DNA from: Candidatus Methylacidiphilales bacterium
GTDB taxonomy: Bacteria; Verrucomicrobiota; Verrucomicrobiia; Methylacidiphilales; JAAUTS01
DNA length: 53,666 nucleotides
Assembly (NCBI GenBank): GCA_028713655.1
Contig: JAQTNW010000022.1
Span: forward strand, 1-53,666
Direction of reading: 5' to 3'
The position numbers and the translations under genes were made by a program. Shown here piece after piece: positions 1 through 53,666 of this stretch (the stretch's first letter is position 1; every line of letters begins with the position of its first letter). Under the pieces are notes generated by a model. The model did not search any database. It saw only the letters and a program-made list of their open reading frames with translations, and was not told the DNA's origin.

Positions 1-85
1 TAAGGTGCTTCGCTTCCTTCCGCCGCTGAATGTGGAGCAGGCGCATTTGGAAGAGGCTCTGGAGATAATCAAAAAGACATTATGA
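1..85 (+). CDS. argD: 3' end of acetylornithine aminotransferase (argD-like), partial
   Basis: An open frame enters from the window edge and is read from base 2 to a TGA at 83-85. It encodes about 27 residues, beginning KVLRFLPPLNV and ending in an acidic helix (EEALEIIKKTL). The LRFLPPLN-type ending is typical of class III aminotransferases of the ArgD/AstC group. Its TGA overlaps the ATG of the next gene (ATGA at 82-85), which is an ornithine carbamoyltransferase, so an arginine-biosynthesis argD-argF operon is the natural reading. Only the last strand and helix are visible, so the exact aminotransferase subtype is inferred from context. Confidence 0.6.
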   Translation, partial: KVLRFLPPLNVEQAHLEEALEIIKKTL

Positions 86-973
86 GAAGCTTTTTTAAGA
101 GTTCATGATTTTTCGCGGGACGAAGCCTATGAGATATTCCGGCTCGCCAAGCAGTTCAAAGTGCAGCGGGGCCGGTTTCATGCCGATTTGCTGCGGGGCC
201 AGACCTACGCCTTGATTTTTTCAAAAAGCTCGACGCGCACCCGCGTTTCATTCGAGGTCGGCATACGCGAGCTGGGCGGGCAGACGATTTTTTTGAATGC
301 GGGCGACATCCAGTTGGGGCGGGGGGAACCGATCATCGATACCGCGCGTGTGCTGGGCCAAATGGTCCACGGCGCGGTGATCCGCACCTTCGCGCAGGAG
401 GATGTGGATCTTTTTTCGACGTACTCGGGATTGACAACCATCAATGCGTTGACGGATGAAGAGCATCCCTGCCAGATCCTGACGGATATTTTCACCTACG
501 AGGAAAAGCGCGGCACGATCCAGGGAAAAAAGGTGGCGTTTATCGGCGATGCGGATTGCAATGTGGCGCGCTCATTTGTACATGCGGCCAGGATTTTCGA
601 TTTCAATCTGGTTTGCGCGGCGCCGGAAGGCTATCAAACGCGAGTTACGAATTCGCACACCGGATTGACAGACGACGTGCATGAAGCGGCAAAGAATGCG
701 GATCTGCTCTACACGGATGTGTGGATTTCCATGGGCAAGGAAAGCGAAGCCGAAAATCGGATCAAGGCCTTCCAAGGTTATCAAATCAACGAGGGCCTGT
801 TGAAGCTCGCGAAGAAAGACTGCATGGTGCTGCATTGCCTGCCGGCGTACCGCGGCAAAGAGATCACGGAAGACGTACTGGAAAGCCACGCGACGGATAT
901 TTTCGAGCAGGCCGGAAATCGTCTCCCGGTCCAGCAGGGTATCATTGCCTATCTTAAAGGCGTCCGGCCTTAG
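82..973 (+). CDS. argF: ornithine carbamoyltransferase, apparent frameshift near N-terminus
   Basis: The enzyme makes citrulline from ornithine and carbamoyl phosphate in arginine synthesis. Visible motifs are SSTRTRVSFE (carbamoyl-phosphate loop), EEHPCQILTD, DVWISMGKE and HCLPAYRGKEI (ornithine loop). The best start is ATG 82, which overlaps the argD stop as ATGA, but that frame dies after MRSFFKSS at a TGA. Removing one T from the T6 run at 91-96 gives MRSFLRVHDFSRDEAYEIF, which joins the main frame and yields about 296 residues, close to the family's usual 300-310. The in-frame GTG at 161 would lose about 27 N-terminal residues that are plainly coding in pattern. Either the run length is a sequence error or the gene is frameshifted; the rest is intact. 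Confidence 0.9.
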
Positions 974-1377
974 CAAGTTTTGTTGTCCGAATGCCATAAA
1001 ATCCATTTCGCGCCAAGGGCACAAAGCCCGCCAAGAAACAAAAACATTGGAAGTTGGCCACAAAAAGACGCAAAAATTAAAAAACTGGTTTTCAAACCAC
1101 AAAATACACGAAAATCACGAACAAAAATGCGGATTAGTTCCAGTTTGAAGTCTTCCGCATTCTGCATTTCCCATCTGTGTTCTCCGTGGCTCCGTGAGAG
1201 AAACGTGCTCTGCCTTTCACCCGCGCTCATCTGTGTAATCTGCGGTTAAACCTTTCCGTTCTTTGCGAACTTTCTGTAAAACTGTGTTCATCCGTGGTTA
1301 AGGAAATGCGTTTTTTTGTGTCTTGGCGTCTTATTTGAATTTCTTGTAAAAACATTAAAAATGCCAATCCTTATCTT
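974..1377. repeat. intergenic array of quasi-9-nt words, copy A
   Basis: This 404-base gap between argF and the SDR gene holds no convincing gene. The left half (about 1006-1125) is purine-rich with words such as CGCCAAGGGCACAAAG, CCACAAAAAGACGCAAAAA and CACAAAATACACGAAAATCACGAA. The right half (about 1155-1370) carries the same kind of words on the other strand, such as CTGTGTTCTCCGTGGCTCCG, ATCTGTGTAATCTGCGGTT and TTCATCCGTGGTTAA. The two halves therefore form a long, imperfect inverted arrangement. Similar text recurs in other gaps of the window. Confidence 0.7.
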
Positions 1378-2139
1378 ATGAAGATCGATCTCTCGGGAAA
1401 AACGGCCCTGGTCACGGGCTCTGCAGGTGAATTGGGCCGGGTTATTTCCCTGACCCTGGCTGAATGCGGGGCCGACGTGGTCCTCCATTACATGAGCAAA
1501 AAGGAACGGGCACTCGAAGTGCAGAAAAAGATCAGGAAGCTGAGACGCCGCGCCTGGATCGTGCAGGCCGACCTGGGTCAGCCTGACGGTGTGAAATCCT
1601 TGCACGCCCAACTGAAAAAGGCCGGTGTTTTTCCCGACATCCTTGTCAATAACGCTGTGAGCCAATATCCGTGGAAACCGGTCTTGAAGCAGTCGCCGGA
1701 AGATTACGAGAGCCAGTTCCGTACCTGTGTGATGCAAAATGTACTCATGGCGCAGGCGTTCGCGCCCTCGATGATCAAAAAGAAATGGGGCCGCATCATC
1801 GCGATTTCAACCGAGTGCGCGATGCAGTGCCTGCCGACCCAATCGGCGTATGTCGCGGGCAAGCGCGGATCCGACGGGGTCTTGCGGGTGCTGGCGCGCG
1901 AAATCGGAAAGCACGGAGTGACTGTCAACCAGGTGGCGCCCGGTTGGACGATCAGTGAGCGCGACCGCCTGAGCGGAACGGAAAGGCAGAAGGCTTATGA
2001 ACGAAATGTTCCGCTGAACCGGCGGGGTGAAGACCGGGAAATCGCACAGGCTGTCGCCTTTCTCGCGTCCGATCTGGCCTCGTTCATCACCGGGGCTTGG
2101 CTTCCGGTCTGCGGCGGGAATGTCATGCCGGCGATTTAG
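1378..2139 (+). CDS. SDR-family oxidoreductase
   Basis: This is a classical short-chain dehydrogenase/reductase of 253 residues with a Rossmann fold. TGSAGELG near residue 14 is the TGxxxGxG cofactor loop, NNAVSQ near residue 90 matches the NNAG motif, and YVAGK near residue 158 holds the catalytic Tyr and Lys. Thirteen residues before the Tyr, where the catalytic Ser normally sits, the sequence reads ISTECAM, with Thr at the usual position and Ser just before it. The C-terminal PGW and FLASDLASFITGAWLPVCGG segments are typical of FabG-like members. The substrate cannot be read from sequence. It stands alone between a repeat array and the integron cassettes. Confidence 0.85.
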   Translation: MKIDLSGKTALVTGSAGELGRVISLTLAECGADVVLHYMSKKERALEVQKKIRKLRRRAWIVQADLGQPDGVKSLHAQLKKAGVFPDILVNNAVSQYPWKPVLKQSPEDYESQFRTCVMQNVLMAQAFAPSMIKKKWGRIIAISTECAMQCLPTQSAYVAGKRGSDGVLRVLAREIGKHGVTVNQVAPGWTISERDRLSGTERQKAYERNVPLNRRGEDREIAQAVAFLASDLASFITGAWLPVCGGNVMPAI

Positions 2140-2345
2140 CAGGACATTGGAGGAGTGGACCGAGCATTTCTGTCAATGTCAAGCCGCCTGCTCGCGACGG
2201 ATGTCGGAGTTGACTCCATTAAACTCAGCAGATCTTACCATCGTTCACCGCGTCCTCTGCTCCCCTCTGTCCTCCCCCGAAGAAAGTAAAACCGCATGAA
2301 AAAACGGAATACCAGAAGTGTCTCAACCCTTGACAATAGCAGCCA

Positions 2346-2444
2346 TATCAACGAAAAAAGCTGAGCCACCGCCGACCCGCGGCGTGAACCGCGACCGCGG
2401 AACTGACCGCGCCAACGGCGGTTGGCTCCGGCGACTTGTTATGT
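2346..2444 (-). other. attC recombination site D (terminal)
   Basis: Read on the minus strand the site runs from ACATAAC (2444-2438) to GTTGATA (2352-2346), 99 bases in all. The inner arms AGCCAACCGCCG and CGGCGGTGGCT pair around a GC-rich loop. The TAA stop of the membrane-protein cassette lies inside the first core box. No further cassette ORF follows it towards the SDR gene, so it is the distal end of the array. Confidence 0.8.
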
Positions 2445-2801
2445 GGCATCGTCATGCTTGGTCATCTTTCGGTTCAGTGGGAAGCTGCGTATAAAAGCTA
2501 ACGCTACCCAAATGATAACAATGTCAAAAATGATATGAGCCAGACTGCGTGGGCCGACCCAAAGCCGATACCCGGTATCCACAAGCATAACTACGCCAAT
2601 GCAAGCAAAGAAAAGCTGACACCACCTCGACCCACGACTTAAAGCAAATATCGCGCAGAAAGTAAACGACCATCCCAAAATGCTCAAGATGTAGCTCATC
2701 GTGGAAACGTGGTAAGGCAAATCTCCACGAAGCTGGCTAGGCAGTCCAGCCAACAACATCAACACCGGAATCAGAAGCAGCCAAGGTGTGAATGATTTCA
2801 T
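2439..2801 (-). CDS. cassette-encoded small membrane protein
   Basis: The 120-residue product has four predicted hydrophobic spans: FTPWLLLIPVLMLLAGL near the N-terminus, a stretch around YILSILGWSFTFCAIFAL, another around CQLFFACIGVVMLV, and AHIIFDIVIIWVALAFI near the end, followed by a charged tail. I chose ATG 2801 because it is the first ATG after the attC core at 2816-2822; the longer frame would put its first eleven codons in and around the attC. The stop TAA falls in the core box of attC D. I do not recognise the family, and the function is unknown. A small polytopic membrane protein is a common type of cassette cargo. Confidence 0.7.
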   Translation of the reverse strand: MKSFTPWLLLIPVLMLLAGLPSQLRGDLPYHVSTMSYILSILGWSFTFCAIFALSRGSRWCQLFFACIGVVMLVDTGYRLWVGPRSLAHIIFDIVIIWVALAFIRSFPLNRKMTKHDDAT

Positions 2802-2815
2802 AAGCGTGTGCTGCC

Positions 2816-2914
2816 GCCTAACGATGGAACTCACACACGCCGGGCCAAATGACGCTGCCCGCGAAGCGGAACTGCGACGGCCATCCGGCGTTGTGTGCAG
2901 TGATCTGGTTAGGC
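2816..2914 (-). other. attC recombination site C
   Basis: The 99-base site is bounded by a perfect pair of cores, GCCTAAC and GTTAGGC, at its two ends. The arms GCACACAACGCCGG and CCCGGCGTGTGTGAG pair, and a small inner hairpin (CCGCTTCGCGG) forms the tip. The stop TAA of the upstream cassette gene (2909-2911) is within the first core box. This is the clearest attC in the window. Confidence 0.92.
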
Positions 2915-3403
2915 CACATTTGGCGTCTCCACATAGTATGGTGGAAATAATCTTCCGACTGGCTTCTTCGGTAAACGCCCTCGCTGCTGTATGGACTCAA
3001 TGTGATGGTCACGACAAAACACACTAAGTCGTAATGCACGCTGCTGGCAACCTTCGATTCGGCATGGTGAGTCGCCAACCTCGAACTTGGAACGAGCGAA
3101 CAAATCGCGCATGACGGCTGAATAAATCATCATGGCTGCGGGTTGCTGATACGGTTCGCGCTCCCACTCCGCGACCTCAATCGGTGGAACCTGAAACAAA
3201 TACTCCTGATCCGCGAAATTCCACTCATGACCGCTCTGCCAAAGCTGGCCGCAATCAGGGCAGCGAAACAGATAAATCCGCAGCTCGGTGTTCTCTGCAA
3301 TCTGGGTAAGACGCTTGCGAATTGCCGGCGACTGTTTGATGCGCCGAGTGATGCTCTGGCGATCAAGCTCGATGGGCTGAAATTGGGCGCAATCGCAAGG
3401 CAT
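2909..3403 (-). CDS. cassette-encoded cysteine-rich protein, putative zinc binding
   Basis: The 164-residue soluble protein begins MPCDCAQFQPIELDR, with a CxC pair at residues 3-5. It carries FRCPDCGQLWQ near residue 53, then CRIEGCQQRA and VFCRDHH near residues 118-138. The CxC plus CPDCG and the later C-x4-C...C-x2-HH cluster look like two zinc sites, but I cannot name the family. Its ATG lies 14 nt after attC core GTTAGGC (3423-3417) and its stop TAA lies inside the core of attC C, so the gene fills its cassette exactly. Function unknown; metal binding is inferred from the cysteine spacing only. Confidence 0.75.
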   Translation of the reverse strand: MPCDCAQFQPIELDRQSITRRIKQSPAIRKRLTQIAENTELRIYLFRCPDCGQLWQSGHEWNFADQEYLFQVPPIEVAEWEREPYQQPAAMMIYSAVMRDLFARSKFEVGDSPCRIEGCQQRALRLSVFCRDHHIESIQQRGRLPKKPVGRLFPPYYVETPNVA

Positions 3404-3416
3404 GGTGTGTTTTGTG

Positions 3417-3536
3417 GCCTAACGACATCGATGACTCAAGACCACTTGGTTCTGGCACTGGCCATGCTTCCGCATGGACTGTGACAGAACTTCGAGCGTA
3501 GCGAGAATGGTCTTTGAGTCCATCGACTGGTTCGGT
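3417..3536 (-). other. attC recombination site B
   Basis: At 120 bases this is the longest attC here, from ACCGAAC (3536-3530) to GTTAGGC (3423-3417) on the minus strand. The long arms CGATGGACTCAAAGACCATT and AAGTGGTCTTGAGTCATCG pair with small bulges, and a second hairpin (CCATGCGGAAGCATGG) forms the tip. It separates the exported-protein cassette from the zinc-protein cassette. Confidence 0.9.
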
Positions 3537-3539
3537 GTT

Positions 3540-3992
3540 TTATTTCAAGGCTTCCCCTTTTGCATTGACCTTCGACAGTGATAAAACAATAGAAAGGCCG
3601 TCGCCCAAATCCGTTTTTACATCCTTTCCGGCTTCACTCAAGCCGGACAACATAAATTCTTGTGTTTTAAAGAAAGAAACGGATTGGGTTGCCTCATCCT
3701 TTGTCTTTTGACGCTCCCGAAGAGTCAAGAGACATGAGTACTTTATCTTTCCGTCTTTGAAATCGGCAATGGAATCAAAAATGATGCCAACGGGTAAAGA
3801 TCGGTTTCCTGGATCTTTATAATCCTGGGTCACGGCGAGCTGACTGGCCTTCCCGGGAAGCACAATCACAGAAGGTGTTTGCATGGTATTGCCGTCACGA
3901 AGGACCTTTAGGGCAATACGAATGTGGTCAACTTCGGCATGTGCTGTGACAAGCGAAAGGGATGCCAAAACAATGGTTAGTATAATTTTCAT
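3540..3992 (-). CDS. cassette-encoded exported protein of unknown function
   Basis: The 150-residue product starts MKIILTIVLASLSLVTAHAE, a clear Sec signal peptide with likely cleavage after AHA. The mature part is a mixed alpha/beta domain of about 130 residues without cysteines and with many Lys, Asp and Ser residues. I see no catalytic motif. ATG 3992 is 8 nt after the core of attC A, and the TAA (3540-3542) is just before the core of attC B. The segment SVIVLPGKASQL...LPVGIIFDSIADFKDGKIKYS suggests a beta-sandwich of periplasmic type, but that is a guess. Cassette proteins with signal peptides are frequent in environmental integrons. Confidence 0.75.
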   Translation of the reverse strand: MKIILTIVLASLSLVTAHAEVDHIRIALKVLRDGNTMQTPSVIVLPGKASQLAVTQDYKDPGNRSLPVGIIFDSIADFKDGKIKYSCLLTLRERQKTKDEATQSVSFFKTQEFMLSGLSEAGKDVKTDLGDGLSIVLSLSKVNAKGEALK

Positions 3993-3995
3993 ATT

Positions 3996-4484
3996 TTACA
4001 CCGAACGACCAGGATGAGCCATGACGAGGAGAGCGTCACTGGCGTTCGATTGAAACCGTGACCTGACCGCGCTCCTCGTAATTGGCTCGATCCGCTGGTT
4101 AGCTTTTTTTCCGAATACCTCATCATAAACTTTCGCCTGGTAGATGTCGTGCAACATCTCCCCGTGGGTGTTGTTCAGGCGTACAACGCCACTGGCATCT
4201 TCGAAACTCAAGACAAGCTGCCCCTTTTCTTCGCGGCTCTCGATAGCACGCACACCGTCGAGAACTCCCAACATCCCGAAAATGGCCGCATGGACAGATC
4301 GCGTGACAATCGTCCGAACAATCTCTTGCTCTTCTTGCTTAAGGCCGCCGAACCATTGAGACGCCGCAACAAGGCTAGCTCTCGGCTGCCGCCCACTTGG
4401 CTTTCGCAGCGACGACTCGATACCGATGATGGCGGAATCGTGAACCACGATCTTGAGGGCGTCGATGAACTCGTCAGCGTTCAT
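3996..4484 (-). CDS. cassette-encoded hypothetical protein whose frame reads through attC
   Basis: The 162-residue product begins MNADEFIDALKIVVHDSAI and contains a conserved-looking core (ASQWFGGLKQEEQEIVRTI, FGMLGVLDGVRAIE, LNNTHGEMLHDIYQ). It resembles small uncharacterised alpha/beta proteins that I recall from many bacteria, but no function is known to me. The family-like part ends near KVYDEVFGKK. The last roughly 37 residues, from ANQRIEPI to HPGRSV, are encoded by attC A itself (4104-4000), and the stop TAA at 3996-3998 lies only four bases before the ATG of the next cassette gene. This is the first cassette after the attI-like site, the position usually best expressed. Confidence 0.75.
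   Translation of the reverse strand: MNADEFIDALKIVVHDSAIIGIESSLRKPSGRQPRASLVAASQWFGGLKQEEQEIVRTIVTRSVHAAIFGMLGVLDGVRAIESREEKGQLVLSFEDASGVVRLNNTHGEMLHDIYQAKVYDEVFGKKANQRIEPITRSAVRSRFQSNASDALLVMAHPGRSV
4000..4104 (-). other. attC recombination site A
   Basis: This 105-base site runs from AGCTAAC (4104-4098) to GTTCGGT (4006-4000) on the minus strand. Arms GAGCCAATTACGAGGAGCG and CTCTCCTCGTCATGGCTC pair, with single unpaired bases as usual in attC. The upstream ORF has no stop before it and is translated through the whole site. Confidence 0.9.
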
Positions 4485-4491
4485 TTCTTTT

Positions 4492-4563
4492 GGCTAACAG
4501 TTTTATTGAACCACCGGTGCTTGTATCCTGATCAAGCGCACTAGTGCTGTATCACGGATCAAG
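4492..4563 (-). other. attI-like site: lone core GTTAGCC with two upstream direct repeats
   Basis: Ahead of the first cassette gene the minus strand has a lone core, GTTAGCC (4498-4492), eight bases before the ATG. Unlike the four attC sites it is not followed outward by a palindrome. Instead there are two 20-base near-identical direct repeats, GTGCTTGTATCCTGATCAAG at 4517-4536 and GTGCTGTATCACGGATCAAG at 4544-4563 (plus-strand spelling). A simple core plus two direct integrase-binding repeats is the known layout of attI. The integrase gene expected beyond it is absent. Confidence 0.5.
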
Positions 4564-4883
4564 GCAACCTGTAAGGGCAGGCTTTGCTTATGGCATTGCA
4601 TTCCTGAAACTTACACCCGCATGCACCTCCAAAACAAGGTGAAATTGGGTGTAAACTCCAGGTTTAAAGTTCGCTCTGGCGAATCCGTCCGGTGCCGGAT
4701 TTTCAGTGTTGAGTTTCAAGTTGGCTGTCAGTTATCTGCATGAATCCGCGTTCAGCTGCGGTTGAAACGGATTCCTTTGCGGGGTGGGCGAGCTTGGCGC
4801 GAAACCCAATCCCTTTTTCTTCCCACTTGTCAGTTTTGATGGTGCAAACGCTCTGCCGGGTGGTAAAACGGAGCGGGTGTAAA
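4564..4883. repeat. gap with a symmetric 60-bp dyad at 4603-4662
   Basis: This gap lies where an integrase gene would be expected and has no credible ORF. It holds one notable structure. CCTG (4603-4606) and TTACACCC (4611-4618) pair with GGGTGTAA (4647-4654) and CAGG (4659-4662). Inside, CACCT (4624-4628) pairs with AGGTG (4637-4641) around an 8-base loop. The internal loops are exactly 4/4 and 5/5 bases, so the element is symmetric over 60 bp. It could be a protein-binding dyad, a terminator without a T-tract, or an attachment-like site. Confidence 0.55.
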
Positions 4884-5651
4884 ATGCAGATCCTGAGAAA
4901 AATACTGAACCACGTTCCAGGTCTGAAACGCCTGTTGAGGCCGCTGTATTACCATCTGCACTGCCTTTTTTATGGAATACCACCCGTGTCCGACTCCGGA
5001 ATCAGCAGGGAACTGATTCGGGACTGCGTCGGCAGGGAAGACCCCACGATTCTTGAGATTGGCTGCAATGACGGGACCGACACCCTCAGGTTTCTTGAGA
5101 TGTTCAAAAACCCGAAAATTTATTGCTTCGAACCCGATCCGCGCGCAATCGCCCGCTTCAAGGCGAAGGTCGGAGAGCGTTCCAATGTCCACCTCTATGA
5201 GATGGCCTTGAGCGACCGCAATGGTGAGGCCACATTTTACCAAAGCGGCGGCCGGAAAAACGTGGAATCGGCCCAGGCAATGCCCGAAGGATGGGACATG
5301 TCAGGATCAATCCGCCCACCCAAGGAACATCTCAAGGTAAACCCATGGGTTACATTTGACCGGAAAATATCCGTTCGCACATCGACTTTGGATTCCTGGC
5401 TCAGAACGCAGGGCATCGCGACTGTTGATTTCATCTGGCTGGATGTCCAGGGTGCGGAGATGGACGTATTTCGCGGCGGCAGCAACACCCTGGCAAGCAC
5501 GCGTTTTATTTACACCGAATACAGCAATCAGGAATTATACAAGGGCCAGCCGAATTTGAGGCAGTTGATGAAGTATCTAAGGGAATTTAATTTTGATATC
5601 CTGGCCCGATACCGCAATGACGTGCTGTTTGTGAACAAGCGATTTGCGTGA
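4884..5651 (+). CDS. FkbM-family SAM-dependent methyltransferase
   Basis: The 255-residue product has ILEIGCNDGTDT (SAM-binding motif I) near residue 60, CFEPDP (acidic end of strand 2) near residue 83, and FIWLDVQGAEMDVFRGG near residue 190, the DVxGxE motif characteristic of FkbM methyltransferases. Such enzymes usually O-methylate sugars or small hydroxyl groups on surface glycans. I chose ATG 4884 because GGAG sits about 10 bases upstream and the product then starts MQILRKILNHVPGLKRLL; the longer frame from 4740 adds 48 residues without a family pattern. It lies beside the cassette array, with only 9 bp to the convergent lpd stop. The acceptor is unknown. Confidence 0.85.
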   Translation: MQILRKILNHVPGLKRLLRPLYYHLHCLFYGIPPVSDSGISRELIRDCVGREDPTILEIGCNDGTDTLRFLEMFKNPKIYCFEPDPRAIARFKAKVGERSNVHLYEMALSDRNGEATFYQSGGRKNVESAQAMPEGWDMSGSIRPPKEHLKVNPWVTFDRKISVRTSTLDSWLRTQGIATVDFIWLDVQGAEMDVFRGGSNTLASTRFIYTEYSNQELYKGQPNLRQLMKYLREFNFDILARYRNDVLFVNKRFA

Positions 5652-5660
5652 GACCCTGTG

Positions 5661-7046
5661 TTAGTGCGCCAGCCATGCCGCGTGGGCGGCTTCCTTGACA
5701 ACTTCCGACATGGTCGGATGCGTGTGAATGGTGCGGGCCAGGTCTTCGGCACTGCCACCGAATTCCATGAGCAACACGCACTCAGCGATCAATTCCGACG
5801 CGTTGCTCGCCAGGATGTGGGCGCCCAATACCTTGTCCGTCTTGGCGTCGGTGATGATTTTGGCGAAGCCTTCCTTCGTGTCGCCTGCCAGGGCGCGGCC
5901 ATTGGCCATGAAGGGGTATTTGCCCGTCTTGATCTCCCGGCCTTGCTCCCTGGCCTGTTCCTCGCTCAAGCCGACGCTTGCGCCCTCCGGCGCGGTGTAG
6001 ATCACACCCGGGATGGCGTTGTAGTTGACCTGTCCGGCCTGCCCGGCGATATGTTCCACGATGGCATTGGCCTCGGCCTCCGCCTTATGGGCCAGCATGG
6101 GCCCTTCGATGACGTCGCCCGCCGCATAAATGTTGGGCATAACGGTCTGCCAGTTTTTATTGACGGGGATGCGCCCTTTTTCTGATAGTTTGATGCCGGC
6201 ATTTTCCAGCCCCAGGCCCGCGGTGTAGGGCTTGCGGCCGACGGCCACCAAAACTTTTTCAGCTTCCAGCGTGATTTTCTTTCCGTCCTGTTGCGCTGTG
6301 AGAGTGACGCTGCCTTTACCGGCCTGTGCCGACTGCACCTGGGTGCTGAGGAAAAACTTGAGACCCTGCTTTTCCAGGGAGCGCTGGAGTTGTGTGGCCA
6401 GTTCCAGGTCAAAACCGGTGGCGATGCGCGGCAAAAATTCGACAATGGTGACTTCCGAACCCAGGCGCGACCAAACGGAGCCCAGCTCCAGGCCGATTGC
6501 GCCGGCACCGATGACGAGCAAGGATTTTGGGACCTCTGAAAAAGCAATGGCATGGTCGCTGGATACGACGCTCCTGCCGTCGAATTTGAGGAAGGGCAGT
6601 TCGATGGGAACGCTGCCGGTTGCGATGAGAATGTTTTTCGTCTCGAGAACCTGTTCCTTGCCGTCGTTGCCGGTTACCACCACCTGCTTGGGGGAACGAA
6701 GCGTGCCGGTTCCCTCAAAGCGGTCCACCTTGTTCTTCTTGAACAGGAACTCAATGCCCTTGCCGAGTTGGGAAACGACGTCGTTTTTCCGCTTCATCAA
6801 CGCGGCCAGGTCGAGTGAGATATTGGAGGCAACGATGCCGTGGGAGGCAAAGCGGTGTTTTGCAAAATGATAGTGTTCGCTGGAAGCCAGCAGGGCTTTG
6901 CTGGGGATGCAGCCGACATTCAGGCAGGTGCCGCCGAGGGGTTTTGATTTTTCAATGCAGGCGGTTTTGAGGCCGAGCTGCCCGGCGCGCGCGGCGGCGA
7001 CGTAGCCCGCAGGTCCGGAACCGATGACTATCAGGTCGTAGTTCAT
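5661..7046 (-). CDS. lpdA: dihydrolipoyl dehydrogenase (E3)
   Basis: This flavoprotein reoxidises the lipoyl groups of the 2-oxoacid dehydrogenase complex with NAD+. The 461-residue protein starts MNYDLIVIGSGPAGYVAA (FAD GxGxxG). It has the redox disulphide in GGTCLNVGCIPSKALL near residue 40, a second nucleotide site at VIGAGAIGLELGSVW near residue 180, the YAAGDVIEG FAD motif near residue 315, and the active-site dyad in HTHPTMSEVVKEAAH at the C-terminus. It is the third gene of sucA-sucB-lpd, so it most likely serves 2-oxoglutarate dehydrogenase. The 152-bp gap to sucB is filled by a dispersed repeat rather than a clear promoter. Confidence 0.96.
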   Translation of the reverse strand: MNYDLIVIGSGPAGYVAAARAGQLGLKTACIEKSKPLGGTCLNVGCIPSKALLASSEHYHFAKHRFASHGIVASNISLDLAALMKRKNDVVSQLGKGIEFLFKKNKVDRFEGTGTLRSPKQVVVTGNDGKEQVLETKNILIATGSVPIELPFLKFDGRSVVSSDHAIAFSEVPKSLLVIGAGAIGLELGSVWSRLGSEVTIVEFLPRIATGFDLELATQLQRSLEKQGLKFFLSTQVQSAQAGKGSVTLTAQQDGKKITLEAEKVLVAVGRKPYTAGLGLENAGIKLSEKGRIPVNKNWQTVMPNIYAAGDVIEGPMLAHKAEAEANAIVEHIAGQAGQVNYNAIPGVIYTAPEGASVGLSEEQAREQGREIKTGKYPFMANGRALAGDTKEGFAKIITDAKTDKVLGAHILASNASELIAECVLLMEFGGSAEDLARTIHTHPTMSEVVKEAAHAAWLAH

Positions 7047-7078
7047 GATGGTATTAAGTTTTAAGTCTTTCTGATGCC

Positions 7079-7192
7079 GTCAGCTTTCAGCTTCTGAATC
7101 CTGAATTCCTCAGTTTTCCCCTGCGCGCGGTACTACGTTAGATTAAGATTAAGATTAGGATTAAGAGTTAGAGATAGAGTTTGAGCGGGAGG
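7079..7192. repeat. dispersed repeat with GATTAAG units, copy E
   Basis: The gap between sucB and lpd contains GATTAAGATTAAGATTAGG followed by AGAGTTAGAGATAGAGTTTGAG (7139-7184), preceded by CAGCTTTCAGCTTCTGAATC. The same composite, inverted and slightly diverged, occurs at about 21185-21256 between the GT87 and gbsR genes. No gene is seen here. Confidence 0.65.
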
Positions 7193-7198
7193 TTTAAG

Positions 7199-8398
7199 CT
7201 AGACTTCAAGCTGGAGGAGGGCGGGATTTTCAATGAATTCCTTGATCCGCACGAGGAAGGTGACGGCGCCCTTGCCATCCACGAGCCGGTGATCATAGGA
7301 CAGCGCAAGATACATCATGGGCCGGATCACGACCTGGCCGTTGAGGGCGACCGGACGTTCCTGGATGGCGTGCATCCCAAGAATGGCGCTTTGCGGTGGG
7401 TTGAGAATCGGCGTGGAGAGCAGGGAACCAAATGTTCCGCCATTGGTGATGGTGAATACGCCGCCTTCCAGATCGGGCAATGTGATTTTGCCTTCGCGCG
7501 ATTTTTTGGAGTAATTGATGATGGCTTGTTCGATGGCGGCAAGGCTGAGCTGCTCGACACCGCGCAGAACGGGAACCAGCAGGCCCTTTTCGGTCGAGAT
7601 GGCGATGCCGATGTCGTAAAAATGATTTTCAACGATCTCATCGCCCTCGATCCGGGCATTGACGGAGGGAACCTGCTGCAGGGCATGGACGGCGGCTTTG
7701 ACGAAAAAGGACATGAAGCCGAGCTTGATGCCGTGTTTGGCCTGGAAACGTTCCTGAAACTTGGAGCGCAGCGACATGATATTCGACATATCCACCTCGT
7801 TGAAGGTGGTCAACATCGCGGTTTCCTGCTTGGCGCTCAGAAGTCGGTCGGCGATTTTTTTGCGCAACGGGCTCATGCGCTTGCGCGTGACCGACGTTCC
7901 AGACTGGGTTGTGGCCGGCGCAGGAATGGTTTCCTTTTCGACCACGGAGGCAATGCGTTTGGGCTGGCTTTCCAGGTGGGTAATGATGTCTTCTTTCAAA
8001 ATACGCCCGCCTTTGCCTGTGCCCGAGATTTGGGCGGGAGTAAGGCCTTTTTCCTCAATCAGCTTGCGTACCGCCGGGGACAATTCCCCGGCTGCGGGTT
8101 CCGGCTTGGCTGCCGCAGGTTGGGGTTGCGGGGCAATGGCAGGAGCGGAAGCGGCAGGCGCTTTCGCTTTATCATCAATCCTGCCGACGACCTGGCCGAT
8201 TTTGACCTCAGCGCCTTCCTGGGCCATTTGCTGCAAAGTTCCGGAGGCCTCGGCAAAGACTTCGGAGGTTACCTTGTCGGTTTCAATTTCCAGCAGGGAA
8301 TCGCCTTCCTTGACATATTCGCCGGATTTTTTACGCCAGGCGCCGAGAACACCGGAAGTGATGGATTCGCCGACAGAGGGGACTTTGATTTCAATCAT
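7199..8398 (-). CDS. sucB: 2-oxoglutarate dehydrogenase E2, dihydrolipoyl succinyltransferase
   Basis: E2 transfers the succinyl group from E1 to CoA through a swinging lipoyl arm. The 399-residue protein begins [19 protein letters not shown] and has the lipoyl lysine in ETDKVTSEV near residue 42. An Ala/Pro-rich linker (about 78-105) is followed by the E3-binding peripheral domain [12 protein letters not shown]...[13 protein letters not shown] (about 108-143). The catalytic domain ends with [16 protein letters not shown], carrying the HxxxDG active site. The length fits SucB. It lies 50 bp downstream of sucA and upstream of lpd on the same strand, which fixes the complex as oxoglutarate rather than pyruvate dehydrogenase. 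Confidence 0.96.
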
Positions 8399-8448
8399 GG
8401 AGAGTTATGAGTTGCCAGCGAGTATTCAGCAATCAGTTGGGGCACAGA

Positions 8449-11265
8449 TCAAGCCTTAAATGCCTGCAAAACCAAATCGGCTTGTTCGAGGTTGTGGATG
8501 GCGCTGGAACCGGTGGCGGGGCTGGCGGAGGCATCGCGCCCTGCGTACTGGATTTCCCGGCTGAAAGCCTTGCGCAGCACCGGCTCGATGTAGGTCCATG
8601 CGCCCATGTTTTGGGATTCCTCCTGGCACCAGACGATACTGGAGGCGTGTTTGTAGGCGTCGCAGAGGGCGCTGAGTTGCTTTACATGCATCGGGTAGAG
8701 CTGTTCCACGCGGGCGATATGGGTGTCCGTGATCTTTTCCTTTTGGCGGTAGGCGTCGAGATCGTAATAAACCTTCCCCGAGCAAAGAATAAGGCGCTTG
8801 GCCGCTTGCGGCCTGGACGCGTCCGGGATGATCTCCTGGAAGCTGCCGTTTGCGAGGTCCTCGAGAGTGGACGCGCATTCCTTAAGGCGCAGCAATTTCT
8901 TGGGCGACATGTGCACCAACGGTTTCCGGATCGGGCGCAAAACCTGGCGGCGAAGCATGTGAAAATAATTGGCCGGCGTGGTGCAGTTGGCCACCTGGAT
9001 GTTGTCCTCGGCGCAGGACTGCAAAAAGCGTTCCAGGCGCGCGCTGCTGTGTTCGGGGCCCTGGCCCTCCATGCCGTGCGGCAACAGCAGGACGATGCGG
9101 GAGGTGACGCCCCATTTGGATTCGGAACTGGTGATGTATTGGTCGATCATGACCTGGGCGCCGTTGGCGAAGTCGCCGAACTGGGCCTCCCACAGGCAGA
9201 GCATGTCGGTGAAATCGAGGGAATACCCGAAATCAAAGCCGAGGATTGCATTTTCTGACAGCGGGCTGTTATAGACGCAAAAGGTGGACTGTTTGTTGGA
9301 AATATTTCGCAGGGGGATGTACCGCTCGCGCGTTTCCAGGTCGTAGAGCACCGAGTGCCGGTGGCTGAACGTGCCGCGGCGGCTGTCCTGCCCGGAAAGG
9401 CGGATGGGGATCCCCTGATCAAGAATGGTTCCAAAAGCGAGGGCTTCCGCGACGGCCCAGTCGATGGGGACTTTTCCTTCGATCATGTGGCGCCGGTTTT
9501 CCATCATTTTGGCGACCTTGGGATTGAGTTTGAAATTTTTCGGTTGCTCTGTGATTGCGAGGCCGACCCGTTTCAGCTCTTTCATGGGCAGGCTGGTCTG
9601 GACGGGTTCCTGCAGGGCGGGGGTGGAGAGGGGGGGCTTGATTTTCGGGGCCAGAACCTTGGCGGCTGCGCGGGATTCCACCAGGGCGGCGTTCAGGGTT
9701 TCCTCGAATTTTTTGACATACGAATCCGCCTTTTCCTGCGTGATGTCGCCTGCTGTTATAAGTTTGGGAATCAGCAGCTCGCTGACAAGCGGATGTTCGT
9801 CAATGGTCGAGTACAGGGTGGGCTGGGTGAAATTGGGTTCGTCGCCTTCGTTGTGGCCATGGCGGCGGTAGCAGGACAGATCGATGATGATGTCGCGGCT
9901 GAAGTGCTGGCGGTATTCAAGCGCCAGTTCGATGCAAAGCACGGCCGAGACCGGGTCGTCTCCGTTGACGTGGAGAACGGGGATGCCGTTCATTTTGCCG
10001 ATGGATGTGCAATAGATGCTGGACCGGGCGTCAGCCGGGACAGTGGTGAAACCGATCTGGTTGTTGACGATGATGTGCAGTGTGCCGCCGGTTTTATAGC
10101 CGGGCAACTGCGACATGTTGATGGTTTCCTGCACGATGCCCTGCGCGATAAACGCGGCGTCGCCATGAATCAATATGGGTACCACCTTTTTCCTCTCGTC
10201 CATGTCGTTGAGAATGCGCTGCCAGGCGCGGACCTTGCCTTCGACGACGGGGTTGACGGCTTCCAAATGGCTCGGGTTTGGAGCCAGTGAGACGTTTATT
10301 TTTTCGCCGGAGCAGGTCGCAACGGTGGCCTCGTAGCCGAGGTGGTATTTGACATCACCGTCGCCTTGCACGGTGTCAGGGGCGTAGTTGTCGGCAAATT
10401 TGTCGAAAAGCGATTTGTAGCTCATTCTCAGGATGTTCGCCAGCACGTTGAGGCGCCCGCGGTGGGTCATGCCCATCACAATCCGCTGTATGCCGTTTTT
10501 CGGGCAGTCTTCGACGATGGCGTCGAGCATCGGGATCAGGCTTTCGCCGCCTTCAAGGCCGAAACGCTTTTGCCCGACGTAGCGGGTATGGAGGAATTTT
10601 TCAAACATCTCCGCCGAGAGGATGCGGTTGAGGATGCGCCGCTTTTTCCGGCTTTCAAAATTCGGAGTGTTCTGGGTGGTTTCGAATTTATCCCGAAGCC
10701 AGCGGCGGATTTCAAAATTCTGAATGTGCATGTACTCGACGCCGATATTGCTGCAATAGGTCCGGCGCAGGATGGCGAGGATTTCGCGAAGGCTGCGTTG
10801 GCCGCCTCCGGCCAGCTTGCCCGAGTCAAATACGGTATCGAGGTCTTCCTCGCCCAGTTTGAAATATTTCAAGTCGAGTTCGGTCTGGATGGGCTTGGCA
10901 ATTTCCAAGGGGTCCAGATGCGCCAGGTGATGGCCGAGCGTACGATACGCGAAGAGGAGATTGTAGATGGCAGCTTGCTTGAGACGATAGATGCGTTCGT
11001 TCCCATCCGTTGAACCTGATGTCTGGGGAAGACCTGCGGCATGTCTGATTTCCGGGACTTGCTGGCAACCGAGTTCGAAGCCTTCAAAAAACGCGCGCCA
11101 GACGGGATCGACGGTGAGCGGATCTATTTTCCATTGCTCATAATATTCTTCCAGGACGGGAGCATTGTCGGCATGTGCAAGTGAACCACGGGGCTGGGCG
11201 CCATTTTTTTGGATTTTTCCCAGTTCGGAGGGATCGATTGAAGGGAGAGTGGAATGTTGGTGCAT
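8449..11265 (-). CDS. sucA: 2-oxoglutarate dehydrogenase E1 component
   Basis: This thiamine-diphosphate enzyme decarboxylates 2-oxoglutarate and passes the succinyl unit to the E2 lipoyl arm. The protein is 938 residues, the usual SucA length. Typical segments are YLGDKFE-like RWLRDKFET, MGMTHRGRLNVLANIL near residue 265, the ThDP/metal region HGDAAFIAQGIVQET near 370 and NNQIGFTT near 400, RRHGHNEGDEP, and the C-terminal WCQEESQNMGAW. The N-terminus keeps the LEEYYEQWKIDPLTVDPVWR linker that binds E2. It heads the sucA-sucB-lpd operon. The 254 bp upstream to hemB probably holds the promoter, but no strong consensus stands out. Confidence 0.97.
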   Translation of the reverse strand: MHQHSTLPSIDPSELGKIQKNGAQPRGSLAHADNAPVLEEYYEQWKIDPLTVDPVWRAFFEGFELGCQQVPEIRHAAGLPQTSGSTDGNERIYRLKQAAIYNLLFAYRTLGHHLAHLDPLEIAKPIQTELDLKYFKLGEEDLDTVFDSGKLAGGGQRSLREILAILRRTYCSNIGVEYMHIQNFEIRRWLRDKFETTQNTPNFESRKKRRILNRILSAEMFEKFLHTRYVGQKRFGLEGGESLIPMLDAIVEDCPKNGIQRIVMGMTHRGRLNVLANILRMSYKSLFDKFADNYAPDTVQGDGDVKYHLGYEATVATCSGEKINVSLAPNPSHLEAVNPVVEGKVRAWQRILNDMDERKKVVPILIHGDAAFIAQGIVQETINMSQLPGYKTGGTLHIIVNNQIGFTTVPADARSSIYCTSIGKMNGIPVLHVNGDDPVSAVLCIELALEYRQHFSRDIIIDLSCYRRHGHNEGDEPNFTQPTLYSTIDEHPLVSELLIPKLITAGDITQEKADSYVKKFEETLNAALVESRAAAKVLAPKIKPPLSTPALQEPVQTSLPMKELKRVGLAITEQPKNFKLNPKVAKMMENRRHMIEGKVPIDWAVAEALAFGTILDQGIPIRLSGQDSRRGTFSHRHSVLYDLETRERYIPLRNISNKQSTFCVYNSPLSENAILGFDFGYSLDFTDMLCLWEAQFGDFANGAQVMIDQYITSSESKWGVTSRIVLLLPHGMEGQGPEHSSARLERFLQSCAEDNIQVANCTTPANYFHMLRRQVLRPIRKPLVHMSPKKLLRLKECASTLEDLANGSFQEIIPDASRPQAAKRLILCSGKVYYDLDAYRQKEKITDTHIARVEQLYPMHVKQLSALCDAYKHASSIVWCQEESQNMGAWTYIEPVLRKAFSREIQYAGRDASASPATGSSAIHNLEQADLVLQAFKA

Positions 11266-11519
11266 GGGAAGTTAAGAGCATTTAATAACTTTGCCGCCTA
11301 TCTGTCAAACCACCACCAAGAGAAGCATGAATTTCGGCATCCTAGGATTAGAAATACTAATGATATGTAAGTCGTTTGCTTAAAATTGGATAGCTAGAGG
11401 TTCAGAAAAACAAGAGCCGTACTTTATCAGTTTTATGCTGGCGTGAAATAATAGTTCAGCCGGTATGAAATAAGCCGACTGAAATGAACACCGCTTCCGG
11501 CGGGGGCAGGCATTTCGAA

Positions 11520-12527
11520 TTATTTCGAAAATGATTCGGCAAATCTTCGGGCGAAATAAGTGAAAATCAAATCCGCCCCGGCCCGGCGTATGGCCAGCAG
11601 GGATTCCAGCATTGTGGCACCCAGATCGAGCCAGCCATTTTGCGCGGCGGCGTGGATCTGGGCGTATTCGCCGGAAACCTGGTAGGCGGCGAGAGGCAGC
11701 AGGGTGCGCTTGCGCAATTCACACAGAATATCGAGATAAACGCCCGCAGGCTTGACCATAAGGATATCGGCGCCTTCCTCCTCGTCGAGCAGCGCATCCA
11801 GGATGGCTTCGCGCGGATTGGTGTAATTGAGTTGATAGGTGCGTTTGTCCAGATAGGTTCCGGCGGGGAGCCGGCTGCCCACGGCGTCCCGGAACGGACC
11901 GTAATACGCGGAGGCAAACTTAGCGGAATAGGCCAGAATGCCGGTGTCGGTCAGATTTTCGCTGTCGAGCGCCTTTCGGATCGCGAGCACGCGCCCGTCC
12001 ATCATGTCGGACGGGGCAACGTAATCCACACCGGCGCGAGCCTGCAGAACGGACATCTGGGCCAGGACATCGACGGTGCGGTCATTTTCCACATCGCCTT
12101 TTTCATTGAGCAGGCCGTCGTGGCCGTGGGTGGTGTAGGGGTCGAGGGCGACATCCGTGATGACGGCCAGTTCCGGCAGGCGTCCTTTGAGCTTCCGGAC
12201 GGCGGTGTTTAGCAGGTTGTCAGGTTTCAGGGCTTCGGTCCCGCTGTTGTTTTTAAGAGCCGCGTCGATGCAGGGGAACAGGGCGACGGCGTTGACGCCC
12301 AGTTTCAGCAATTGCTCGCATTCGCGGAGGAGATCGTCCGGATTGAGTCTGCGGTTGCCGGGAAGGGACTCGATGTCTTCCGGAGGGCCGTTTTCCTTGA
12401 CGAAGAGCGGCGCGACCAAATGTTTTGTCGAAAGCGCGGTTTCGGCCAGCAGAGCGCGGATGCCTTTGCTTCGGCGGTTGCGGCGCGGGCGGCGAATTGG
12501 GCCGACGAGGTGGCTTGTTTTTGTCAT
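11520..12527 (-). CDS. hemB: porphobilinogen synthase (delta-aminolevulinate dehydratase)
   Basis: The enzyme condenses two aminolevulinate molecules to porphobilinogen in haem synthesis. The 335-residue protein shows both active-site lysines, in AYSAKFASAYYGPFRDA near residue 205 and in MVKPAGVYLD near 258. The metal-loop region reads DVALDPYTTHGHDGL, without the cysteines of zinc-dependent HemB, so this is the Asp-type, magnesium-using class. It follows the second GYF_2 gene by only 10 bp and is probably the last gene of the DUF2752-GYF-GYF-hemB operon. Confidence 0.96.
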   Translation of the reverse strand: MTKTSHLVGPIRRPRRNRRSKGIRALLAETALSTKHLVAPLFVKENGPPEDIESLPGNRRLNPDDLLRECEQLLKLGVNAVALFPCIDAALKNNSGTEALKPDNLLNTAVRKLKGRLPELAVITDVALDPYTTHGHDGLLNEKGDVENDRTVDVLAQMSVLQARAGVDYVAPSDMMDGRVLAIRKALDSENLTDTGILAYSAKFASAYYGPFRDAVGSRLPAGTYLDKRTYQLNYTNPREAILDALLDEEEGADILMVKPAGVYLDILCELRKRTLLPLAAYQVSGEYAQIHAAAQNGWLDLGATMLESLLAIRRAGADLIFTYFARRFAESFSK

Positions 12528-12537
12528 GTGCTTGGGA

Positions 12538-13134
12538 TCAATGGTGGCCCATGGCCGCCATTTGGGTCATGATGTTCCCCATGCTAAGGATTAGGGCGAG
12601 TCCGATATTCAAGACCATAATCACGATCGAGAACCAGACGGCATGGCGCTGGGGCTTAAAGTAACGGCTTTCATTGCGCAGATGCATGAACAGCGGATAA
12701 AACACAGCCATGCAGCAAATCAATCCGAGGGTCATCAGGGCAGGATGGATGTCCGAGTAGGAAGAACGCGCCAGGGCGCCCTCGCTTATTTTTTTTCTCA
12801 CGGCCACGAGTTCCAGGATGTGAAAGACGATCAGCGTGATAAACGCGCCGATGCCGAGGCAGGGGATCATGATGAGAGCAATGCCCCAGCACAGGAAGTC
12901 GCCGTAGTCGGGCAATGCGGAGGATTCTGACGAAACATCGCCAGGCAGGGTGGAGCTTGGTGAGCCGGAGGTGGTTACGGTGAACACGGTGCCTGCGGTA
13001 ATCCACTCGGGCATGCCTTCTTCCCACACAAGGTCTGATGGCGCCAATTCGCCCTTGCGATAAAGTTCTTCGAGGATCGGGCGGTCAATCGGGCCATTCT
13101 GCTGGCCGTTTTTTGCATAATACCATTGTTTCAT
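12538..13134 (-). CDS. GYF_2 (DUF4339) domain membrane protein, second copy
   Basis: The 198-residue protein starts MKQWYYAKNGQQNGPID, and its first 50 residues form a GYF_2/DUF4339 domain (WYY...GP...L...GEL...DLVWEEGMPEW), a small putative peptide-binding fold facing the cytoplasm. Four hydrophobic stretches follow, around residues 75-110, 135-155 and 165-190, like the short DUF4190-type modules often fused to it. The substrate is unknown. It is a paralogue of the gene just upstream (13150-13632), which has the same head and a different tail, and it precedes hemB by 10 bp. Confidence 0.8.
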   Translation of the reverse strand: MKQWYYAKNGQQNGPIDRPILEELYRKGELAPSDLVWEEGMPEWITAGTVFTVTTSGSPSSTLPGDVSSESSALPDYGDFLCWGIALIMIPCLGIGAFITLIVFHILELVAVRKKISEGALARSSYSDIHPALMTLGLICCMAVFYPLFMHLRNESRYFKPQRHAVWFSIVIMVLNIGLALILSMGNIMTQMAAMGHH

Positions 13135-13149
13135 ATATTGTCTTTCATG

Positions 13150-13632
13150 TTAAAGCAGGTGTCTGTGCCCTGTGAAGAGGGGATTTTTTAATGACCATCC
13201 GAGCCAACCCAACAGGGCAATGGCGATGACCAAATAGCCGATAATCATTCCAGCCAGCGCAATTTCGCGGCCTTTCAGGTTTGGGTTTTGGCTGAGGCGG
13301 TAAAGTGAGAGGTGTCCCAAAATCACTCCTGGAATCGCAAGGATGGGAGCGCCGCAGCAGCAGGCAAGACCGATGAAGGAACAGCAAAGGGAAAGAATGG
13401 CCAATCCACAGGTTTCGGCCGCAGTGCCGGGAGCGGGGGTTGATGCAGGAGCGGGAGATGGGGGTGATGGAGCAGTTTCAAGCACAGCACCAGCCTCCAG
13501 CCACTCGGGTGTGCCTTGTTCCCAAACAAGGTCTTTGGCCTTGAGTTTGCCTTCGCGGTAGAGTTTTTCAACCGCTTCGCGTGTTGTCGGGCCGTAGCGG
13601 CGGCCTGCCTTTGCGTAGTACCAAATCTTCAT
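13150..13632 (-). CDS. GYF_2 (DUF4339) and DUF4190-like membrane protein, first copy
   Basis: The 160-residue protein starts MKIWYYAKAGRRYGPTTRE. It contains a GYF_2 domain over residues 1-50 (DLVWEQGTPEWLEAG), a Pro/Ala/Ser linker (about 55-70), then two membrane spans with a GLAILSL...PILAIPGVILGHLSLYRL segment and GMIIGYLVIAIALLGWLGW, the pattern of DUF4190. Its start codon overlaps the stop of the DUF2752 gene by four bases, so the two are translationally coupled. I infer a scaffold or sensory role at the membrane; none is demonstrated for the family. Confidence 0.8.
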   Translation of the reverse strand: MKIWYYAKAGRRYGPTTREAVEKLYREGKLKAKDLVWEQGTPEWLEAGAVLETAPSPPSPAPASTPAPGTAAETCGLAILSLCCSFIGLACCCGAPILAIPGVILGHLSLYRLSQNPNLKGREIALAGMIIGYLVIAIALLGWLGWSLKNPLFTGHRHLL

Positions 13633-14183
13633 CTGGATTGGGAGTTGGGTTGGGTGAGGCTGGATGCGTGTGCGACGCCGGGGAGCGGTTGTTTCAAGAC
13701 CGGACTGTATCGTTTTTCAGGAAAACTGACAAATTGGAAGAACAAGCCGCGGGGGTTCAGGAGTTCAGGCTTGGGCGTGAAGAGCGCCTGGCCAATCTGC
13801 AAGCCCCAAAGCAGCACCAAGGCGGCTGCGAAGACGGAAATCCTGCGCGGGTTTATGTTGATCCATTTTAAAATCCGGCGGTTGGAGGCCAGCTCATAAA
13901 TAATGATGGCCACCAGCGGCCCTCCCAGAAACAGTACCGGAAAAACGATCCAGTTGAAATAAAGAGCCCCGTGCCAGTCGCCATGCAGCAGGCAGGACAT
14001 GGCGCGGGTACCGCCGCAAAAGGGGCAGGGCAAGCCCACCAGATCACGCATGGCGTCGGAACTTGGAAGGCCGGGCAAGTGCGGCAAAAGCCAGGCCTTC
14101 AGCGCCAGCAGGGAGGTAATGGACAGAAAGATCAGGCGGAACGTTTTGCCGTCAGGAGCGAGTGGCAGAAACGGCTTTTGCAT
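13629..14183 (-). CDS. DUF2752 membrane protein
   Basis: This protein of about 184 residues carries the DUF2752 signature LPCPFCGGTRAMSCLLHGDWHGALYFN near residues 50-77, including the CPxCGxTR motif, followed by two further membrane spans (VFPVLFLGGPLVAIIIY and ISVFAAALVLLWGLQIG). The tail after residue 150 is long and polar. I prefer ATG 14183 over the in-frame GTG 14216 because neither has a ribosome site and ATG is commoner. The family's function is unknown; it is often found beside GYF_2/DUF4190 proteins, as here. Confidence 0.8.
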   Translation of the reverse strand: MQKPFLPLAPDGKTFRLIFLSITSLLALKAWLLPHLPGLPSSDAMRDLVGLPCPFCGGTRAMSCLLHGDWHGALYFNWIVFPVLFLGGPLVAIIIYELASNRRILKWININPRRISVFAAALVLLWGLQIGQALFTPKPELLNPRGLFFQFVSFPEKRYSPVLKQPLPGVAHASSLTQPNSQSR

Positions 14184-14239
14184 GATCTGTTTTAGCGGCA
14201 ACCGGGAAGGCCGCACAATGGAAAAAGCAGGGGAAGCCT

Positions 14240-14465
14240 TTAACGGCGGATGCCAGATTTAGGCCAAATACATTTTGTTGGCCGCAAAAGGTCACAAAAT
14301 ACGCAAAGAGAACTTTCATCAATAACGCATAAAAATTTAAAACCTGGAGTGTCTGCGTTTTAATCGGAGAAGTATTCCTCCTTTTTGCGGTTCCTTGTGC
14401 TCTTTTGTGGCGAATCCATTTGCCTTGGATGCCGTTCCCCTCACTCTTGACCCGTCCTGTCCTTT
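14240..14465. repeat. intergenic array of quasi-9-nt words, copy B
   Basis: The 272-bp divergent gap between the DUF2752 gene and thrS has GGCCGCAAAAGGTCACAAAA and TACGCAAAGAG at its left. At its right are the matching opposite-strand words TTTTTGCGGTTCCTTGTGCT and CTTTTGTGGCG. The two halves are inverted relative to each other. No TGS-coding sequence for thrS is found here, and no T-box-like element is recognisable. Confidence 0.6.
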
Positions 14466-14488
14466 CCATAAGATGATTCCTTCGCATT

Positions 14489-16282
14489 ATGAAAAAAATG
14501 ACCCCCTTGGAGGAGCTGCGCCACTCGGCTTCGCACATTCTCGCCACTGCCGTTTTGAGGCTTTTTCCCGACACACAACTGGACATCGGCCCGCCGACCG
14601 ACACGGGATTTTATTACGACTTTGACACGGAGCATCCCTTCACCCGCGAGGACCTGGACAAGCTGGAACGCGAGATGGAAAAGATTGCGTCTGAAAAGCA
14701 GGCTTTCGAGCGCAGCGAATGCAGCCGGGCGGAAGCCGAGGCGCTGATCAAAAAGATCGGCCAGGACCGTTACAAACTGGGGCGGTTGAAGGACATTCCG
14801 GAAGGGGAGGCCATCAGCTTTTACCGCAACGGCGAATTTGTGGACCTTTGCGCGGGCACGCATTTATCGAGCACTGCGGAACTCAAGGCTTTCAAGCTGT
14901 TGAGCGTGGCGGGCGCCTATCATCGCGGTGATGAGAAAAACAAGCAGCTCCAGCGCATTTACGGGACCGCATTCCCCAGCGCCGAGGAATTGAAGCTTCA
15001 CCTGGAACAGTTGGAGTTGGCCAAACAACGCGACCACCGCAAGCTCGGCAAGGAACTGCAACTTTTTACCTTTGAAGCGGAAGAGGTCGGCCCGGGACTG
15101 CCGCTCTGGCTGCCCAACGGAACCGTTCTTATCGAAGAGTTGGAAAAGCTGGCCAAGGAGACCGAATTTGCGGCGGGTTACCAGCGCGTCCGCACGCCAC
15201 ACATCGCGCGCGACAGCCTGTATCACCGGAGCGGCCACCTGCCGTATTATGCCGAGTCGATGTTCCCGCCGATGGAATTTGAGGAGGAGGCGGGCGGCGA
15301 AAAAGTCCGCTACTATCTCAAGGCGATGAATTGCCCCCATCACCACAAACTGTTTGGGGCCGTGCCGCGCAGCTACCGCGACCTGCCGTTGCGCTTCGCC
15401 GAGTACGGCACCTGTTACCGTTACGAGCAGTCGGGCGAATTGTTCGGGCTGATGCGCGTGCGTTCGATGCAGATGAACGATGCGCATATTTACTGCAGCG
15501 AGGAGCAGTTTGCCGCGGAGTTCAAGGCGGTGAACGAGATGTATTTGAAATACTTCAAAATCTTCGGCTTCGAAAAATACCGGATGCGTTATTCCACCCA
15601 TGACCCCGCGCAACTGGGCAAAAAATTCGTGGACCAGGCGGAGTTATGGAAAAAGACGGAAACGATGGTGCGTGAGGTGCTGGTGGCTTCGGGCATCGAC
15701 TTTGTTGAAGTGGCCAATGAAGCGGCGTTTTACGGTCCCAAAATTGACGTGCAGGTCTGGAGCGCCATCGGGCGGGAATTTACCATCGCCACCAACCAGG
15801 TGGATTTTGCCGTGCCCGCCCGTTTTGGACTGGAATATACAACCGCGCAAAACAGCAAGGCGACGCCGCTTTGCATTCATCGCGCGCCCCTGGGTACGCA
15901 CGAACGGTTCATCGGATTTTTGATCGAACATTTTGGCGGGGCGTTTCCGGTCTGGCTTTCGCCGGAGCAGGTTCGTTTGATTCCGATCACCGACAACCAA
16001 CTTGCCTACGCACATGGCTTGCGAGCGAAACTGCATGACTTGGGAATTCGCTGTGCTGTGGACGATCATCCGGACAAAATGGGCGCCAAGATACGCCGGG
16101 CCCAGGTTGAAAAGGTGCCGTACATGCTGGTGATTGGCGCCAGGGAAATGGATGCCGGGAAAGTTGCGGTCCGCTCGCGCGGAAAGGGTGACGAGGGATC
16201 TGTTTCCTTCGAGGAATTCCTGGCGCGGATCCAGCGTGAAATCCAGGGCCGCGAACTCGCGCCGGTTGCGACGACTCCATAA
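14489..16282 (+). CDS. thrS: threonyl-tRNA synthetase lacking the TGS domain
   Basis: This class II synthetase charges tRNA-Thr. The 597-residue protein starts directly at the editing domain: HSASHILATAV (residues 12-22) and CAGTHLSSTAEL (near 123) hold its HxxxH and Cys/His pockets. The catalytic core has AMNCPHHHKLFG (zinc Cys, near 283), FAEYGTCYRYEQSGELFGLMRVRSM (motif 2) and HRAPLGTHERFIGFLIE (motif 3). The anticodon-binding domain fills the last 100 residues. Most bacterial ThrRS are about 640 residues with an N-terminal TGS domain; that domain is absent here, and the preceding 270 bp encode nothing like it. Confidence 0.95.
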   Translation: MKKMTPLEELRHSASHILATAVLRLFPDTQLDIGPPTDTGFYYDFDTEHPFTREDLDKLEREMEKIASEKQAFERSECSRAEAEALIKKIGQDRYKLGRLKDIPEGEAISFYRNGEFVDLCAGTHLSSTAELKAFKLLSVAGAYHRGDEKNKQLQRIYGTAFPSAEELKLHLEQLELAKQRDHRKLGKELQLFTFEAEEVGPGLPLWLPNGTVLIEELEKLAKETEFAAGYQRVRTPHIARDSLYHRSGHLPYYAESMFPPMEFEEEAGGEKVRYYLKAMNCPHHHKLFGAVPRSYRDLPLRFAEYGTCYRYEQSGELFGLMRVRSMQMNDAHIYCSEEQFAAEFKAVNEMYLKYFKIFGFEKYRMRYSTHDPAQLGKKFVDQAELWKKTETMVREVLVASGIDFVEVANEAAFYGPKIDVQVWSAIGREFTIATNQVDFAVPARFGLEYTTAQNSKATPLCIHRAPLGTHERFIGFLIEHFGGAFPVWLSPEQVRLIPITDNQLAYAHGLRAKLHDLGIRCAVDDHPDKMGAKIRRAQVEKVPYMLVIGAREMDAGKVAVRSRGKGDEGSVSFEEFLARIQREIQGRELAPVATTP

Positions 16283-16526
16283 GGTTGAACCACGAAAAGC
16301 ACGAAAGACACGAAATGAAGTCTATCTGCAGATTCAGGGGATGGACGCGGATTTTGGGAGCAAAGGATTGGCCGCGAAAAGGCGCAAAATACGCAAAAAG
16401 TGACAAGAATGTTTAATCGCAAGTAACGCAAATAACCATGTATAACGCAGATGGGTGTAGATGTTCGGATTTATGAGGAAGCATAAAAAATTTGAACCTC
16501 TGCGCTCTCGGCGGTGAAAACTGTCT
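16283..16526. repeat. intergenic array of quasi-9-nt words, copy C
   Basis: The convergent gap after thrS contains AACCACGAAAAGCACGAAAG followed by ACACGAA (16288-16314), three near-perfect 9-nt units. Further on are GCCGCGAAAAGGCGCAAAAT and ACGCAAAAAGTG (16370-16401), and near 16500-16518 an opposite-strand word, CTCTGCGCTCTCGGCGGTG. No ORF or terminator with a T-tract is apparent. Confidence 0.65.
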
Positions 16527-17003
16527 TTAAAGCTTTTTGAGGACTTCCTGGATCGCGGTAAAATTGGGCAGGTCTTTGGGGGTCGGGGTCTGCTCGCTGT
16601 ATTTGATGAGGCCCTGTTTATCGACCACAAAAGCCGCGCGGGCGCTGACTGAGCCCAGACCGATGAGGTCCGGCAGCAACACGCCGTAGGCTTCGGCGGT
16701 CTTTTTGTTCAGGTCGCTCAGGATCGGGATCGTGATGTGCTCTTTCTGCGCCCAGGCTTCCTGCGCGAACGGGCTGTCCACGCTGATGGCATAGACTTCC
16801 GCATTCAGGCTGCTGTAAGCGCTGATGCCCTGGGTGATGTCGCACATTTCCTGGGTGCAAACGCCGGTGAAGGCGAGCGGGAAAAAGAGAATGACGGTGT
16901 TCTTCTTCGAAAAATTGTCGCTTAATTTAACGTCCACAATCCCATCGCTGGTCTTGCGTTTCAGGGTGAAGTCAGGGGCTTTGGAACCGGCTGCAATGGC
17001 CAT
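16527..17003 (-). CDS. peroxiredoxin (AhpC/TSA family)
   Basis: This thiol peroxidase of 158 residues has the peroxidatic site PLAFTGVCTQEMC near residue 45 (PxxxTxxC), with a second Cys four residues later. FVVDKQGLIKYSEQ is the usual strand near residue 128. I chose ATG 17003, which is preceded by TAGGAG and gives MAIAAGSKAPDFTLKRK; the longer frame from 17069 adds 22 atypical residues. The short C-terminus without an extra resolving Cys suggests an AhpE-like or 1-Cys-type member. It is monocistronic on the minus strand, between a repeat array and pnp. Confidence 0.88.
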   Translation of the reverse strand: MAIAAGSKAPDFTLKRKTSDGIVDVKLSDNFSKKNTVILFFPLAFTGVCTQEMCDITQGISAYSSLNAEVYAISVDSPFAQEAWAQKEHITIPILSDLNKKTAEAYGVLLPDLIGLGSVSARAAFVVDKQGLIKYSEQTPTPKDLPNFTAIQEVLKKL

Positions 17004-17119
17004 ATTTTCTCCTAGGTTGGTTGATATCCGTAAGGATTTAAAATGTTTCTCGAGACTCTGATTTGTCAACTCCCGGCCGGGCCGGAACTCCAGGAGTCCC
17101 GGCTACAGCCAGAAAATGT

Positions 17120-19282
17120 TTATTCCTTCGTAGCGGCAGCCTCTTCGCCCTGTGGGGCCTGGGGTTGCTCGCCCCGGTCGCGCATGGCGGCTTTGCGGGA
17201 AAGTTTCACACGACCCTTGTCATCGACGCCGATGCACTTGACCCAAAGTTCCTCGCCCATGCGGACGACGTCCTCGGTCCTGCGCACGCGGGTGTCTGAC
17301 AATTCGGAGATGTGCACCAAGCCGTCCTGGCCGGGGAATATCTGCACAAACGCGCCAAATTCCTTGATGCTGACAACCTTGCCGCGATAGAGCTTGTCCA
17401 CTTCGATCTCGCCGGTCATGCCGGAGATGATTTCCAGCGCGCGCGCCATGCCATCGCCGCTGTTGCAGTAAATCCGAACCGTGCCGTCGTCGTCGATATT
17501 GATCTCGGCGCCGGTCTCGGCGCTGATGCCCTTGATCGTCTTTCCGCCGGGCCCGATGAGCAGGCCGATCTTGTCGGGGTTGATCTTCAGGACTTCGATG
17601 CGCGGGGCGTATTCCGAAAGTTTTTCGCGGGGCTGTTGGATGACGCCCTGCATGAAATCCAGAATGCGCTGGCGGGCCGCAGCGGCCTGCAATACTGCGC
17701 GCTGGAGGGTTTCGAGCGGAACGCCGGCGAGTTTGAGGTCCAACTGGAAGCCGGTGATGCCGTCGCGGGTGCCGCAGAGTTTGAAATCCATGTCGCCGAA
17801 ATGATCTTCGCTGCCGAGAATGTCGGTGATCAACATGTGGCGTTTGAGCGCACCCGTGTTGTCGTCGAATTCGGTCACCAAGCCGACGGAAATGCCCGCC
17901 ACCGGTTTGGAGATCGGCACACCGGCATCCATGAGGGCGAGACAGCCGCCGCAGACGGAGGCCATCGAGGTCGAGCCGTTGGATTCCATCACTTCGGAGG
18001 AAATACGGATCGCGTAGGGGAACTTGGTTTCCGGCGGGACAACAGCGAGCAGGGAACGCTCGGCGAGCGCGCCGTGGCCGATTTCGCGGCGGTTCAAGCC
18101 GCCGGTGCGGCCGGTTTCGCCCACGCTGAAGGGCGGGAAGTTGTAATGCAGGATGAAGCGCTTGGTGTCCTCGCCGCCGGTGTAGGCGTCGAGAGTCTGG
18201 GCTTCATCGACCGGGGCCAGTGTGGCGTAGCACAGGGCCTGGGTTTCGCCGCGGGCGAAGAGGGACGAGCCGTGCGAGCGCGGGATGAGGCCCACTTCGC
18301 CGGTGAGGGGGCGGATTTCATCCGCGCCGCGTCCGTCGCAGCGCTGTTTTTTGTCGAGAATGCTGAGGCGGAAGGCTTTCTTTTGGAGGTAATCAAAAGC
18401 CTGGCTGATTTCAAAGCCGGTGGCTTCGGGAAATTTTTCAACGATCTTGGCGCGGACTTCATCCTTCAGGAGGCCGACGGCCTTTTGGCGGTCCACTTTG
18501 CCGGGGGTGTAAATCGCGGCCTCGATCCGGTCACCGGCGACTTGATAGGCAATTTCCAGCAACTCCTGCTTGGCCAGCATCAATGGGGCCTGGCGCTTGG
18601 TTTTGTTGACGCGGGCAGCCAGATCTTTTTGGGCGGCGACCAGGAGCTTGACCTGGGCTTGGGCGAACTCGAGGGCTTTGTTGAATTCGTCCTCGGTCAA
18701 TTCCAGCGCGCTGCCTTCGATCATGATCGGCTCGGTCTCCGTGCCGGCATAAACGAGGTCGAGGTCTGAAACTTCGATTTGCGCATGGGTGGGATTGGCG
18801 ACCCACTGGCCGTCCACGCGGGCGACACGGACTGCGCCGACGGGACCGGCGAAGGGGATGTCGGAGACCATCAGGGCGGCTGACGCGCCGTTGATCGTCA
18901 GGATGTCGGGTTCATGCACGCCATCGGCGGAAAGCAGGGTGGCGATGATCTGGGTGTCGTAGAAATAACCTTTCGGGAACAGCGGGCGCAGCGGGCGGTC
19001 CGTCATGCGCGCGGTGAGGATTTCCTTTTCGCTGGGTCGGCCTTCGCGTTTGAAGTAACCGCCGGGGAAGCGTCCGACCGAGGCGGCTTTTTCACGGTAA
19101 TCGACCGTCAGGGGGAAGAAATCCTGCCCTTCCTTGACCGTCGTGGCCGAAACAGCGGTGACGAGCATGATGGTTTCACCGATGCGGACCGTGACGGCGC
19201 CGTCGGCGAGTTTTGCGAGTTTGCCGGTTTCGAAGACGACGTTCTGGTTTCCGACGAGGGCCGGGACTGTGTGAATGGACAT
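17120..19282 (-). CDS. pnp: polyribonucleotide nucleotidyltransferase (PNPase)
   Basis: This phosphorolytic 3'-5' exoribonuclease is 720 residues long. It has two RNase PH cores (PLTVDYREKAASVGRFPGGY near 60; GRGADEIRPLTGEVGLIPR and RGETQALCYATL near 330-370; DILGSEDHFGDMDFK near 485), a KH domain with IGLLIGPGGKTIKGI near 565, and an S1 domain (YRGKVVSIKEFGAFVQIFPGQDGLVHISEL) near 625-660. ATG 19282 has a strong AAAGGAG eleven bases upstream. It follows rpsO, as in many bacteria, and the 146-bp leader between them contains two clear hairpins that suggest control by RNase III or by PNPase itself. Confidence 0.97.
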   Translation of the reverse strand: MSIHTVPALVGNQNVVFETGKLAKLADGAVTVRIGETIMLVTAVSATTVKEGQDFFPLTVDYREKAASVGRFPGGYFKREGRPSEKEILTARMTDRPLRPLFPKGYFYDTQIIATLLSADGVHEPDILTINGASAALMVSDIPFAGPVGAVRVARVDGQWVANPTHAQIEVSDLDLVYAGTETEPIMIEGSALELTEDEFNKALEFAQAQVKLLVAAQKDLAARVNKTKRQAPLMLAKQELLEIAYQVAGDRIEAAIYTPGKVDRQKAVGLLKDEVRAKIVEKFPEATGFEISQAFDYLQKKAFRLSILDKKQRCDGRGADEIRPLTGEVGLIPRSHGSSLFARGETQALCYATLAPVDEAQTLDAYTGGEDTKRFILHYNFPPFSVGETGRTGGLNRREIGHGALAERSLLAVVPPETKFPYAIRISSEVMESNGSTSMASVCGGCLALMDAGVPISKPVAGISVGLVTEFDDNTGALKRHMLITDILGSEDHFGDMDFKLCGTRDGITGFQLDLKLAGVPLETLQRAVLQAAAARQRILDFMQGVIQQPREKLSEYAPRIEVLKINPDKIGLLIGPGGKTIKGISAETGAEINIDDDGTVRIYCNSGDGMARALEIISGMTGEIEVDKLYRGKVVSIKEFGAFVQIFPGQDGLVHISELSDTRVRRTEDVVRMGEELWVKCIGVDDKGRVKLSRKAAMRDRGEQPQAPQGEEAAATKE

Positions 19283-19299
19283 GATAGGTACTCCTTTAA

Positions 19300-19317
19300 T
19301 TCAATCCTGAGATTGAA
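19300..19317 (-). promoter_or_regulatory. small hairpin just upstream of the pnp ribosome site
   Basis: In the pnp transcript TTCAATC and GATTGAA pair (7 bp) around a 4-base loop, ending a few bases before the AAAGGAG ribosome site. It could gate translation. The pairing is seen directly; the role is inferred. Confidence 0.4.
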
Positions 19318-19350
19318 GGGTGGCGGCGTGCCGGGAGATTCCGAAAGGAC

Positions 19351-19395
19351 AGAGTACAAAACAAATTTCCGCGTGAGACCTTTGTTTTGTTCTCT
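19351..19395 (-). promoter_or_regulatory. long stem-loop in the pnp leader, possible RNase III target
   Basis: The arms AGAGTACAAAACAAA (19351-19365) and TTTGTTTTGTTCTCT (19381-19395) form a 15-bp stem with a single mismatch around a 15-base loop, within the rpsO-pnp gap. There is no T-tract after it on the minus strand, so it does not look like a plain terminator. In E. coli a comparable leader stem is cut by RNase III and lets PNPase repress itself. Confidence 0.55.
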
Positions 19396-19428
19396 GGTGC
19401 CTTCGGGTGTTCCGGCCTGCCTTGTTTA

Positions 19429-19692
19429 TTATTTTCTGATTTTCAATTTCTTGATCAGGGAATCATACCGGCCTTTGTCGGTCCGGTTGAGGTAATCAAG
19501 AAGGCGTCTGCGTTTGCTGACCATGAGGATGAGGCCGCGGCGCGAGCTGTGGTCCTTCGTCGCTATCTTCAGGTGTTCCGTCAGGTAGTTGATCCGTTGG
19601 GTCAAAAGTGCGATTTGAACGTCTGCGGAGCCGGTATCCTTGTCGTGCAGACGATTTTCCGTAATAGTGGGTGTTTTCTCGATCAATGCCAT
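19429..19692 (-). CDS. rpsO: 30S ribosomal protein S15
   Basis: The 87-residue protein binds the central domain of 16S rRNA early in 30S assembly. [22 protein letters not shown] (shortened: DTGSADVQ and [14 protein letters not shown]) and [21 protein letters not shown] are diagnostic of S15. I chose ATG 19692 ([15 protein letters not shown]), which gives the family's standard length; the frame is open further upstream but there overlaps the end of the GT87 gene. It is followed by pnp, the usual arrangement. Confidence 0.96.
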
Positions 19693-19730
19693 AAATGAGT
19701 TGAAGAATCTGCCGTTGCTGCGGCGGATCG

Positions 19731-21020
19731 TCAATCCTTTTTTCGAAAGGCGGATTTCTGGCTTTGTGTGGGCCAGTTCACGGTCAAGTATAGGGAACCG
19801 AATAGCCAGAGGGCCAGCAGGGGGGCGGAGAGGGAAAATTGCATGCGCAGACCCAGAAGTGCGACCACGCCGACGCACCAATACAGGCTCAGGAGGAGTA
19901 TCTCTGACCAACGCCACTGAAAACGAACCAGCAATGTCATCCACCAGGGCAGGCCGAGAAGCAGTTCATAGTGTCCGACATAAGGTGATGCCAAAATCCA
20001 CGCCACAGCGGCGATATAAAGAGCGTATGCGGGCTTCCATTCGATTTTCTTTTCTCCGACGCGCAGCCACAATGGGGAGAGGGTAACGGTGGCGAGGCTG
20101 AAAAGCAGGGGCAAAGCCTCCGCCCAATTTTTGACAGGAATGATGCCGGGCAGAAAACCGCGCCACGACTGGTTGAGGCCGGGTTTTTGGAACTGCCGCC
20201 CGGCGGCCATGTCTTGCAGGCTTTCGAACCAGAGTCGGTTCGCTTCCCAGCCCGTTGCGAGGATGCCGACGCCGAATATCCAGAAAATGCCGCCCAGGGC
20301 CAGTGCCATGCAGAAACGCCAGTTGCCGGTGAGCAGCATGAAAAAGCCGATGTAGGGCATGAGTTGAGGTTTGTAAAAAGTCAGGCTCATGACAAATCCG
20401 GCGGCCCAGTCGCGCCGGAGGTTCAGCAAATGTCCGGCGGCAAGCAGGATGGCCAGCGTGATGACCGTATTTTGGCCGGGGATGAGCGTGTAATAAAAAC
20501 TGTGAAACCCGGCAAACCAGAGGAGGGGAAGGACGGCTAAATAACCCGGATGCGGATCAGAGCGGTATAACAGCCAGCCGCAGAAGGCGTAGAGCGCAAA
20601 GCTGGAATAAAACCAGAAAGAGACCCAGGTGCCGTAGGAATAACCGGTGAACCAGGATGCAATTTTTGCGATCAACGGGCTGTACACATAATTAAACCGC
20701 TCCATTTTGGTTTTGCCCTGCTTGGGATCGACGCTTTTGTTCCAGTCATTCATCCAGTCGCCGAGCTTGTAATCGCGATAGAGCGGTTGGACCCAGCCTT
20801 TTTTCCAGAAAATCCCGCCGGCGTAGTGCTGGCTCAGGTCGCCGGCTTTCAGTCCGCCCCATTTCCAGGTGGGGCCGTGTCCGAGCCAGTAGTTCGCGCC
20901 CACGATTCCGAAAAACAAGACAAAGGCCAGCAAGGCCCAGAATCGCGCGAGCAGGGAAAGCGGGCGTCGCCACTGCAGCGTGACTGTGCCGGTAGCGGTG
21001 GGGGTGGATTCCTGCGGCAT
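19731..21020 (-). CDS. GT87-type (DUF2029) polytopic glycosyltransferase
   Basis: This integral membrane protein of 429 residues has about ten hydrophobic spans and the DUF2029/GT87 layout. A loop after the first span reads [22 protein letters not shown] near residue 60, where an Asp is the likely catalytic base in this GT-C fold, followed by [11 protein letters not shown] and [12 protein letters not shown]. Characterised relatives use polyprenyl-phosphate mannose to build surface glycans. The substrate here is unknown. It precedes rpsO by 38 bp on the same strand, so rpsO may share its transcript or have a promoter inside its 3' end. Confidence 0.8.
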
Positions 21021-21425
21021 TGATTGGATACAAGCGCGCAGTTGGAGTGCTGTCGAGCCGGAGTTGGCAGGTAGGAAGCATTACCGCAGTCGCTGAGAGC
21101 GCGGAGGAGCACATTTTAACGCGAAGTCACAATGCGCCTGCGGCGCACGCAAAGGGGCAAGGGAAAATGAGGAATGTGGAATGCAGGATTCAGAAACTCC
21201 CCCCTCAAACTCGATCTCTCACTCTAACTCTTGCTCATAATCATAATCATAATCTGACCATGTATTTCACACGAGGCGCGAACTTAAGATTCGAACTGAA
21301 CCACGGATAAACACGGACTGACACGGATAAGAAACCAGTTTTCGAGCCAAGATCGCCCGCCAGAGGAGGGATTTGTCCGGAGTGCGAACAAAGCTACACC
21401 AGCGAAGGCGAAAAGATCTTTTTAT
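21021..21425. repeat. intergenic repeat mosaic, copy D
   Basis: The 440-bp divergent gap between GT87 and gbsR has no gene until the promoter near 21426. It contains GAGGAATGTGGAATGC and AGGATTCAG words (21170-21195), an inverted copy of the GATTAAG element (CTCAAACTCGATCTCTCACT to CATAATCATAATCTGAC, 21204-21257), and AACCACGGATAAACACGGAC followed by TGACACGGATAAG (21299-21331). The last is again about 9-10 nt periodic. Confidence 0.65.
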
Positions 21426-21461
21426 TTGACATAACTGTATTTTCAGTATTTATTGAAAATA
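21426..21461 (+). promoter_or_regulatory. gbsR promoter with palindromic operator
   Basis: TTGACA at 21426-21431 is a good -35 element. Downstream, TATTTTCA (21438-21445) and TGAAAATA (21454-21461) form a perfect 8-bp inverted repeat with an 8-base spacer, ending in the A of the ATG. An AT-rich -10 (TATTTA or TTTATT) lies within the palindrome. No ribosome site precedes the ATG, so the message may be leaderless. A MarR/GbsR dimer would fit this 24-bp dyad as an autoregulatory operator. Confidence 0.6.
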
Positions 21462-22021
21462 TGGACACAAAGACCAAAACCCTTGATCCTTTGGCCGCTG
21501 CGCGGGACGAGTTTATTTCACAGTGGGGTGCAATGGGCGGCGCCTGGGGAATTAACCGTACCATGGCTCAGGTCCATGCGCTCTTAATGACCAGTGAGAA
21601 GGCCCTTACAACGGACGAGGTCATGGCCGAACTCAGGATCAGCCGTGGCAATGCCCATCAAAATCTCAGGGAACTCGTCGGGTGGGGCCTCGTTCGCAAT
21701 GTCATTCGCAAGGGCGAGCGCAAGGAATACTATGAATCGGAAAAGGATGTCTGGCGGATGTTCTGCACAATTGCCCGTGAACGCAAACGTCGCGAAATTG
21801 AGCCTGCGCTTCGTGCCTTGCGGGCCTGTGAGGCGCTGACCCGTTCATTGCGCGGGGAGAAGGCTGCTGCCTTTAATCGCCAGATCAAGTCGCTTTCGGA
21901 ATTTCTTGCGCAGATGGATGCTGTCATGGATCGGATGTCAAAGTCGGAGCAAAGCGCCATCATGCCGCTTTTGCTGAAAATGTTTGCCAAAACCTCGAAA
22001 CAACCCAGGGAACATTCATGA
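21461..22021 (+). CDS. GbsR/MarR-family transcriptional regulator
   Basis: The 186-residue protein has a winged helix over residues 25-100 (GINRTMAQVHALLMTSEKALTTDEVMAELRISRGNAHQNLREL, a recognition helix in SRGNAHQNLRELVGWGLV, and the wing VIRKGERKEYYESEKD). A long helical C-terminus follows for dimerisation. FISQWGAMGGAWGINR near the N-terminus is the typical GbsR-subfamily start. A palindrome overlapping its promoter and start codon suggests that it represses its own operon. The ATGA overlap with the next small ORF, and that ORF's overlap with the SRPBCC protein, make a three-gene unit. Confidence 0.85.
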   Translation: MDTKTKTLDPLAAARDEFISQWGAMGGAWGINRTMAQVHALLMTSEKALTTDEVMAELRISRGNAHQNLRELVGWGLVRNVIRKGERKEYYESEKDVWRMFCTIARERKRREIEPALRALRACEALTRSLRGEKAAAFNRQIKSLSEFLAQMDAVMDRMSKSEQSAIMPLLLKMFAKTSKQPREHS

Positions 22022-22148
22022 AAAGCCGCAGAGGAAATACCCGCCGCAAGGCATTCAATTTGTCGTCGGCCATTTCTTTTTGATGGCGTTGTTTATGGCG
22101 CTGGCAGCGACTTATTGGGGCGTATTAATCTGGAGCTTTGTGAAATGA
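22018..22148 (+). pseudogene. small membrane protein ORF interrupted by a one-base frameshift
   Basis: ATG 22018 overlaps the gbsR stop (ATGA) but stops after 21 codons. If the A4 run at 22021-22024 had one more A, the frame would read MKKPQRKYPPQGIQFVVGHF and continue through FFLMALFMALAATYWGVLIW to a TGA at 22146-22148. That TGA overlaps the ATG of the next gene, again as ATGA. The restored product is 43 residues with one membrane span. Coupling at both ends argues for a real gene with either a sequence error or a true frameshift. I do not recognise its family. Confidence 0.55.
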
Positions 22149-23500
22149 AGTCATTAGACCAATGGCCGTATTTCTGCTGGGGCTGCGTTTTGATCGCCGT
22201 TAAGTACAACCTTGACCGGGCCATAGCCTGGTTCGGATTCCATCATACATGGTACTTTTGGAACTATATCAAGCCGCATGGCTTTGCGAGGATCGATGCC
22301 ATCCCGCCAAATGAGCAAGCCTTCTATGTTGTGCTTTTGCTGACTGCGTTACCGTTTTTGATTCTCGGCATTGTTTTGACCCTGCGCCGACTCCGTTCGG
22401 CAGGTTTGCCGACGGGACTATGCCTGCTGTTTTTCGTGCCGCTCATCAATCTGCTCTTCTTTGCCACTCTCAGTCTTCTTCCGGCCAAACAAGCCGCGTC
22501 GCCTCAACCAGGCAAATCCACCTGGATTTCATGGCTCCCGATCAGTGCGGTCGGAAGTGCCCTGGCCAGCATGGCCATCGTGGGCTTGACCGGAGTGGGG
22601 CTCGCTTATTTCTCGATTAAAGCGCTGGGTACTTATGGCTGGGGTCTTTTCGTCGCACTCCCATTCGCCATGGGTTTGGTTTCAGTCTTGATCTACGCGG
22701 GACGCGAAAAACGGAGCTTCGCCAGTTGTATGTTGGTTGCGATTCTCCCGATCCTCTTTGCCGGGCTTTGCCTGTTTGTCATGGCAGTGGAAGGGATCAT
22801 CTGCCTTATCATGGCCACTCCCATCGGACTTGCGCTGGCATTTTTTGGTGGAATTGTGGGCTATTTCATTCTCCGCAGTCGAACGATGCCTCTCAATTCG
22901 ACATACATGATGCTGGTGCTTGCAGCCGCCATCGCCACGATGGGCATGGAGAAACAAGCCGATGAAGCCCCGCCGCTTCTTTCCGTCACGACTTCACTGG
23001 TGATCGACGCGCCGCCGGAAAAGGTCTGGCCCAATGTGATTTCGTTTTCACCCATTCCATCTGAACGCGACTGGATTCTGCATACCGGAGTGGCTTATCC
23101 CACTCAAGCGCGGATCGTGGGGCACGGTGTCGGAGCGGTGCGTCATTGCATTTTTACCACAGGCGAATTCATTGAACCCATCGAGGTCTGGGATGCGCCG
23201 CACCGGTTGCGCTTTTCCGTTGCAGATCAGCCGGAGCCGATGGTGGAACTTTCACCCTATCCACGCCTCGAGACGCCTCATTTGCACGGTTACCTTCAAT
23301 CCCACGAAGGCGAATTGCGGCTCACTGCCATGCCGGGAGGGAAGACCCTGCTCGAAGGGACGACTTGGTACACCGATCGGATCTGGCCGAACCACTATTG
23401 GCAGGTCTGGTCGGATCTCATGATCCATCACATCCATCTTCGCGTTCTCAATCACATCAAGAATCTCTCTGAGCAGAACAGTAGTGAGGCTTTGCATTGA
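22145..23500 (+). CDS. membrane protein with C-terminal SRPBCC domain
   Basis: In this 451-residue product the N-terminal half has about seven membrane spans (for example YVVLLLTALPFLILGIVL, GLCLLFFVPLINLLFFATL and LVAILPILFAGLCLFVMAV). Residues about 285-440 form a SRPBCC/polyketide-cyclase-like domain starting VTTSLVIDAPPEKVWPNV and ending WYTDRIWPNHYWQVWSD, a helix-grip fold that binds hydrophobic ligands. ATG 22145 is preferred over 22115 because it overlaps the stop of the upstream small ORF as ATGA. It is probably regulated by the GbsR-like protein of the same operon. The ligand is unknown. Confidence 0.75.
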   Translation: MKSLDQWPYFCWGCVLIAVKYNLDRAIAWFGFHHTWYFWNYIKPHGFARIDAIPPNEQAFYVVLLLTALPFLILGIVLTLRRLRSAGLPTGLCLLFFVPLINLLFFATLSLLPAKQAASPQPGKSTWISWLPISAVGSALASMAIVGLTGVGLAYFSIKALGTYGWGLFVALPFAMGLVSVLIYAGREKRSFASCMLVAILPILFAGLCLFVMAVEGIICLIMATPIGLALAFFGGIVGYFILRSRTMPLNSTYMMLVLAAAIATMGMEKQADEAPPLLSVTTSLVIDAPPEKVWPNVISFSPIPSERDWILHTGVAYPTQARIVGHGVGAVRHCIFTTGEFIEPIEVWDAPHRLRFSVADQPEPMVELSPYPRLETPHLHGYLQSHEGELRLTAMPGGKTLLEGTTWYTDRIWPNHYWQVWSDLMIHHIHLRVLNHIKNLSEQNSSEALH

Positions 23501-23599
23501 GAATCATTTTTATTGCTCGAAACCCGGGCTTCGGGTGTTAATGTTCAACCTCTCCATGCCGCCGGAAGATCGCTGGTGGACCGGAAGGAATTTTATCCT

Positions 23600-25876
23600 A
23601 TGAAAATCGTATTGAGCTGGCTGCGCGAGTATTGCTCCTGGAACTGGAGTGAGGACGAACTCGTCGAAAAACTGACCCTGAGCGGCACCGAGGTGGAGTC
23701 GGTCTCCCGGACCGGCTTTTCGCGCGAAAATTTCGTGGCGGCCAAAGTTTTGGTCCGCGACAAGCACCCCAATGCCGACCGCCTCAGCGTTTGCCAGGTG
23801 GATGACGGCAGCGGCTCGCGCCAGATCGTGTGCGGGGCGCAAAATTTCAAGGCGGGTGATATCGTGCCCCTGGCGTTGCCGGGCGCGAAAGTGCCCGCGG
23901 GATTTGAAATCAAGGAAAGCAAGCTGCGCGGCGAGAAGTCGAGCGGGATGTTATGCTCATCCAAGGAACTGGAATTGCCGGGCGACGAGGACGGACTGAT
24001 GATCCTTTCGCCGGACACCAAGCCCGGCACGCCCTTGAGCGAATTGTTCAAAGGCGAAACGGTTTTTGAAGTTGAGGTGACACCGAACCGGCCCGACTTG
24101 CTGAGTTACACCGGCCTGGCCCGGGAATTGGTCGCGCTCGGGGCCAAGCCCATGGAGCGCAAGCCGGTCCGGCCCGAGGGTTTTGCCGCAAGCGGCGGCT
24201 TTACCGTTGAATCGCGTGATGCCGAAGCTTGCCCCCGTTACACAGCGCGGCTGCTGGAGCATGTGAAGGTCGGAGCCAGTCCGGCATGGTTGAAGGCAAG
24301 ACTCGAAGCGCAGGGCCTGCGTCCGGTCAACAACGTGGTGGATATCACCAATTATGTTTTGTTCGAGCTGGGACAGCCGTTGCATGCGTTTGATGCGGAT
24401 TTGTTGCAGGGCAAGACCGTTTATGCGCGCCGCGCGGCAACGGGTGAAAAAATCAAGGCTTTAAACGACAAGGAATACGAATTGCAGGCCGGGGACCTTG
24501 TGATCGCTGATGCGGGCGGTCCAGTGGCGATTGCGGGTGTCATGGGCGGCGAACGGAGCGGGGTGACGGAAAAGACGAGCCGGGTGCTGTTGGAGAGCGC
24601 GCGATTCAAGCCCGGAGACGTGCGCCGCACCTCGCGGCGTCTGGCATTGATCAGCGACTCCTCCTATCGCTTTGAGCGCGGGATTGATCCCGTGGCGGTG
24701 GATTTGGCGATGCAGCGCGCGGTGGAATTGCTGGTTGAACTGGCAGGTGCGAAACCCGCGGAGTTGGCTGTCCAGACAAGCGCAGATGTTGAGAAGCAGA
24801 ATGTTGTGCCGTTGCGCGCCACGGCCATTCCACGCTTGTTGGGGTACGATGTGGCGGAGTCGCGTGTGGCGGAAATCCTGCAGGCCTTGGGTTGCCGGAA
24901 GACGCAGCAGGGCTGGGAAGTGCCGAGTTACCGGCCAGACCTGACCCGTGAAGTGGATCTGATTGAGGAAATCGCGCGGATTGAAGGAATGGAAAAGGTG
25001 AGGGGACGGCTTCCCGGCGGAGTGGCGCCGGCTTCTCCGGCGGATGAGCGCCATGACCGCGAACGCAAAATTGCGTCGGCGCTGGCGCAATGGGGTTATT
25101 ATGAAATGTCCACCAATAGTTTGTTAGCAAAACAGGAAGACATTGAGACGGGCGTGAACCTGTTGAATCCGCTCACGGCCGACCATGCGGCCCTGCGCGC
25201 GGATTTGTTGGCCACGGTGCTTCCGTGCGTGCGGCACAATCTGGCCTACGGGGTGGAGTCTGTGAAGGGATTTGAGATCGGAACGGTCTATCATCGCGAG
25301 AAGGGCCGGCTTGCTGAAGAGCGCCATTTGTTGATTGTCGGCGCGGGCGCGGACCGGCAGGCCCATTGGTCTCAGGCCGGGCAGGAGTATGATTATTTTT
25401 CGCTCAAAGGTGTGCTCGAATCCCTGGCGTCGCATTTTCCTGAAATCAAGGTGCCGGAGAAATTCGGCGCAGTGGATCCCACGCTTGCAAGGAATCACGG
25501 AATCAAGGTTCCGATTTATGCGGCGGAATTGGCGTTGTCGGCGTTGAAGCGCGGGGAGGACCGACCCTTTTCCGGATTACCGGCCTATCCGAGCGTCAAG
25601 CGCGACCTGGCGTTCGTGGTGGATCGCAAGGTGGCCCATGCGGAGCTGCTGCAGGCCATCCGTTCGGCGGGCGTTGCGGAGCTTGAGGCGGTGGAATGTT
25701 TTGACGTTTTTTCGGATGCCAAGGATGAAAAACTGGGAACAACCCGGAAGTCGCTGGCCTATGCCTTGACTTATCGCTCCCGGGAGCGAACATTGACTGA
25801 GAAGGATGTGAGCGGATGGGAGCGGCAGATTGTCGAAACAGTCCGCAAGCAAGTGGGGGCCGAGCTGAGGACCTAG
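23600..25876 (+). CDS. pheT: phenylalanyl-tRNA synthetase beta subunit
   Basis: This is the 758-residue large subunit of the alpha2-beta2 PheRS. It shows the N-terminal MKIVLSWLREYC and an EMAP-like tRNA-binding domain (residues 40-150), the B3/B4 editing domain (RPVNNVVDITNYVLFELGQP, then GPVAIAGVMGG), B5 with EIARIEGMEKV near 455, a pseudo-catalytic module, and the C-terminal FDX-ACB anticodon domain (YPSVKRDLAFVVD...TYRSRERTLTEKDV). ATG 23600 follows AAGGAA and gives the family start. The alpha subunit pheS is not adjacent, unlike in many bacteria. Confidence 0.96.
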   Translation: MKIVLSWLREYCSWNWSEDELVEKLTLSGTEVESVSRTGFSRENFVAAKVLVRDKHPNADRLSVCQVDDGSGSRQIVCGAQNFKAGDIVPLALPGAKVPAGFEIKESKLRGEKSSGMLCSSKELELPGDEDGLMILSPDTKPGTPLSELFKGETVFEVEVTPNRPDLLSYTGLARELVALGAKPMERKPVRPEGFAASGGFTVESRDAEACPRYTARLLEHVKVGASPAWLKARLEAQGLRPVNNVVDITNYVLFELGQPLHAFDADLLQGKTVYARRAATGEKIKALNDKEYELQAGDLVIADAGGPVAIAGVMGGERSGVTEKTSRVLLESARFKPGDVRRTSRRLALISDSSYRFERGIDPVAVDLAMQRAVELLVELAGAKPAELAVQTSADVEKQNVVPLRATAIPRLLGYDVAESRVAEILQALGCRKTQQGWEVPSYRPDLTREVDLIEEIARIEGMEKVRGRLPGGVAPASPADERHDRERKIASALAQWGYYEMSTNSLLAKQEDIETGVNLLNPLTADHAALRADLLATVLPCVRHNLAYGVESVKGFEIGTVYHREKGRLAEERHLLIVGAGADRQAHWSQAGQEYDYFSLKGVLESLASHFPEIKVPEKFGAVDPTLARNHGIKVPIYAAELALSALKRGEDRPFSGLPAYPSVKRDLAFVVDRKVAHAELLQAIRSAGVAELEAVECFDVFSDAKDEKLGTTRKSLAYALTYRSRERTLTEKDVSGWERQIVETVRKQVGAELRT

Positions 25877-26155
25877 AGTTTAAAGGTTGGGTTGCCTGGC
25901 CCGATAGAGACGGAAACGGTTCTTTGAAAGATTTCGGGGCCATGCCGATTCTCAAACCGGCGTGATCCAAAAAATTTCCCTGCAGTGTTCGTGTACCGGA
26001 TGTTACGCTTTCGACCGATATAACAATAATGGGACACAAGCGCGGAACCTTCTCCGATGCCATGCCTTTACTGGAAGGCAGCACGGGAACGCGCCGTCCC
26101 CCCTTTAACGGAGGGTAGAAAGACCTCATCCTAACGGCACAGGCGGGGATTTTTT
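25877..26155. other. convergent gap without a recognisable gene
   Basis: These 279 bp separate the ends of pheT and the AsmA-like gene. I see no ORF with family character. Near the right end a T8 run (26151-26158) follows GGCACAGGCGGGGA, which may act as termination signal for the plus strand, but no strong stem precedes it. Confidence 0.4.
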
Positions 26156-27460
26156 TTAGAGGTTCGTGGCGTCCTGGCCGTTGAGCTTTTCCGCGAGGTT
26201 GGTCACGGGCTGGTCCAGGCTGCCGTTGAGCTTGAACGTGATCGTGCGGCTGCCGTCGTCCAGCTTGCTGAAATGTTGCTCCGCCTCAGCCGGGATTTGC
26301 TTGGCCAGTTCGGGGCTGAGAATCAGCAAAATGTCAAAATCCAGGTTGCGGTCAAATTTGATCGAGCCGGTGCCTGTCATTTTTAAATTGGGTGAAATCG
26401 CCTCCAGGCTGTAAAAAGTCAGTTGTTCGTCCGATAGCTTGTAGGTTCCCTTGATGGAATCGAACTTGGTGTAGCGGAGTTCCGGCAGTTTCAGCATCGT
26501 TCCGAGCGCATCCAGGGCCTTGAGCCCCGTCAGTTGCGTGCCCTGGGATTCGAGAGATCCTTTGCCCGACATGACCCGCGGCTGTTTGAGGTTGCCTTCC
26601 ATTTCACAAGACAGGTTGATCTTGCCCTGGATAAACTCGGGGTTTGCCTCGAAATCCTTCATCAGCGATCGCAGATCAAGGTCGGTTAGTTTTAATGAAA
26701 TGTTGTAGGTGGGGTCGGTTGTCCCGTTCCCGGTATTGATCACGATTGCCCCCTCGGATTTTCCACCGTACGCGTCCCCCGTAAGATCCCGGAGCGTCAG
26801 GACATTGTCGCGAAATTCGATCTGCGAACGAATGTTACGCAGGCAGAGATGGGGGCCAAACCTGATTGCCTGGACGCGGATCGCGCCGTCGGCGGAGGCA
26901 TTTTGATCAACCAGGTGAAGGCCGCCTTTTACACTGACGTCATCGGCGTGGAGAAGGATTTCGTTGGAAGCTGTTCGGACCTCCACACCGCCGTGCCGGA
27001 GGTCAAAGTCCCTCAACAGAACCTCGAATTTCAGAAAGCCGGTCTCAAACGTCAGGGTTTCCTTTGCGGCATCGGGACTGGGATGCGGAATGTTCCAGGT
27101 GCCGTCGTTTTGCTGGATGAACAGCAGCCGGGGGTCCTGGAGCCGGATGATGGTGAGTTCGATGCGATGGCGGAGGAGGCTGAGAGGCGCGTATTTTAAT
27201 GTGGCGCTTTTCAAGGCTAAAAAGGGCGAGGCATCCTTGAGGGATGTGCTGAGCTTGAGATTTTGCAGCTTCATGCCGCTGAGCAGGTTGATCTCCGGCT
27301 TTTCAAAGTTAAGTTCTCCTCCAACGCGGCGGGAGATGAGAATGCGAATGTTCTCGATAATTTCCGGGCTGCCAATATATGACTGAACCCACCAATACGC
27401 GAAGCATCCAAAGAGCAACAGCCCCGCAAGTAAAATTGACAGCACCTTTTTCATTTCCAT
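26156..27460 (-). CDS. AsmA-like/DUF748-type membrane-anchored protein
   Basis: The product of about 434 residues starts MEMKKVLSILLAGLLLFGCF, a single N-terminal membrane anchor followed by a long beta-rich region. Landmarks are PEIIENIRILISRRVGGELNFEKPEINLL (shortened: ISRRVGGELNFEKPEIN) near residue 45, a YAPLSLLRHRIELTIIRLQDPR strand typical of AsmA, and repeats ending in NLKMTGTGSIKFDRNLDFDI and KLNGSLDQPVTN. Such proteins bridge the periplasm and move phospholipids to the outer membrane. I prefer ATG 27460 or 27454 over the upstream frame because the signal anchor then starts the protein. The start region overlaps that of the divergent lipid-kinase gene. Confidence 0.75.
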   Translation of the reverse strand: MEMKKVLSILLAGLLLFGCFAYWWVQSYIGSPEIIENIRILISRRVGGELNFEKPEINLLSGMKLQNLKLSTSLKDASPFLALKSATLKYAPLSLLRHRIELTIIRLQDPRLLFIQQNDGTWNIPHPSPDAAKETLTFETGFLKFEVLLRDFDLRHGGVEVRTASNEILLHADDVSVKGGLHLVDQNASADGAIRVQAIRFGPHLCLRNIRSQIEFRDNVLTLRDLTGDAYGGKSEGAIVINTGNGTTDPTYNISLKLTDLDLRSLMKDFEANPEFIQGKINLSCEMEGNLKQPRVMSGKGSLESQGTQLTGLKALDALGTMLKLPELRYTKFDSIKGTYKLSDEQLTFYSLEAISPNLKMTGTGSIKFDRNLDFDILLILSPELAKQIPAEAEQHFSKLDDGSRTITFKLNGSLDQPVTNLAEKLNGQDATNL

Positions 27461-28334
27461 GAATCGAGCAAATTCAGAGATTTGTATCATACTGAACCCG
27501 TCTGCCAAGGGAGAACGTGCGCGTAATCTTGCGGACAAGCTCCGGCGCAGCCTCCCTGAGGCGCGGGTGCTGCTGACCCGCTACAGGGGCCACGCGGAGG
27601 AATTGGCGCGGCAGTCGGTCCGGGCTGAATATTCCAAAATCGTGGCAGCCGGCGGCGATGGGACCATTAATGAGGTGGTGAACGGCATCGCGGGCGCACG
27701 CGGGGTCGCGCTTGGAATCCTGCCGGTTGGCACGGTGAATGTTTTTGCCATGGAACTGGGGATCCCGTCGCGGATGGAGGCGGCGCTGGAAATTGTTACC
27801 AACGGGCATACCCGGAACCTGGATTTGGCGCGGGCGAACAACCGTTATTTTGTCCAGTTGGCCGGGGTTGGATTTGACGCGGAAGCGGTCAAGGCGACGG
27901 ATCTCAATTTCAAAAAAGTGGCGGGCCCCTTGAGTTATTTGCTGGCTGCGACGCAGGTCGCGGCGCAGAAACCCCCGCTCCTGCAAATCCGCTGGGACCA
28001 GGGCCATGTGGTGGAGGGGTGTTTCATGCTGGTGGGCAACGGACGTTACTACGGCGGCCCGTTCCAATTTTTCCCGGAGGCGGACATGCAGGACGGGAAG
28101 CTGGACGTTTGCGTGTTCAAGAAGCGGACCCATTTCGACCTGCTGCGTTATTTTCAGGGGATTGTCAGTGGGACGCACACGAAGTTTGACGATGTGGCGT
28201 ATTTCAAGGCGCGACATATCAGCGTGACGGCGGACCGGCGGGTTCCGCTGGAAGTGGACGGCGAACTGGCGGGCGAGATACCGGTGGAATTCAGCATCAA
28301 GAAGCAGGCGTTGAAGGTTCTTGTGCCGGAGTAG
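27459..28334 (+). CDS. YegS/DagK-family lipid kinase
   Basis: The 291-residue protein belongs to the diacylglycerol-kinase catalytic family. Its phosphate-binding signature is VAAGGDGTINEVVNGIAG near residue 65, with the conserved GILPVGTVNVFAMELGI near 88. GVGFDAEAVK near 133 and the C-terminal strand VPLEVDGELAG near 267 are typical of YegS/BmrU kinases, which phosphorylate lipids such as diacylglycerol, phosphatidylglycerol or sphingoid bases. The lipid substrate cannot be read from sequence. Its ATG shares the CATG palindrome with the divergent AsmA-like gene, so both promoters must lie inside coding sequence. Confidence 0.88.
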   Translation: MNRANSEICIILNPSAKGERARNLADKLRRSLPEARVLLTRYRGHAEELARQSVRAEYSKIVAAGGDGTINEVVNGIAGARGVALGILPVGTVNVFAMELGIPSRMEAALEIVTNGHTRNLDLARANNRYFVQLAGVGFDAEAVKATDLNFKKVAGPLSYLLAATQVAAQKPPLLQIRWDQGHVVEGCFMLVGNGRYYGGPFQFFPEADMQDGKLDVCVFKKRTHFDLLRYFQGIVSGTHTKFDDVAYFKARHISVTADRRVPLEVDGELAGEIPVEFSIKKQALKVLVPE

Positions 28335-28336
28335 GA

Positions 28337-28565
28337 AGTCATTTTACAGAAAGATCGCGGAGAACGCGGAGAGAATTTTGCTGCCAATTTTCTGATTATG
28401 CCAAAATTCCTCATTCCACATCCCGCATTTTTATCTCCGTGCTCCCCGTGACTTGTGAGAGAAAAGTATTCTTTTGCGTCCTTTCGCGTCCTTCCTGTAA
28501 AAATGTGTCCTGTCTTAAATCCTTTTTTCTTCAGCTATCCGACTTGCCAGTTTTGATAAAAACAG
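28337..28565. repeat. intergenic array of quasi-9-nt words, copy F
   Basis: Left of centre is ATCGCGGAGAACGCGGAGAG (28353-28372). To the right are opposite-strand words CTCATTCCACATCCCGC, TATCTCCGTGCTCCCCGTG and TTTTGCGTCCTTTCGCGTCC (28410-28500). As in copies A-C the purine-rich half precedes the pyrimidine-rich half. The tgt start follows at 28582. Confidence 0.65.
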
Positions 28566-28581
28566 GCATCACAGAGCCCCT

Positions 28582-29733
28582 GTGTTTGAACTTTTGGCGC
28601 AAGACCCCGGCAGCAAGGCCCGTTTGGGCCGCCTGACCACCCCGCATGGCGTGATTGAAACCCCCGTGTTCATGCCCGTCGGCACCCAGGCCACGGTCAA
28701 GGCCGTCTCTCCGGTCGAATTGAGGGAACTCAAGGCCTCGATCATCCTTTCCAATTCCTATCACATGCTGATCCGGCCCGGTCTTGAAGTGATCCGCGAA
28801 ATGGGCGGGCTGCACCGTTTCATGGGCTGGGACGGGCCGGTTTTGACCGACAGCGGAGGGTACCAGGTTTTCAGCCTGGCCAAACTCCGGAAAATCACGC
28901 CGGACGGGGTGAAGTTTCAATCGCACATCGATGGCGCTAATTTATTCATCGGCCCGAAGGAGGCGGTGCAAATCCAGCGCACCCTGGGCTCGGACATCAT
29001 GATGGCCTTTGACGAATGCCCGCCCTGGCCTGCGGAGAAGGAAAAGGTGCGCGCCGCCGTGGACCGGACGCTGCGATGGGCGGAGTTGTGCCGGCAGGAG
29101 CAGGAATTGCAGCCCCCGGGACCGACACCGGGGCAGAAGCTTTTTGCGATTGTCCAGGGCGGGGAACATGCGGACCTGCGGAGGGAATGCGCGGAACGGC
29201 TGACGGCGCTGGATTTTCCGGGTTATGCCATTGGCGGGGTCAGCGTTGGCGAGCCCGAGCCCGAGATGTTGAAAGCCATTGAAGTGACCGAGCCCTGGCT
29301 GCCCGCCCACAAACCGCGCTATGCGATGGGGCTGGGGCAACCGCACCAAATTGTCAAAATTGTCGCCCGCGGGGTGGACATGTTCGACTGTGTTTTGCCG
29401 ACACGGGTGGCGCGCAACGGTACGGCCTACACCCGGCAGGGGACGTTGAATTTGAAGAGGTCGGGTTTGCGCTGCGAAAAGGGGCCGATTGAAAGCGCTT
29501 GCGGCTGTTATGCTTGCCAAAATTTCAGCCGGGCGTATATACGGCATTTGCTAAAAGCGGAGGAAATACTTGGCTTGCGCCTTGTAACACTCCATAATTT
29601 GCACTTTTACATCAATATGATGCGGGAAATGCGCGAAGCGATCGCCCTCGGCTCGTTTGGCGTGTGGTCCCGTGAGTTTTTAGAACAGTACAAACCAAGG
29701 GAAGAACATGAACATGTGGATGAGCAGTCTTGA
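28582..29733 (+). CDS. tgt: queuine/preQ1 tRNA-ribosyltransferase
   Basis: The enzyme swaps guanine 34 for preQ1 in tRNAs with GUN anticodons. The 383-residue protein begins at a GTG (MFELLAQDPGSKARLGRL). It has LTDSGGYQVFSL near residue 90 with the catalytic Asp, GGVSVGEPEPEML near 217, the nucleophile region DCVLPTRVARNGTAYT near 268, and the zinc site ESACGCYACQNFSRAYIRHL near 310. It is the first gene of the common tgt-yajC-secDF cluster; its last 26 bases overlap yajC. The start was chosen as the codon giving the normal N-terminus. Confidence 0.96.
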   Translation: MFELLAQDPGSKARLGRLTTPHGVIETPVFMPVGTQATVKAVSPVELRELKASIILSNSYHMLIRPGLEVIREMGGLHRFMGWDGPVLTDSGGYQVFSLAKLRKITPDGVKFQSHIDGANLFIGPKEAVQIQRTLGSDIMMAFDECPPWPAEKEKVRAAVDRTLRWAELCRQEQELQPPGPTPGQKLFAIVQGGEHADLRRECAERLTALDFPGYAIGGVSVGEPEPEMLKAIEVTEPWLPAHKPRYAMGLGQPHQIVKIVARGVDMFDCVLPTRVARNGTAYTRQGTLNLKRSGLRCEKGPIESACGCYACQNFSRAYIRHLLKAEEILGLRLVTLHNLHFYINMMREMREAIALGSFGVWSREFLEQYKPREEHEHVDEQS

Positions 29734-30076
29734 ACAGGTATTAATCACCGCCCAGGCGGCCGCACCCGGCGCCCCCGCGGACGCCGGCAATTTTTTCAGG
29801 CAGATGCAACCCATTGTCATGATGGGCCTGATGCTTGTGGTCCTGTATTTTTTAATGATCCGCCCGCAGATGAAACAGCAGAAGGAACACCGCAAACTGG
29901 TCGAAGCCGTGAAAAGCGGCGACAAGGTTGTGGCTGCCGGCGGCATTTACGGAATCATTTCCAATGTGAAGGACAAAACCGTCATCCTGAAAGTGGCGGA
30001 CAATGTGAAATTTGAAGTCGATAAGGCCAGCATCACCGTGGTGATGAAGGACCCCGACGCAGGCCAGGCTTCCTAA
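29708..30076 (+). CDS. yajC: Sec translocase accessory subunit YajC
   Basis: The 122-residue protein has one membrane span (PIVMMGLMLVVLYFLMIRPQMKQQKEHRK; core VMMGLMLVVLYFLMIRPQ) near residue 40. The characteristic cytoplasmic domain with LVEAVKSGDKVVAAGGIYGI follows. YajC associates with SecDF. The start overlaps the tgt end by 26 bases; ATG 29714 is an alternative two codons later. The short pre-membrane segment (ITAQAAAPGAPADAGNF) is normal for the family. Confidence 0.93.
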   Translation: MNMWMSSLEQVLITAQAAAPGAPADAGNFFRQMQPIVMMGLMLVVLYFLMIRPQMKQQKEHRKLVEAVKSGDKVVAAGGIYGIISNVKDKTVILKVADNVKFEVDKASITVVMKDPDAGQAS

Positions 30077-30112
30077 ACCGGCCTTATCCGCCAACTTCAC
30101 CCACAGGATGTT

Positions 30113-32452
30113 ATGAATCAAATGTTAGTCTTTGCGGCCTCGCTGGCCTTTCTCGTGTTTTTTGTCTGGTATCTTGCGACCACGCACGACAAGAACCGGC
30201 GCTGGGTCTCGTTGGCCCTGATCGGTACGATGCTGCTCATTTGCGCCCTTTCCCTGTTCGTTCCCAAGAACGGGAAATTCGGGGTTCCCATCGGCAGGAA
30301 TTTTGGAATCAATATCAAGCCCGGCCTGGACTTGAAGGGCGGAACCCAGTTCACGGTACAACTGGCCGGAACCCCGTCCGCCTCCGCGCTCGACCAGGCG
30401 GTCGAAGTCATCCGCAAGCGCATTGACGCGCAGGGCGTCGCGGAACCCGTCATCCAACCCGCCGGCGGCAACCGCATCCTGGTACAGATTCCCGGCATCA
30501 ACGAGGCTGACAAACTCAAATACCGCCAGCAACTGGAGCGGGTGGCCAAGCTCGAATTCAAGATGGTTCACCCTGAAAACCACGCGCTATTGCCCGACGT
30601 CCTCGCCGGAAAAGCCCAGCTTCCGTTTGACTATGAGATACTGCCGTTCAGGGACAACGAGGGCAACGGCGCGCCGAAAAAATCTTCCATTATCGTCAAG
30701 AAACGCGCTGGATTGTCCGGCAAACATGTGAAAAGCGCATGGGCCAGCGCCGATCAACTCGGGCGGCCCGAGGTGAACCTCGAGTTTGACGGTGAAGGCG
30801 CTCAGTTGTTTGAGAGGCTAACCTCCGTCAATGTCAACAACCAGATGGCGATTGTGCTCGATGGAGAGGTCTATTCCGCGCCGGTTATCCGCCAGGTTTT
30901 GAGTTCACGCTGCAGTATTTCCGGCGGGAACATGAACCGCGTCGAGGCAATCGAACTCGCCAGCGTCCTGGAAAATCCGCTGGAAACACCGGTCTCCATC
31001 GTGGATGAACGGGGAGTTGATCCGACACTCGGCGCCGCCTCCATCCAGAGTGGGTTTCACGCCGCATTGCTCGGCATTCTCTTCGTTGCCGTATTTACAC
31101 TTCTTTACTATCGCATTGCCGGCGTCATCGCCGTTATTGCGCTGTTCATCAATTTGTTTGTCCTGCTAGGCCTGCTGGCCCAGTTCGGATTTACCCTGAC
31201 CATGCCGGGCGTTGCGGGCATTATTCTGACCATCGGCATCGGCGTGGACGCCAACGTGCTGATCTTCGAGCGCATTCGTGAAGAACTCGATCTTGGCAAG
31301 CCCCTGCGGAATGCCATCCAGGCCGGGTTTGAAAAGGCCTTTTCCTCCATTCTGGACGCCAACGTCACTTCGCTGATCGCTTCAGTCATCCTCTTTTGGC
31401 AGGGAACCGGAGCCGTTCAGGGATTTGCCATTACGTTGTCGCTCGGCATTCTTTCCAGTTTGTTCGCGGCACTGGTTGTCACGCGCACCGGTTTCGACTG
31501 GCTGTTGAATGTCGTTTCGCTGGAAAATCTCAAGATGATGCGGCTCCTGCACCGGCCCACCTTTGATTTTATGAAGATCAAATGGCCGGCCATGGCGGTT
31601 TCTGCAGCGCTGATTTTGATTTCGATTTACGGCGTTCATTACAAGGGCGACAAGGCCTACGGCGTCGATTTTGTCGGCGGCGATCTGCTGACGCTCTCCT
31701 TCAAACAAAAAATTTCCGACGAAGCCGTGCGTGAAGCCGTGAAGGGAACCGGCGCCATCCCGCAGTATCAGCGGGGATCGGGCGACAATCCGGAAGTGCT
31801 CGGCATTCGCAGCGCCTTCGGGCAGGGCGAACGGATTGAGCAAACCCTGACGGAGAAATTCCCGCAGGCGGAATTCAAGCGCTTGCAACTTGATAAAGTC
31901 GATGCTGTCATTGGCGGCGAATTCAAGCAAAAGGCCGCCATCGCCCTTGGCCTCGGCATCATCGGCATCTTTATTTATGTGATGTTGCGCTTTGAAACTT
32001 CCTATGCCTTGGGAGCCATCATCGCACTGGTCCATGATGTGATCATCACCTTGGGGCTTTTTGTTTTGATGGGCAACGAGCTGTCGCTTGTGACCGTCGG
32101 CGCCATCCTCACCATTGCGGGTTATTCCATCAACGACACGATCATCGTTTTTGACCGGATTCGCGAGGGGTTGAAGCACGACAATCGCACCTCCTTGGCT
32201 GTGATTTTCAACCAGTGCATCAACGCGACGCTCAGCCGTACCCTGTTGACTTCCGGCACGACCCTGCTGGCCGTGTCGGCGCTGTACGGGTTTGGCGGAA
32301 TGGTCATCCATGATTTTGCGTTGATGCTTTTGTTGGGCATCGTTGTGGGAACCTACTCGTCGATCTTCATTGCCAGCCCTGTGGTGTTGCTGTTTGGCGA
32401 CAAGGCCCGCCAGACCGCATCAGCCTCGGCGCCCGCTTCCGCTGCGAATTAG
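30113..32452 (+). CDS. secDF: fused protein-export membrane protein SecDF
   Basis: The 779-residue protein carries SecD and SecF in one chain, with twelve membrane spans expected. The SecD part has PGLDLKGGTQFTVQL near residue 65, the periplasmic P1 domain (residues 75-300), ERGVDPTLGAASI, and the transmembrane block ending in GVDANVLIFERIREELD near 380. The SecF part starts near 480 with YGVDFVGGDLLTLSF, followed by GYSINDTIIVFDRIREGL near 680. These motor proteins pull secreted proteins outward using the proton or sodium gradient. Fused SecDF is common in PVC bacteria and Bacteroidetes relatives. Confidence 0.96.
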   Translation: MNQMLVFAASLAFLVFFVWYLATTHDKNRRWVSLALIGTMLLICALSLFVPKNGKFGVPIGRNFGINIKPGLDLKGGTQFTVQLAGTPSASALDQAVEVIRKRIDAQGVAEPVIQPAGGNRILVQIPGINEADKLKYRQQLERVAKLEFKMVHPENHALLPDVLAGKAQLPFDYEILPFRDNEGNGAPKKSSIIVKKRAGLSGKHVKSAWASADQLGRPEVNLEFDGEGAQLFERLTSVNVNNQMAIVLDGEVYSAPVIRQVLSSRCSISGGNMNRVEAIELASVLENPLETPVSIVDERGVDPTLGAASIQSGFHAALLGILFVAVFTLLYYRIAGVIAVIALFINLFVLLGLLAQFGFTLTMPGVAGIILTIGIGVDANVLIFERIREELDLGKPLRNAIQAGFEKAFSSILDANVTSLIASVILFWQGTGAVQGFAITLSLGILSSLFAALVVTRTGFDWLLNVVSLENLKMMRLLHRPTFDFMKIKWPAMAVSAALILISIYGVHYKGDKAYGVDFVGGDLLTLSFKQKISDEAVREAVKGTGAIPQYQRGSGDNPEVLGIRSAFGQGERIEQTLTEKFPQAEFKRLQLDKVDAVIGGEFKQKAAIALGLGIIGIFIYVMLRFETSYALGAIIALVHDVIITLGLFVLMGNELSLVTVGAILTIAGYSINDTIIVFDRIREGLKHDNRTSLAVIFNQCINATLSRTLLTSGTTLLAVSALYGFGGMVIHDFALMLLLGIVVGTYSSIFIASPVVLLFGDKARQTASASAPASAAN

Positions 32453-32471
32453 CAACTTGTGAAAAAATAAC

Positions 32472-34145
32472 ATGGCGATAATCCGGGAAAAGCATTGGAA
32501 AGTCGCAGTCGGCGATCACATCAATGCGGAACGCCCGGATGAAATCATCGGACACCTTCTGTCGCGCCGCGGGCTGGACACTGACGCGGAGCGCCAGCGT
32601 TTTCTGAACCCGCGCCTGCAGGATCTGGCTGATCCCCTACGCCTTCAGGATATGGACCGCGCCGTCGAACGCGCGCAACAGGCGCTTTTAAAGCGCGAAA
32701 AAATCCTCATCTACAGCGATTACGATGTGGATGGAATGTCGAGCAGCGCGCTTTTGTACCGGTTTTGGGCCGGGCTCAACGGCGAGGCTCGTGTTTTTAT
32801 TCCGGAGCGCAAGTCAGAAGGCTACGGGCTTTCGATCCAGGGTTTGCAGAGGGCGCTTTCGGACGGGCCGGTCTCCCTTTTGTTTGCCTTGGATTGCGGC
32901 ACCACCAGTTGCGAAGAGGTTGCCTGGCTCAACAGCCGGGGCATTGACGTCATCATCATCGACCACCATGAGCTGGGCTCTGAATTGCCGGCTGCGCATG
33001 CCTTCATCAATCCGCAGCGCGGCGAGACCGACCGCATTCTGTCCACGGCCGGACTGGTCTTTAAATTTTGCCATGCATTTTTGAAAATACGGAGGGACCC
33101 AAGCCTGTTTAATTTGAAGGAGCATTTGGATTTTGTCGCGCTGGGTACCGTGGCGGATTTAGTTCCGCTGCGGGACGACAACCGGATTCTGGTGCGGCAC
33201 GGGCTTGAACAGCTCAATGGAACCAATCATATCGGGTTGCAGGCGCTGATGGACGTGGCGGGGGTGCAGCGCGATCCCACGCCGTCCACGGTCGGATTCG
33301 TGCTCGGCCCGCGCTTGAATGCCAGCGGGCGCCTGGCAGAAGCGCGGTCCGGATGGGAATTGTTGACAACGGAAGACCCCGGCAGGGCGACTGACCTGGC
33401 GCGGGATTTGGACCAGTTGAATCGGGAGCGGCAAAAGCTGGAGCAAACGGCATTTGAAGATGCGGATGCTTTGCTGGCATTGCAGCCGGAATCGGAAAAT
33501 AAATATTGCATCGTAGTGGCTTCACCCGATTGGCATCAGGGGGTTGTGGGAATCGTGGCCTCCCGCCTGCAGCGCAGTTATTACAAGCCTGTGATTGTCA
33601 TTTCGCTGTCGGAAAAAGGCGGCAAGGGGAGCGCGCGCTGCATCGAGGGATGTTCCATCATGGACGCGTTGCGCGACAACGCCCATTTCCTCAAGGGTTT
33701 CGGAGGCCATGCGATGGCCGCCGGGCTTGAGATTGAGCCGGATAAAATTCCCGATTTTCGAAAAGCCCTCAACGCATGGTTTTGCAAATCCGTCGATTGC
33801 GGGGTTTATCTCGAGCAATTGCGGATCGATTTGGAATTGCCAGGAAGAGCGTTGACTGAAAATCTCGCGGAGGAAACCTCCAGGCTGGAACCTTTCGGCA
33901 AACAGAATGAATCGCCTGTGTATATGGTCCGGGGCATTCGGGTATTGGGCGCGCCGAAAATTTTTGCCCAGCGCCATATTCGTTTCACAGGCCAGGCTGC
34001 TGGGGTGCGCTTCGCGGCGGTTGGGTTTGGGATGGCCGGGAATTTTGCTTCGTCGGCTGCCTTGGACCTTGCCGGGCACTGGGAGGTGGACGGCTTCACG
34101 CAGCGACCGAGCTTCCGCATCCTGGACTGGCGCCGCGCGGCTTGA
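32472..34145 (+). CDS. recJ: single-stranded-DNA-specific exonuclease RecJ
   Basis: This 5'-3' ssDNA exonuclease of 557 residues belongs to the DHH family and acts in recombination and mismatch repair. Metal-binding motifs are YSDYDVDGMSSSALL near residue 80, FALDCGTTSCEEV near 138, and VIIIDHHELGSELPAAHAFINP (core IIIDHHELG) near 160. The DHHA1 part has GPRLNASGRL near 278 and GFGGHAMAAGLEI near 412, and an OB-fold follows at the C-terminus. It starts 19 bp after secDF and is probably cotranscribed. The length is normal. Confidence 0.95.
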   Translation: MAIIREKHWKVAVGDHINAERPDEIIGHLLSRRGLDTDAERQRFLNPRLQDLADPLRLQDMDRAVERAQQALLKREKILIYSDYDVDGMSSSALLYRFWAGLNGEARVFIPERKSEGYGLSIQGLQRALSDGPVSLLFALDCGTTSCEEVAWLNSRGIDVIIIDHHELGSELPAAHAFINPQRGETDRILSTAGLVFKFCHAFLKIRRDPSLFNLKEHLDFVALGTVADLVPLRDDNRILVRHGLEQLNGTNHIGLQALMDVAGVQRDPTPSTVGFVLGPRLNASGRLAEARSGWELLTTEDPGRATDLARDLDQLNRERQKLEQTAFEDADALLALQPESENKYCIVVASPDWHQGVVGIVASRLQRSYYKPVIVISLSEKGGKGSARCIEGCSIMDALRDNAHFLKGFGGHAMAAGLEIEPDKIPDFRKALNAWFCKSVDCGVYLEQLRIDLELPGRALTENLAEETSRLEPFGKQNESPVYMVRGIRVLGAPKIFAQRHIRFTGQAAGVRFAAVGFGMAGNFASSAALDLAGHWEVDGFTQRPSFRILDWRRAA

Positions 34146-34295
34146 AGCAGATAGATCCCCCTGACAAGGAGGAGGGAAAGGGGGTTTGTGTTTCCCGCGA
34201 AAAGGAACAAAGCACAGAAAGAAGCACATTTTTAACCACAAAGGCACGAAATCACGATATGGAAGAGGCAATATTACAGGATGTACAGAGTGGAA
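34146..34295. repeat. short intergenic repeat segment, copy G
   Basis: Words of the dispersed family are visible: CGCGAAAAGGAACAAAGCAC, AACCACAAAGGCACGAAATC and ATTACAGGATGTACAGAGTG. There is no gene in this 150-bp stretch. Confidence 0.5.
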
Positions 34296-34329
34296 ATGAT
34301 ATCTGCGTATGTGAAAACCGGTGTGAGTC

Positions 34330-34530
34330 GTGGGTAAAATTTGCCGAGGAGGTTATGTGTTTGAGTGGTGGATTGGCGATCACCCTCCACGTCCTGTGCA
34401 TGTTTCAAAGACGGACGGACGCATCCTTGGACGTGTCGTTATTGCCACGAAGCAATCGATGGACGCTTGGAATCCGCCACGAAAGGTGCTAGAGATCATT
34501 GAGGAATTGAAAAAAGAAGGCCGCCTATGA
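34330..34530 (+). CDS. small DUF4160-like protein
   Basis: The 66-residue frame starts at a GTG and contains GGYVFEWWIGDHPPRPVHV near residue 8, resembling the DUF4160 core (Y.FEWW.GDH.P..VHV), and ends RKVLEIIEELKKEGRL. One of the usual His residues is Pro here. Its stop overlaps the next start as ATGA. The GTG has no ribosome site. An alternative ATG at 34296 with a GAGTGG upstream leads in another frame to MISAYVKTGVSRG and a stop, and dropping one G at 34332-34334 would join the two, so the 5' end is uncertain. The family's function is unknown; it often pairs with a second small gene, as in toxin-antitoxin-like modules. Confidence 0.5.
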   Translation: MGKICRGGYVFEWWIGDHPPRPVHVSKTDGRILGRVVIATKQSMDAWNPPRKVLEIIEELKKEGRL

Positions 34531-34835
34531 AATCGAAGACGCAGAATCCGCTCAAAGTACCGTTCGGAGCCGCCAAGGGCGTTGCCATTCGAAACGTCCG
34601 CTACCTTCAGTGGGAAGATGCCTTTGATGTGAACTTCGAGGATGGCGTCAGTTTCCTCGAACCCCATGCCACTATTCGCAAGGCCAACAAGATTGTCCCA
34701 ACTGCCACGCTGCAATCGGTAGAACTCGAGGCAGAATCCCATCACGGCTTTTTTGTCCATTATGACAACGGGCAAACTGCCGAAGTCTCGTGGGCCTTCA
34801 TCCGCGAACTTCCTCCGAAGCCGACCCGGAAGTGA
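34527..34835 (+). CDS. small hypothetical protein, partner of the DUF4160-like gene
   Basis: The 102-residue soluble protein begins MKSKTQNPLKVPFGAAKG and has VRYLQWEDAFDVNFEDGVSF near residue 24 and HYDNGQTAEVSWAFIRELPP near the end. The short beta-strands followed by an F-DG turn are reminiscent of DUF2442, but the match is weak. It overlaps the DUF4160-like gene by four bases, so the two form a translationally coupled pair between recJ and recG. Function unknown; a toxin-antitoxin role is only a suggestion from the arrangement. Confidence 0.6.
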   Translation: MKSKTQNPLKVPFGAAKGVAIRNVRYLQWEDAFDVNFEDGVSFLEPHATIRKANKIVPTATLQSVELEAESHHGFFVHYDNGQTAEVSWAFIRELPPKPTRK

Positions 34836-34933
34836 TTCCCCGTTTCTTCTTTACGGGGGCGGATGGTCGTAGTGGAAAGTGGCGCCATACCGCCGCACTT
34901 CATATCGAACCTTTCCATAACTAGAAAATTTTA

Positions 34934-36961
34934 ATGGACGAAACGCCTAAAACACATGTCAGAAAGCCGAGAGCTGTCGCGCCGGTTTGGAAAAAACTGG
35001 GCCTCGCCACCGCAGAGGAGTTGTTGTTCCATTTCCCGCGACGCTACGAGGACCGGGCACGCTGGCTGAATCCGTTCGAGGCAAGGGAAGGGGAGTCGGT
35101 CACGGTGCGCGGGAAGATCGCCACTGCGCGTTTCGCCCGCTGGCGCGGAGGGCGCAACTGTTTTGAAGCCAACTTTCAACCCGACAGTCAGTTCGAGGTG
35201 CTGCAGTTGGCGTGGTACAATATGCCGTTCCTGAAAAATTACCTGACCGAGGGCAAGGAACTCATCATTCATGGCAAGATCGTTGTCTCGGGCAAAAAAA
35301 GGAAAATCATCCATCCCGAATTCGAGCTGGTGGCCCATGATGCGAACGACAGCATCCATCTGAACCGCATTGCGCCGGTTTATCCGAGCACGAGCGGGCT
35401 CAACCAGCGCCTTATCCGCAACGAGATTTACGGGTTGTTGTTCCGCGAAAAAGTGCATTTCGAGGAAATCCATCCCGTGCCGCCGGGTTTCAAGGAGATC
35501 GGTGAAGCCATGTGCGGCGTGCATTTTCCGGAAACATGGGAGCAACTGGAAGAGTGTCGCCGCCGTCTGGCATTTGATGAATTGCTCGCCATGCAGGTTT
35601 TGCTGGCGCACCGGCGACGCCAGGCCAAGTCGTGGCATAAAGTCCGCGTTAAACCGAAATTGGAGCTTTGCACGGAGCTTTTAAAGTCGCTTCCGTTCGA
35701 GCCGACAAAGGCCCAGCAGCGGGTTTTTGCCGAGGTGGACCGCGATCTTGAACGGCCCCAGCCGATGAACCGGATGCTGCAGGGCGACGTGGGGTCGGGA
35801 AAAACCCTGGTGGCTGCGCACACGTTGCTGCGCGCTCTTGAGAGCGGAAAGAATAGCGCGTTTCTAGCGCCAACAGAGACGCTGGCCGAGCAGCATTATC
35901 AGAATCTGACCCGGTTGCTGGAACCGCTGGGCGTGTCGGTGCGGCTCTTTACTCGCAGCCGGAAATCCACCGACGCGGCGCTCTTTGGCCGCAAGGGGGT
36001 CGTTTATGTGGGTACCCATGCTCTGTTCCAGGAAAAGGTCGAACTCCCGAACCTGGGTCTGGGGATCATCGATGAGCAGCACAAGTTTGGCGTCCTGCAG
36101 AGGCAGGCCTTTTTGGGAAAGGGCGATCATCCGGATTTGCTGGTTATGACGGCCACGCCGATCCCGCGCACGCTGTGCCTGACGCTCTATGGCGACCTGG
36201 ATATTTCGATTCTGGATGAAATGCCGCCGGGCCGGAAAGCGATTCGGACGGTGCTGCGCTCCCGCCCTGAACTGCCCAAGGTCTGGAAATTCATCCGCAA
36301 GGAAATGGCTCTGGGTCGGCAGGCGTATATCGTGTATCCGGTACTGGAAGAAAATGAGCAGAGTGAATTAAAATCCGTGCAGGCGGCCTTTCGCGAGATG
36401 AAACAATTGTTCGGCGACAAGGAAGTGGTGATGTTGCATGGGCGGATGGACGCGGACGAAAAGGCCGAAAAGATGCGGGCTTTTCGGCAAAAGCAAAGCC
36501 ATGTCATGGTGGCGACTTCCGTCATCGAAGTCGGCGTGGATGTGCCGGATGCCACGCTGATGGTGATTGAACATGCCGAACGGTTTGGCCTGGCCCAGCT
36601 CCACCAATTGCGCGGCCGCGTGGGGCGAGGGGATGCGCAGTCGTATTGCGTGCTGGTTGGCGAGGCAAAAAGTCCTGAAAGCTGGCAGCGCCTGAAGATC
36701 ATGGAGGAGACCCAGGATGGCTTTGTGCTGGCGGAGGAGGATTTGAATATCCGTGGGCCGGGGAATATTCTCGGAACGGAACAGAGCGGACTGCCGCCGT
36801 TGCGGGTGGCGAATCTTGCGCGCGATTTAAAGATTTTGGCGATGGCGCGGGAGGTGGCGGCGGAGCTGGGCGCGAGCGACCCGGATCTGGCGCGGCACCC
36901 CGAATTGAAAAAGCGGCTTGAGATTTATTGGTCGGCGGCCGGCCCGCAGGCTGCGAATTAG
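34934..36961 (+). CDS. recG: ATP-dependent DNA helicase RecG
   Basis: RecG remodels stalled replication forks and Holliday junctions. The 675-residue protein has the N-terminal wedge domain (ELLFHFPRRYEDRARW near 30, OB-fold to about 165). The helicase core follows with LQGDVGSGKTLVAAHTLL (Walker A, near 280), APTETLAEQHYQNL, IIDEQHKFGVLQR (motif II, near 378), VMTATPIPRTL (motif III), and ATSVIEVGVDVPDATLMVIEHAERFGLAQLHQLRGRVGRG (motifs V-VI; core HQLRGRVGRG, near 560). The length is normal. It is preceded by about 100 bp without obvious structure. Confidence 0.96.
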   Translation: MDETPKTHVRKPRAVAPVWKKLGLATAEELLFHFPRRYEDRARWLNPFEAREGESVTVRGKIATARFARWRGGRNCFEANFQPDSQFEVLQLAWYNMPFLKNYLTEGKELIIHGKIVVSGKKRKIIHPEFELVAHDANDSIHLNRIAPVYPSTSGLNQRLIRNEIYGLLFREKVHFEEIHPVPPGFKEIGEAMCGVHFPETWEQLEECRRRLAFDELLAMQVLLAHRRRQAKSWHKVRVKPKLELCTELLKSLPFEPTKAQQRVFAEVDRDLERPQPMNRMLQGDVGSGKTLVAAHTLLRALESGKNSAFLAPTETLAEQHYQNLTRLLEPLGVSVRLFTRSRKSTDAALFGRKGVVYVGTHALFQEKVELPNLGLGIIDEQHKFGVLQRQAFLGKGDHPDLLVMTATPIPRTLCLTLYGDLDISILDEMPPGRKAIRTVLRSRPELPKVWKFIRKEMALGRQAYIVYPVLEENEQSELKSVQAAFREMKQLFGDKEVVMLHGRMDADEKAEKMRAFRQKQSHVMVATSVIEVGVDVPDATLMVIEHAERFGLAQLHQLRGRVGRGDAQSYCVLVGEAKSPESWQRLKIMEETQDGFVLAEEDLNIRGPGNILGTEQSGLPPLRVANLARDLKILAMAREVAAELGASDPDLARHPELKKRLEIYWSAAGPQAAN

Positions 36962-37029
36962 CCCGAATGCGTTGAATTTCTGATTTTATTTTCCGTTGAC
37001 TGCTTTTTTCCAGCCTTCATACCTTTACG

Positions 37030-37779
37030 ATGCAACTCTTAATACTGGCGGCAGGTTATGCCACGCGTTTGTATCCTCTCACCCTGAACCAACCCAAACC
37101 TTTGCTTCCTGTTGCCGGGAAACCGATGATCGACCATGTGCTGGATCATCTGGCGCAGATCCAGGGCATTTCGCGGGTGCTGGTGGTGACCAACCACAAA
37201 TTCATCACGCATTTTGAAAAATGGGCCGCGGGCTATGACCGCAAGCACGGCAATTTTGATTTTAAAATCATCGATGACGGTTCCACGTCCGACGACGACA
37301 AGCTGGGGGCGATTGGAGATATCAATCTGGTCATCAAGAAGGAAAATTTGCAGGAGGATTTGATTGTGGTGGCGGGCGACAACCTTTTTGACCATTCGCT
37401 GGCCGGGTTTGGCGATTTTTGCAAAAAACAAAACGCGCCGGCTGTTGGAATTTATGATGTGGGCGATATGGAGCTGATCAAAAAATATAACAGCCTGACT
37501 TTGGACGACGCGGGAAGGATCACTTATTTTGAGGAAAAGTCGCCCAATCCGAAAAGCAGCCTGACTGCGATTGCGCTTTATTATTATCCGAAGTCGATGA
37601 TTCCCATGATCCGTCAATATGTGGACGAAGGCAACAATCCGGACCAGCCCGGACGCCTGGTGCAATGGTTGTACACGCGGACCCCGGTTTATACCTGGAA
37701 GGTGCCGGGCCAATGGTTTGATATCGGCGGCAAGGAAAGCCTGGAAGAGGCGGATCGCATCTTTCGGAATAAAGCTTGA
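37030..37779 (+). CDS. sugar-phosphate nucleotidyltransferase
   Basis: The 249-residue NTP-transferase-fold enzyme has LILAAGYATRLYPLTLNQPK near the N-terminus; Tyr-Ala replaces the usual Gly-x-Gly part, but the TRL and KP residues remain. PLLPVAGKPMIDHVLDHL, then VVAGDNLFDHS near 115 with the metal Asp, and WFDIGGKESLEEAD at the end follow. It resembles glucose-1-phosphate thymidylyl- or mannose-1-phosphate guanylyltransferases without the C-terminal hexapeptide domain. The sugar cannot be decided. The next gene overlaps its stop. Confidence 0.85.
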   Translation: MQLLILAAGYATRLYPLTLNQPKPLLPVAGKPMIDHVLDHLAQIQGISRVLVVTNHKFITHFEKWAAGYDRKHGNFDFKIIDDGSTSDDDKLGAIGDINLVIKKENLQEDLIVVAGDNLFDHSLAGFGDFCKKQNAPAVGIYDVGDMELIKKYNSLTLDDAGRITYFEEKSPNPKSSLTAIALYYYPKSMIPMIRQYVDEGNNPDQPGRLVQWLYTRTPVYTWKVPGQWFDIGGKESLEEADRIFRNKA

Positions 37780-38591
37780 ACGTCCGTGCAGCCATTTTTG
37801 TTGGCATGCTTGTGTGGTATGTCGGCGCCTTCTGCAGCGTTGGAGCGGAGTTGCCAGCCTCCTCCATCTCCAAGTCCAAGTGGGTCGTCCTGCAAACCGG
37901 AACAGACGGGAAGACTTGGGTCGAGGGCGATGCAGCGCTTGCAGACCAGCCCTATACTCCCGCCTCGACTTTCAAGGTTCTGATCGCATGGGCAGGGTTG
38001 GAGGAAGGCAAAGCGAATCCTTCAACCTTGCATCGCGTCGCCGACAAACATGTTCCCGGCGCGCCACGGGAGCTCTCCATGACCGAGGCGATGTTTTATT
38101 CCAGCAACGACTATTTTATATGGCTTGCCGGACAGGTGGGGCGGGATAGGTTGGATGCCTATTTACTGCGCAGTGGCTGGGTGAGGGGAGCCTTCCCGAA
38201 GGATTGGTTGGGCAAGGAATGGGATCGGGTTGAACGAGGCGGTAATCTGACCATCACACCCCGTCAAAATCATGATTTCATGCGCGGGGTTGCGTCGGGA
38301 CATTTTGCTTCTTCAAGCCGTGTGCAGGCGGATTTATTGGCCGCAATGCGCTGGCCGTCGGATCGGGAGGATTTGAGGCTCTACGGCAAGAGTGGAACGG
38401 CGGGCGGGGCGGTGTGGTTTAATGGATTTGCAGACACAGCGAAGGGTCGGCAGGTCGTGACGGTTTTTATGCCGGGCGGACTGGAGCTTCGTGTGCAGGT
38501 CATTGGAAAATTTTATGAGTGTTTCGGGTTGCATTTTAAAACGGAATGGCTGGCATCGCCTGATTTGACGCCGGATATTCACAAGAAATGA
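37776..38591 (+). CDS. exported penicillin-binding/class D beta-lactamase-like protein
   Basis: The 271-residue serine-transpeptidase-fold protein has a signal peptide (MLVWYVGAFCSVGAE after the start). The three active-site motifs are PASTFKVLIAW (S-x-x-K) near residue 67, MFYSSNDYFIW (S-x-N) near 110, and LYGKSGTAGG (K-S/T-G) near 210. The S-x-N motif is PBP-like, whereas OXA enzymes have S-x-V, so it may be a stand-alone transpeptidase-type protein rather than a resistance enzyme. The TTG at 37776 overlaps the previous stop; ATG 37806 is a plausible alternative. It could act on peptidoglycan. No activity can be claimed. Confidence 0.75.
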   Translation: MNVRAAIFVGMLVWYVGAFCSVGAELPASSISKSKWVVLQTGTDGKTWVEGDAALADQPYTPASTFKVLIAWAGLEEGKANPSTLHRVADKHVPGAPRELSMTEAMFYSSNDYFIWLAGQVGRDRLDAYLLRSGWVRGAFPKDWLGKEWDRVERGGNLTITPRQNHDFMRGVASGHFASSSRVQADLLAAMRWPSDREDLRLYGKSGTAGGAVWFNGFADTAKGRQVVTVFMPGGLELRVQVIGKFYECFGLHFKTEWLASPDLTPDIHKK

Positions 38592-38630
38592 TGTTGAATC
38601 TGGCATGAATATGGCTAGATATTTTGGCTT

Positions 38631-39254
38631 ATGTTAAGGAAATACCAAGTGTGGTTGGCTGTTTTTTTACTGCCTCTGGCGGCGTTGAATGCCCAGCAGG
38701 CGCAACCGACGCAGTACAAGGCCAATGTCGCGGTTGAGCCCTTTCATGAAAACAAGATCGAGATCAGCGTTGAATCGGCAAACCTGTTTGATATCGGAAG
38801 CACGCACACCTATCACCTCGCACCCCAGACCGTGTCGCTTCACTGGCAATTGGATGATGTTGGAAATCAAGGCTGGCTTCGCGGCAACACCGAGTGGATT
38901 TTCAGCGGCTATTACACACCTGTGATTGAGGGGCCCGAGAACCGCTTTACAGGCGCGTTGTTTGGACCGCGTTATAATTTTGTACAGCCGGGCTGGAAAT
39001 GGGTGCCGTATGTGGGCAGCCGGGTCGGCTTTGGCTTTACGGACAGCACCGGGGTGCTGGGAGCTCAGGGCCAGGACTTTTGCTTTTCCTTCGCCGTGGA
39101 TGTTGGCGTGCGGTATATCATCAACGATACGGTCGATATTTCCATAGGCGGCATGTATGAACATTATTCCAATGCGGGCTTGTCCGAGCCGACGCATCAA
39201 AATAACGGTCTCGACTCCGCCGGGCCGAATGTGGCGCTGAATTTTAAGTTCTAA
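38631..39254 (+). CDS. PagL-like lipid A 3-O-deacylase (acyloxyacyl hydrolase family)
   Basis: This 207-residue outer-membrane beta-barrel protein has a signal peptide (LAVFLLPLAALNAQQA). It alternates short strands and ends in KF, as barrels do. The C-terminal segment GMYEHYSNAGLSEPTHQNNG carries the His-x-Ser of PagL (H-Y-S) with a downstream Glu, the catalytic arrangement of PagL deacylases, which remove the 3-O acyl chain of lipid A. The length is slightly above PagL's. It stands alone and ends at a hairpin directly after the stop. Confidence 0.75.
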   Translation: MLRKYQVWLAVFLLPLAALNAQQAQPTQYKANVAVEPFHENKIEISVESANLFDIGSTHTYHLAPQTVSLHWQLDDVGNQGWLRGNTEWIFSGYYTPVIEGPENRFTGALFGPRYNFVQPGWKWVPYVGSRVGFGFTDSTGVLGAQGQDFCFSFAVDVGVRYIINDTVDISIGGMYEHYSNAGLSEPTHQNNGLDSAGPNVALNFKF

Positions 39255-39275
39255 GGAACGCGCTTCACGCGTTCC
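39255..39275 (+). terminator. hairpin after the PagL-like gene
   Basis: GGAACGCG and CGCGTTCC form a perfect 8-bp stem around CTTCA, starting at the base after the TAA stop and followed by TATATTT. It is a likely Rho-independent terminator, although the T-tract is weak and the element could be a repeat. Confidence 0.55.
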
Positions 39276-39284
39276 TATATTTCC

Positions 39285-39390
39285 AAGACGGAAGCGTGGA
39301 GGGTTGAGCTTGTCTCGATCCAAGCATAAAACCTGTTTCGCGCAAAGTTCGCCAAGGACGCCAAGGGAGAACAAATAAATTCTTTGGGTC
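39285..39390. repeat. intergenic repeat segment, copy H
   Basis: GGAGGGTTGAGCTTGTCTCG (39299-39318) recurs as GGAGGGCTGAGCTTGTCTCA at 39764-39783. It is followed by the quasi-9-nt words TTCGCGCAAAGTTCGCCAAG and GACGCCAAGG. No gene is seen. Confidence 0.5.
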
Positions 39391-39415
39391 AAAAGCCGCA
39401 AGCCGGACAAATACA

Positions 39416-39700
39416 TTATCTGCGCTTGTTTTTTCGAATGACCATTCGCTCTCTCCACACGGGCAGAAGCAGAATCAGTCCGAGAATGAGCAGCAGGACA
39501 AATAAAACCAATAGGGCAGGGCCGGCCCAAAGCATGCCTGGAGACCAGTCAGTCGATTTTTCTAAGAGAAACTTAACGCCTGCCCCTACACCCAGAACGG
39601 CAATGCAAACCGCTAGAAAACACACATAAGCGAGTCCAAAGCCGATTGCGATAAAGAAACCGGCGCGAATCAGTGCAGTTGGTTTGTCTTGGAGGTTCAT
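39416..39700 (-). CDS. small two-span membrane protein
   Basis: The product of about 94 residues begins MNLQDKPTALIRAGFFIAIG and has two long hydrophobic stretches (residues 11-40 and 58-80), then a basic tail RERMVIRKNKRR. ATG 39700 has GGTGG a few bases upstream; the frame extends five codons further. I do not recognise the family. It may be a small envelope protein and lies alone on the minus strand between repeat elements. Confidence 0.6.
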   Translation of the reverse strand: MNLQDKPTALIRAGFFIAIGFGLAYVCFLAVCIAVLGVGAGVKFLLEKSTDWSPGMLWAGPALLVLFVLLLILGLILLLPVWRERMVIRKNKRR

Positions 39701-39836
39701 GTTTTCCACCGTCACGATGGCCGCAGGTTAGAGGCAGTGCAAGGGAAAAGTTCGGCAGCTATGGAGGGCTGAGCTTGTCTCAGCCCAAATATATGGGATG
39801 TGACAAGCACATCCCACCATCCAGGAAAACCCTTTG

Positions 39837-40551
39837 TTAGCTCTTTTTCTTGTATTCAACAGTGCCTTTGCCCTTTAACGGCTCGGAGACAAAGATTTCT
39901 TTGCCATCTTCGCGTATGCTCAGGGTTACGTTCGTGTCATCGCTTGTGCTTGTGACGGTTACCGATTCAAAATACTGCCCCAGGAAATTTGAGGACGGTG
40001 ATTTGAAAAAGCTCTCTTGTTTGACTCCGCTCGCATTCCATTTTGCTTTAATCTGAACCTTATCCTGTCCTTGCCCTATGACCATGAAGGTAATTGTTTT
40101 ATCCGGCGGGCCAGTCCAACCCAAATCAGTGCTTTTCGTGGATACCAGAAAATAGCCGCCATCAATGACAGCGTAGGCTGAAAATAAAGAATCCATCCCG
40201 TTTCCGGTTTTTTTGTATTTGATAGTGATAAGGCCGGCTGGCGGATATGTCGGTTCCAGCTTCTTGCCTCGCATGACGTAAACCAACTGAAAATCATCAG
40301 GAAGTGGTGCCAGTGAAATATCCAGAATCTCCTGATTGGAGAACATCATCTGCTGCACCCTGGCCGCCGCCTCCCTGTCCGATTGGGACATTCCAAGCAA
40401 AATAGGAAATCGCATTGAGCTTCTCAGGGCTTTTTTCCTGGATGGCAGTTTTGAAGGCGGAAATAAACTCCTCCGGCGTTTTGGACTGTCCGTGCGAAAC
40501 GGCAGGAAGCATTCCAATGGCGACTGTGATGATAACGGACAGGAATTTCAT
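39837..40551 (-). pseudogene. exported protein of unknown function, split by a one-base frameshift
   Basis: A signal peptide starts at ATG 40551 (MKFLSVIITVAIGMLPAVSH), followed by KTPEEFISAFKTAIQEKSPE, but this frame ends at 40297. A second frame continues to 39837 with GMSQSDREAAARVQQMMF and a beta-rich domain. Removing one base from the A4 run at 40399-40402 (TTTT in the mRNA sense) joins them as NAISYLLGMSQSDREAAAR, giving 237 residues. The join is smooth, so it is one gene with either a sequence error or a true frameshift. The mature part has no recognised family. It is downstream of the TlpA-like gene on the same strand. Confidence 0.65.
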
Positions 40552-40597
40552 ATTTCTCTGAATTCAAAATTCTGAATTCTGACTTTTCTTTTGCGCT

Positions 40598-41131
40598 TTA
40601 TTTCCTGTGTTTGAGCTCGGACTGCATGTAGTCCAGCTCCGTGTTGAGCTCCTCGATCCGCAGCCTGCCGGTGTAGCGGTTCACAAGTCGCCAATCGGGA
40701 TCGATGATCAGGGTGCTCGGAATGGCGTCAATGCCTCCGAATTGCTCGTAAAAGGAGCTTTCCACAACCGCGACGGGATAATTGAAGTTCATGTCATGGG
40801 CAAACGCCTGGATGTTCTCTCCGCTTTTACTGGCCACGCAAATTCCCAGAAACACGACATTTGGATTTTTAATCTCGTGTCGCAGGCGGATGAGCTCGGG
40901 TATTTCGCGGGCGCTGCCGGGCGACCACGTGGCCCAAAAATTGAGCACCACGATCTTGCCTTTGAGGTCCTGGCTCGACATCTGCGTGCCGTCCAGCGCT
41001 TTCAGGGTGAAGTCCGGGGCTGGGAGGGGCGAAATACTGCGCTGGGGGGGCTGTCCTGGGCCTGAACAACCGGTAATGCAGGCCACCAGCCATGCGGTGG
41101 ACAATAAGAGGCAGCAAATTCTCATCCGCAT
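40598..41131 (-). CDS. TlpA/ResA-like lipoprotein lacking both redox cysteines
   Basis: The 177-residue thioredoxin-fold protein has a lipoprotein signal (lipobox ITGC near residue 22). VLNFWATWSPGSAREIPEL near residue 65 aligns with the WATWCGPCRxE active site of TlpA/ResA, but both cysteines are replaced (S-P-G-S). Other fold residues are present (APDFTLKALDG, IPSTLIIDPDWRLV with the cis-Pro). It therefore cannot do ordinary disulphide exchange and may be a binding or chaperone-like relative. It precedes the split exported-protein gene by about 46 bp. Confidence 0.8.
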   Translation of the reverse strand: MRMRICCLLLSTAWLVACITGCSGPGQPPQRSISPLPAPDFTLKALDGTQMSSQDLKGKIVVLNFWATWSPGSAREIPELIRLRHEIKNPNVVFLGICVASKSGENIQAFAHDMNFNYPVAVVESSFYEQFGGIDAIPSTLIIDPDWRLVNRYTGRLRIEELNTELDYMQSELKHRK

Positions 41132-41259
41132 AGGTGACTGGTTTCGAGTCTAAAACACAATCAAAAACTTTAATCCGTCTGAGATGCTGTTGCCTTGTGG
41201 ACACTACTGAAGAAAAGGACAGATTGTCATAAGCCTACGATTATATAGACTGCAGACTT

Positions 41260-41403
41260 ATGGTGTTCTATTTCCTCGTCCTAGGTGTTGGGGGTTTGAA
41301 GGGCCCGCCACCGACCTTAGAGAATATGATTCATCAAGTCGCTTCTGTGGTGATTGTTCTAGGGCTGTATTTGATATGGCGCACTTACATCAAACGGAGA
41401 TGA
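41260..41403 (+). CDS. possible small membrane protein (47 residues)
   Basis: In the 318-bp gap between the TlpA-like gene and lepB, an ATG frame encodes MVFYFLVLGVGGLKGPPPTL, a central IHQVASVVIVLGLYLIW span and a basic end RTYIKRR. It has the look of a small membrane protein, but no clear ribosome site or promoter supports it. It may be chance coding. Confidence 0.3.
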   Translation: MVFYFLVLGVGGLKGPPPTLENMIHQVASVVIVLGLYLIWRTYIKRR

Positions 41404-41449
41404 AGTAGTGTTATTTGCAATTTAATATAACATATATTGTGCGAAGTAA

Positions 41450-42547
41450 TTATTCAATCCAGCCCCAGCGCTTGCTAAACGGCCAGTACACCATCAAGGC
41501 CGTTCCAACCAGGTTTTCTCTCGGCACATATTTCCAATACCGGCTGTCCAGGCTGTTCCGGCTGTTGTCGCCCATCGCCCAATAGGAATTCTCCGGAATG
41601 CTTATCTCATCGTCCGGCACCACAAGATAATTTGCCCGCTCAGCGTGAACATAACCGTTGTAGCCGCCCTGCTTGGCGTAGTTCCTGTCAAACGCCTTGG
41701 AGTGCAGAATCTTCCCATTCGAAAGGAGATAAGGCTCCTCGATCTTTAGCGTCACGCCCGGTACGCCCACGCAGCGTTTGATGTAATATTCCGTCACACC
41801 TGCGGTTTGGCGTTCCAATCCCGCGATGTCCTTGGTCGTGAACACGAAAACCTCGCCCTGCTTGGGCAGCCTGAAGTTGTAGGCCATTTTGTTGACAAAA
41901 ATGTGGTCGCCCGCCTCCACTGAAAAATTGGCGACGTCCTCTCCGGCCTTGAATTTTCTGCCCTCACGGATTTCAGGAGCGCCCTTCAACACATTTTCAG
42001 GCTCGGTAAACAAATGATAATCCTTATCGTTGAAACGCAGCGTTGTAAATGTCAGCAAGGGTACCGGCCGCCATGGGTTGACAGCTTCCACAGTACCGTC
42101 CGAAGGCGCCACGAAGCGATGGTACGTCTTGCCGAAAGCGGCATAATCCAGAACCTGGTAAAAAATATTCGGCGTCGGACCCGTATGTGACTCTTGTGAA
42201 ATACCCCACAAGGTCGGCATCATCGAACCTGTCGGGATTTTGAAGGGCTGGACAAAATAAGTACGCAGTGCCAGGGCGATCACCAGCGCTACAAATATGA
42301 CTTCAATATTTTCAGCCCAACCATCCGCTCTCGTCGCGCCCGGAAAGAGCTTCTCAATCTGCTTCGGTGTCTGGTCCAGGACCTTCTCTGCGTGGCCGTC
42401 CTGAATGCGATTTGCGGCAACCTCCTCCAACTCACTTTTGAGGCTTTCAAACCTCTCTAAGCTTTTCTCACTCAATAGATCACGTGAGTAATTCCATTTT
42501 TTACGTAACAAGTGAAGATACTCTTTCGCGAGCTTGGATAGGTTCAT
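41450..42547 (-). CDS. lepB: signal peptidase I with long N-terminal extension
   Basis: The enzyme removes Sec signal peptides at the outer face of the inner membrane. The 365-residue protein has a charged N-terminal region of about 75 residues, one membrane span (IEVIFVALVIALALRTYFV), then the catalytic Ser in IPTGSMMPTL near residue 106, the catalytic Lys in YYIKRCVGVPG near 255, and the C-terminal MGDNSRNSLDSRYW box. Roughly 100 extra residues lie between the Ser and Lys boxes, a large insertion compared with short LepB forms. It follows lepA by 20 bp, the usual lepA-lepB pair. Confidence 0.94.
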   Translation of the reverse strand: MNLSKLAKEYLHLLRKKWNYSRDLLSEKSLERFESLKSELEEVAANRIQDGHAEKVLDQTPKQIEKLFPGATRADGWAENIEVIFVALVIALALRTYFVQPFKIPTGSMMPTLWGISQESHTGPTPNIFYQVLDYAAFGKTYHRFVAPSDGTVEAVNPWRPVPLLTFTTLRFNDKDYHLFTEPENVLKGAPEIREGRKFKAGEDVANFSVEAGDHIFVNKMAYNFRLPKQGEVFVFTTKDIAGLERQTAGVTEYYIKRCVGVPGVTLKIEEPYLLSNGKILHSKAFDRNYAKQGGYNGYVHAERANYLVVPDDEISIPENSYWAMGDNSRNSLDSRYWKYVPRENLVGTALMVYWPFSKRWGWIE

Positions 42548-42566
42548 AAAAAGTTATGTAAGTTGT

Positions 42567-44366
42567 TTAATTGGAAGACTTCAGCACCTGTAAAAAGGCT
42601 TCCTGCGGGATGTTGACCTTGCCGAATTGCTTCATCTTTTTCTTACCTTCCTTTTGCTTTTCCAACAGCTTGCGTTTCCGGGTTATATCGCCGCCGTAGC
42701 ACTTGGCTATCACGTTTTTCCCAACAACCTTGACATCCTCGCGAGCGACAATTTTTCCACCAATGGCAGCCTGCAAGGCCACCTTGAAAAGCTGCGGCGG
42801 GATCACTTCCTTGAGTTTCGCGGTAATTTGACGACCCCTCTGGGCCGCCTTTTCGCGATGCACAATGGTTGAAAAAGCGTCCATCGGCTCGCCATTGACC
42901 ATGATATCCAATTTGACCAGATCGTCAGCCCGATAAGGCCCAAACTCATAATCCATCGATCCATAACCCCGGGTCATGCTTTTGATCTTGTCATTAAAAT
43001 CCACCAGAATCTCGTTCAGCGGAATATCAATCGTCAACATCACGCGCTTGCTGTCGAGCGACTCGGTGTGCAGGCAGTCCCCTCGCCGATCCCGGACGAG
43101 TTGCAGGATATCGCCGATATACTCGCTGGGGACCATGATGAAAGCCTTGACCATGGGTTCGCGGACCTCCTCGATCACCGTGGGATCGGGCATGTGCGTC
43201 GGGTTGTCGATTTCCTCCATTTCACCGTTAGTTTTGAGGATCTGATAAACCACGCTTGGATAGGTTGAAATGATGTCCATTTCGTACTCGCGGCGGAGGC
43301 GTTCCTGCACGATTTCCATGTGCAGGAGGCCGAGGAACCCGCAGCGGAAACCGAAACCGAGCGCCACGGAATTTTCCTGGATATAAGTCAGGGCGGAGTC
43401 GTTGAGCTGCAACTTGCTCAGGGCTGTTTTTAACCCCTCGAAGTCGGCGCTGTTGATCGGGTAAATGCCCGCAAAGACCATGGGATGGATTTCCTTGAAT
43501 CCCGGAAGCGGTGTTTCCACCGGAAGCATTGCGCTCGTGATGGTGTCGCCGATTTTCAGTTCCGCCGTGGTTTTGATGTTGCCCACCACATAACCGCTGT
43601 CGCCATCGCGCAGGACATCGGTTTTGACCGGTTTGGGAGTGAAGATGCCCACTTCCTTGACGTCATATTTTTGGTTGCTTTGCATCAGCAACATTTGCGT
43701 GCCGGCCTTGATTTCACCGGAAAAAACGCGCGTGTAGGCGATGACACCGCGGTAGATGTCGAAAACGGAATCAAAAACCAGGGCGCGCAGCCGGTTGTCG
43801 CCCATGTCTGTCGGGGCCGGAATGCGTTTCACGACGGCTTCCAGGATGTCCTCAATTCCGATGCCGGACTTTGCGCTGGCCAGAATGGCTTCATCCGCCG
43901 GGATGGCCAGGATCTCCTCCAATTGCTGTTTCACCACCGGAATATTGGCATTGGGCAGGTCGATTTTGTTGATGATGGGGATGATCGTCAGCTTCTGTTT
44001 CATCGCCAGATGGACATTGGCCACAGTCTGCGCCTCCACACCCTGGGCTGCGTCCACGATGAGCAGCGCGCCCTCGCAGGCGGAAAGGCTGCGTGAAACT
44101 TCGTAGGCAAAATCGACGTGTCCGGGTGTGTCGATCAGATTGAGGCGGTACTCCTGCCCGTCTTTTGCGGTGTATTGCATCGTGACCGGGTGGGCTTTGA
44201 TCGTGATCCCACGCTCGCGCTCCAGATCCATGGAATCGAGCAACTGGTCCTGCATTTCGCGAACGGCGACCGTGCCCGTCGATTGCAGCAAGCGGTCTGA
44301 CAACGTGGTTTTTCCGTGGTCGATATGGGCGATGATGCAAAAATTGCGCGTGAACTGGATGGACAT
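42567..44366 (-). CDS. lepA: elongation factor 4 (LepA)
   Basis: This translational GTPase of 599 residues can back-translocate ribosomes. It has the G1 motif AHIDHGKTTLSDRL near residue 13, the switch II region DTPGHVDFAYEV near 79, NKIDLPNA near 133, and the LepA-specific C-terminal domain with GEPMDAFSTIVHREKA near 495 and RKRKLLEKQKEGKKKMKQ. The length matches LepA. It sits between rpe and lepB in a minus-strand run with gaps of about 20-26 bp, so it is cotranscribed with them. Confidence 0.97.
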   Translation of the reverse strand: MSIQFTRNFCIIAHIDHGKTTLSDRLLQSTGTVAVREMQDQLLDSMDLERERGITIKAHPVTMQYTAKDGQEYRLNLIDTPGHVDFAYEVSRSLSACEGALLIVDAAQGVEAQTVANVHLAMKQKLTIIPIINKIDLPNANIPVVKQQLEEILAIPADEAILASAKSGIGIEDILEAVVKRIPAPTDMGDNRLRALVFDSVFDIYRGVIAYTRVFSGEIKAGTQMLLMQSNQKYDVKEVGIFTPKPVKTDVLRDGDSGYVVGNIKTTAELKIGDTITSAMLPVETPLPGFKEIHPMVFAGIYPINSADFEGLKTALSKLQLNDSALTYIQENSVALGFGFRCGFLGLLHMEIVQERLRREYEMDIISTYPSVVYQILKTNGEMEEIDNPTHMPDPTVIEEVREPMVKAFIMVPSEYIGDILQLVRDRRGDCLHTESLDSKRVMLTIDIPLNEILVDFNDKIKSMTRGYGSMDYEFGPYRADDLVKLDIMVNGEPMDAFSTIVHREKAAQRGRQITAKLKEVIPPQLFKVALQAAIGGKIVAREDVKVVGKNVIAKCYGGDITRKRKLLEKQKEGKKKMKQFGKVNIPQEAFLQVLKSSN

Positions 44367-44392
44367 ACGTTTTTAAAAAAGACCGGCAGTTT

Positions 44393-45082
44393 TTAACCTG
44401 CAGAGGTCACCTCGGTGGCCTTGCGGCGTAAATTTGCGATAGCCTCGCCCATGTCCTTCTTTCCAAAAAGTGAAGTGCCCGCCACGAGCACATTGGCTCC
44501 GGCGGTCACCGCCGGACCGGCTGTGATTTCGCCGACTCCTCCATCCACTTCGATATCAACATTCAATTGGTGTTCCTGGATGAACTTGCGGGCTTCGCGG
44601 ACTTTTTCGAGGACCTCGATGATAAACGCCTGCCCTCCGAAGCCGGGGTTGACTGTCATGCAGAGCAGCAAATCCACATGGGGCAGCAGCGGATAAACGT
44701 TTTCGATCAAGGTGAGCGGGTTGATGGCCAGTCCGGCGCGGCATCCCATGTCGCGGATCATTCGCAGCGTACGCGGCACGTTGTGATGGGCTTCCAGGTG
44801 GACGGTCAGGATGTCGGCCCCGTTTTCAATATAGTCACGCGCATAGCGGTCGGGCTGCTCGATCATGAGATGCACGTCCAGCGTGATCTCGTCCACCTCG
44901 CGCCGCAGCATTCGAAGCAGATCGACTCCAAAAGAGATGTTAGGCACAAAATGGCCGTCCATGATATCGACATGCAGCCAGTCGCCTCCGCCCGCCACCG
45001 CGCGACGCGCCTCCTCGCCCATGCAGGCCAGGTTTGCGGCCAAAATGGACGGGGCGATCACCAGTGGGCGCACCTCGCTCAT
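44393..45082 (-). CDS. rpe: ribulose-phosphate 3-epimerase
   Basis: The 229-residue TIM-barrel enzyme interconverts ribulose-5-phosphate and xylulose-5-phosphate. Signatures are IAPSILAANLACMGEE at the N-terminus, WLHVDIMDGHFVPNISFGVD near residue 35 with metal His and Asp residues, LDVHLMIEQPDRY near 68, MTVNPGFGGQAFI near 142, and the metal/phosphate segment DIEVDGGVGEITA near 176. It is followed by lepA and preceded by a glyoxalase-like gene at a 4-bp distance. Confidence 0.96.
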   Translation of the reverse strand: MSEVRPLVIAPSILAANLACMGEEARRAVAGGGDWLHVDIMDGHFVPNISFGVDLLRMLRREVDEITLDVHLMIEQPDRYARDYIENGADILTVHLEAHHNVPRTLRMIRDMGCRAGLAINPLTLIENVYPLLPHVDLLLCMTVNPGFGGQAFIIEVLEKVREARKFIQEHQLNVDIEVDGGVGEITAGPAVTAGANVLVAGTSLFGKKDMGEAIANLRRKATEVTSAG

Positions 45083-45086
45083 GCAA

Positions 45087-45479
45087 TTACAGTCCCCTGC
45101 CCTTTTGGATCAGTTCGATTTCGTAGCCTTCCGGGGCATCGATAAAGGCAATGATGCTGCCGGAACCGGTGGCCGTCGGCCCGTCCGAAAGTTTATATCC
45201 CTTGGATGCGGCGTGTGCGGCAAAAGCTTCCATGTCCTCGACCTCGAACGCCAGATGTGTCAGGTCGGGCTGTACCTGGACAGGGCCGCTGGCGGGGAAA
45301 CTGCAAATTTCAATTTCCTCGTCCCCGGCAGGGGCCTTGAAAAAAACCAGTTCCGATCCGCGCGGGGATTTGTGGCGCCGGACTTCCTTGAGGCCGAGCA
45401 CTTCCCGGTAGAAGAACACGGTTTTCTCCAGATCATTGACCCGGTAGCGGGTGTGCAAAAGGCGGGTGATATTGGCCAT
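45087..45479 (-). CDS. gloA: VOC-family glyoxalase I-like protein
   Basis: The 130-residue protein matches lactoylglutathione lyase in pattern: LLHTRYRVNDLEKTVFFYRE at the start with the metal His, EEIEICSF near residue 54 with a metal Glu, LTHLAFEVEDMEAF near 73 with the second His, and GYEIELIQKG at the end with the second Glu. The four ligands are all visible. It detoxifies methylglyoxal if the assignment is right; other VOC functions are possible. It is in line with rpe, lepA and lepB. Confidence 0.85.
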   Translation of the reverse strand: MANITRLLHTRYRVNDLEKTVFFYREVLGLKEVRRHKSPRGSELVFFKAPAGDEEIEICSFPASGPVQVQPDLTHLAFEVEDMEAFAAHAASKGYKLSDGPTATGSGSIIAFIDAPEGYEIELIQKGRGL

Positions 45480-45564
45480 GATACGACAATCTAGTTATCC
45501 GAGGCGGACATGGAAGCTTTCATTTGCGCCCAAGCAGCCCGGAATTGTACAATTAAAGCGATTC

Positions 45565-46455
45565 TTATTCCTCGTCAACCCGGCGCACCATCAAGTCCTG
45601 AAAGCCCTCGGCCGGAGTTTTCCCCTCGTATAGAACCTTATACAATTCCCGAACGACCGGCGCCTTGATCTTTTCAGATTCCACCAGCTCAAAGACCGCC
45701 CTTGTGGTTGGTACGCCCTCGGCAGTCCCTCCCATGTGGCTCAGGATTTCCTGCAATTCACGCCCGCGCCCCAAGGCTTCACCCACCTGGTGATTCCGGC
45801 TGGCCCCGCTGTACGCGGTGAGAAAAAGGTCGCCCATTCCGCTCAACCCATAAAGCGTTTCCATGCGCGCGCCATGCAACGCGGCAATCCGGACCATTTC
45901 GACGAGGCTGCGCGTCATCAGTCCGGCCAGGCCGTTTTCCCCAAGTCCCAGTCCGTAACAAATTCCACCGGCCAGGGCGTAAACATTTTTCAACGCGCCA
46001 CCCAGTTCCACGCCAACCACATCCGTGCTGCGGTAGGTTCTGAACATTTTTTGATGTACGATCTGCTGCATCGCCTTTGCAAGTTCTTCGTCATCGCAGG
46101 CCAGAACAACGGCCGTGGGAGCCTGGATTTGCACCTCCGACGCCAGGCTGGGGCCGGAAATGGCGCCAACGCGGTTTTCCTTCCAGACTTCACGGATGAT
46201 TTCGGTCACCCGCAAATGTGTCGTGACTTCAATACCTTTGATCAGGCTGAACACGGGCGCTTGTGGCGCCGGCAGCGTTTTCATGCGTTCCCGGGCAGAC
46301 TGGCATGGAATGGCCATGATTACGTAATCTCCCGCCGTGCCATCGGGCCACGCCGTGTCATAACGATGCACATAGCGGACCTCATGGCTGTTCCGTTGCA
46401 GGATTTTTCCAAATGCGCTGCCCCATGCCCCTGCGCCAACAACCGATATTTTCAT
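45565..46455 (-). CDS. gpsA: NAD(P)H-dependent glycerol-3-phosphate dehydrogenase
   Basis: The enzyme makes sn-glycerol-3-phosphate for phospholipids. The 296-residue protein has the N-terminal Rossmann loop VVGAGAWGSAFGKIL, KGIEVTTHLRVTEI and AISGPSLASEV near 125-150, GVELGGALKNVYALAGGIC near 175 with the catalytic Lys, and LSGMGDLFLTAYSGASRNHQVG near 225. It is somewhat shorter than the usual 330 residues, mainly in the region after the nucleotide loop. Its ATG overlaps the plsY stop (four bases), so the two are coupled: GpsA supplies G3P and PlsY acylates it. Confidence 0.94.
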   Translation of the reverse strand: MKISVVGAGAWGSAFGKILQRNSHEVRYVHRYDTAWPDGTAGDYVIMAIPCQSARERMKTLPAPQAPVFSLIKGIEVTTHLRVTEIIREVWKENRVGAISGPSLASEVQIQAPTAVVLACDDEELAKAMQQIVHQKMFRTYRSTDVVGVELGGALKNVYALAGGICYGLGLGENGLAGLMTRSLVEMVRIAALHGARMETLYGLSGMGDLFLTAYSGASRNHQVGEALGRGRELQEILSHMGGTAEGVPTTRAVFELVESEKIKAPVVRELYKVLYEGKTPAEGFQDLMVRRVDEE

Positions 46456-47126
46456 GCTTTCTTGTCTCCAAATCTGTGTTCAGTTCCCTGCGCAAGGCGG
46501 ACTATATTGGTGCGGTGCCGCCAAATCCCGAGCGCGAACAAAATAATTCCAAGGCCCAGATATTCAGGTTTTTCCCTATAAAAAAACCAGGTTGCGATAG
46601 GTACGGAAAGCGAGGCCATCATCGATGCCACGGACACATAGCGTGTTGCATAGAAAAACAGCAGCCAGGTCAGGAAGCATGTGAGAAAGACCCAGGGCAT
46701 CAAGGCCATCAAAAATCCCGCCGAAGAGGTCATCCCCTTGCCCCCCTTGAAGCCGAGGTAGGGGCAATAATTATGCCCCAGCACCACCAGCACACCGCAG
46801 AGAATCAACAGGCTTTCATTTGAAAGCGGCGGCGCATGGATCCAATTCCGATACAGCAGGTACCGGAGCGCCAAGACCGGCAGGAAGGCTTTTAAAAAAT
46901 CGAGGGCGAACACGGTGTAGCCCCAGCCTCGCCCCATGACCCGGAGGACGTTTGTGGCACCGATGTTGCCGCTGCCCTCATCCCGGATGTCGAGCCCCTT
47001 GAGCTTGCCTGCGAAAAAGCCAAACGGCAGCCCCCCGATCAGGAAACAGGCAAGAGCCATTGAAATGACCGTAAAACTCCCCGCCGGAAACAAAGCGAGG
47101 CAGAATAAGTGATGAATGCTGGGCAT
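46452..47126 (-). CDS. plsY: acyl-phosphate:glycerol-3-phosphate acyltransferase
   Basis: This integral membrane enzyme of about 224 residues makes lysophosphatidic acid from acyl-phosphate and G3P. Three family motifs are visible: EGSGNIGATNVLRVMG, GHNYCPYLGFKGGKGMTSSAG, and the last, near YVSVASMMASLSVPIA. Five or six hydrophobic spans fit. I chose ATG 47126 (MPSIHHLFCLALFPAG); the frame is open upstream to 47381 but that part overlaps the divergent TPR gene. The 117-bp divergent gap probably holds both promoters. It heads the plsY-gpsA-gloA-rpe-lepA-lepB run. Confidence 0.92.
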   Translation of the reverse strand: MPSIHHLFCLALFPAGSFTVISMALACFLIGGLPFGFFAGKLKGLDIRDEGSGNIGATNVLRVMGRGWGYTVFALDFLKAFLPVLALRYLLYRNWIHAPPLSNESLLILCGVLVVLGHNYCPYLGFKGGKGMTSSAGFLMALMPWVFLTCFLTWLLFFYATRYVSVASMMASLSVPIATWFFYREKPEYLGLGIILFALGIWRHRTNIVRLAQGTEHRFGDKKA

Positions 47127-47243
47127 AATGCAAATGAAGCCGCAATTAAGAGTGCGATTTCCCGATGACGCAAGCACATTTCGATGTGATTTATTCCAAA
47201 AAAGCCTTGGCTGAATTTCAGAAATCAATTTAACTTGTTCTTT

Positions 47244-48632
47244 ATGTCCGAATCGCCTGCCGACCAGTTGACGGGGTCTCAACTCGAAACTTTTCAAAAA
47301 GCCAAAGAAGCTTCCAATCGCAATAATCCCGCGTACGCCATCACCCTTTTGCGCCAGATCGTGGATGAGACCCCGGGCCATTTGGAATCCCGCCGCCTCC
47401 TGCGTGCCAATGAGATGATGAAGGTCAAGTCCGCTTCCGCGCTGGACAAATTAAAAATACAGCCGCTCATTCTGCGCGGCAGGGGCGCCCTGAGTAAATC
47501 CCCAAAGGAAGCCATGAACCTGGCCGAAGACGCGCTGGAGAATGATCCTCGCAGCGATCAGGGCAACCAGCTCCTTTCCGATGCGGCGCTGGCCTTGAAT
47601 CTCTTGGACGTGGCCATTCTGGCGTTGGAAACATTGCGTGAAGCCAAGCCGTCCAACCTTGATAATTTAAAGGCCTTGGGAAAATTGTACCTGGATCGGA
47701 AATTGCCCGAAAAGGCCCAGGCTGTTTTTGACGCCGCCCTCAAGATCAAACCAAACGATGGCGAGGCCCTCAAGGGAATGAAAGATGCCAGCGCCGTGCA
47801 CGCTTCCCAGCAGGGCTCATGGGAGGAAAATCTCGATTATCGTGCTTCACTTAAGGACGAAAAGCAATCAGCCGAACTTGAGCAGGAAAGCAGGGTCGTC
47901 AAGTCTTCGGAGGCCATCGACCAGCAATTGGAGAAACTGCTGGAGCTCTATGGCCAGAATAACAACAACTTGAGCGTCGTCATCAAGATTGCCAGCCTTT
48001 ACGAGCGCAAGGAAGATTTGATCTCGGCAACGAATTTTTTGAATTGGGCCAGCCACCTGACCAATCAAGGCGATCCTGAAATCGAAAAGCGCCTCGATAA
48101 AATAAAGACCCGCCAGCAGGAGGAATCCATGGCGGCCAAGCGCCATGCGATCGAAGCCGCCCCGGCGGACCAGCAACCCGCCCTGCTGGAAGAACTCAAG
48201 GCGCTGGAAGCGCAATTTGCCGATTATCGACTACAGAGCGCCAAAGAAAGCGTGGCACGGTATCCGAACGACAACATGCTGCGTTACGAACTCGGAAAAG
48301 CGCTGGCAGAAGCCGGGCAATACAAGGAGGCCATTCCCGAGTTGCAACAGGCCGTCAAGCACCCCAACGTGCGCTATCAGGCCTTTAACATGCTGGGATT
48401 CGTATTTTGGAAACGCAACATGCTGGACTTCGCCGTCAAACAATTTCAGACCGCAGAGTCCGAGATGCTGGTCATGGACGACCTGAAAAAGGAAATCATT
48501 TACAACTTGGGCTGCGTTTATGATGAGGCCGGGAAGAAAGATCTGGGGTTGGAGCAGTTCAAAAAAATCTACGAAGTCGATTCCCAGTACCGGGATGTCG
48601 CACAGCGGGTGGAATCGTCCTACGGCCATTGA
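47244..48632 (+). CDS. tetratricopeptide-repeat protein
   Basis: The 462-residue protein lacks a signal peptide and is made of TPR-like helix pairs. Units include YAITLLRQIVDETPGHLESR (about 25-45), DNLKALGKLYLDRKLPEKAQAVFDAALKIKPND (core YLDRKLPEKAQAVFDAAL, about 140-165), LRYELGKALAEAGQYKEAIP (about 350) and IIYNLGCVYDEAGKKDLGLE near the C-terminus. ATG 47244 follows a T-rich stretch; an in-frame TTG lies nine bases upstream. TPR domains mediate protein interactions, and the partner is unknown. It is divergent from plsY. Confidence 0.85.
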   Translation: MSESPADQLTGSQLETFQKAKEASNRNNPAYAITLLRQIVDETPGHLESRRLLRANEMMKVKSASALDKLKIQPLILRGRGALSKSPKEAMNLAEDALENDPRSDQGNQLLSDAALALNLLDVAILALETLREAKPSNLDNLKALGKLYLDRKLPEKAQAVFDAALKIKPNDGEALKGMKDASAVHASQQGSWEENLDYRASLKDEKQSAELEQESRVVKSSEAIDQQLEKLLELYGQNNNNLSVVIKIASLYERKEDLISATNFLNWASHLTNQGDPEIEKRLDKIKTRQQEESMAAKRHAIEAAPADQQPALLEELKALEAQFADYRLQSAKESVARYPNDNMLRYELGKALAEAGQYKEAIPELQQAVKHPNVRYQAFNMLGFVFWKRNMLDFAVKQFQTAESEMLVMDDLKKEIIYNLGCVYDEAGKKDLGLEQFKKIYEVDSQYRDVAQRVESSYGH

Positions 48633-48791
48633 GCCGCTCTCCATCTTAAAAGCTGCGACCCACTCAGATCCATTTACCTGTGGAATGAGTTCCACAGGGC
48701 TCCTGAATAACGCCATATTTCATATTTGTAAGTCCTTCCATATTAAGGATTGATATCATAAGCCTTTTATGTTTATGTGAATGCATATCTC

Positions 48792-49073
48792 ATGAAAAAG
48801 GAACGCATCATTCGGAAGTATTTTTCTACAATTGGCCGGCGCGGTGGCTTGCGCAGTCGGCGCGTGCTCAAACCTGAAGACGCGCGCCGCATGGTCCGTT
48901 TTCGCGAAGCGAAAAAAGCCTACCGCCAATTTTATGCCCGTTGTTTTTGGTCCTGGCCGCAAAATCAAAAAATCAACTCTGAAGAAACCATACTGGAAAT
49001 CATCTGCGGCTTGCGGGAAAATGGCGGGCGTGAAGGCTGGGACCAGGCAAACACAATCGAAAAATGCCGCTAA
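48792..49073 (+). CDS. small basic protein preceding an AbiEii-like nucleotidyltransferase
   Basis: The product of about 93 residues starts MKKERIIRKYFSTIGRRGG, rich in Arg and Lys, followed by LKPEDARRMVRFREAKKAYR and a more acidic end. Its stop region overlaps the start of the following nucleotidyltransferase gene by 10 bases. The small basic partner and coupled nucleotidyltransferase recall bicistronic AbiE/type IV toxin-antitoxin-like loci, with this gene in the antitoxin or accessory position. No DNA-binding motif is certain. An ATG at 48777 is an alternative start. Confidence 0.6.
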   Translation: MKKERIIRKYFSTIGRRGGLRSRRVLKPEDARRMVRFREAKKAYRQFYARCFWSWPQNQKINSEETILEIICGLRENGGREGWDQANTIEKCR

Positions 49074-49840
49074 CCGAATTCCAAAAACAGACGCTTATCC
49101 TGCTGGCTGCCAACCGCTCCCCTGACAGCTATGTGGCTGGAGGAGTCGCCCTGCATGCGTCCCGCCCGGAAGGCCGCTACAGCCGGGATGCCGATATATT
49201 TCACGATGCGGAGGAAAGCGTCATCCTCTGCAGCCGTCTCGACGAACAAGCCCTTGCCAAAAACGGTTACTCAATTGAATGGCTGTTGCAGGAACCCGCT
49301 TTCCGCCGCGCACTTGTTAGCAAAGGCGGCGAATCACTGCGGATGGATTGGGCACATGATTCGGCCTGCCGTTTCTTTCCCGTGGAAGCCGATCCAATTC
49401 TCGGCTGGCGGTTGCACCCTGCCGATCTGGCCACAAATAAGGCACTGGCATTGGCGTCACGGAGCAAGACGCGCGATTTATTTGACATTGTCATGCTCGA
49501 CAAATCTTACCTGCGGCTCGAGGCAATTATCTGGGCCTCCTGCGGAAAGGACGAAGGATTCAACCCGGTGATGATGCTGGAAATGATGGCCCGGCATGCC
49601 CGAATCCATGGGCCCGAACTTGAGGCATTGACAACCCCTCCTGCAGACCCTGTCCAACTGAAAAGCGACTGGTTGAATATTCTTGAACGCGCAAGAAGCG
49701 AGCTTCTCAAGGTTGCTTCCGAAAATTACGGATTTCTTTTGCTGGACGCGACGGGCCAGCCGCGCTGGCCTGAAAATTGGAGCCAAGTCGTTCGGCACTA
49801 TCCAACAGTGGGCGGCGCATGGCCTGCCGTTTCCAAATAG
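49064..49840 (+). CDS. AbiEii/AbiGii-like nucleotidyltransferase
   Basis: The 258-residue protein has a nucleotidyltransferase-fold signature, SYVAGGVALHASRPEGRYSR followed by DADIFHD (GG[VT]AL...R.S.D.D.F), near residues 21-50, and the downstream RLHPADLATNKALALASRSKTRDLFDIVML (core KALALASRSKTRDLFDI) near 130-150. These two blocks are the hallmark of AbiEii-type toxins and MenA-like relatives. It is coupled to the small gene upstream by a 10-bp overlap. A toxin or phage-defence role is the family's usual one; here it is inferred. Confidence 0.72.
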   Translation: MPLTEFQKQTLILLAANRSPDSYVAGGVALHASRPEGRYSRDADIFHDAEESVILCSRLDEQALAKNGYSIEWLLQEPAFRRALVSKGGESLRMDWAHDSACRFFPVEADPILGWRLHPADLATNKALALASRSKTRDLFDIVMLDKSYLRLEAIIWASCGKDEGFNPVMMLEMMARHARIHGPELEALTTPPADPVQLKSDWLNILERARSELLKVASENYGFLLLDATGQPRWPENWSQVVRHYPTVGGAWPAVSK

Positions 49841-49856
49841 CAAGTCCCTATAAGAG

Positions 49857-49884
49857 AAGGGCGCCTGGTTTCCCAAGCGCCCTT
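49857..49884 (-). terminator. GC-rich hairpin between the nucleotidyltransferase gene and rnpB
   Basis: AAGGGCGC (49857-49864) and GCGCCCTT (49877-49884) form a perfect 8-bp stem with a 12-base loop, lying between the convergent AbiEii-like gene and the 3' end of RNase P RNA. It can serve both strands, although neither side has a strong T-tract. Confidence 0.6.
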
Positions 49885-49892
49885 CATTCAAC

Positions 49893-50302
49893 TGAGGCGA
49901 TAAGCCGAATTCTGTCCGCCGGTTTTCACCGGCGTGATGATCATTTATCTTGCCCCGCCTTGCGGCTGGACATCCGGCTTTTGCCGGATGCGGCCTACCC
50001 GGAAGCTCCCCGCCTTGCGGCGGAAACGACTGGCCGCCATGCTTCCTGTTCGGCCTTGCACCATCCGGGGTTTATCGTGCCTCCTCGATTACTCTCGGAG
50101 CGGTGGGCTCTTACCCCGCCGTTTCACCCTTGTCACGCCTCTGCCTTTCGGCTCGGGCGGACGGTTTGTTTTCTGTGACACTGTCCGTCATCCCCGGTTT
50201 TCACCAAGGATGCCCGCGAATTCTTCGCGGCGGATTGCCATGTGGTGTTCGGACTTTCCTCCCGCAAAAGCAGTACACTTCAGCGGGCGATCATCTGCCT
50301 CA
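49893..50302 (-). ncRNA. rnpB: RNase P RNA (bacterial type A)
   Basis: On the minus strand the 410-nt RNA begins TGAGGCAGATGATCGCCCGC and ends with ACAGAATTCGGCTTATCGCC. Universal elements are present: GAGGAAAGTCCGAACACCAC near the 5' end, AGGGTGAAACGGCGGGGTAA and GAGCCCACCGCTCC in the middle, CGATAAACCCC, GGCAAGATAAATGA, and CAGAATTCGGCTTA near the 3' end. TGAGGC and GCCTCA pair as P1. The RNA is the catalytic part of RNase P, which trims tRNA 5' ends. It follows ligA by 54 bp, a T9 run lies just upstream, and no promoter consensus is obvious. Confidence 0.96.
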
Positions 50303-50356
50303 AGAAACAGTCTGCCTGTTTGCGCGGAAAAAAAAAGCCAATTCGATTGGGAAATA

Positions 50357-52612
50357 TCAGGACACGTCACCGATGAGTTTGTGAAACTCTTCCTCTGTAA
50401 GAATCCTGAGCCCGATTTCCTTCGCTTTTTCAAGCTTCGAACCCGCATCACTTCCGCACAACAGATAATCGGTGTTCTTGGTGACCGCGCCCGTCACTTT
50501 TCCGCCGGACTCCCCGATTTTAGCGGCAAAGACCTCGCGCGGCTTGGAGAGGGTCCCGGTGATCACAAAAACCTTTCCGTCCAGCGCGCCACCCCCGCCA
50601 TGTGCCGGCCCTGATGGCAGGGATGGCGTGATGTGCAAGCGCTTCATTTCGGATAATGCCAATCGACCCCTCTCCGAATCAAAAAAGTCCAACAGGCTTT
50701 TTGCGGCAACAGGGCCAATCACTGTGAGAATTTTTTCCTGCCCGCCCTTCTTTCCAAAGCCGCTTTCCAGCAGTTCAGATTCCAGTTGCTGAATCTGACT
50801 CACAACGAGTTCATGCTGTCCGTCCCGCGCGGGTTTGTCTGTCAGAGCAAGCTGCTGCTGGCTGTTTCTGCCTCTGGGATTGGTCCGTTTCGCCTCTTCC
50901 CGCAATTCGTCCAGTTTGCAGGTTTTCCTCAACAATTCAGAGGAAGCCAGCTCGGAAACACTCTTGTGAAATCGCGCCAGCTCCCGGGCCGTTGCGTCCC
51001 CGATTTCCGGTATCGCGAGGGCAAATATCCATTTTGAAAGAGGCTTATGCTTTGATGCCTCCAGCGCATCGATAAGCTTACGGGCGTTTTTGGATCCGAA
51101 CACCCTCGGTTCCTGTGCCGTGCCCAAATTCAATCCTGACAACTTGTCGATGTTCAGCCCGTAAAGATCCCAGGGTTCGCTGACCCAGCCGGACTCCACC
51201 AGTTTGTCCGCAACCGCCCCTCCGAGATTTTCGATGTCCAGCGCCGCACGTTGCGCGAAATGCTCCAGTCGTCGCGTCTTCTGCGCGGAGCAATCCAGGT
51301 TTTCGCAACGCCAGGCGACAAATTGTTCGTCCCGGCGGATGGGGCCGCCACAAACGGGGCATTTCCCGCCCAAAAATGCCGACAGATCGAAGGGTTTCGT
51401 TTCCTTTGGCCTTTTGCCAGTTACAACCCTGATTACCGCGGGGATTACTTCTCCTGCCTTTTCAATCACCACCGTGTCCCCGACACGTATATCTTTTGCC
51501 TTGATTTCGTCTTCGTTGTGCAAGGTCGCCCTGGAAATGGTGCTGCCGGCAAGCAGGACGGGCTCAAGCTCGGCGACCGGCGTTAAAACACCGGTACGCC
51601 CCACCTGTATCGTGATGGCCTTTAAAGCAGTTTCAGCCTGGTCGGGGGCAAATTTGTAGGCGACAGCCCAGGGCGGCGATTTTTTCAGAATCCGTTCCGA
51701 GCTCTTTTCCAACTTGTCGCGCAAGGCGAATTCATTGACTTTAATGACAGCGCCATCGGTTGGGTAGGCGAAGTTTTTGCGCAACTCATCGATTTTTGTC
51801 ACAGCATCCAGCACTTCCCGTCCGGATTTGCAAACCGCATGCCACTCCGGTGTTGGGAAACCCATGCTTTTCAAGAATTTCAGGGCTTCCGCCTGGCTGG
51901 CCAGTTCAACACCGTTCAGTTCCCCTGTTCCATAGAGAACAATCGACAGAGGTCGTTTCGCCACCTCCCGTGAGTCCAGCATCTTCAATGTGCCGGCTGC
52001 GGCGTTGCGGGCATTGGCAAAGAGCGCCTGTCCGGCAACTGTCCTGGCTTCGTTCATCCGCGCAAAAGCCGCATGCGTCATGAACACCTCGCCCCTGACT
52101 TCAAGCACCTTTGCTTTCCCGCTGATGTGAATCGGGATTTGTCTCAAGGTCCTCAGATTGTCCGTGATATCGTCCCCTGTCTCGCCATCTCCCCGTGTGG
52201 CGCCCTGCACAAAAGCTCCTTCTTCATAACGCAGGGTCACCGCGACGCCGTCAATTTTGGGTTCCACGACAAATGAAATTTCTTCGCCCGGCAGTGATTT
52301 TTCGATCCGGGTGATGAAGGCCCTGACTTCATCCGTCGAGTATGTGTTATCGAGGCTTTGCATCCTCCGCTGGTGGCGGACTTGCTTGAATTCCTCCAGC
52401 GGTTTACCGCCCACTTTTTGCGTCGGGGAATCCGGAAGCGCCGCCTCGGGATATTTTCCCTCGAAGTCTTTCAATTCCCGGTAAAGGCCGTCATATTCAA
52501 AATCGGAAATCCTGGGGCTGGCCAGCGTGTAATAGGCAATGTCATGGCTGCGAACTTCCTCCACGAGGCGGTGGTAGTGCTTCAGCTCGTCGGGTTTGGG
52601 AATCGCCTTCAT
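50357..52612 (-). CDS. ligA: NAD+-dependent DNA ligase
   Basis: The ligase joins nicks in replication and repair using NAD+. The 751-residue protein has the Ia domain, the adenylation site VEPKIDGVAVTLRYEEGA near residue 115 with the reactive Lys, GDGETGDDITDNLRTLRQIP, the four-Cys zinc finger CPVCGGPIRRDEQFVAW...CENLDC near 420, HhH motifs, and a C-terminal BRCT domain (GKVFVITGTLSKPREVF near 675). It is longer than the usual 670 residues because of an insertion of about 70 residues before the BRCT. rnpB lies downstream. Confidence 0.96.
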   Translation of the reverse strand: MKAIPKPDELKHYHRLVEEVRSHDIAYYTLASPRISDFEYDGLYRELKDFEGKYPEAALPDSPTQKVGGKPLEEFKQVRHQRRMQSLDNTYSTDEVRAFITRIEKSLPGEEISFVVEPKIDGVAVTLRYEEGAFVQGATRGDGETGDDITDNLRTLRQIPIHISGKAKVLEVRGEVFMTHAAFARMNEARTVAGQALFANARNAAAGTLKMLDSREVAKRPLSIVLYGTGELNGVELASQAEALKFLKSMGFPTPEWHAVCKSGREVLDAVTKIDELRKNFAYPTDGAVIKVNEFALRDKLEKSSERILKKSPPWAVAYKFAPDQAETALKAITIQVGRTGVLTPVAELEPVLLAGSTISRATLHNEDEIKAKDIRVGDTVVIEKAGEVIPAVIRVVTGKRPKETKPFDLSAFLGGKCPVCGGPIRRDEQFVAWRCENLDCSAQKTRRLEHFAQRAALDIENLGGAVADKLVESGWVSEPWDLYGLNIDKLSGLNLGTAQEPRVFGSKNARKLIDALEASKHKPLSKWIFALAIPEIGDATARELARFHKSVSELASSELLRKTCKLDELREEAKRTNPRGRNSQQQLALTDKPARDGQHELVVSQIQQLESELLESGFGKKGGQEKILTVIGPVAAKSLLDFFDSERGRLALSEMKRLHITPSLPSGPAHGGGGALDGKVFVITGTLSKPREVFAAKIGESGGKVTGAVTKNTDYLLCGSDAGSKLEKAKEIGLRILTEEEFHKLIGDVS

Positions 52613-52680
52613 GGCCTTTCGCGATGCGGAATCATCCGCCTATGAGTCCGGTGAGGTCAAATAACACAGGCATTTTGCAT

Positions 52681-53184
52681 TCAAGGCAGCATGCCCCTGG
52701 ACAGCACAACATCGGGGTCATGGGCTTCCGACAGTAAAAACACATGGGCCTTGAAAACGGGTTCCTGGGCTTTGAAAGCGCTTTCAATAAGCCCGGCATC
52801 GGTGGGTGTAAAGGTTTGACACAGAACCAGTTTTTTTGAGTCCTGGCCAATCCAGAGTGAATAGGAGTGTCCGTTGACGGGGACGTTCTCGACATGGATA
52901 AATCCGCCCTGCAACACCTTGTCCCAGACCAGCTTGCCATTGGTTTTGCCTTCGGTCCCAACGGGGCCCAAAATGACCACATCGCCTTCCACCTGCCCCA
53001 GCATTTTTTTGAGCAGTGTGTTTTCGGCCTTTAACGCAAGGTAATCCGGTCCATAGGCGGGGCTTGCAACCTGCGATGAGAACACGCTGTGCTTTTGGCC
53101 CTTCATATAGAAATATCCTGCAAGCAGCGCTCCAATCACCAGAAGAACCGCGACAATTTTGATGTTATTTATTCCCATTGCCAT
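52681..53184 (-). CDS. membrane-anchored protein with RskA-like C-terminal domain
   Basis: The 167-residue protein has one N-terminal membrane span (IVAVLLVIGALLAGYFYM), a short coiled coil around LALKAENTLLKKMLGQV near residue 50, and a C-terminal domain with GKLVWDKVLQGGFIHVENVP and HSYSLWIGQDSKKLVL that looks like the periplasmic domain of anti-sigma-K factors (RskA). No zinc-binding anti-sigma helix and no sigma factor gene are next to it, so it may be a periplasmic domain without the regulatory partner. The function is uncertain. Confidence 0.6.
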   Translation of the reverse strand: MAMGINNIKIVAVLLVIGALLAGYFYMKGQKHSVFSSQVASPAYGPDYLALKAENTLLKKMLGQVEGDVVILGPVGTEGKTNGKLVWDKVLQGGFIHVENVPVNGHSYSLWIGQDSKKLVLCQTFTPTDAGLIESAFKAQEPVFKAHVFLLSEAHDPDVVLSRGMLP

Positions 53185-53206
53185 ACGAGACGACCTTTCA
53201 GTTCAA

Positions 53207-53666
53207 TCAATTTCCATAGACACGGCCCCAGTGGACATCGAGCCTGTTTTTCAAATACAAACTCAGTGCCTTGACCAGGCACTTCGCTTCCGCTGTCTTG
53301 CCGCGTTTTGAGATGGAGTGCAGGGGCTCGTCAGGTTTTGCCTGGAAGGCTTCCTGCCAGATGATCGGCCCCTGGTCGAGATCCGGCGTCACGAAATGGG
53401 CCGTCACTCCCACAATCCGTACGCCTTTTTCATAGGCCTGGCGGTAGGCGGAGGCGCCCGGGAAAGCCGGCAAGAGCGAGGGATGGATGTTGATGATCTT
53501 GTTCTTCCAGCGCCATACAAAGTCGGGTGAAAGGATCTTCATGAACCGCGCCAGCACGATGAAATCGATTTTTTCCTTTTCAAGAATCTGCAGCGTCCTG
53601 TGTTCGGCCTGGATTCTTTCAGTGTAATCCACCCGGTAAAACGGCAGGCCGTATTCCCGGGCCACG
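53207..53666 (-). CDS. purU: formyltetrahydrofolate deformylase, C-terminal part
   Basis: The frame runs off the right edge of the window, and 152 residues of the C-terminal hydrolase domain are present. NIHPSLLPAFPGASAYRQAY near residue 80 has the His-Pro-Ser-Leu-Leu-Pro core of formyltransferase-fold enzymes, followed by VTAHFVTPDLDQGPIIWQE with the catalytic Asp. PurU releases formate from 10-formyl-THF, and PurN is the nearest relative. The PASAYRQAY-type loop and the VRIVGVTAHFV strand favour PurU. The N-terminal ACT domain would lie outside the window. Confidence 0.88.
   Translation of the reverse strand, partial: VAREYGLPFYRVDYTERIQAEHRTLQILEKEKIDFIVLARFMKILSPDFVWRWKNKIINIHPSLLPAFPGASAYRQAYEKGVRIVGVTAHFVTPDLDQGPIIWQEAFQAKPDEPLHSISKRGKTAEAKCLVKALSLYLKNRLDVHWGRVYGN

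Follow-up and report, generated by a model that had tools for sequence, protein, structure and literature searches.

Integrons are already on record from Verrucomicrobiota, which stand on the list of phyla that have them, and for the origin of CALINs three routes have been proposed, namely off-target insertion, loss of intI and rearrangement (PMC8618304). In Xanthomonas the decayed integrons belong to the ilvD locus, and CALINs are found elsewhere in about half of the genomes (PMC12444791). A close comparison for the entry site is that of the class 2 integron, whose minimal attI2 site is AATAAAATG/TTRRRY (PMC12901181; a slash stands for the crossover in all core sequences given here).

Verrucomicrobial integrons and CALINs having been reported before, the locus described here is a further example and not a new kind of element, and the view of the preliminary description that cassettes in such hosts are little described was only partly fair. 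The locus lies in what is called the window below, the whole of contig C22 (53,666 nucleotides) of a 3.29 Mb genome (90 contigs, 95% complete) from a Candidatus Methylacidiphilales bacterium. Its four cassettes and four attC sites (Table 1) are flanked by genes for an SDR and for an FkbM methyltransferase. The window also carries a 6S RNA (25974-26153, 48 bits, just above the cut-off) and a class A RNase P RNA (49885-50306, 205 bits). Like a CALIN, the array has at least two attC sites and few cassettes, which all point the same way, and it lacks an intI in its vicinity; it differs from a CALIN in retaining an attI-like site at its entry end and in belonging to a genome in which an intI survives intact, along with some ten further arrays. 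With the decayed integrons of Xanthomonas it has in common chromosomal arrays with a lost or broken intI, some of them CALINs off the main locus, whereas its host is verrucomicrobial and several attI types occur within one genome. The array had at first been called CALIN-like, which holds for the cassettes, the attC anatomy and the orientation but not for a bare cluster, the attI-like site at 4498 having been missed. This site makes a decayed integron likelier than a stray cassette cluster, and we consider it probable that the locus is a sedentary chromosomal integron from which intI has been lost. Since no intI is adjacent, the locus is filed as a relic rather than as a complete integron.

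Table 1. Features of the array and its flanks in the window. ORF, open reading frame; R1 and R2, covariance models (see text); z, fold z-score of the array bottom strand as single-stranded DNA relative to dinucleotide shuffles.
Feature	Position	Strand	Basis or remark
Leader upstream of attI	4592-4750		Common to C67 array: 73% gapped, 90% in core
attI-like entry site	4498-4562	-	81% identity to C26 site; attI-type core
Cassette 1, 492 bp, attI-proximal	4006-4497	-	Crossovers at attI and attC 4000-4104
ORF 1, 162 aa	3996-4484	-	Gene proper is residues 1-118; final ~35 aa come from reading through attC
attC of cassette 1	4000-4104	-	R2 40.4 bits, R1 51.7 bits, z -5.5
Cassette 2, 583 bp	3423-4005	-	Crossover positions
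ORF 2, 150 aa, signal-peptide-like N-terminus	3540-3992	-	Sequence
attC of cassette 2	3417-3536	-	R2 53.0 bits, z -6.2
Cassette 3, 601 bp	2822-3422	-	Crossover positions
ORF 3, 164 aa, zinc-ribbon-like cysteines	2909-3403	-	Sequence
attC of cassette 3	2816-2914	-	R2 38.5 bits, z -4.0
Cassette 4, 470 bp, last of array	2352-2821	-	Crossover positions
ORF 4, 120 aa, hydrophobic	2439-2801	-	Sequence
Terminal attC (cassette 4), R' degenerate	2346-2444	-	R2 16.8 bits, R1 55.5 bits, z -3.0
Distal flank, SDR gene 3' part and downstream DNA	1732-2217		Duplicate beyond C67 array

When both core boxes were searched for with strict regular expressions, a single window site was recovered, and a relaxed scan for core and stem recovered all four together with chance matches. 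As such scans were too strict or too unspecific, two covariance models of our own, R1 and R2, were used in place of the IntegronFinder model. R2 was built from 17 sites from elsewhere in the genome; neither the window sites nor any near-identical copy of them went into it. With filters off, it recovered all four window sites, clustered inside 1.8 kb, on the minus strand only, against a background of 4-8 bits. In the region around them nothing else scored higher than 7.5 bits, which is also the maximum for the sites read on the plus strand. A scan of the full 53.7 kb under default filters recovered three of the four sites, along with one chance partial match. The R'' (RYYYAAC) and R' (GTTRRRY) boxes and the L''/L' stem are present, and the L'' arm has unpaired (extrahelical) extra bases, like known attC sites. 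The four palindromes that the preliminary description had picked out, and for which it had proposed folding of the bottom strands, thus stand with scores of 16.8-53.0 bits in R2 and negative fold z-scores throughout; its account of the core boxes holds except for the last R'. This box reads GTTGATA and so deviates from GTTRRRY, which is part of the reason why the site at 2346-2444 is the weakest. In the terminal attC of an array, the R' half is supplied by the old insertion site.

It is confirmed that the four minus-strand attC sites are real. It is extremely improbable that they are instead an assembly artefact, or the terminators or fortuitous palindromes of an ordinary minus-strand operon. 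The host is indeed a draft genome, and attC sites that resemble one another can lead assembly astray (PMC9024848), but the model scores are independent of the window sites and differ between the strands, and chromosomal genes flank the array at both ends within a single contig. Moreover, in an alignment of 23 sites 83% of the pairs are standard, and compensatory changes are frequent: both sides have changed in 95 cells (shuffled mean 40), and the covariation score is 0.418 as compared with 0.159 after shuffling, falling below 0.1 when the pairing is shifted by one to three columns. Copies of the sites also occur beside other genes: the attC of cassette 2 is 92-95% identical to two attC sites on contig C44, and that of cassette 4 is 93% identical to one. 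From this likeness it follows that the two arrays have shared cassettes or attC sites. Finally, attC matches (E <= 0.01) are present in seven of the 62 genomes of the order and in none of the other 55, many sites being found only in the source genome, G001 and G011. The attC type of cassette 1 is also present in G143 and G167.

Crossovers (G/TT on the minus strand) at 4498, 4006, 3423, 2822 and 2352 delimit the cassettes. The alternation of four minus-strand ORFs with the attC sites had been seen correctly, with one ORF per cassette in array orientation. Placing start and stop codons right at the cores was apt for the starts, 13-20 nt past the crossover, and for three of the four stops, which lie at or within R'', but not for ORF 1, which has no stop ahead of attC and reads through it. 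None of the four products gave anything above the cut-off in Pfam or NCBIfam, or a match in PADLOC. The relatives of ORF 1 terminate at about residue 118, and up to this residue ORF 1 is 44% identical to L150:1498-1854 and 40% identical to L151:455-814. Both relatives are located directly 3' of an RHS gene (core domain TIGR03696, 71 and 62 bits, cut-off 32.5), the two RHS proteins having a C-terminal domain in common, and a relative on a Vibrio plasmid has small ORFs around it, a MafI-family immunity gene being one of them. Judged from these neighbourhoods, the product of cassette 1 is a candidate RHS-type immunity protein; the predicted fold of the family (pLDDT 43.5) was too poor for a structure search. 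The RHS genes with their cassette 1 relatives (L150:1498-3188 and L151:455-1762) are themselves candidate toxin-immunity pairs.

The product of cassette 2 looks secreted. Its relatives in G085 and G228 are 38-43% identical, and a weak relative is found in G001 on contig C227, which bears attC sites. ORF 3 is 61% identical to L144:1489-1968, a relative that is a cassette too, an attC following it; no plasmid relative of cassette 3 was found. The product of cassette 4 is likely to be a membrane protein, for which there is one weak relative among 286 genomes of the class.

At its proximal end the array appears to have an attI. The core, on the minus strand, is AATAAAACTG/TTAGCC (also given as GGTTCAATAAAACTG/TTAGCC; in fuller form GCACCGGTGGTTCAATAAAACTG/TTAGCC), and two palindromic repeats, GCACCGGTG and GCACTAGTGC, are found upstream of it. 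The assignment is based on a single 69-bp match, window 4494-4562 to C26:1288-1356 (81% identity), and on a common core motif. A similar core is present at the other recognisable array starts, which are those on C30, C6, C63, C67, C23 and C2, two on C7, and those in G001 and G011. The core is nearly identical to that of attI2, the likeness being confined to this short stretch; the window differs in having no class 2 integrase and in having palindromic repeats upstream of the core. On C26 the C-terminus of an IntI lies about 230 bp beyond the attI match and is directed away from the array, as is expected of intI.

These findings bear on the possibility that the IntI of the genome inserted a cassette at a non-attI (attG-type) site and that a CALIN was then built up by further cassettes. 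Such insertion has been shown experimentally (Loot et al. 2024, as cited in PMC12901181 and PMC12444791), off-target insertion is among the proposed routes to CALINs (PMC8618304), an intact IntI exists in the genome, and there is no intI remnant beside the window array. Still, we regard this origin as unlikely, as the entry site has 69 bp of homology with one beside an IntI fragment and has a core that is common to other assembled entry sites, which would not be expected of unrelated chromosomal targets.

According to the reading that we prefer, a sedentary integron that lost intI, the cassettes would have entered singly at 4498 by IntI-mediated recombination of attI with the bottom strand of attC, in consequence of which all of them read leftwards from attI. 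The intI gene, expected just to the right of attI on the plus strand, would later have been deleted without detectable trace. A profile search with TIGR02249 found no intI anywhere on C22, in agreement with the claim that the 53 kb encode no IntI, and no remnant of the gene was detected in window 4400-5400 (best E 2.6); both the former intI of the locus and its loss are therefore what we infer. In some other phyla intI is oriented with its 3' end at attI. Such an arrangement was rejected here in view of the usual divergent one at C30 and C26, and window 4590-4655, which was considered as a remnant of an IntI C-terminus (ETYTRMHLQNKVKLGVNS), gave no significant match and is part of the leader repeated at C67 and C23.

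The term integrase-less, applied to the array at first, is correct for the locus but not for the genome. A search of the latter for intI and attC, as had been proposed, revealed an intact IntI on C30 (457 aa, L021:2786-4159, G000:C30), adjoining an array of its own, and, with R1, about 50 attC sites spread over 13 contigs. TIGR02249 matches C30 at 3215-4156 with 424 bits (cut-off 265), and the IntI is full length, with the SGLRL, HTLRHSF and MIYTHV motifs kept. Its next best relatives are records (L050-L052) of Chthoniobacterales, Chthoniobacter and Verrucomicrobia, and on this ground we take the host to be verrucomicrobial, as the preliminary description had proposed. The C30 integron resembles the window array in attC family, array orientation and attI core motif and differs from it in retaining IntI and in having an attI of another palindrome type. 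Perhaps the window attI and its cassettes are usable in trans by the C30 integrase, which could still excise or exchange them.

Other arrays of the genome are in different states. C26 retains the exact C-terminus of an IntI (21 aa, E 4.8e-9) in the usual divergent orientation, and the C30 attI recurs without intI on C6 (86% identity over 132 bp) and C63 (83% over 119 bp). Weaker partial matches on C14, at the far end of C30 and on C61 may be to IntI or to other tyrosine recombinases. The C14 match (L025:6835-7044; 50 bits) is an open frame encoding the N-terminal portion of a protein that resembles integron integrases, and no attC was found near it. In G011, which belongs to another family of the order, there is a cassette array with an attI-like start (L137:3400-5400, G011:C13), and no intI over the cut-off anywhere in that genome; beside the attI there is a weak match (E 0.044), possibly to a degenerate IntI N-terminus.

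The genome has several attI types, each with its own palindrome upstream of the core. When the best palindrome scores were compared with those of 20,000 random 52-bp stretches, p with no loop ranged from 0.0006 (C30, C6, C7) to 0.053 (window, C26, C23, C63, G001), so that the window palindromes are not significant by themselves. Across 57 other IntI loci no clear enrichment of palindromes upstream of intI was seen. The catalytic part of the C30 IntI aligns to IntI4 (PDB 2a3v), and N-terminal to it there is an extension of about 140 residues with a predicted helical domain (about 85 residues at pLDDT >= 90), the best structural match of which is again IntI4 (2a3v; E 4.6e-3, TM 0.50); the extension is predicted to be a second core-binding domain. 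Another 22 IntI proteins, from several phyla, are similarly long (>430 aa), and a link of the palindromes to long IntI is a suggestion only. It is a tentative and rather doubtful idea that we are dealing with an integron lineage in which variable palindromes directly upstream of the attI core might be read by the N-terminal domain of a long IntI; the genome would then have four attI types (window/C26; C30/C6/C63; C67/C23/C2; C7), mostly orphaned from their integrases and usable in trans.

The flanks of the array are also found elsewhere. C67 (L044:5715-7877) is collinear with the window in the order SDR 3' fragment, array, leader; its distal flank is 97.7% identical to that of the window over 487 bp, and its cassettes and attI type differ. 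Window 4573-4651 is 82% identical to a flank on C23. A dispersed repeat, matched about 20 more times in the genome, has a copy at window 4662-4720. A sigma-70 scan of 2100-5000 found no promoter in the attI leader (four hits in all, as compared with 2.0, sd 1.5, in shuffles).

We read the likeness of C67 and the window as the outcome of a segmental duplication after which the cassettes turned over, an assembly error being the alternative. The window array itself might have been copied or split from another array by segmental duplication or inter-array recombination and never have had an intI of its own. For this speak the collinear partial copy on C67 and the two consecutive arrays on C7 (L046:8250-10600), each with its own attI leader, the two leaders being 97% identical over 215 bp with a long palindrome inside. 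It should be noted, however, that the SDR gene is truncated at C67 and complete in the window, so that of the two the window appears to be the source and C67 its copy, and that the window attI is nearest to that of C26, not to that of C67. Such an origin is therefore quite improbable.

The genome thus has possible stages of integron decay together: the intact integron on C30, the last 21 IntI residues on C26, and the window, C6 and C63 with attI and no detectable intI, to which C67 adds a duplicated locus with exchanged cassettes. Loss of intI with retention of attI can thereby be tested in a phylum that has been sampled little, and the candidate immunity gene gives a hint of what arrays of this sort store.
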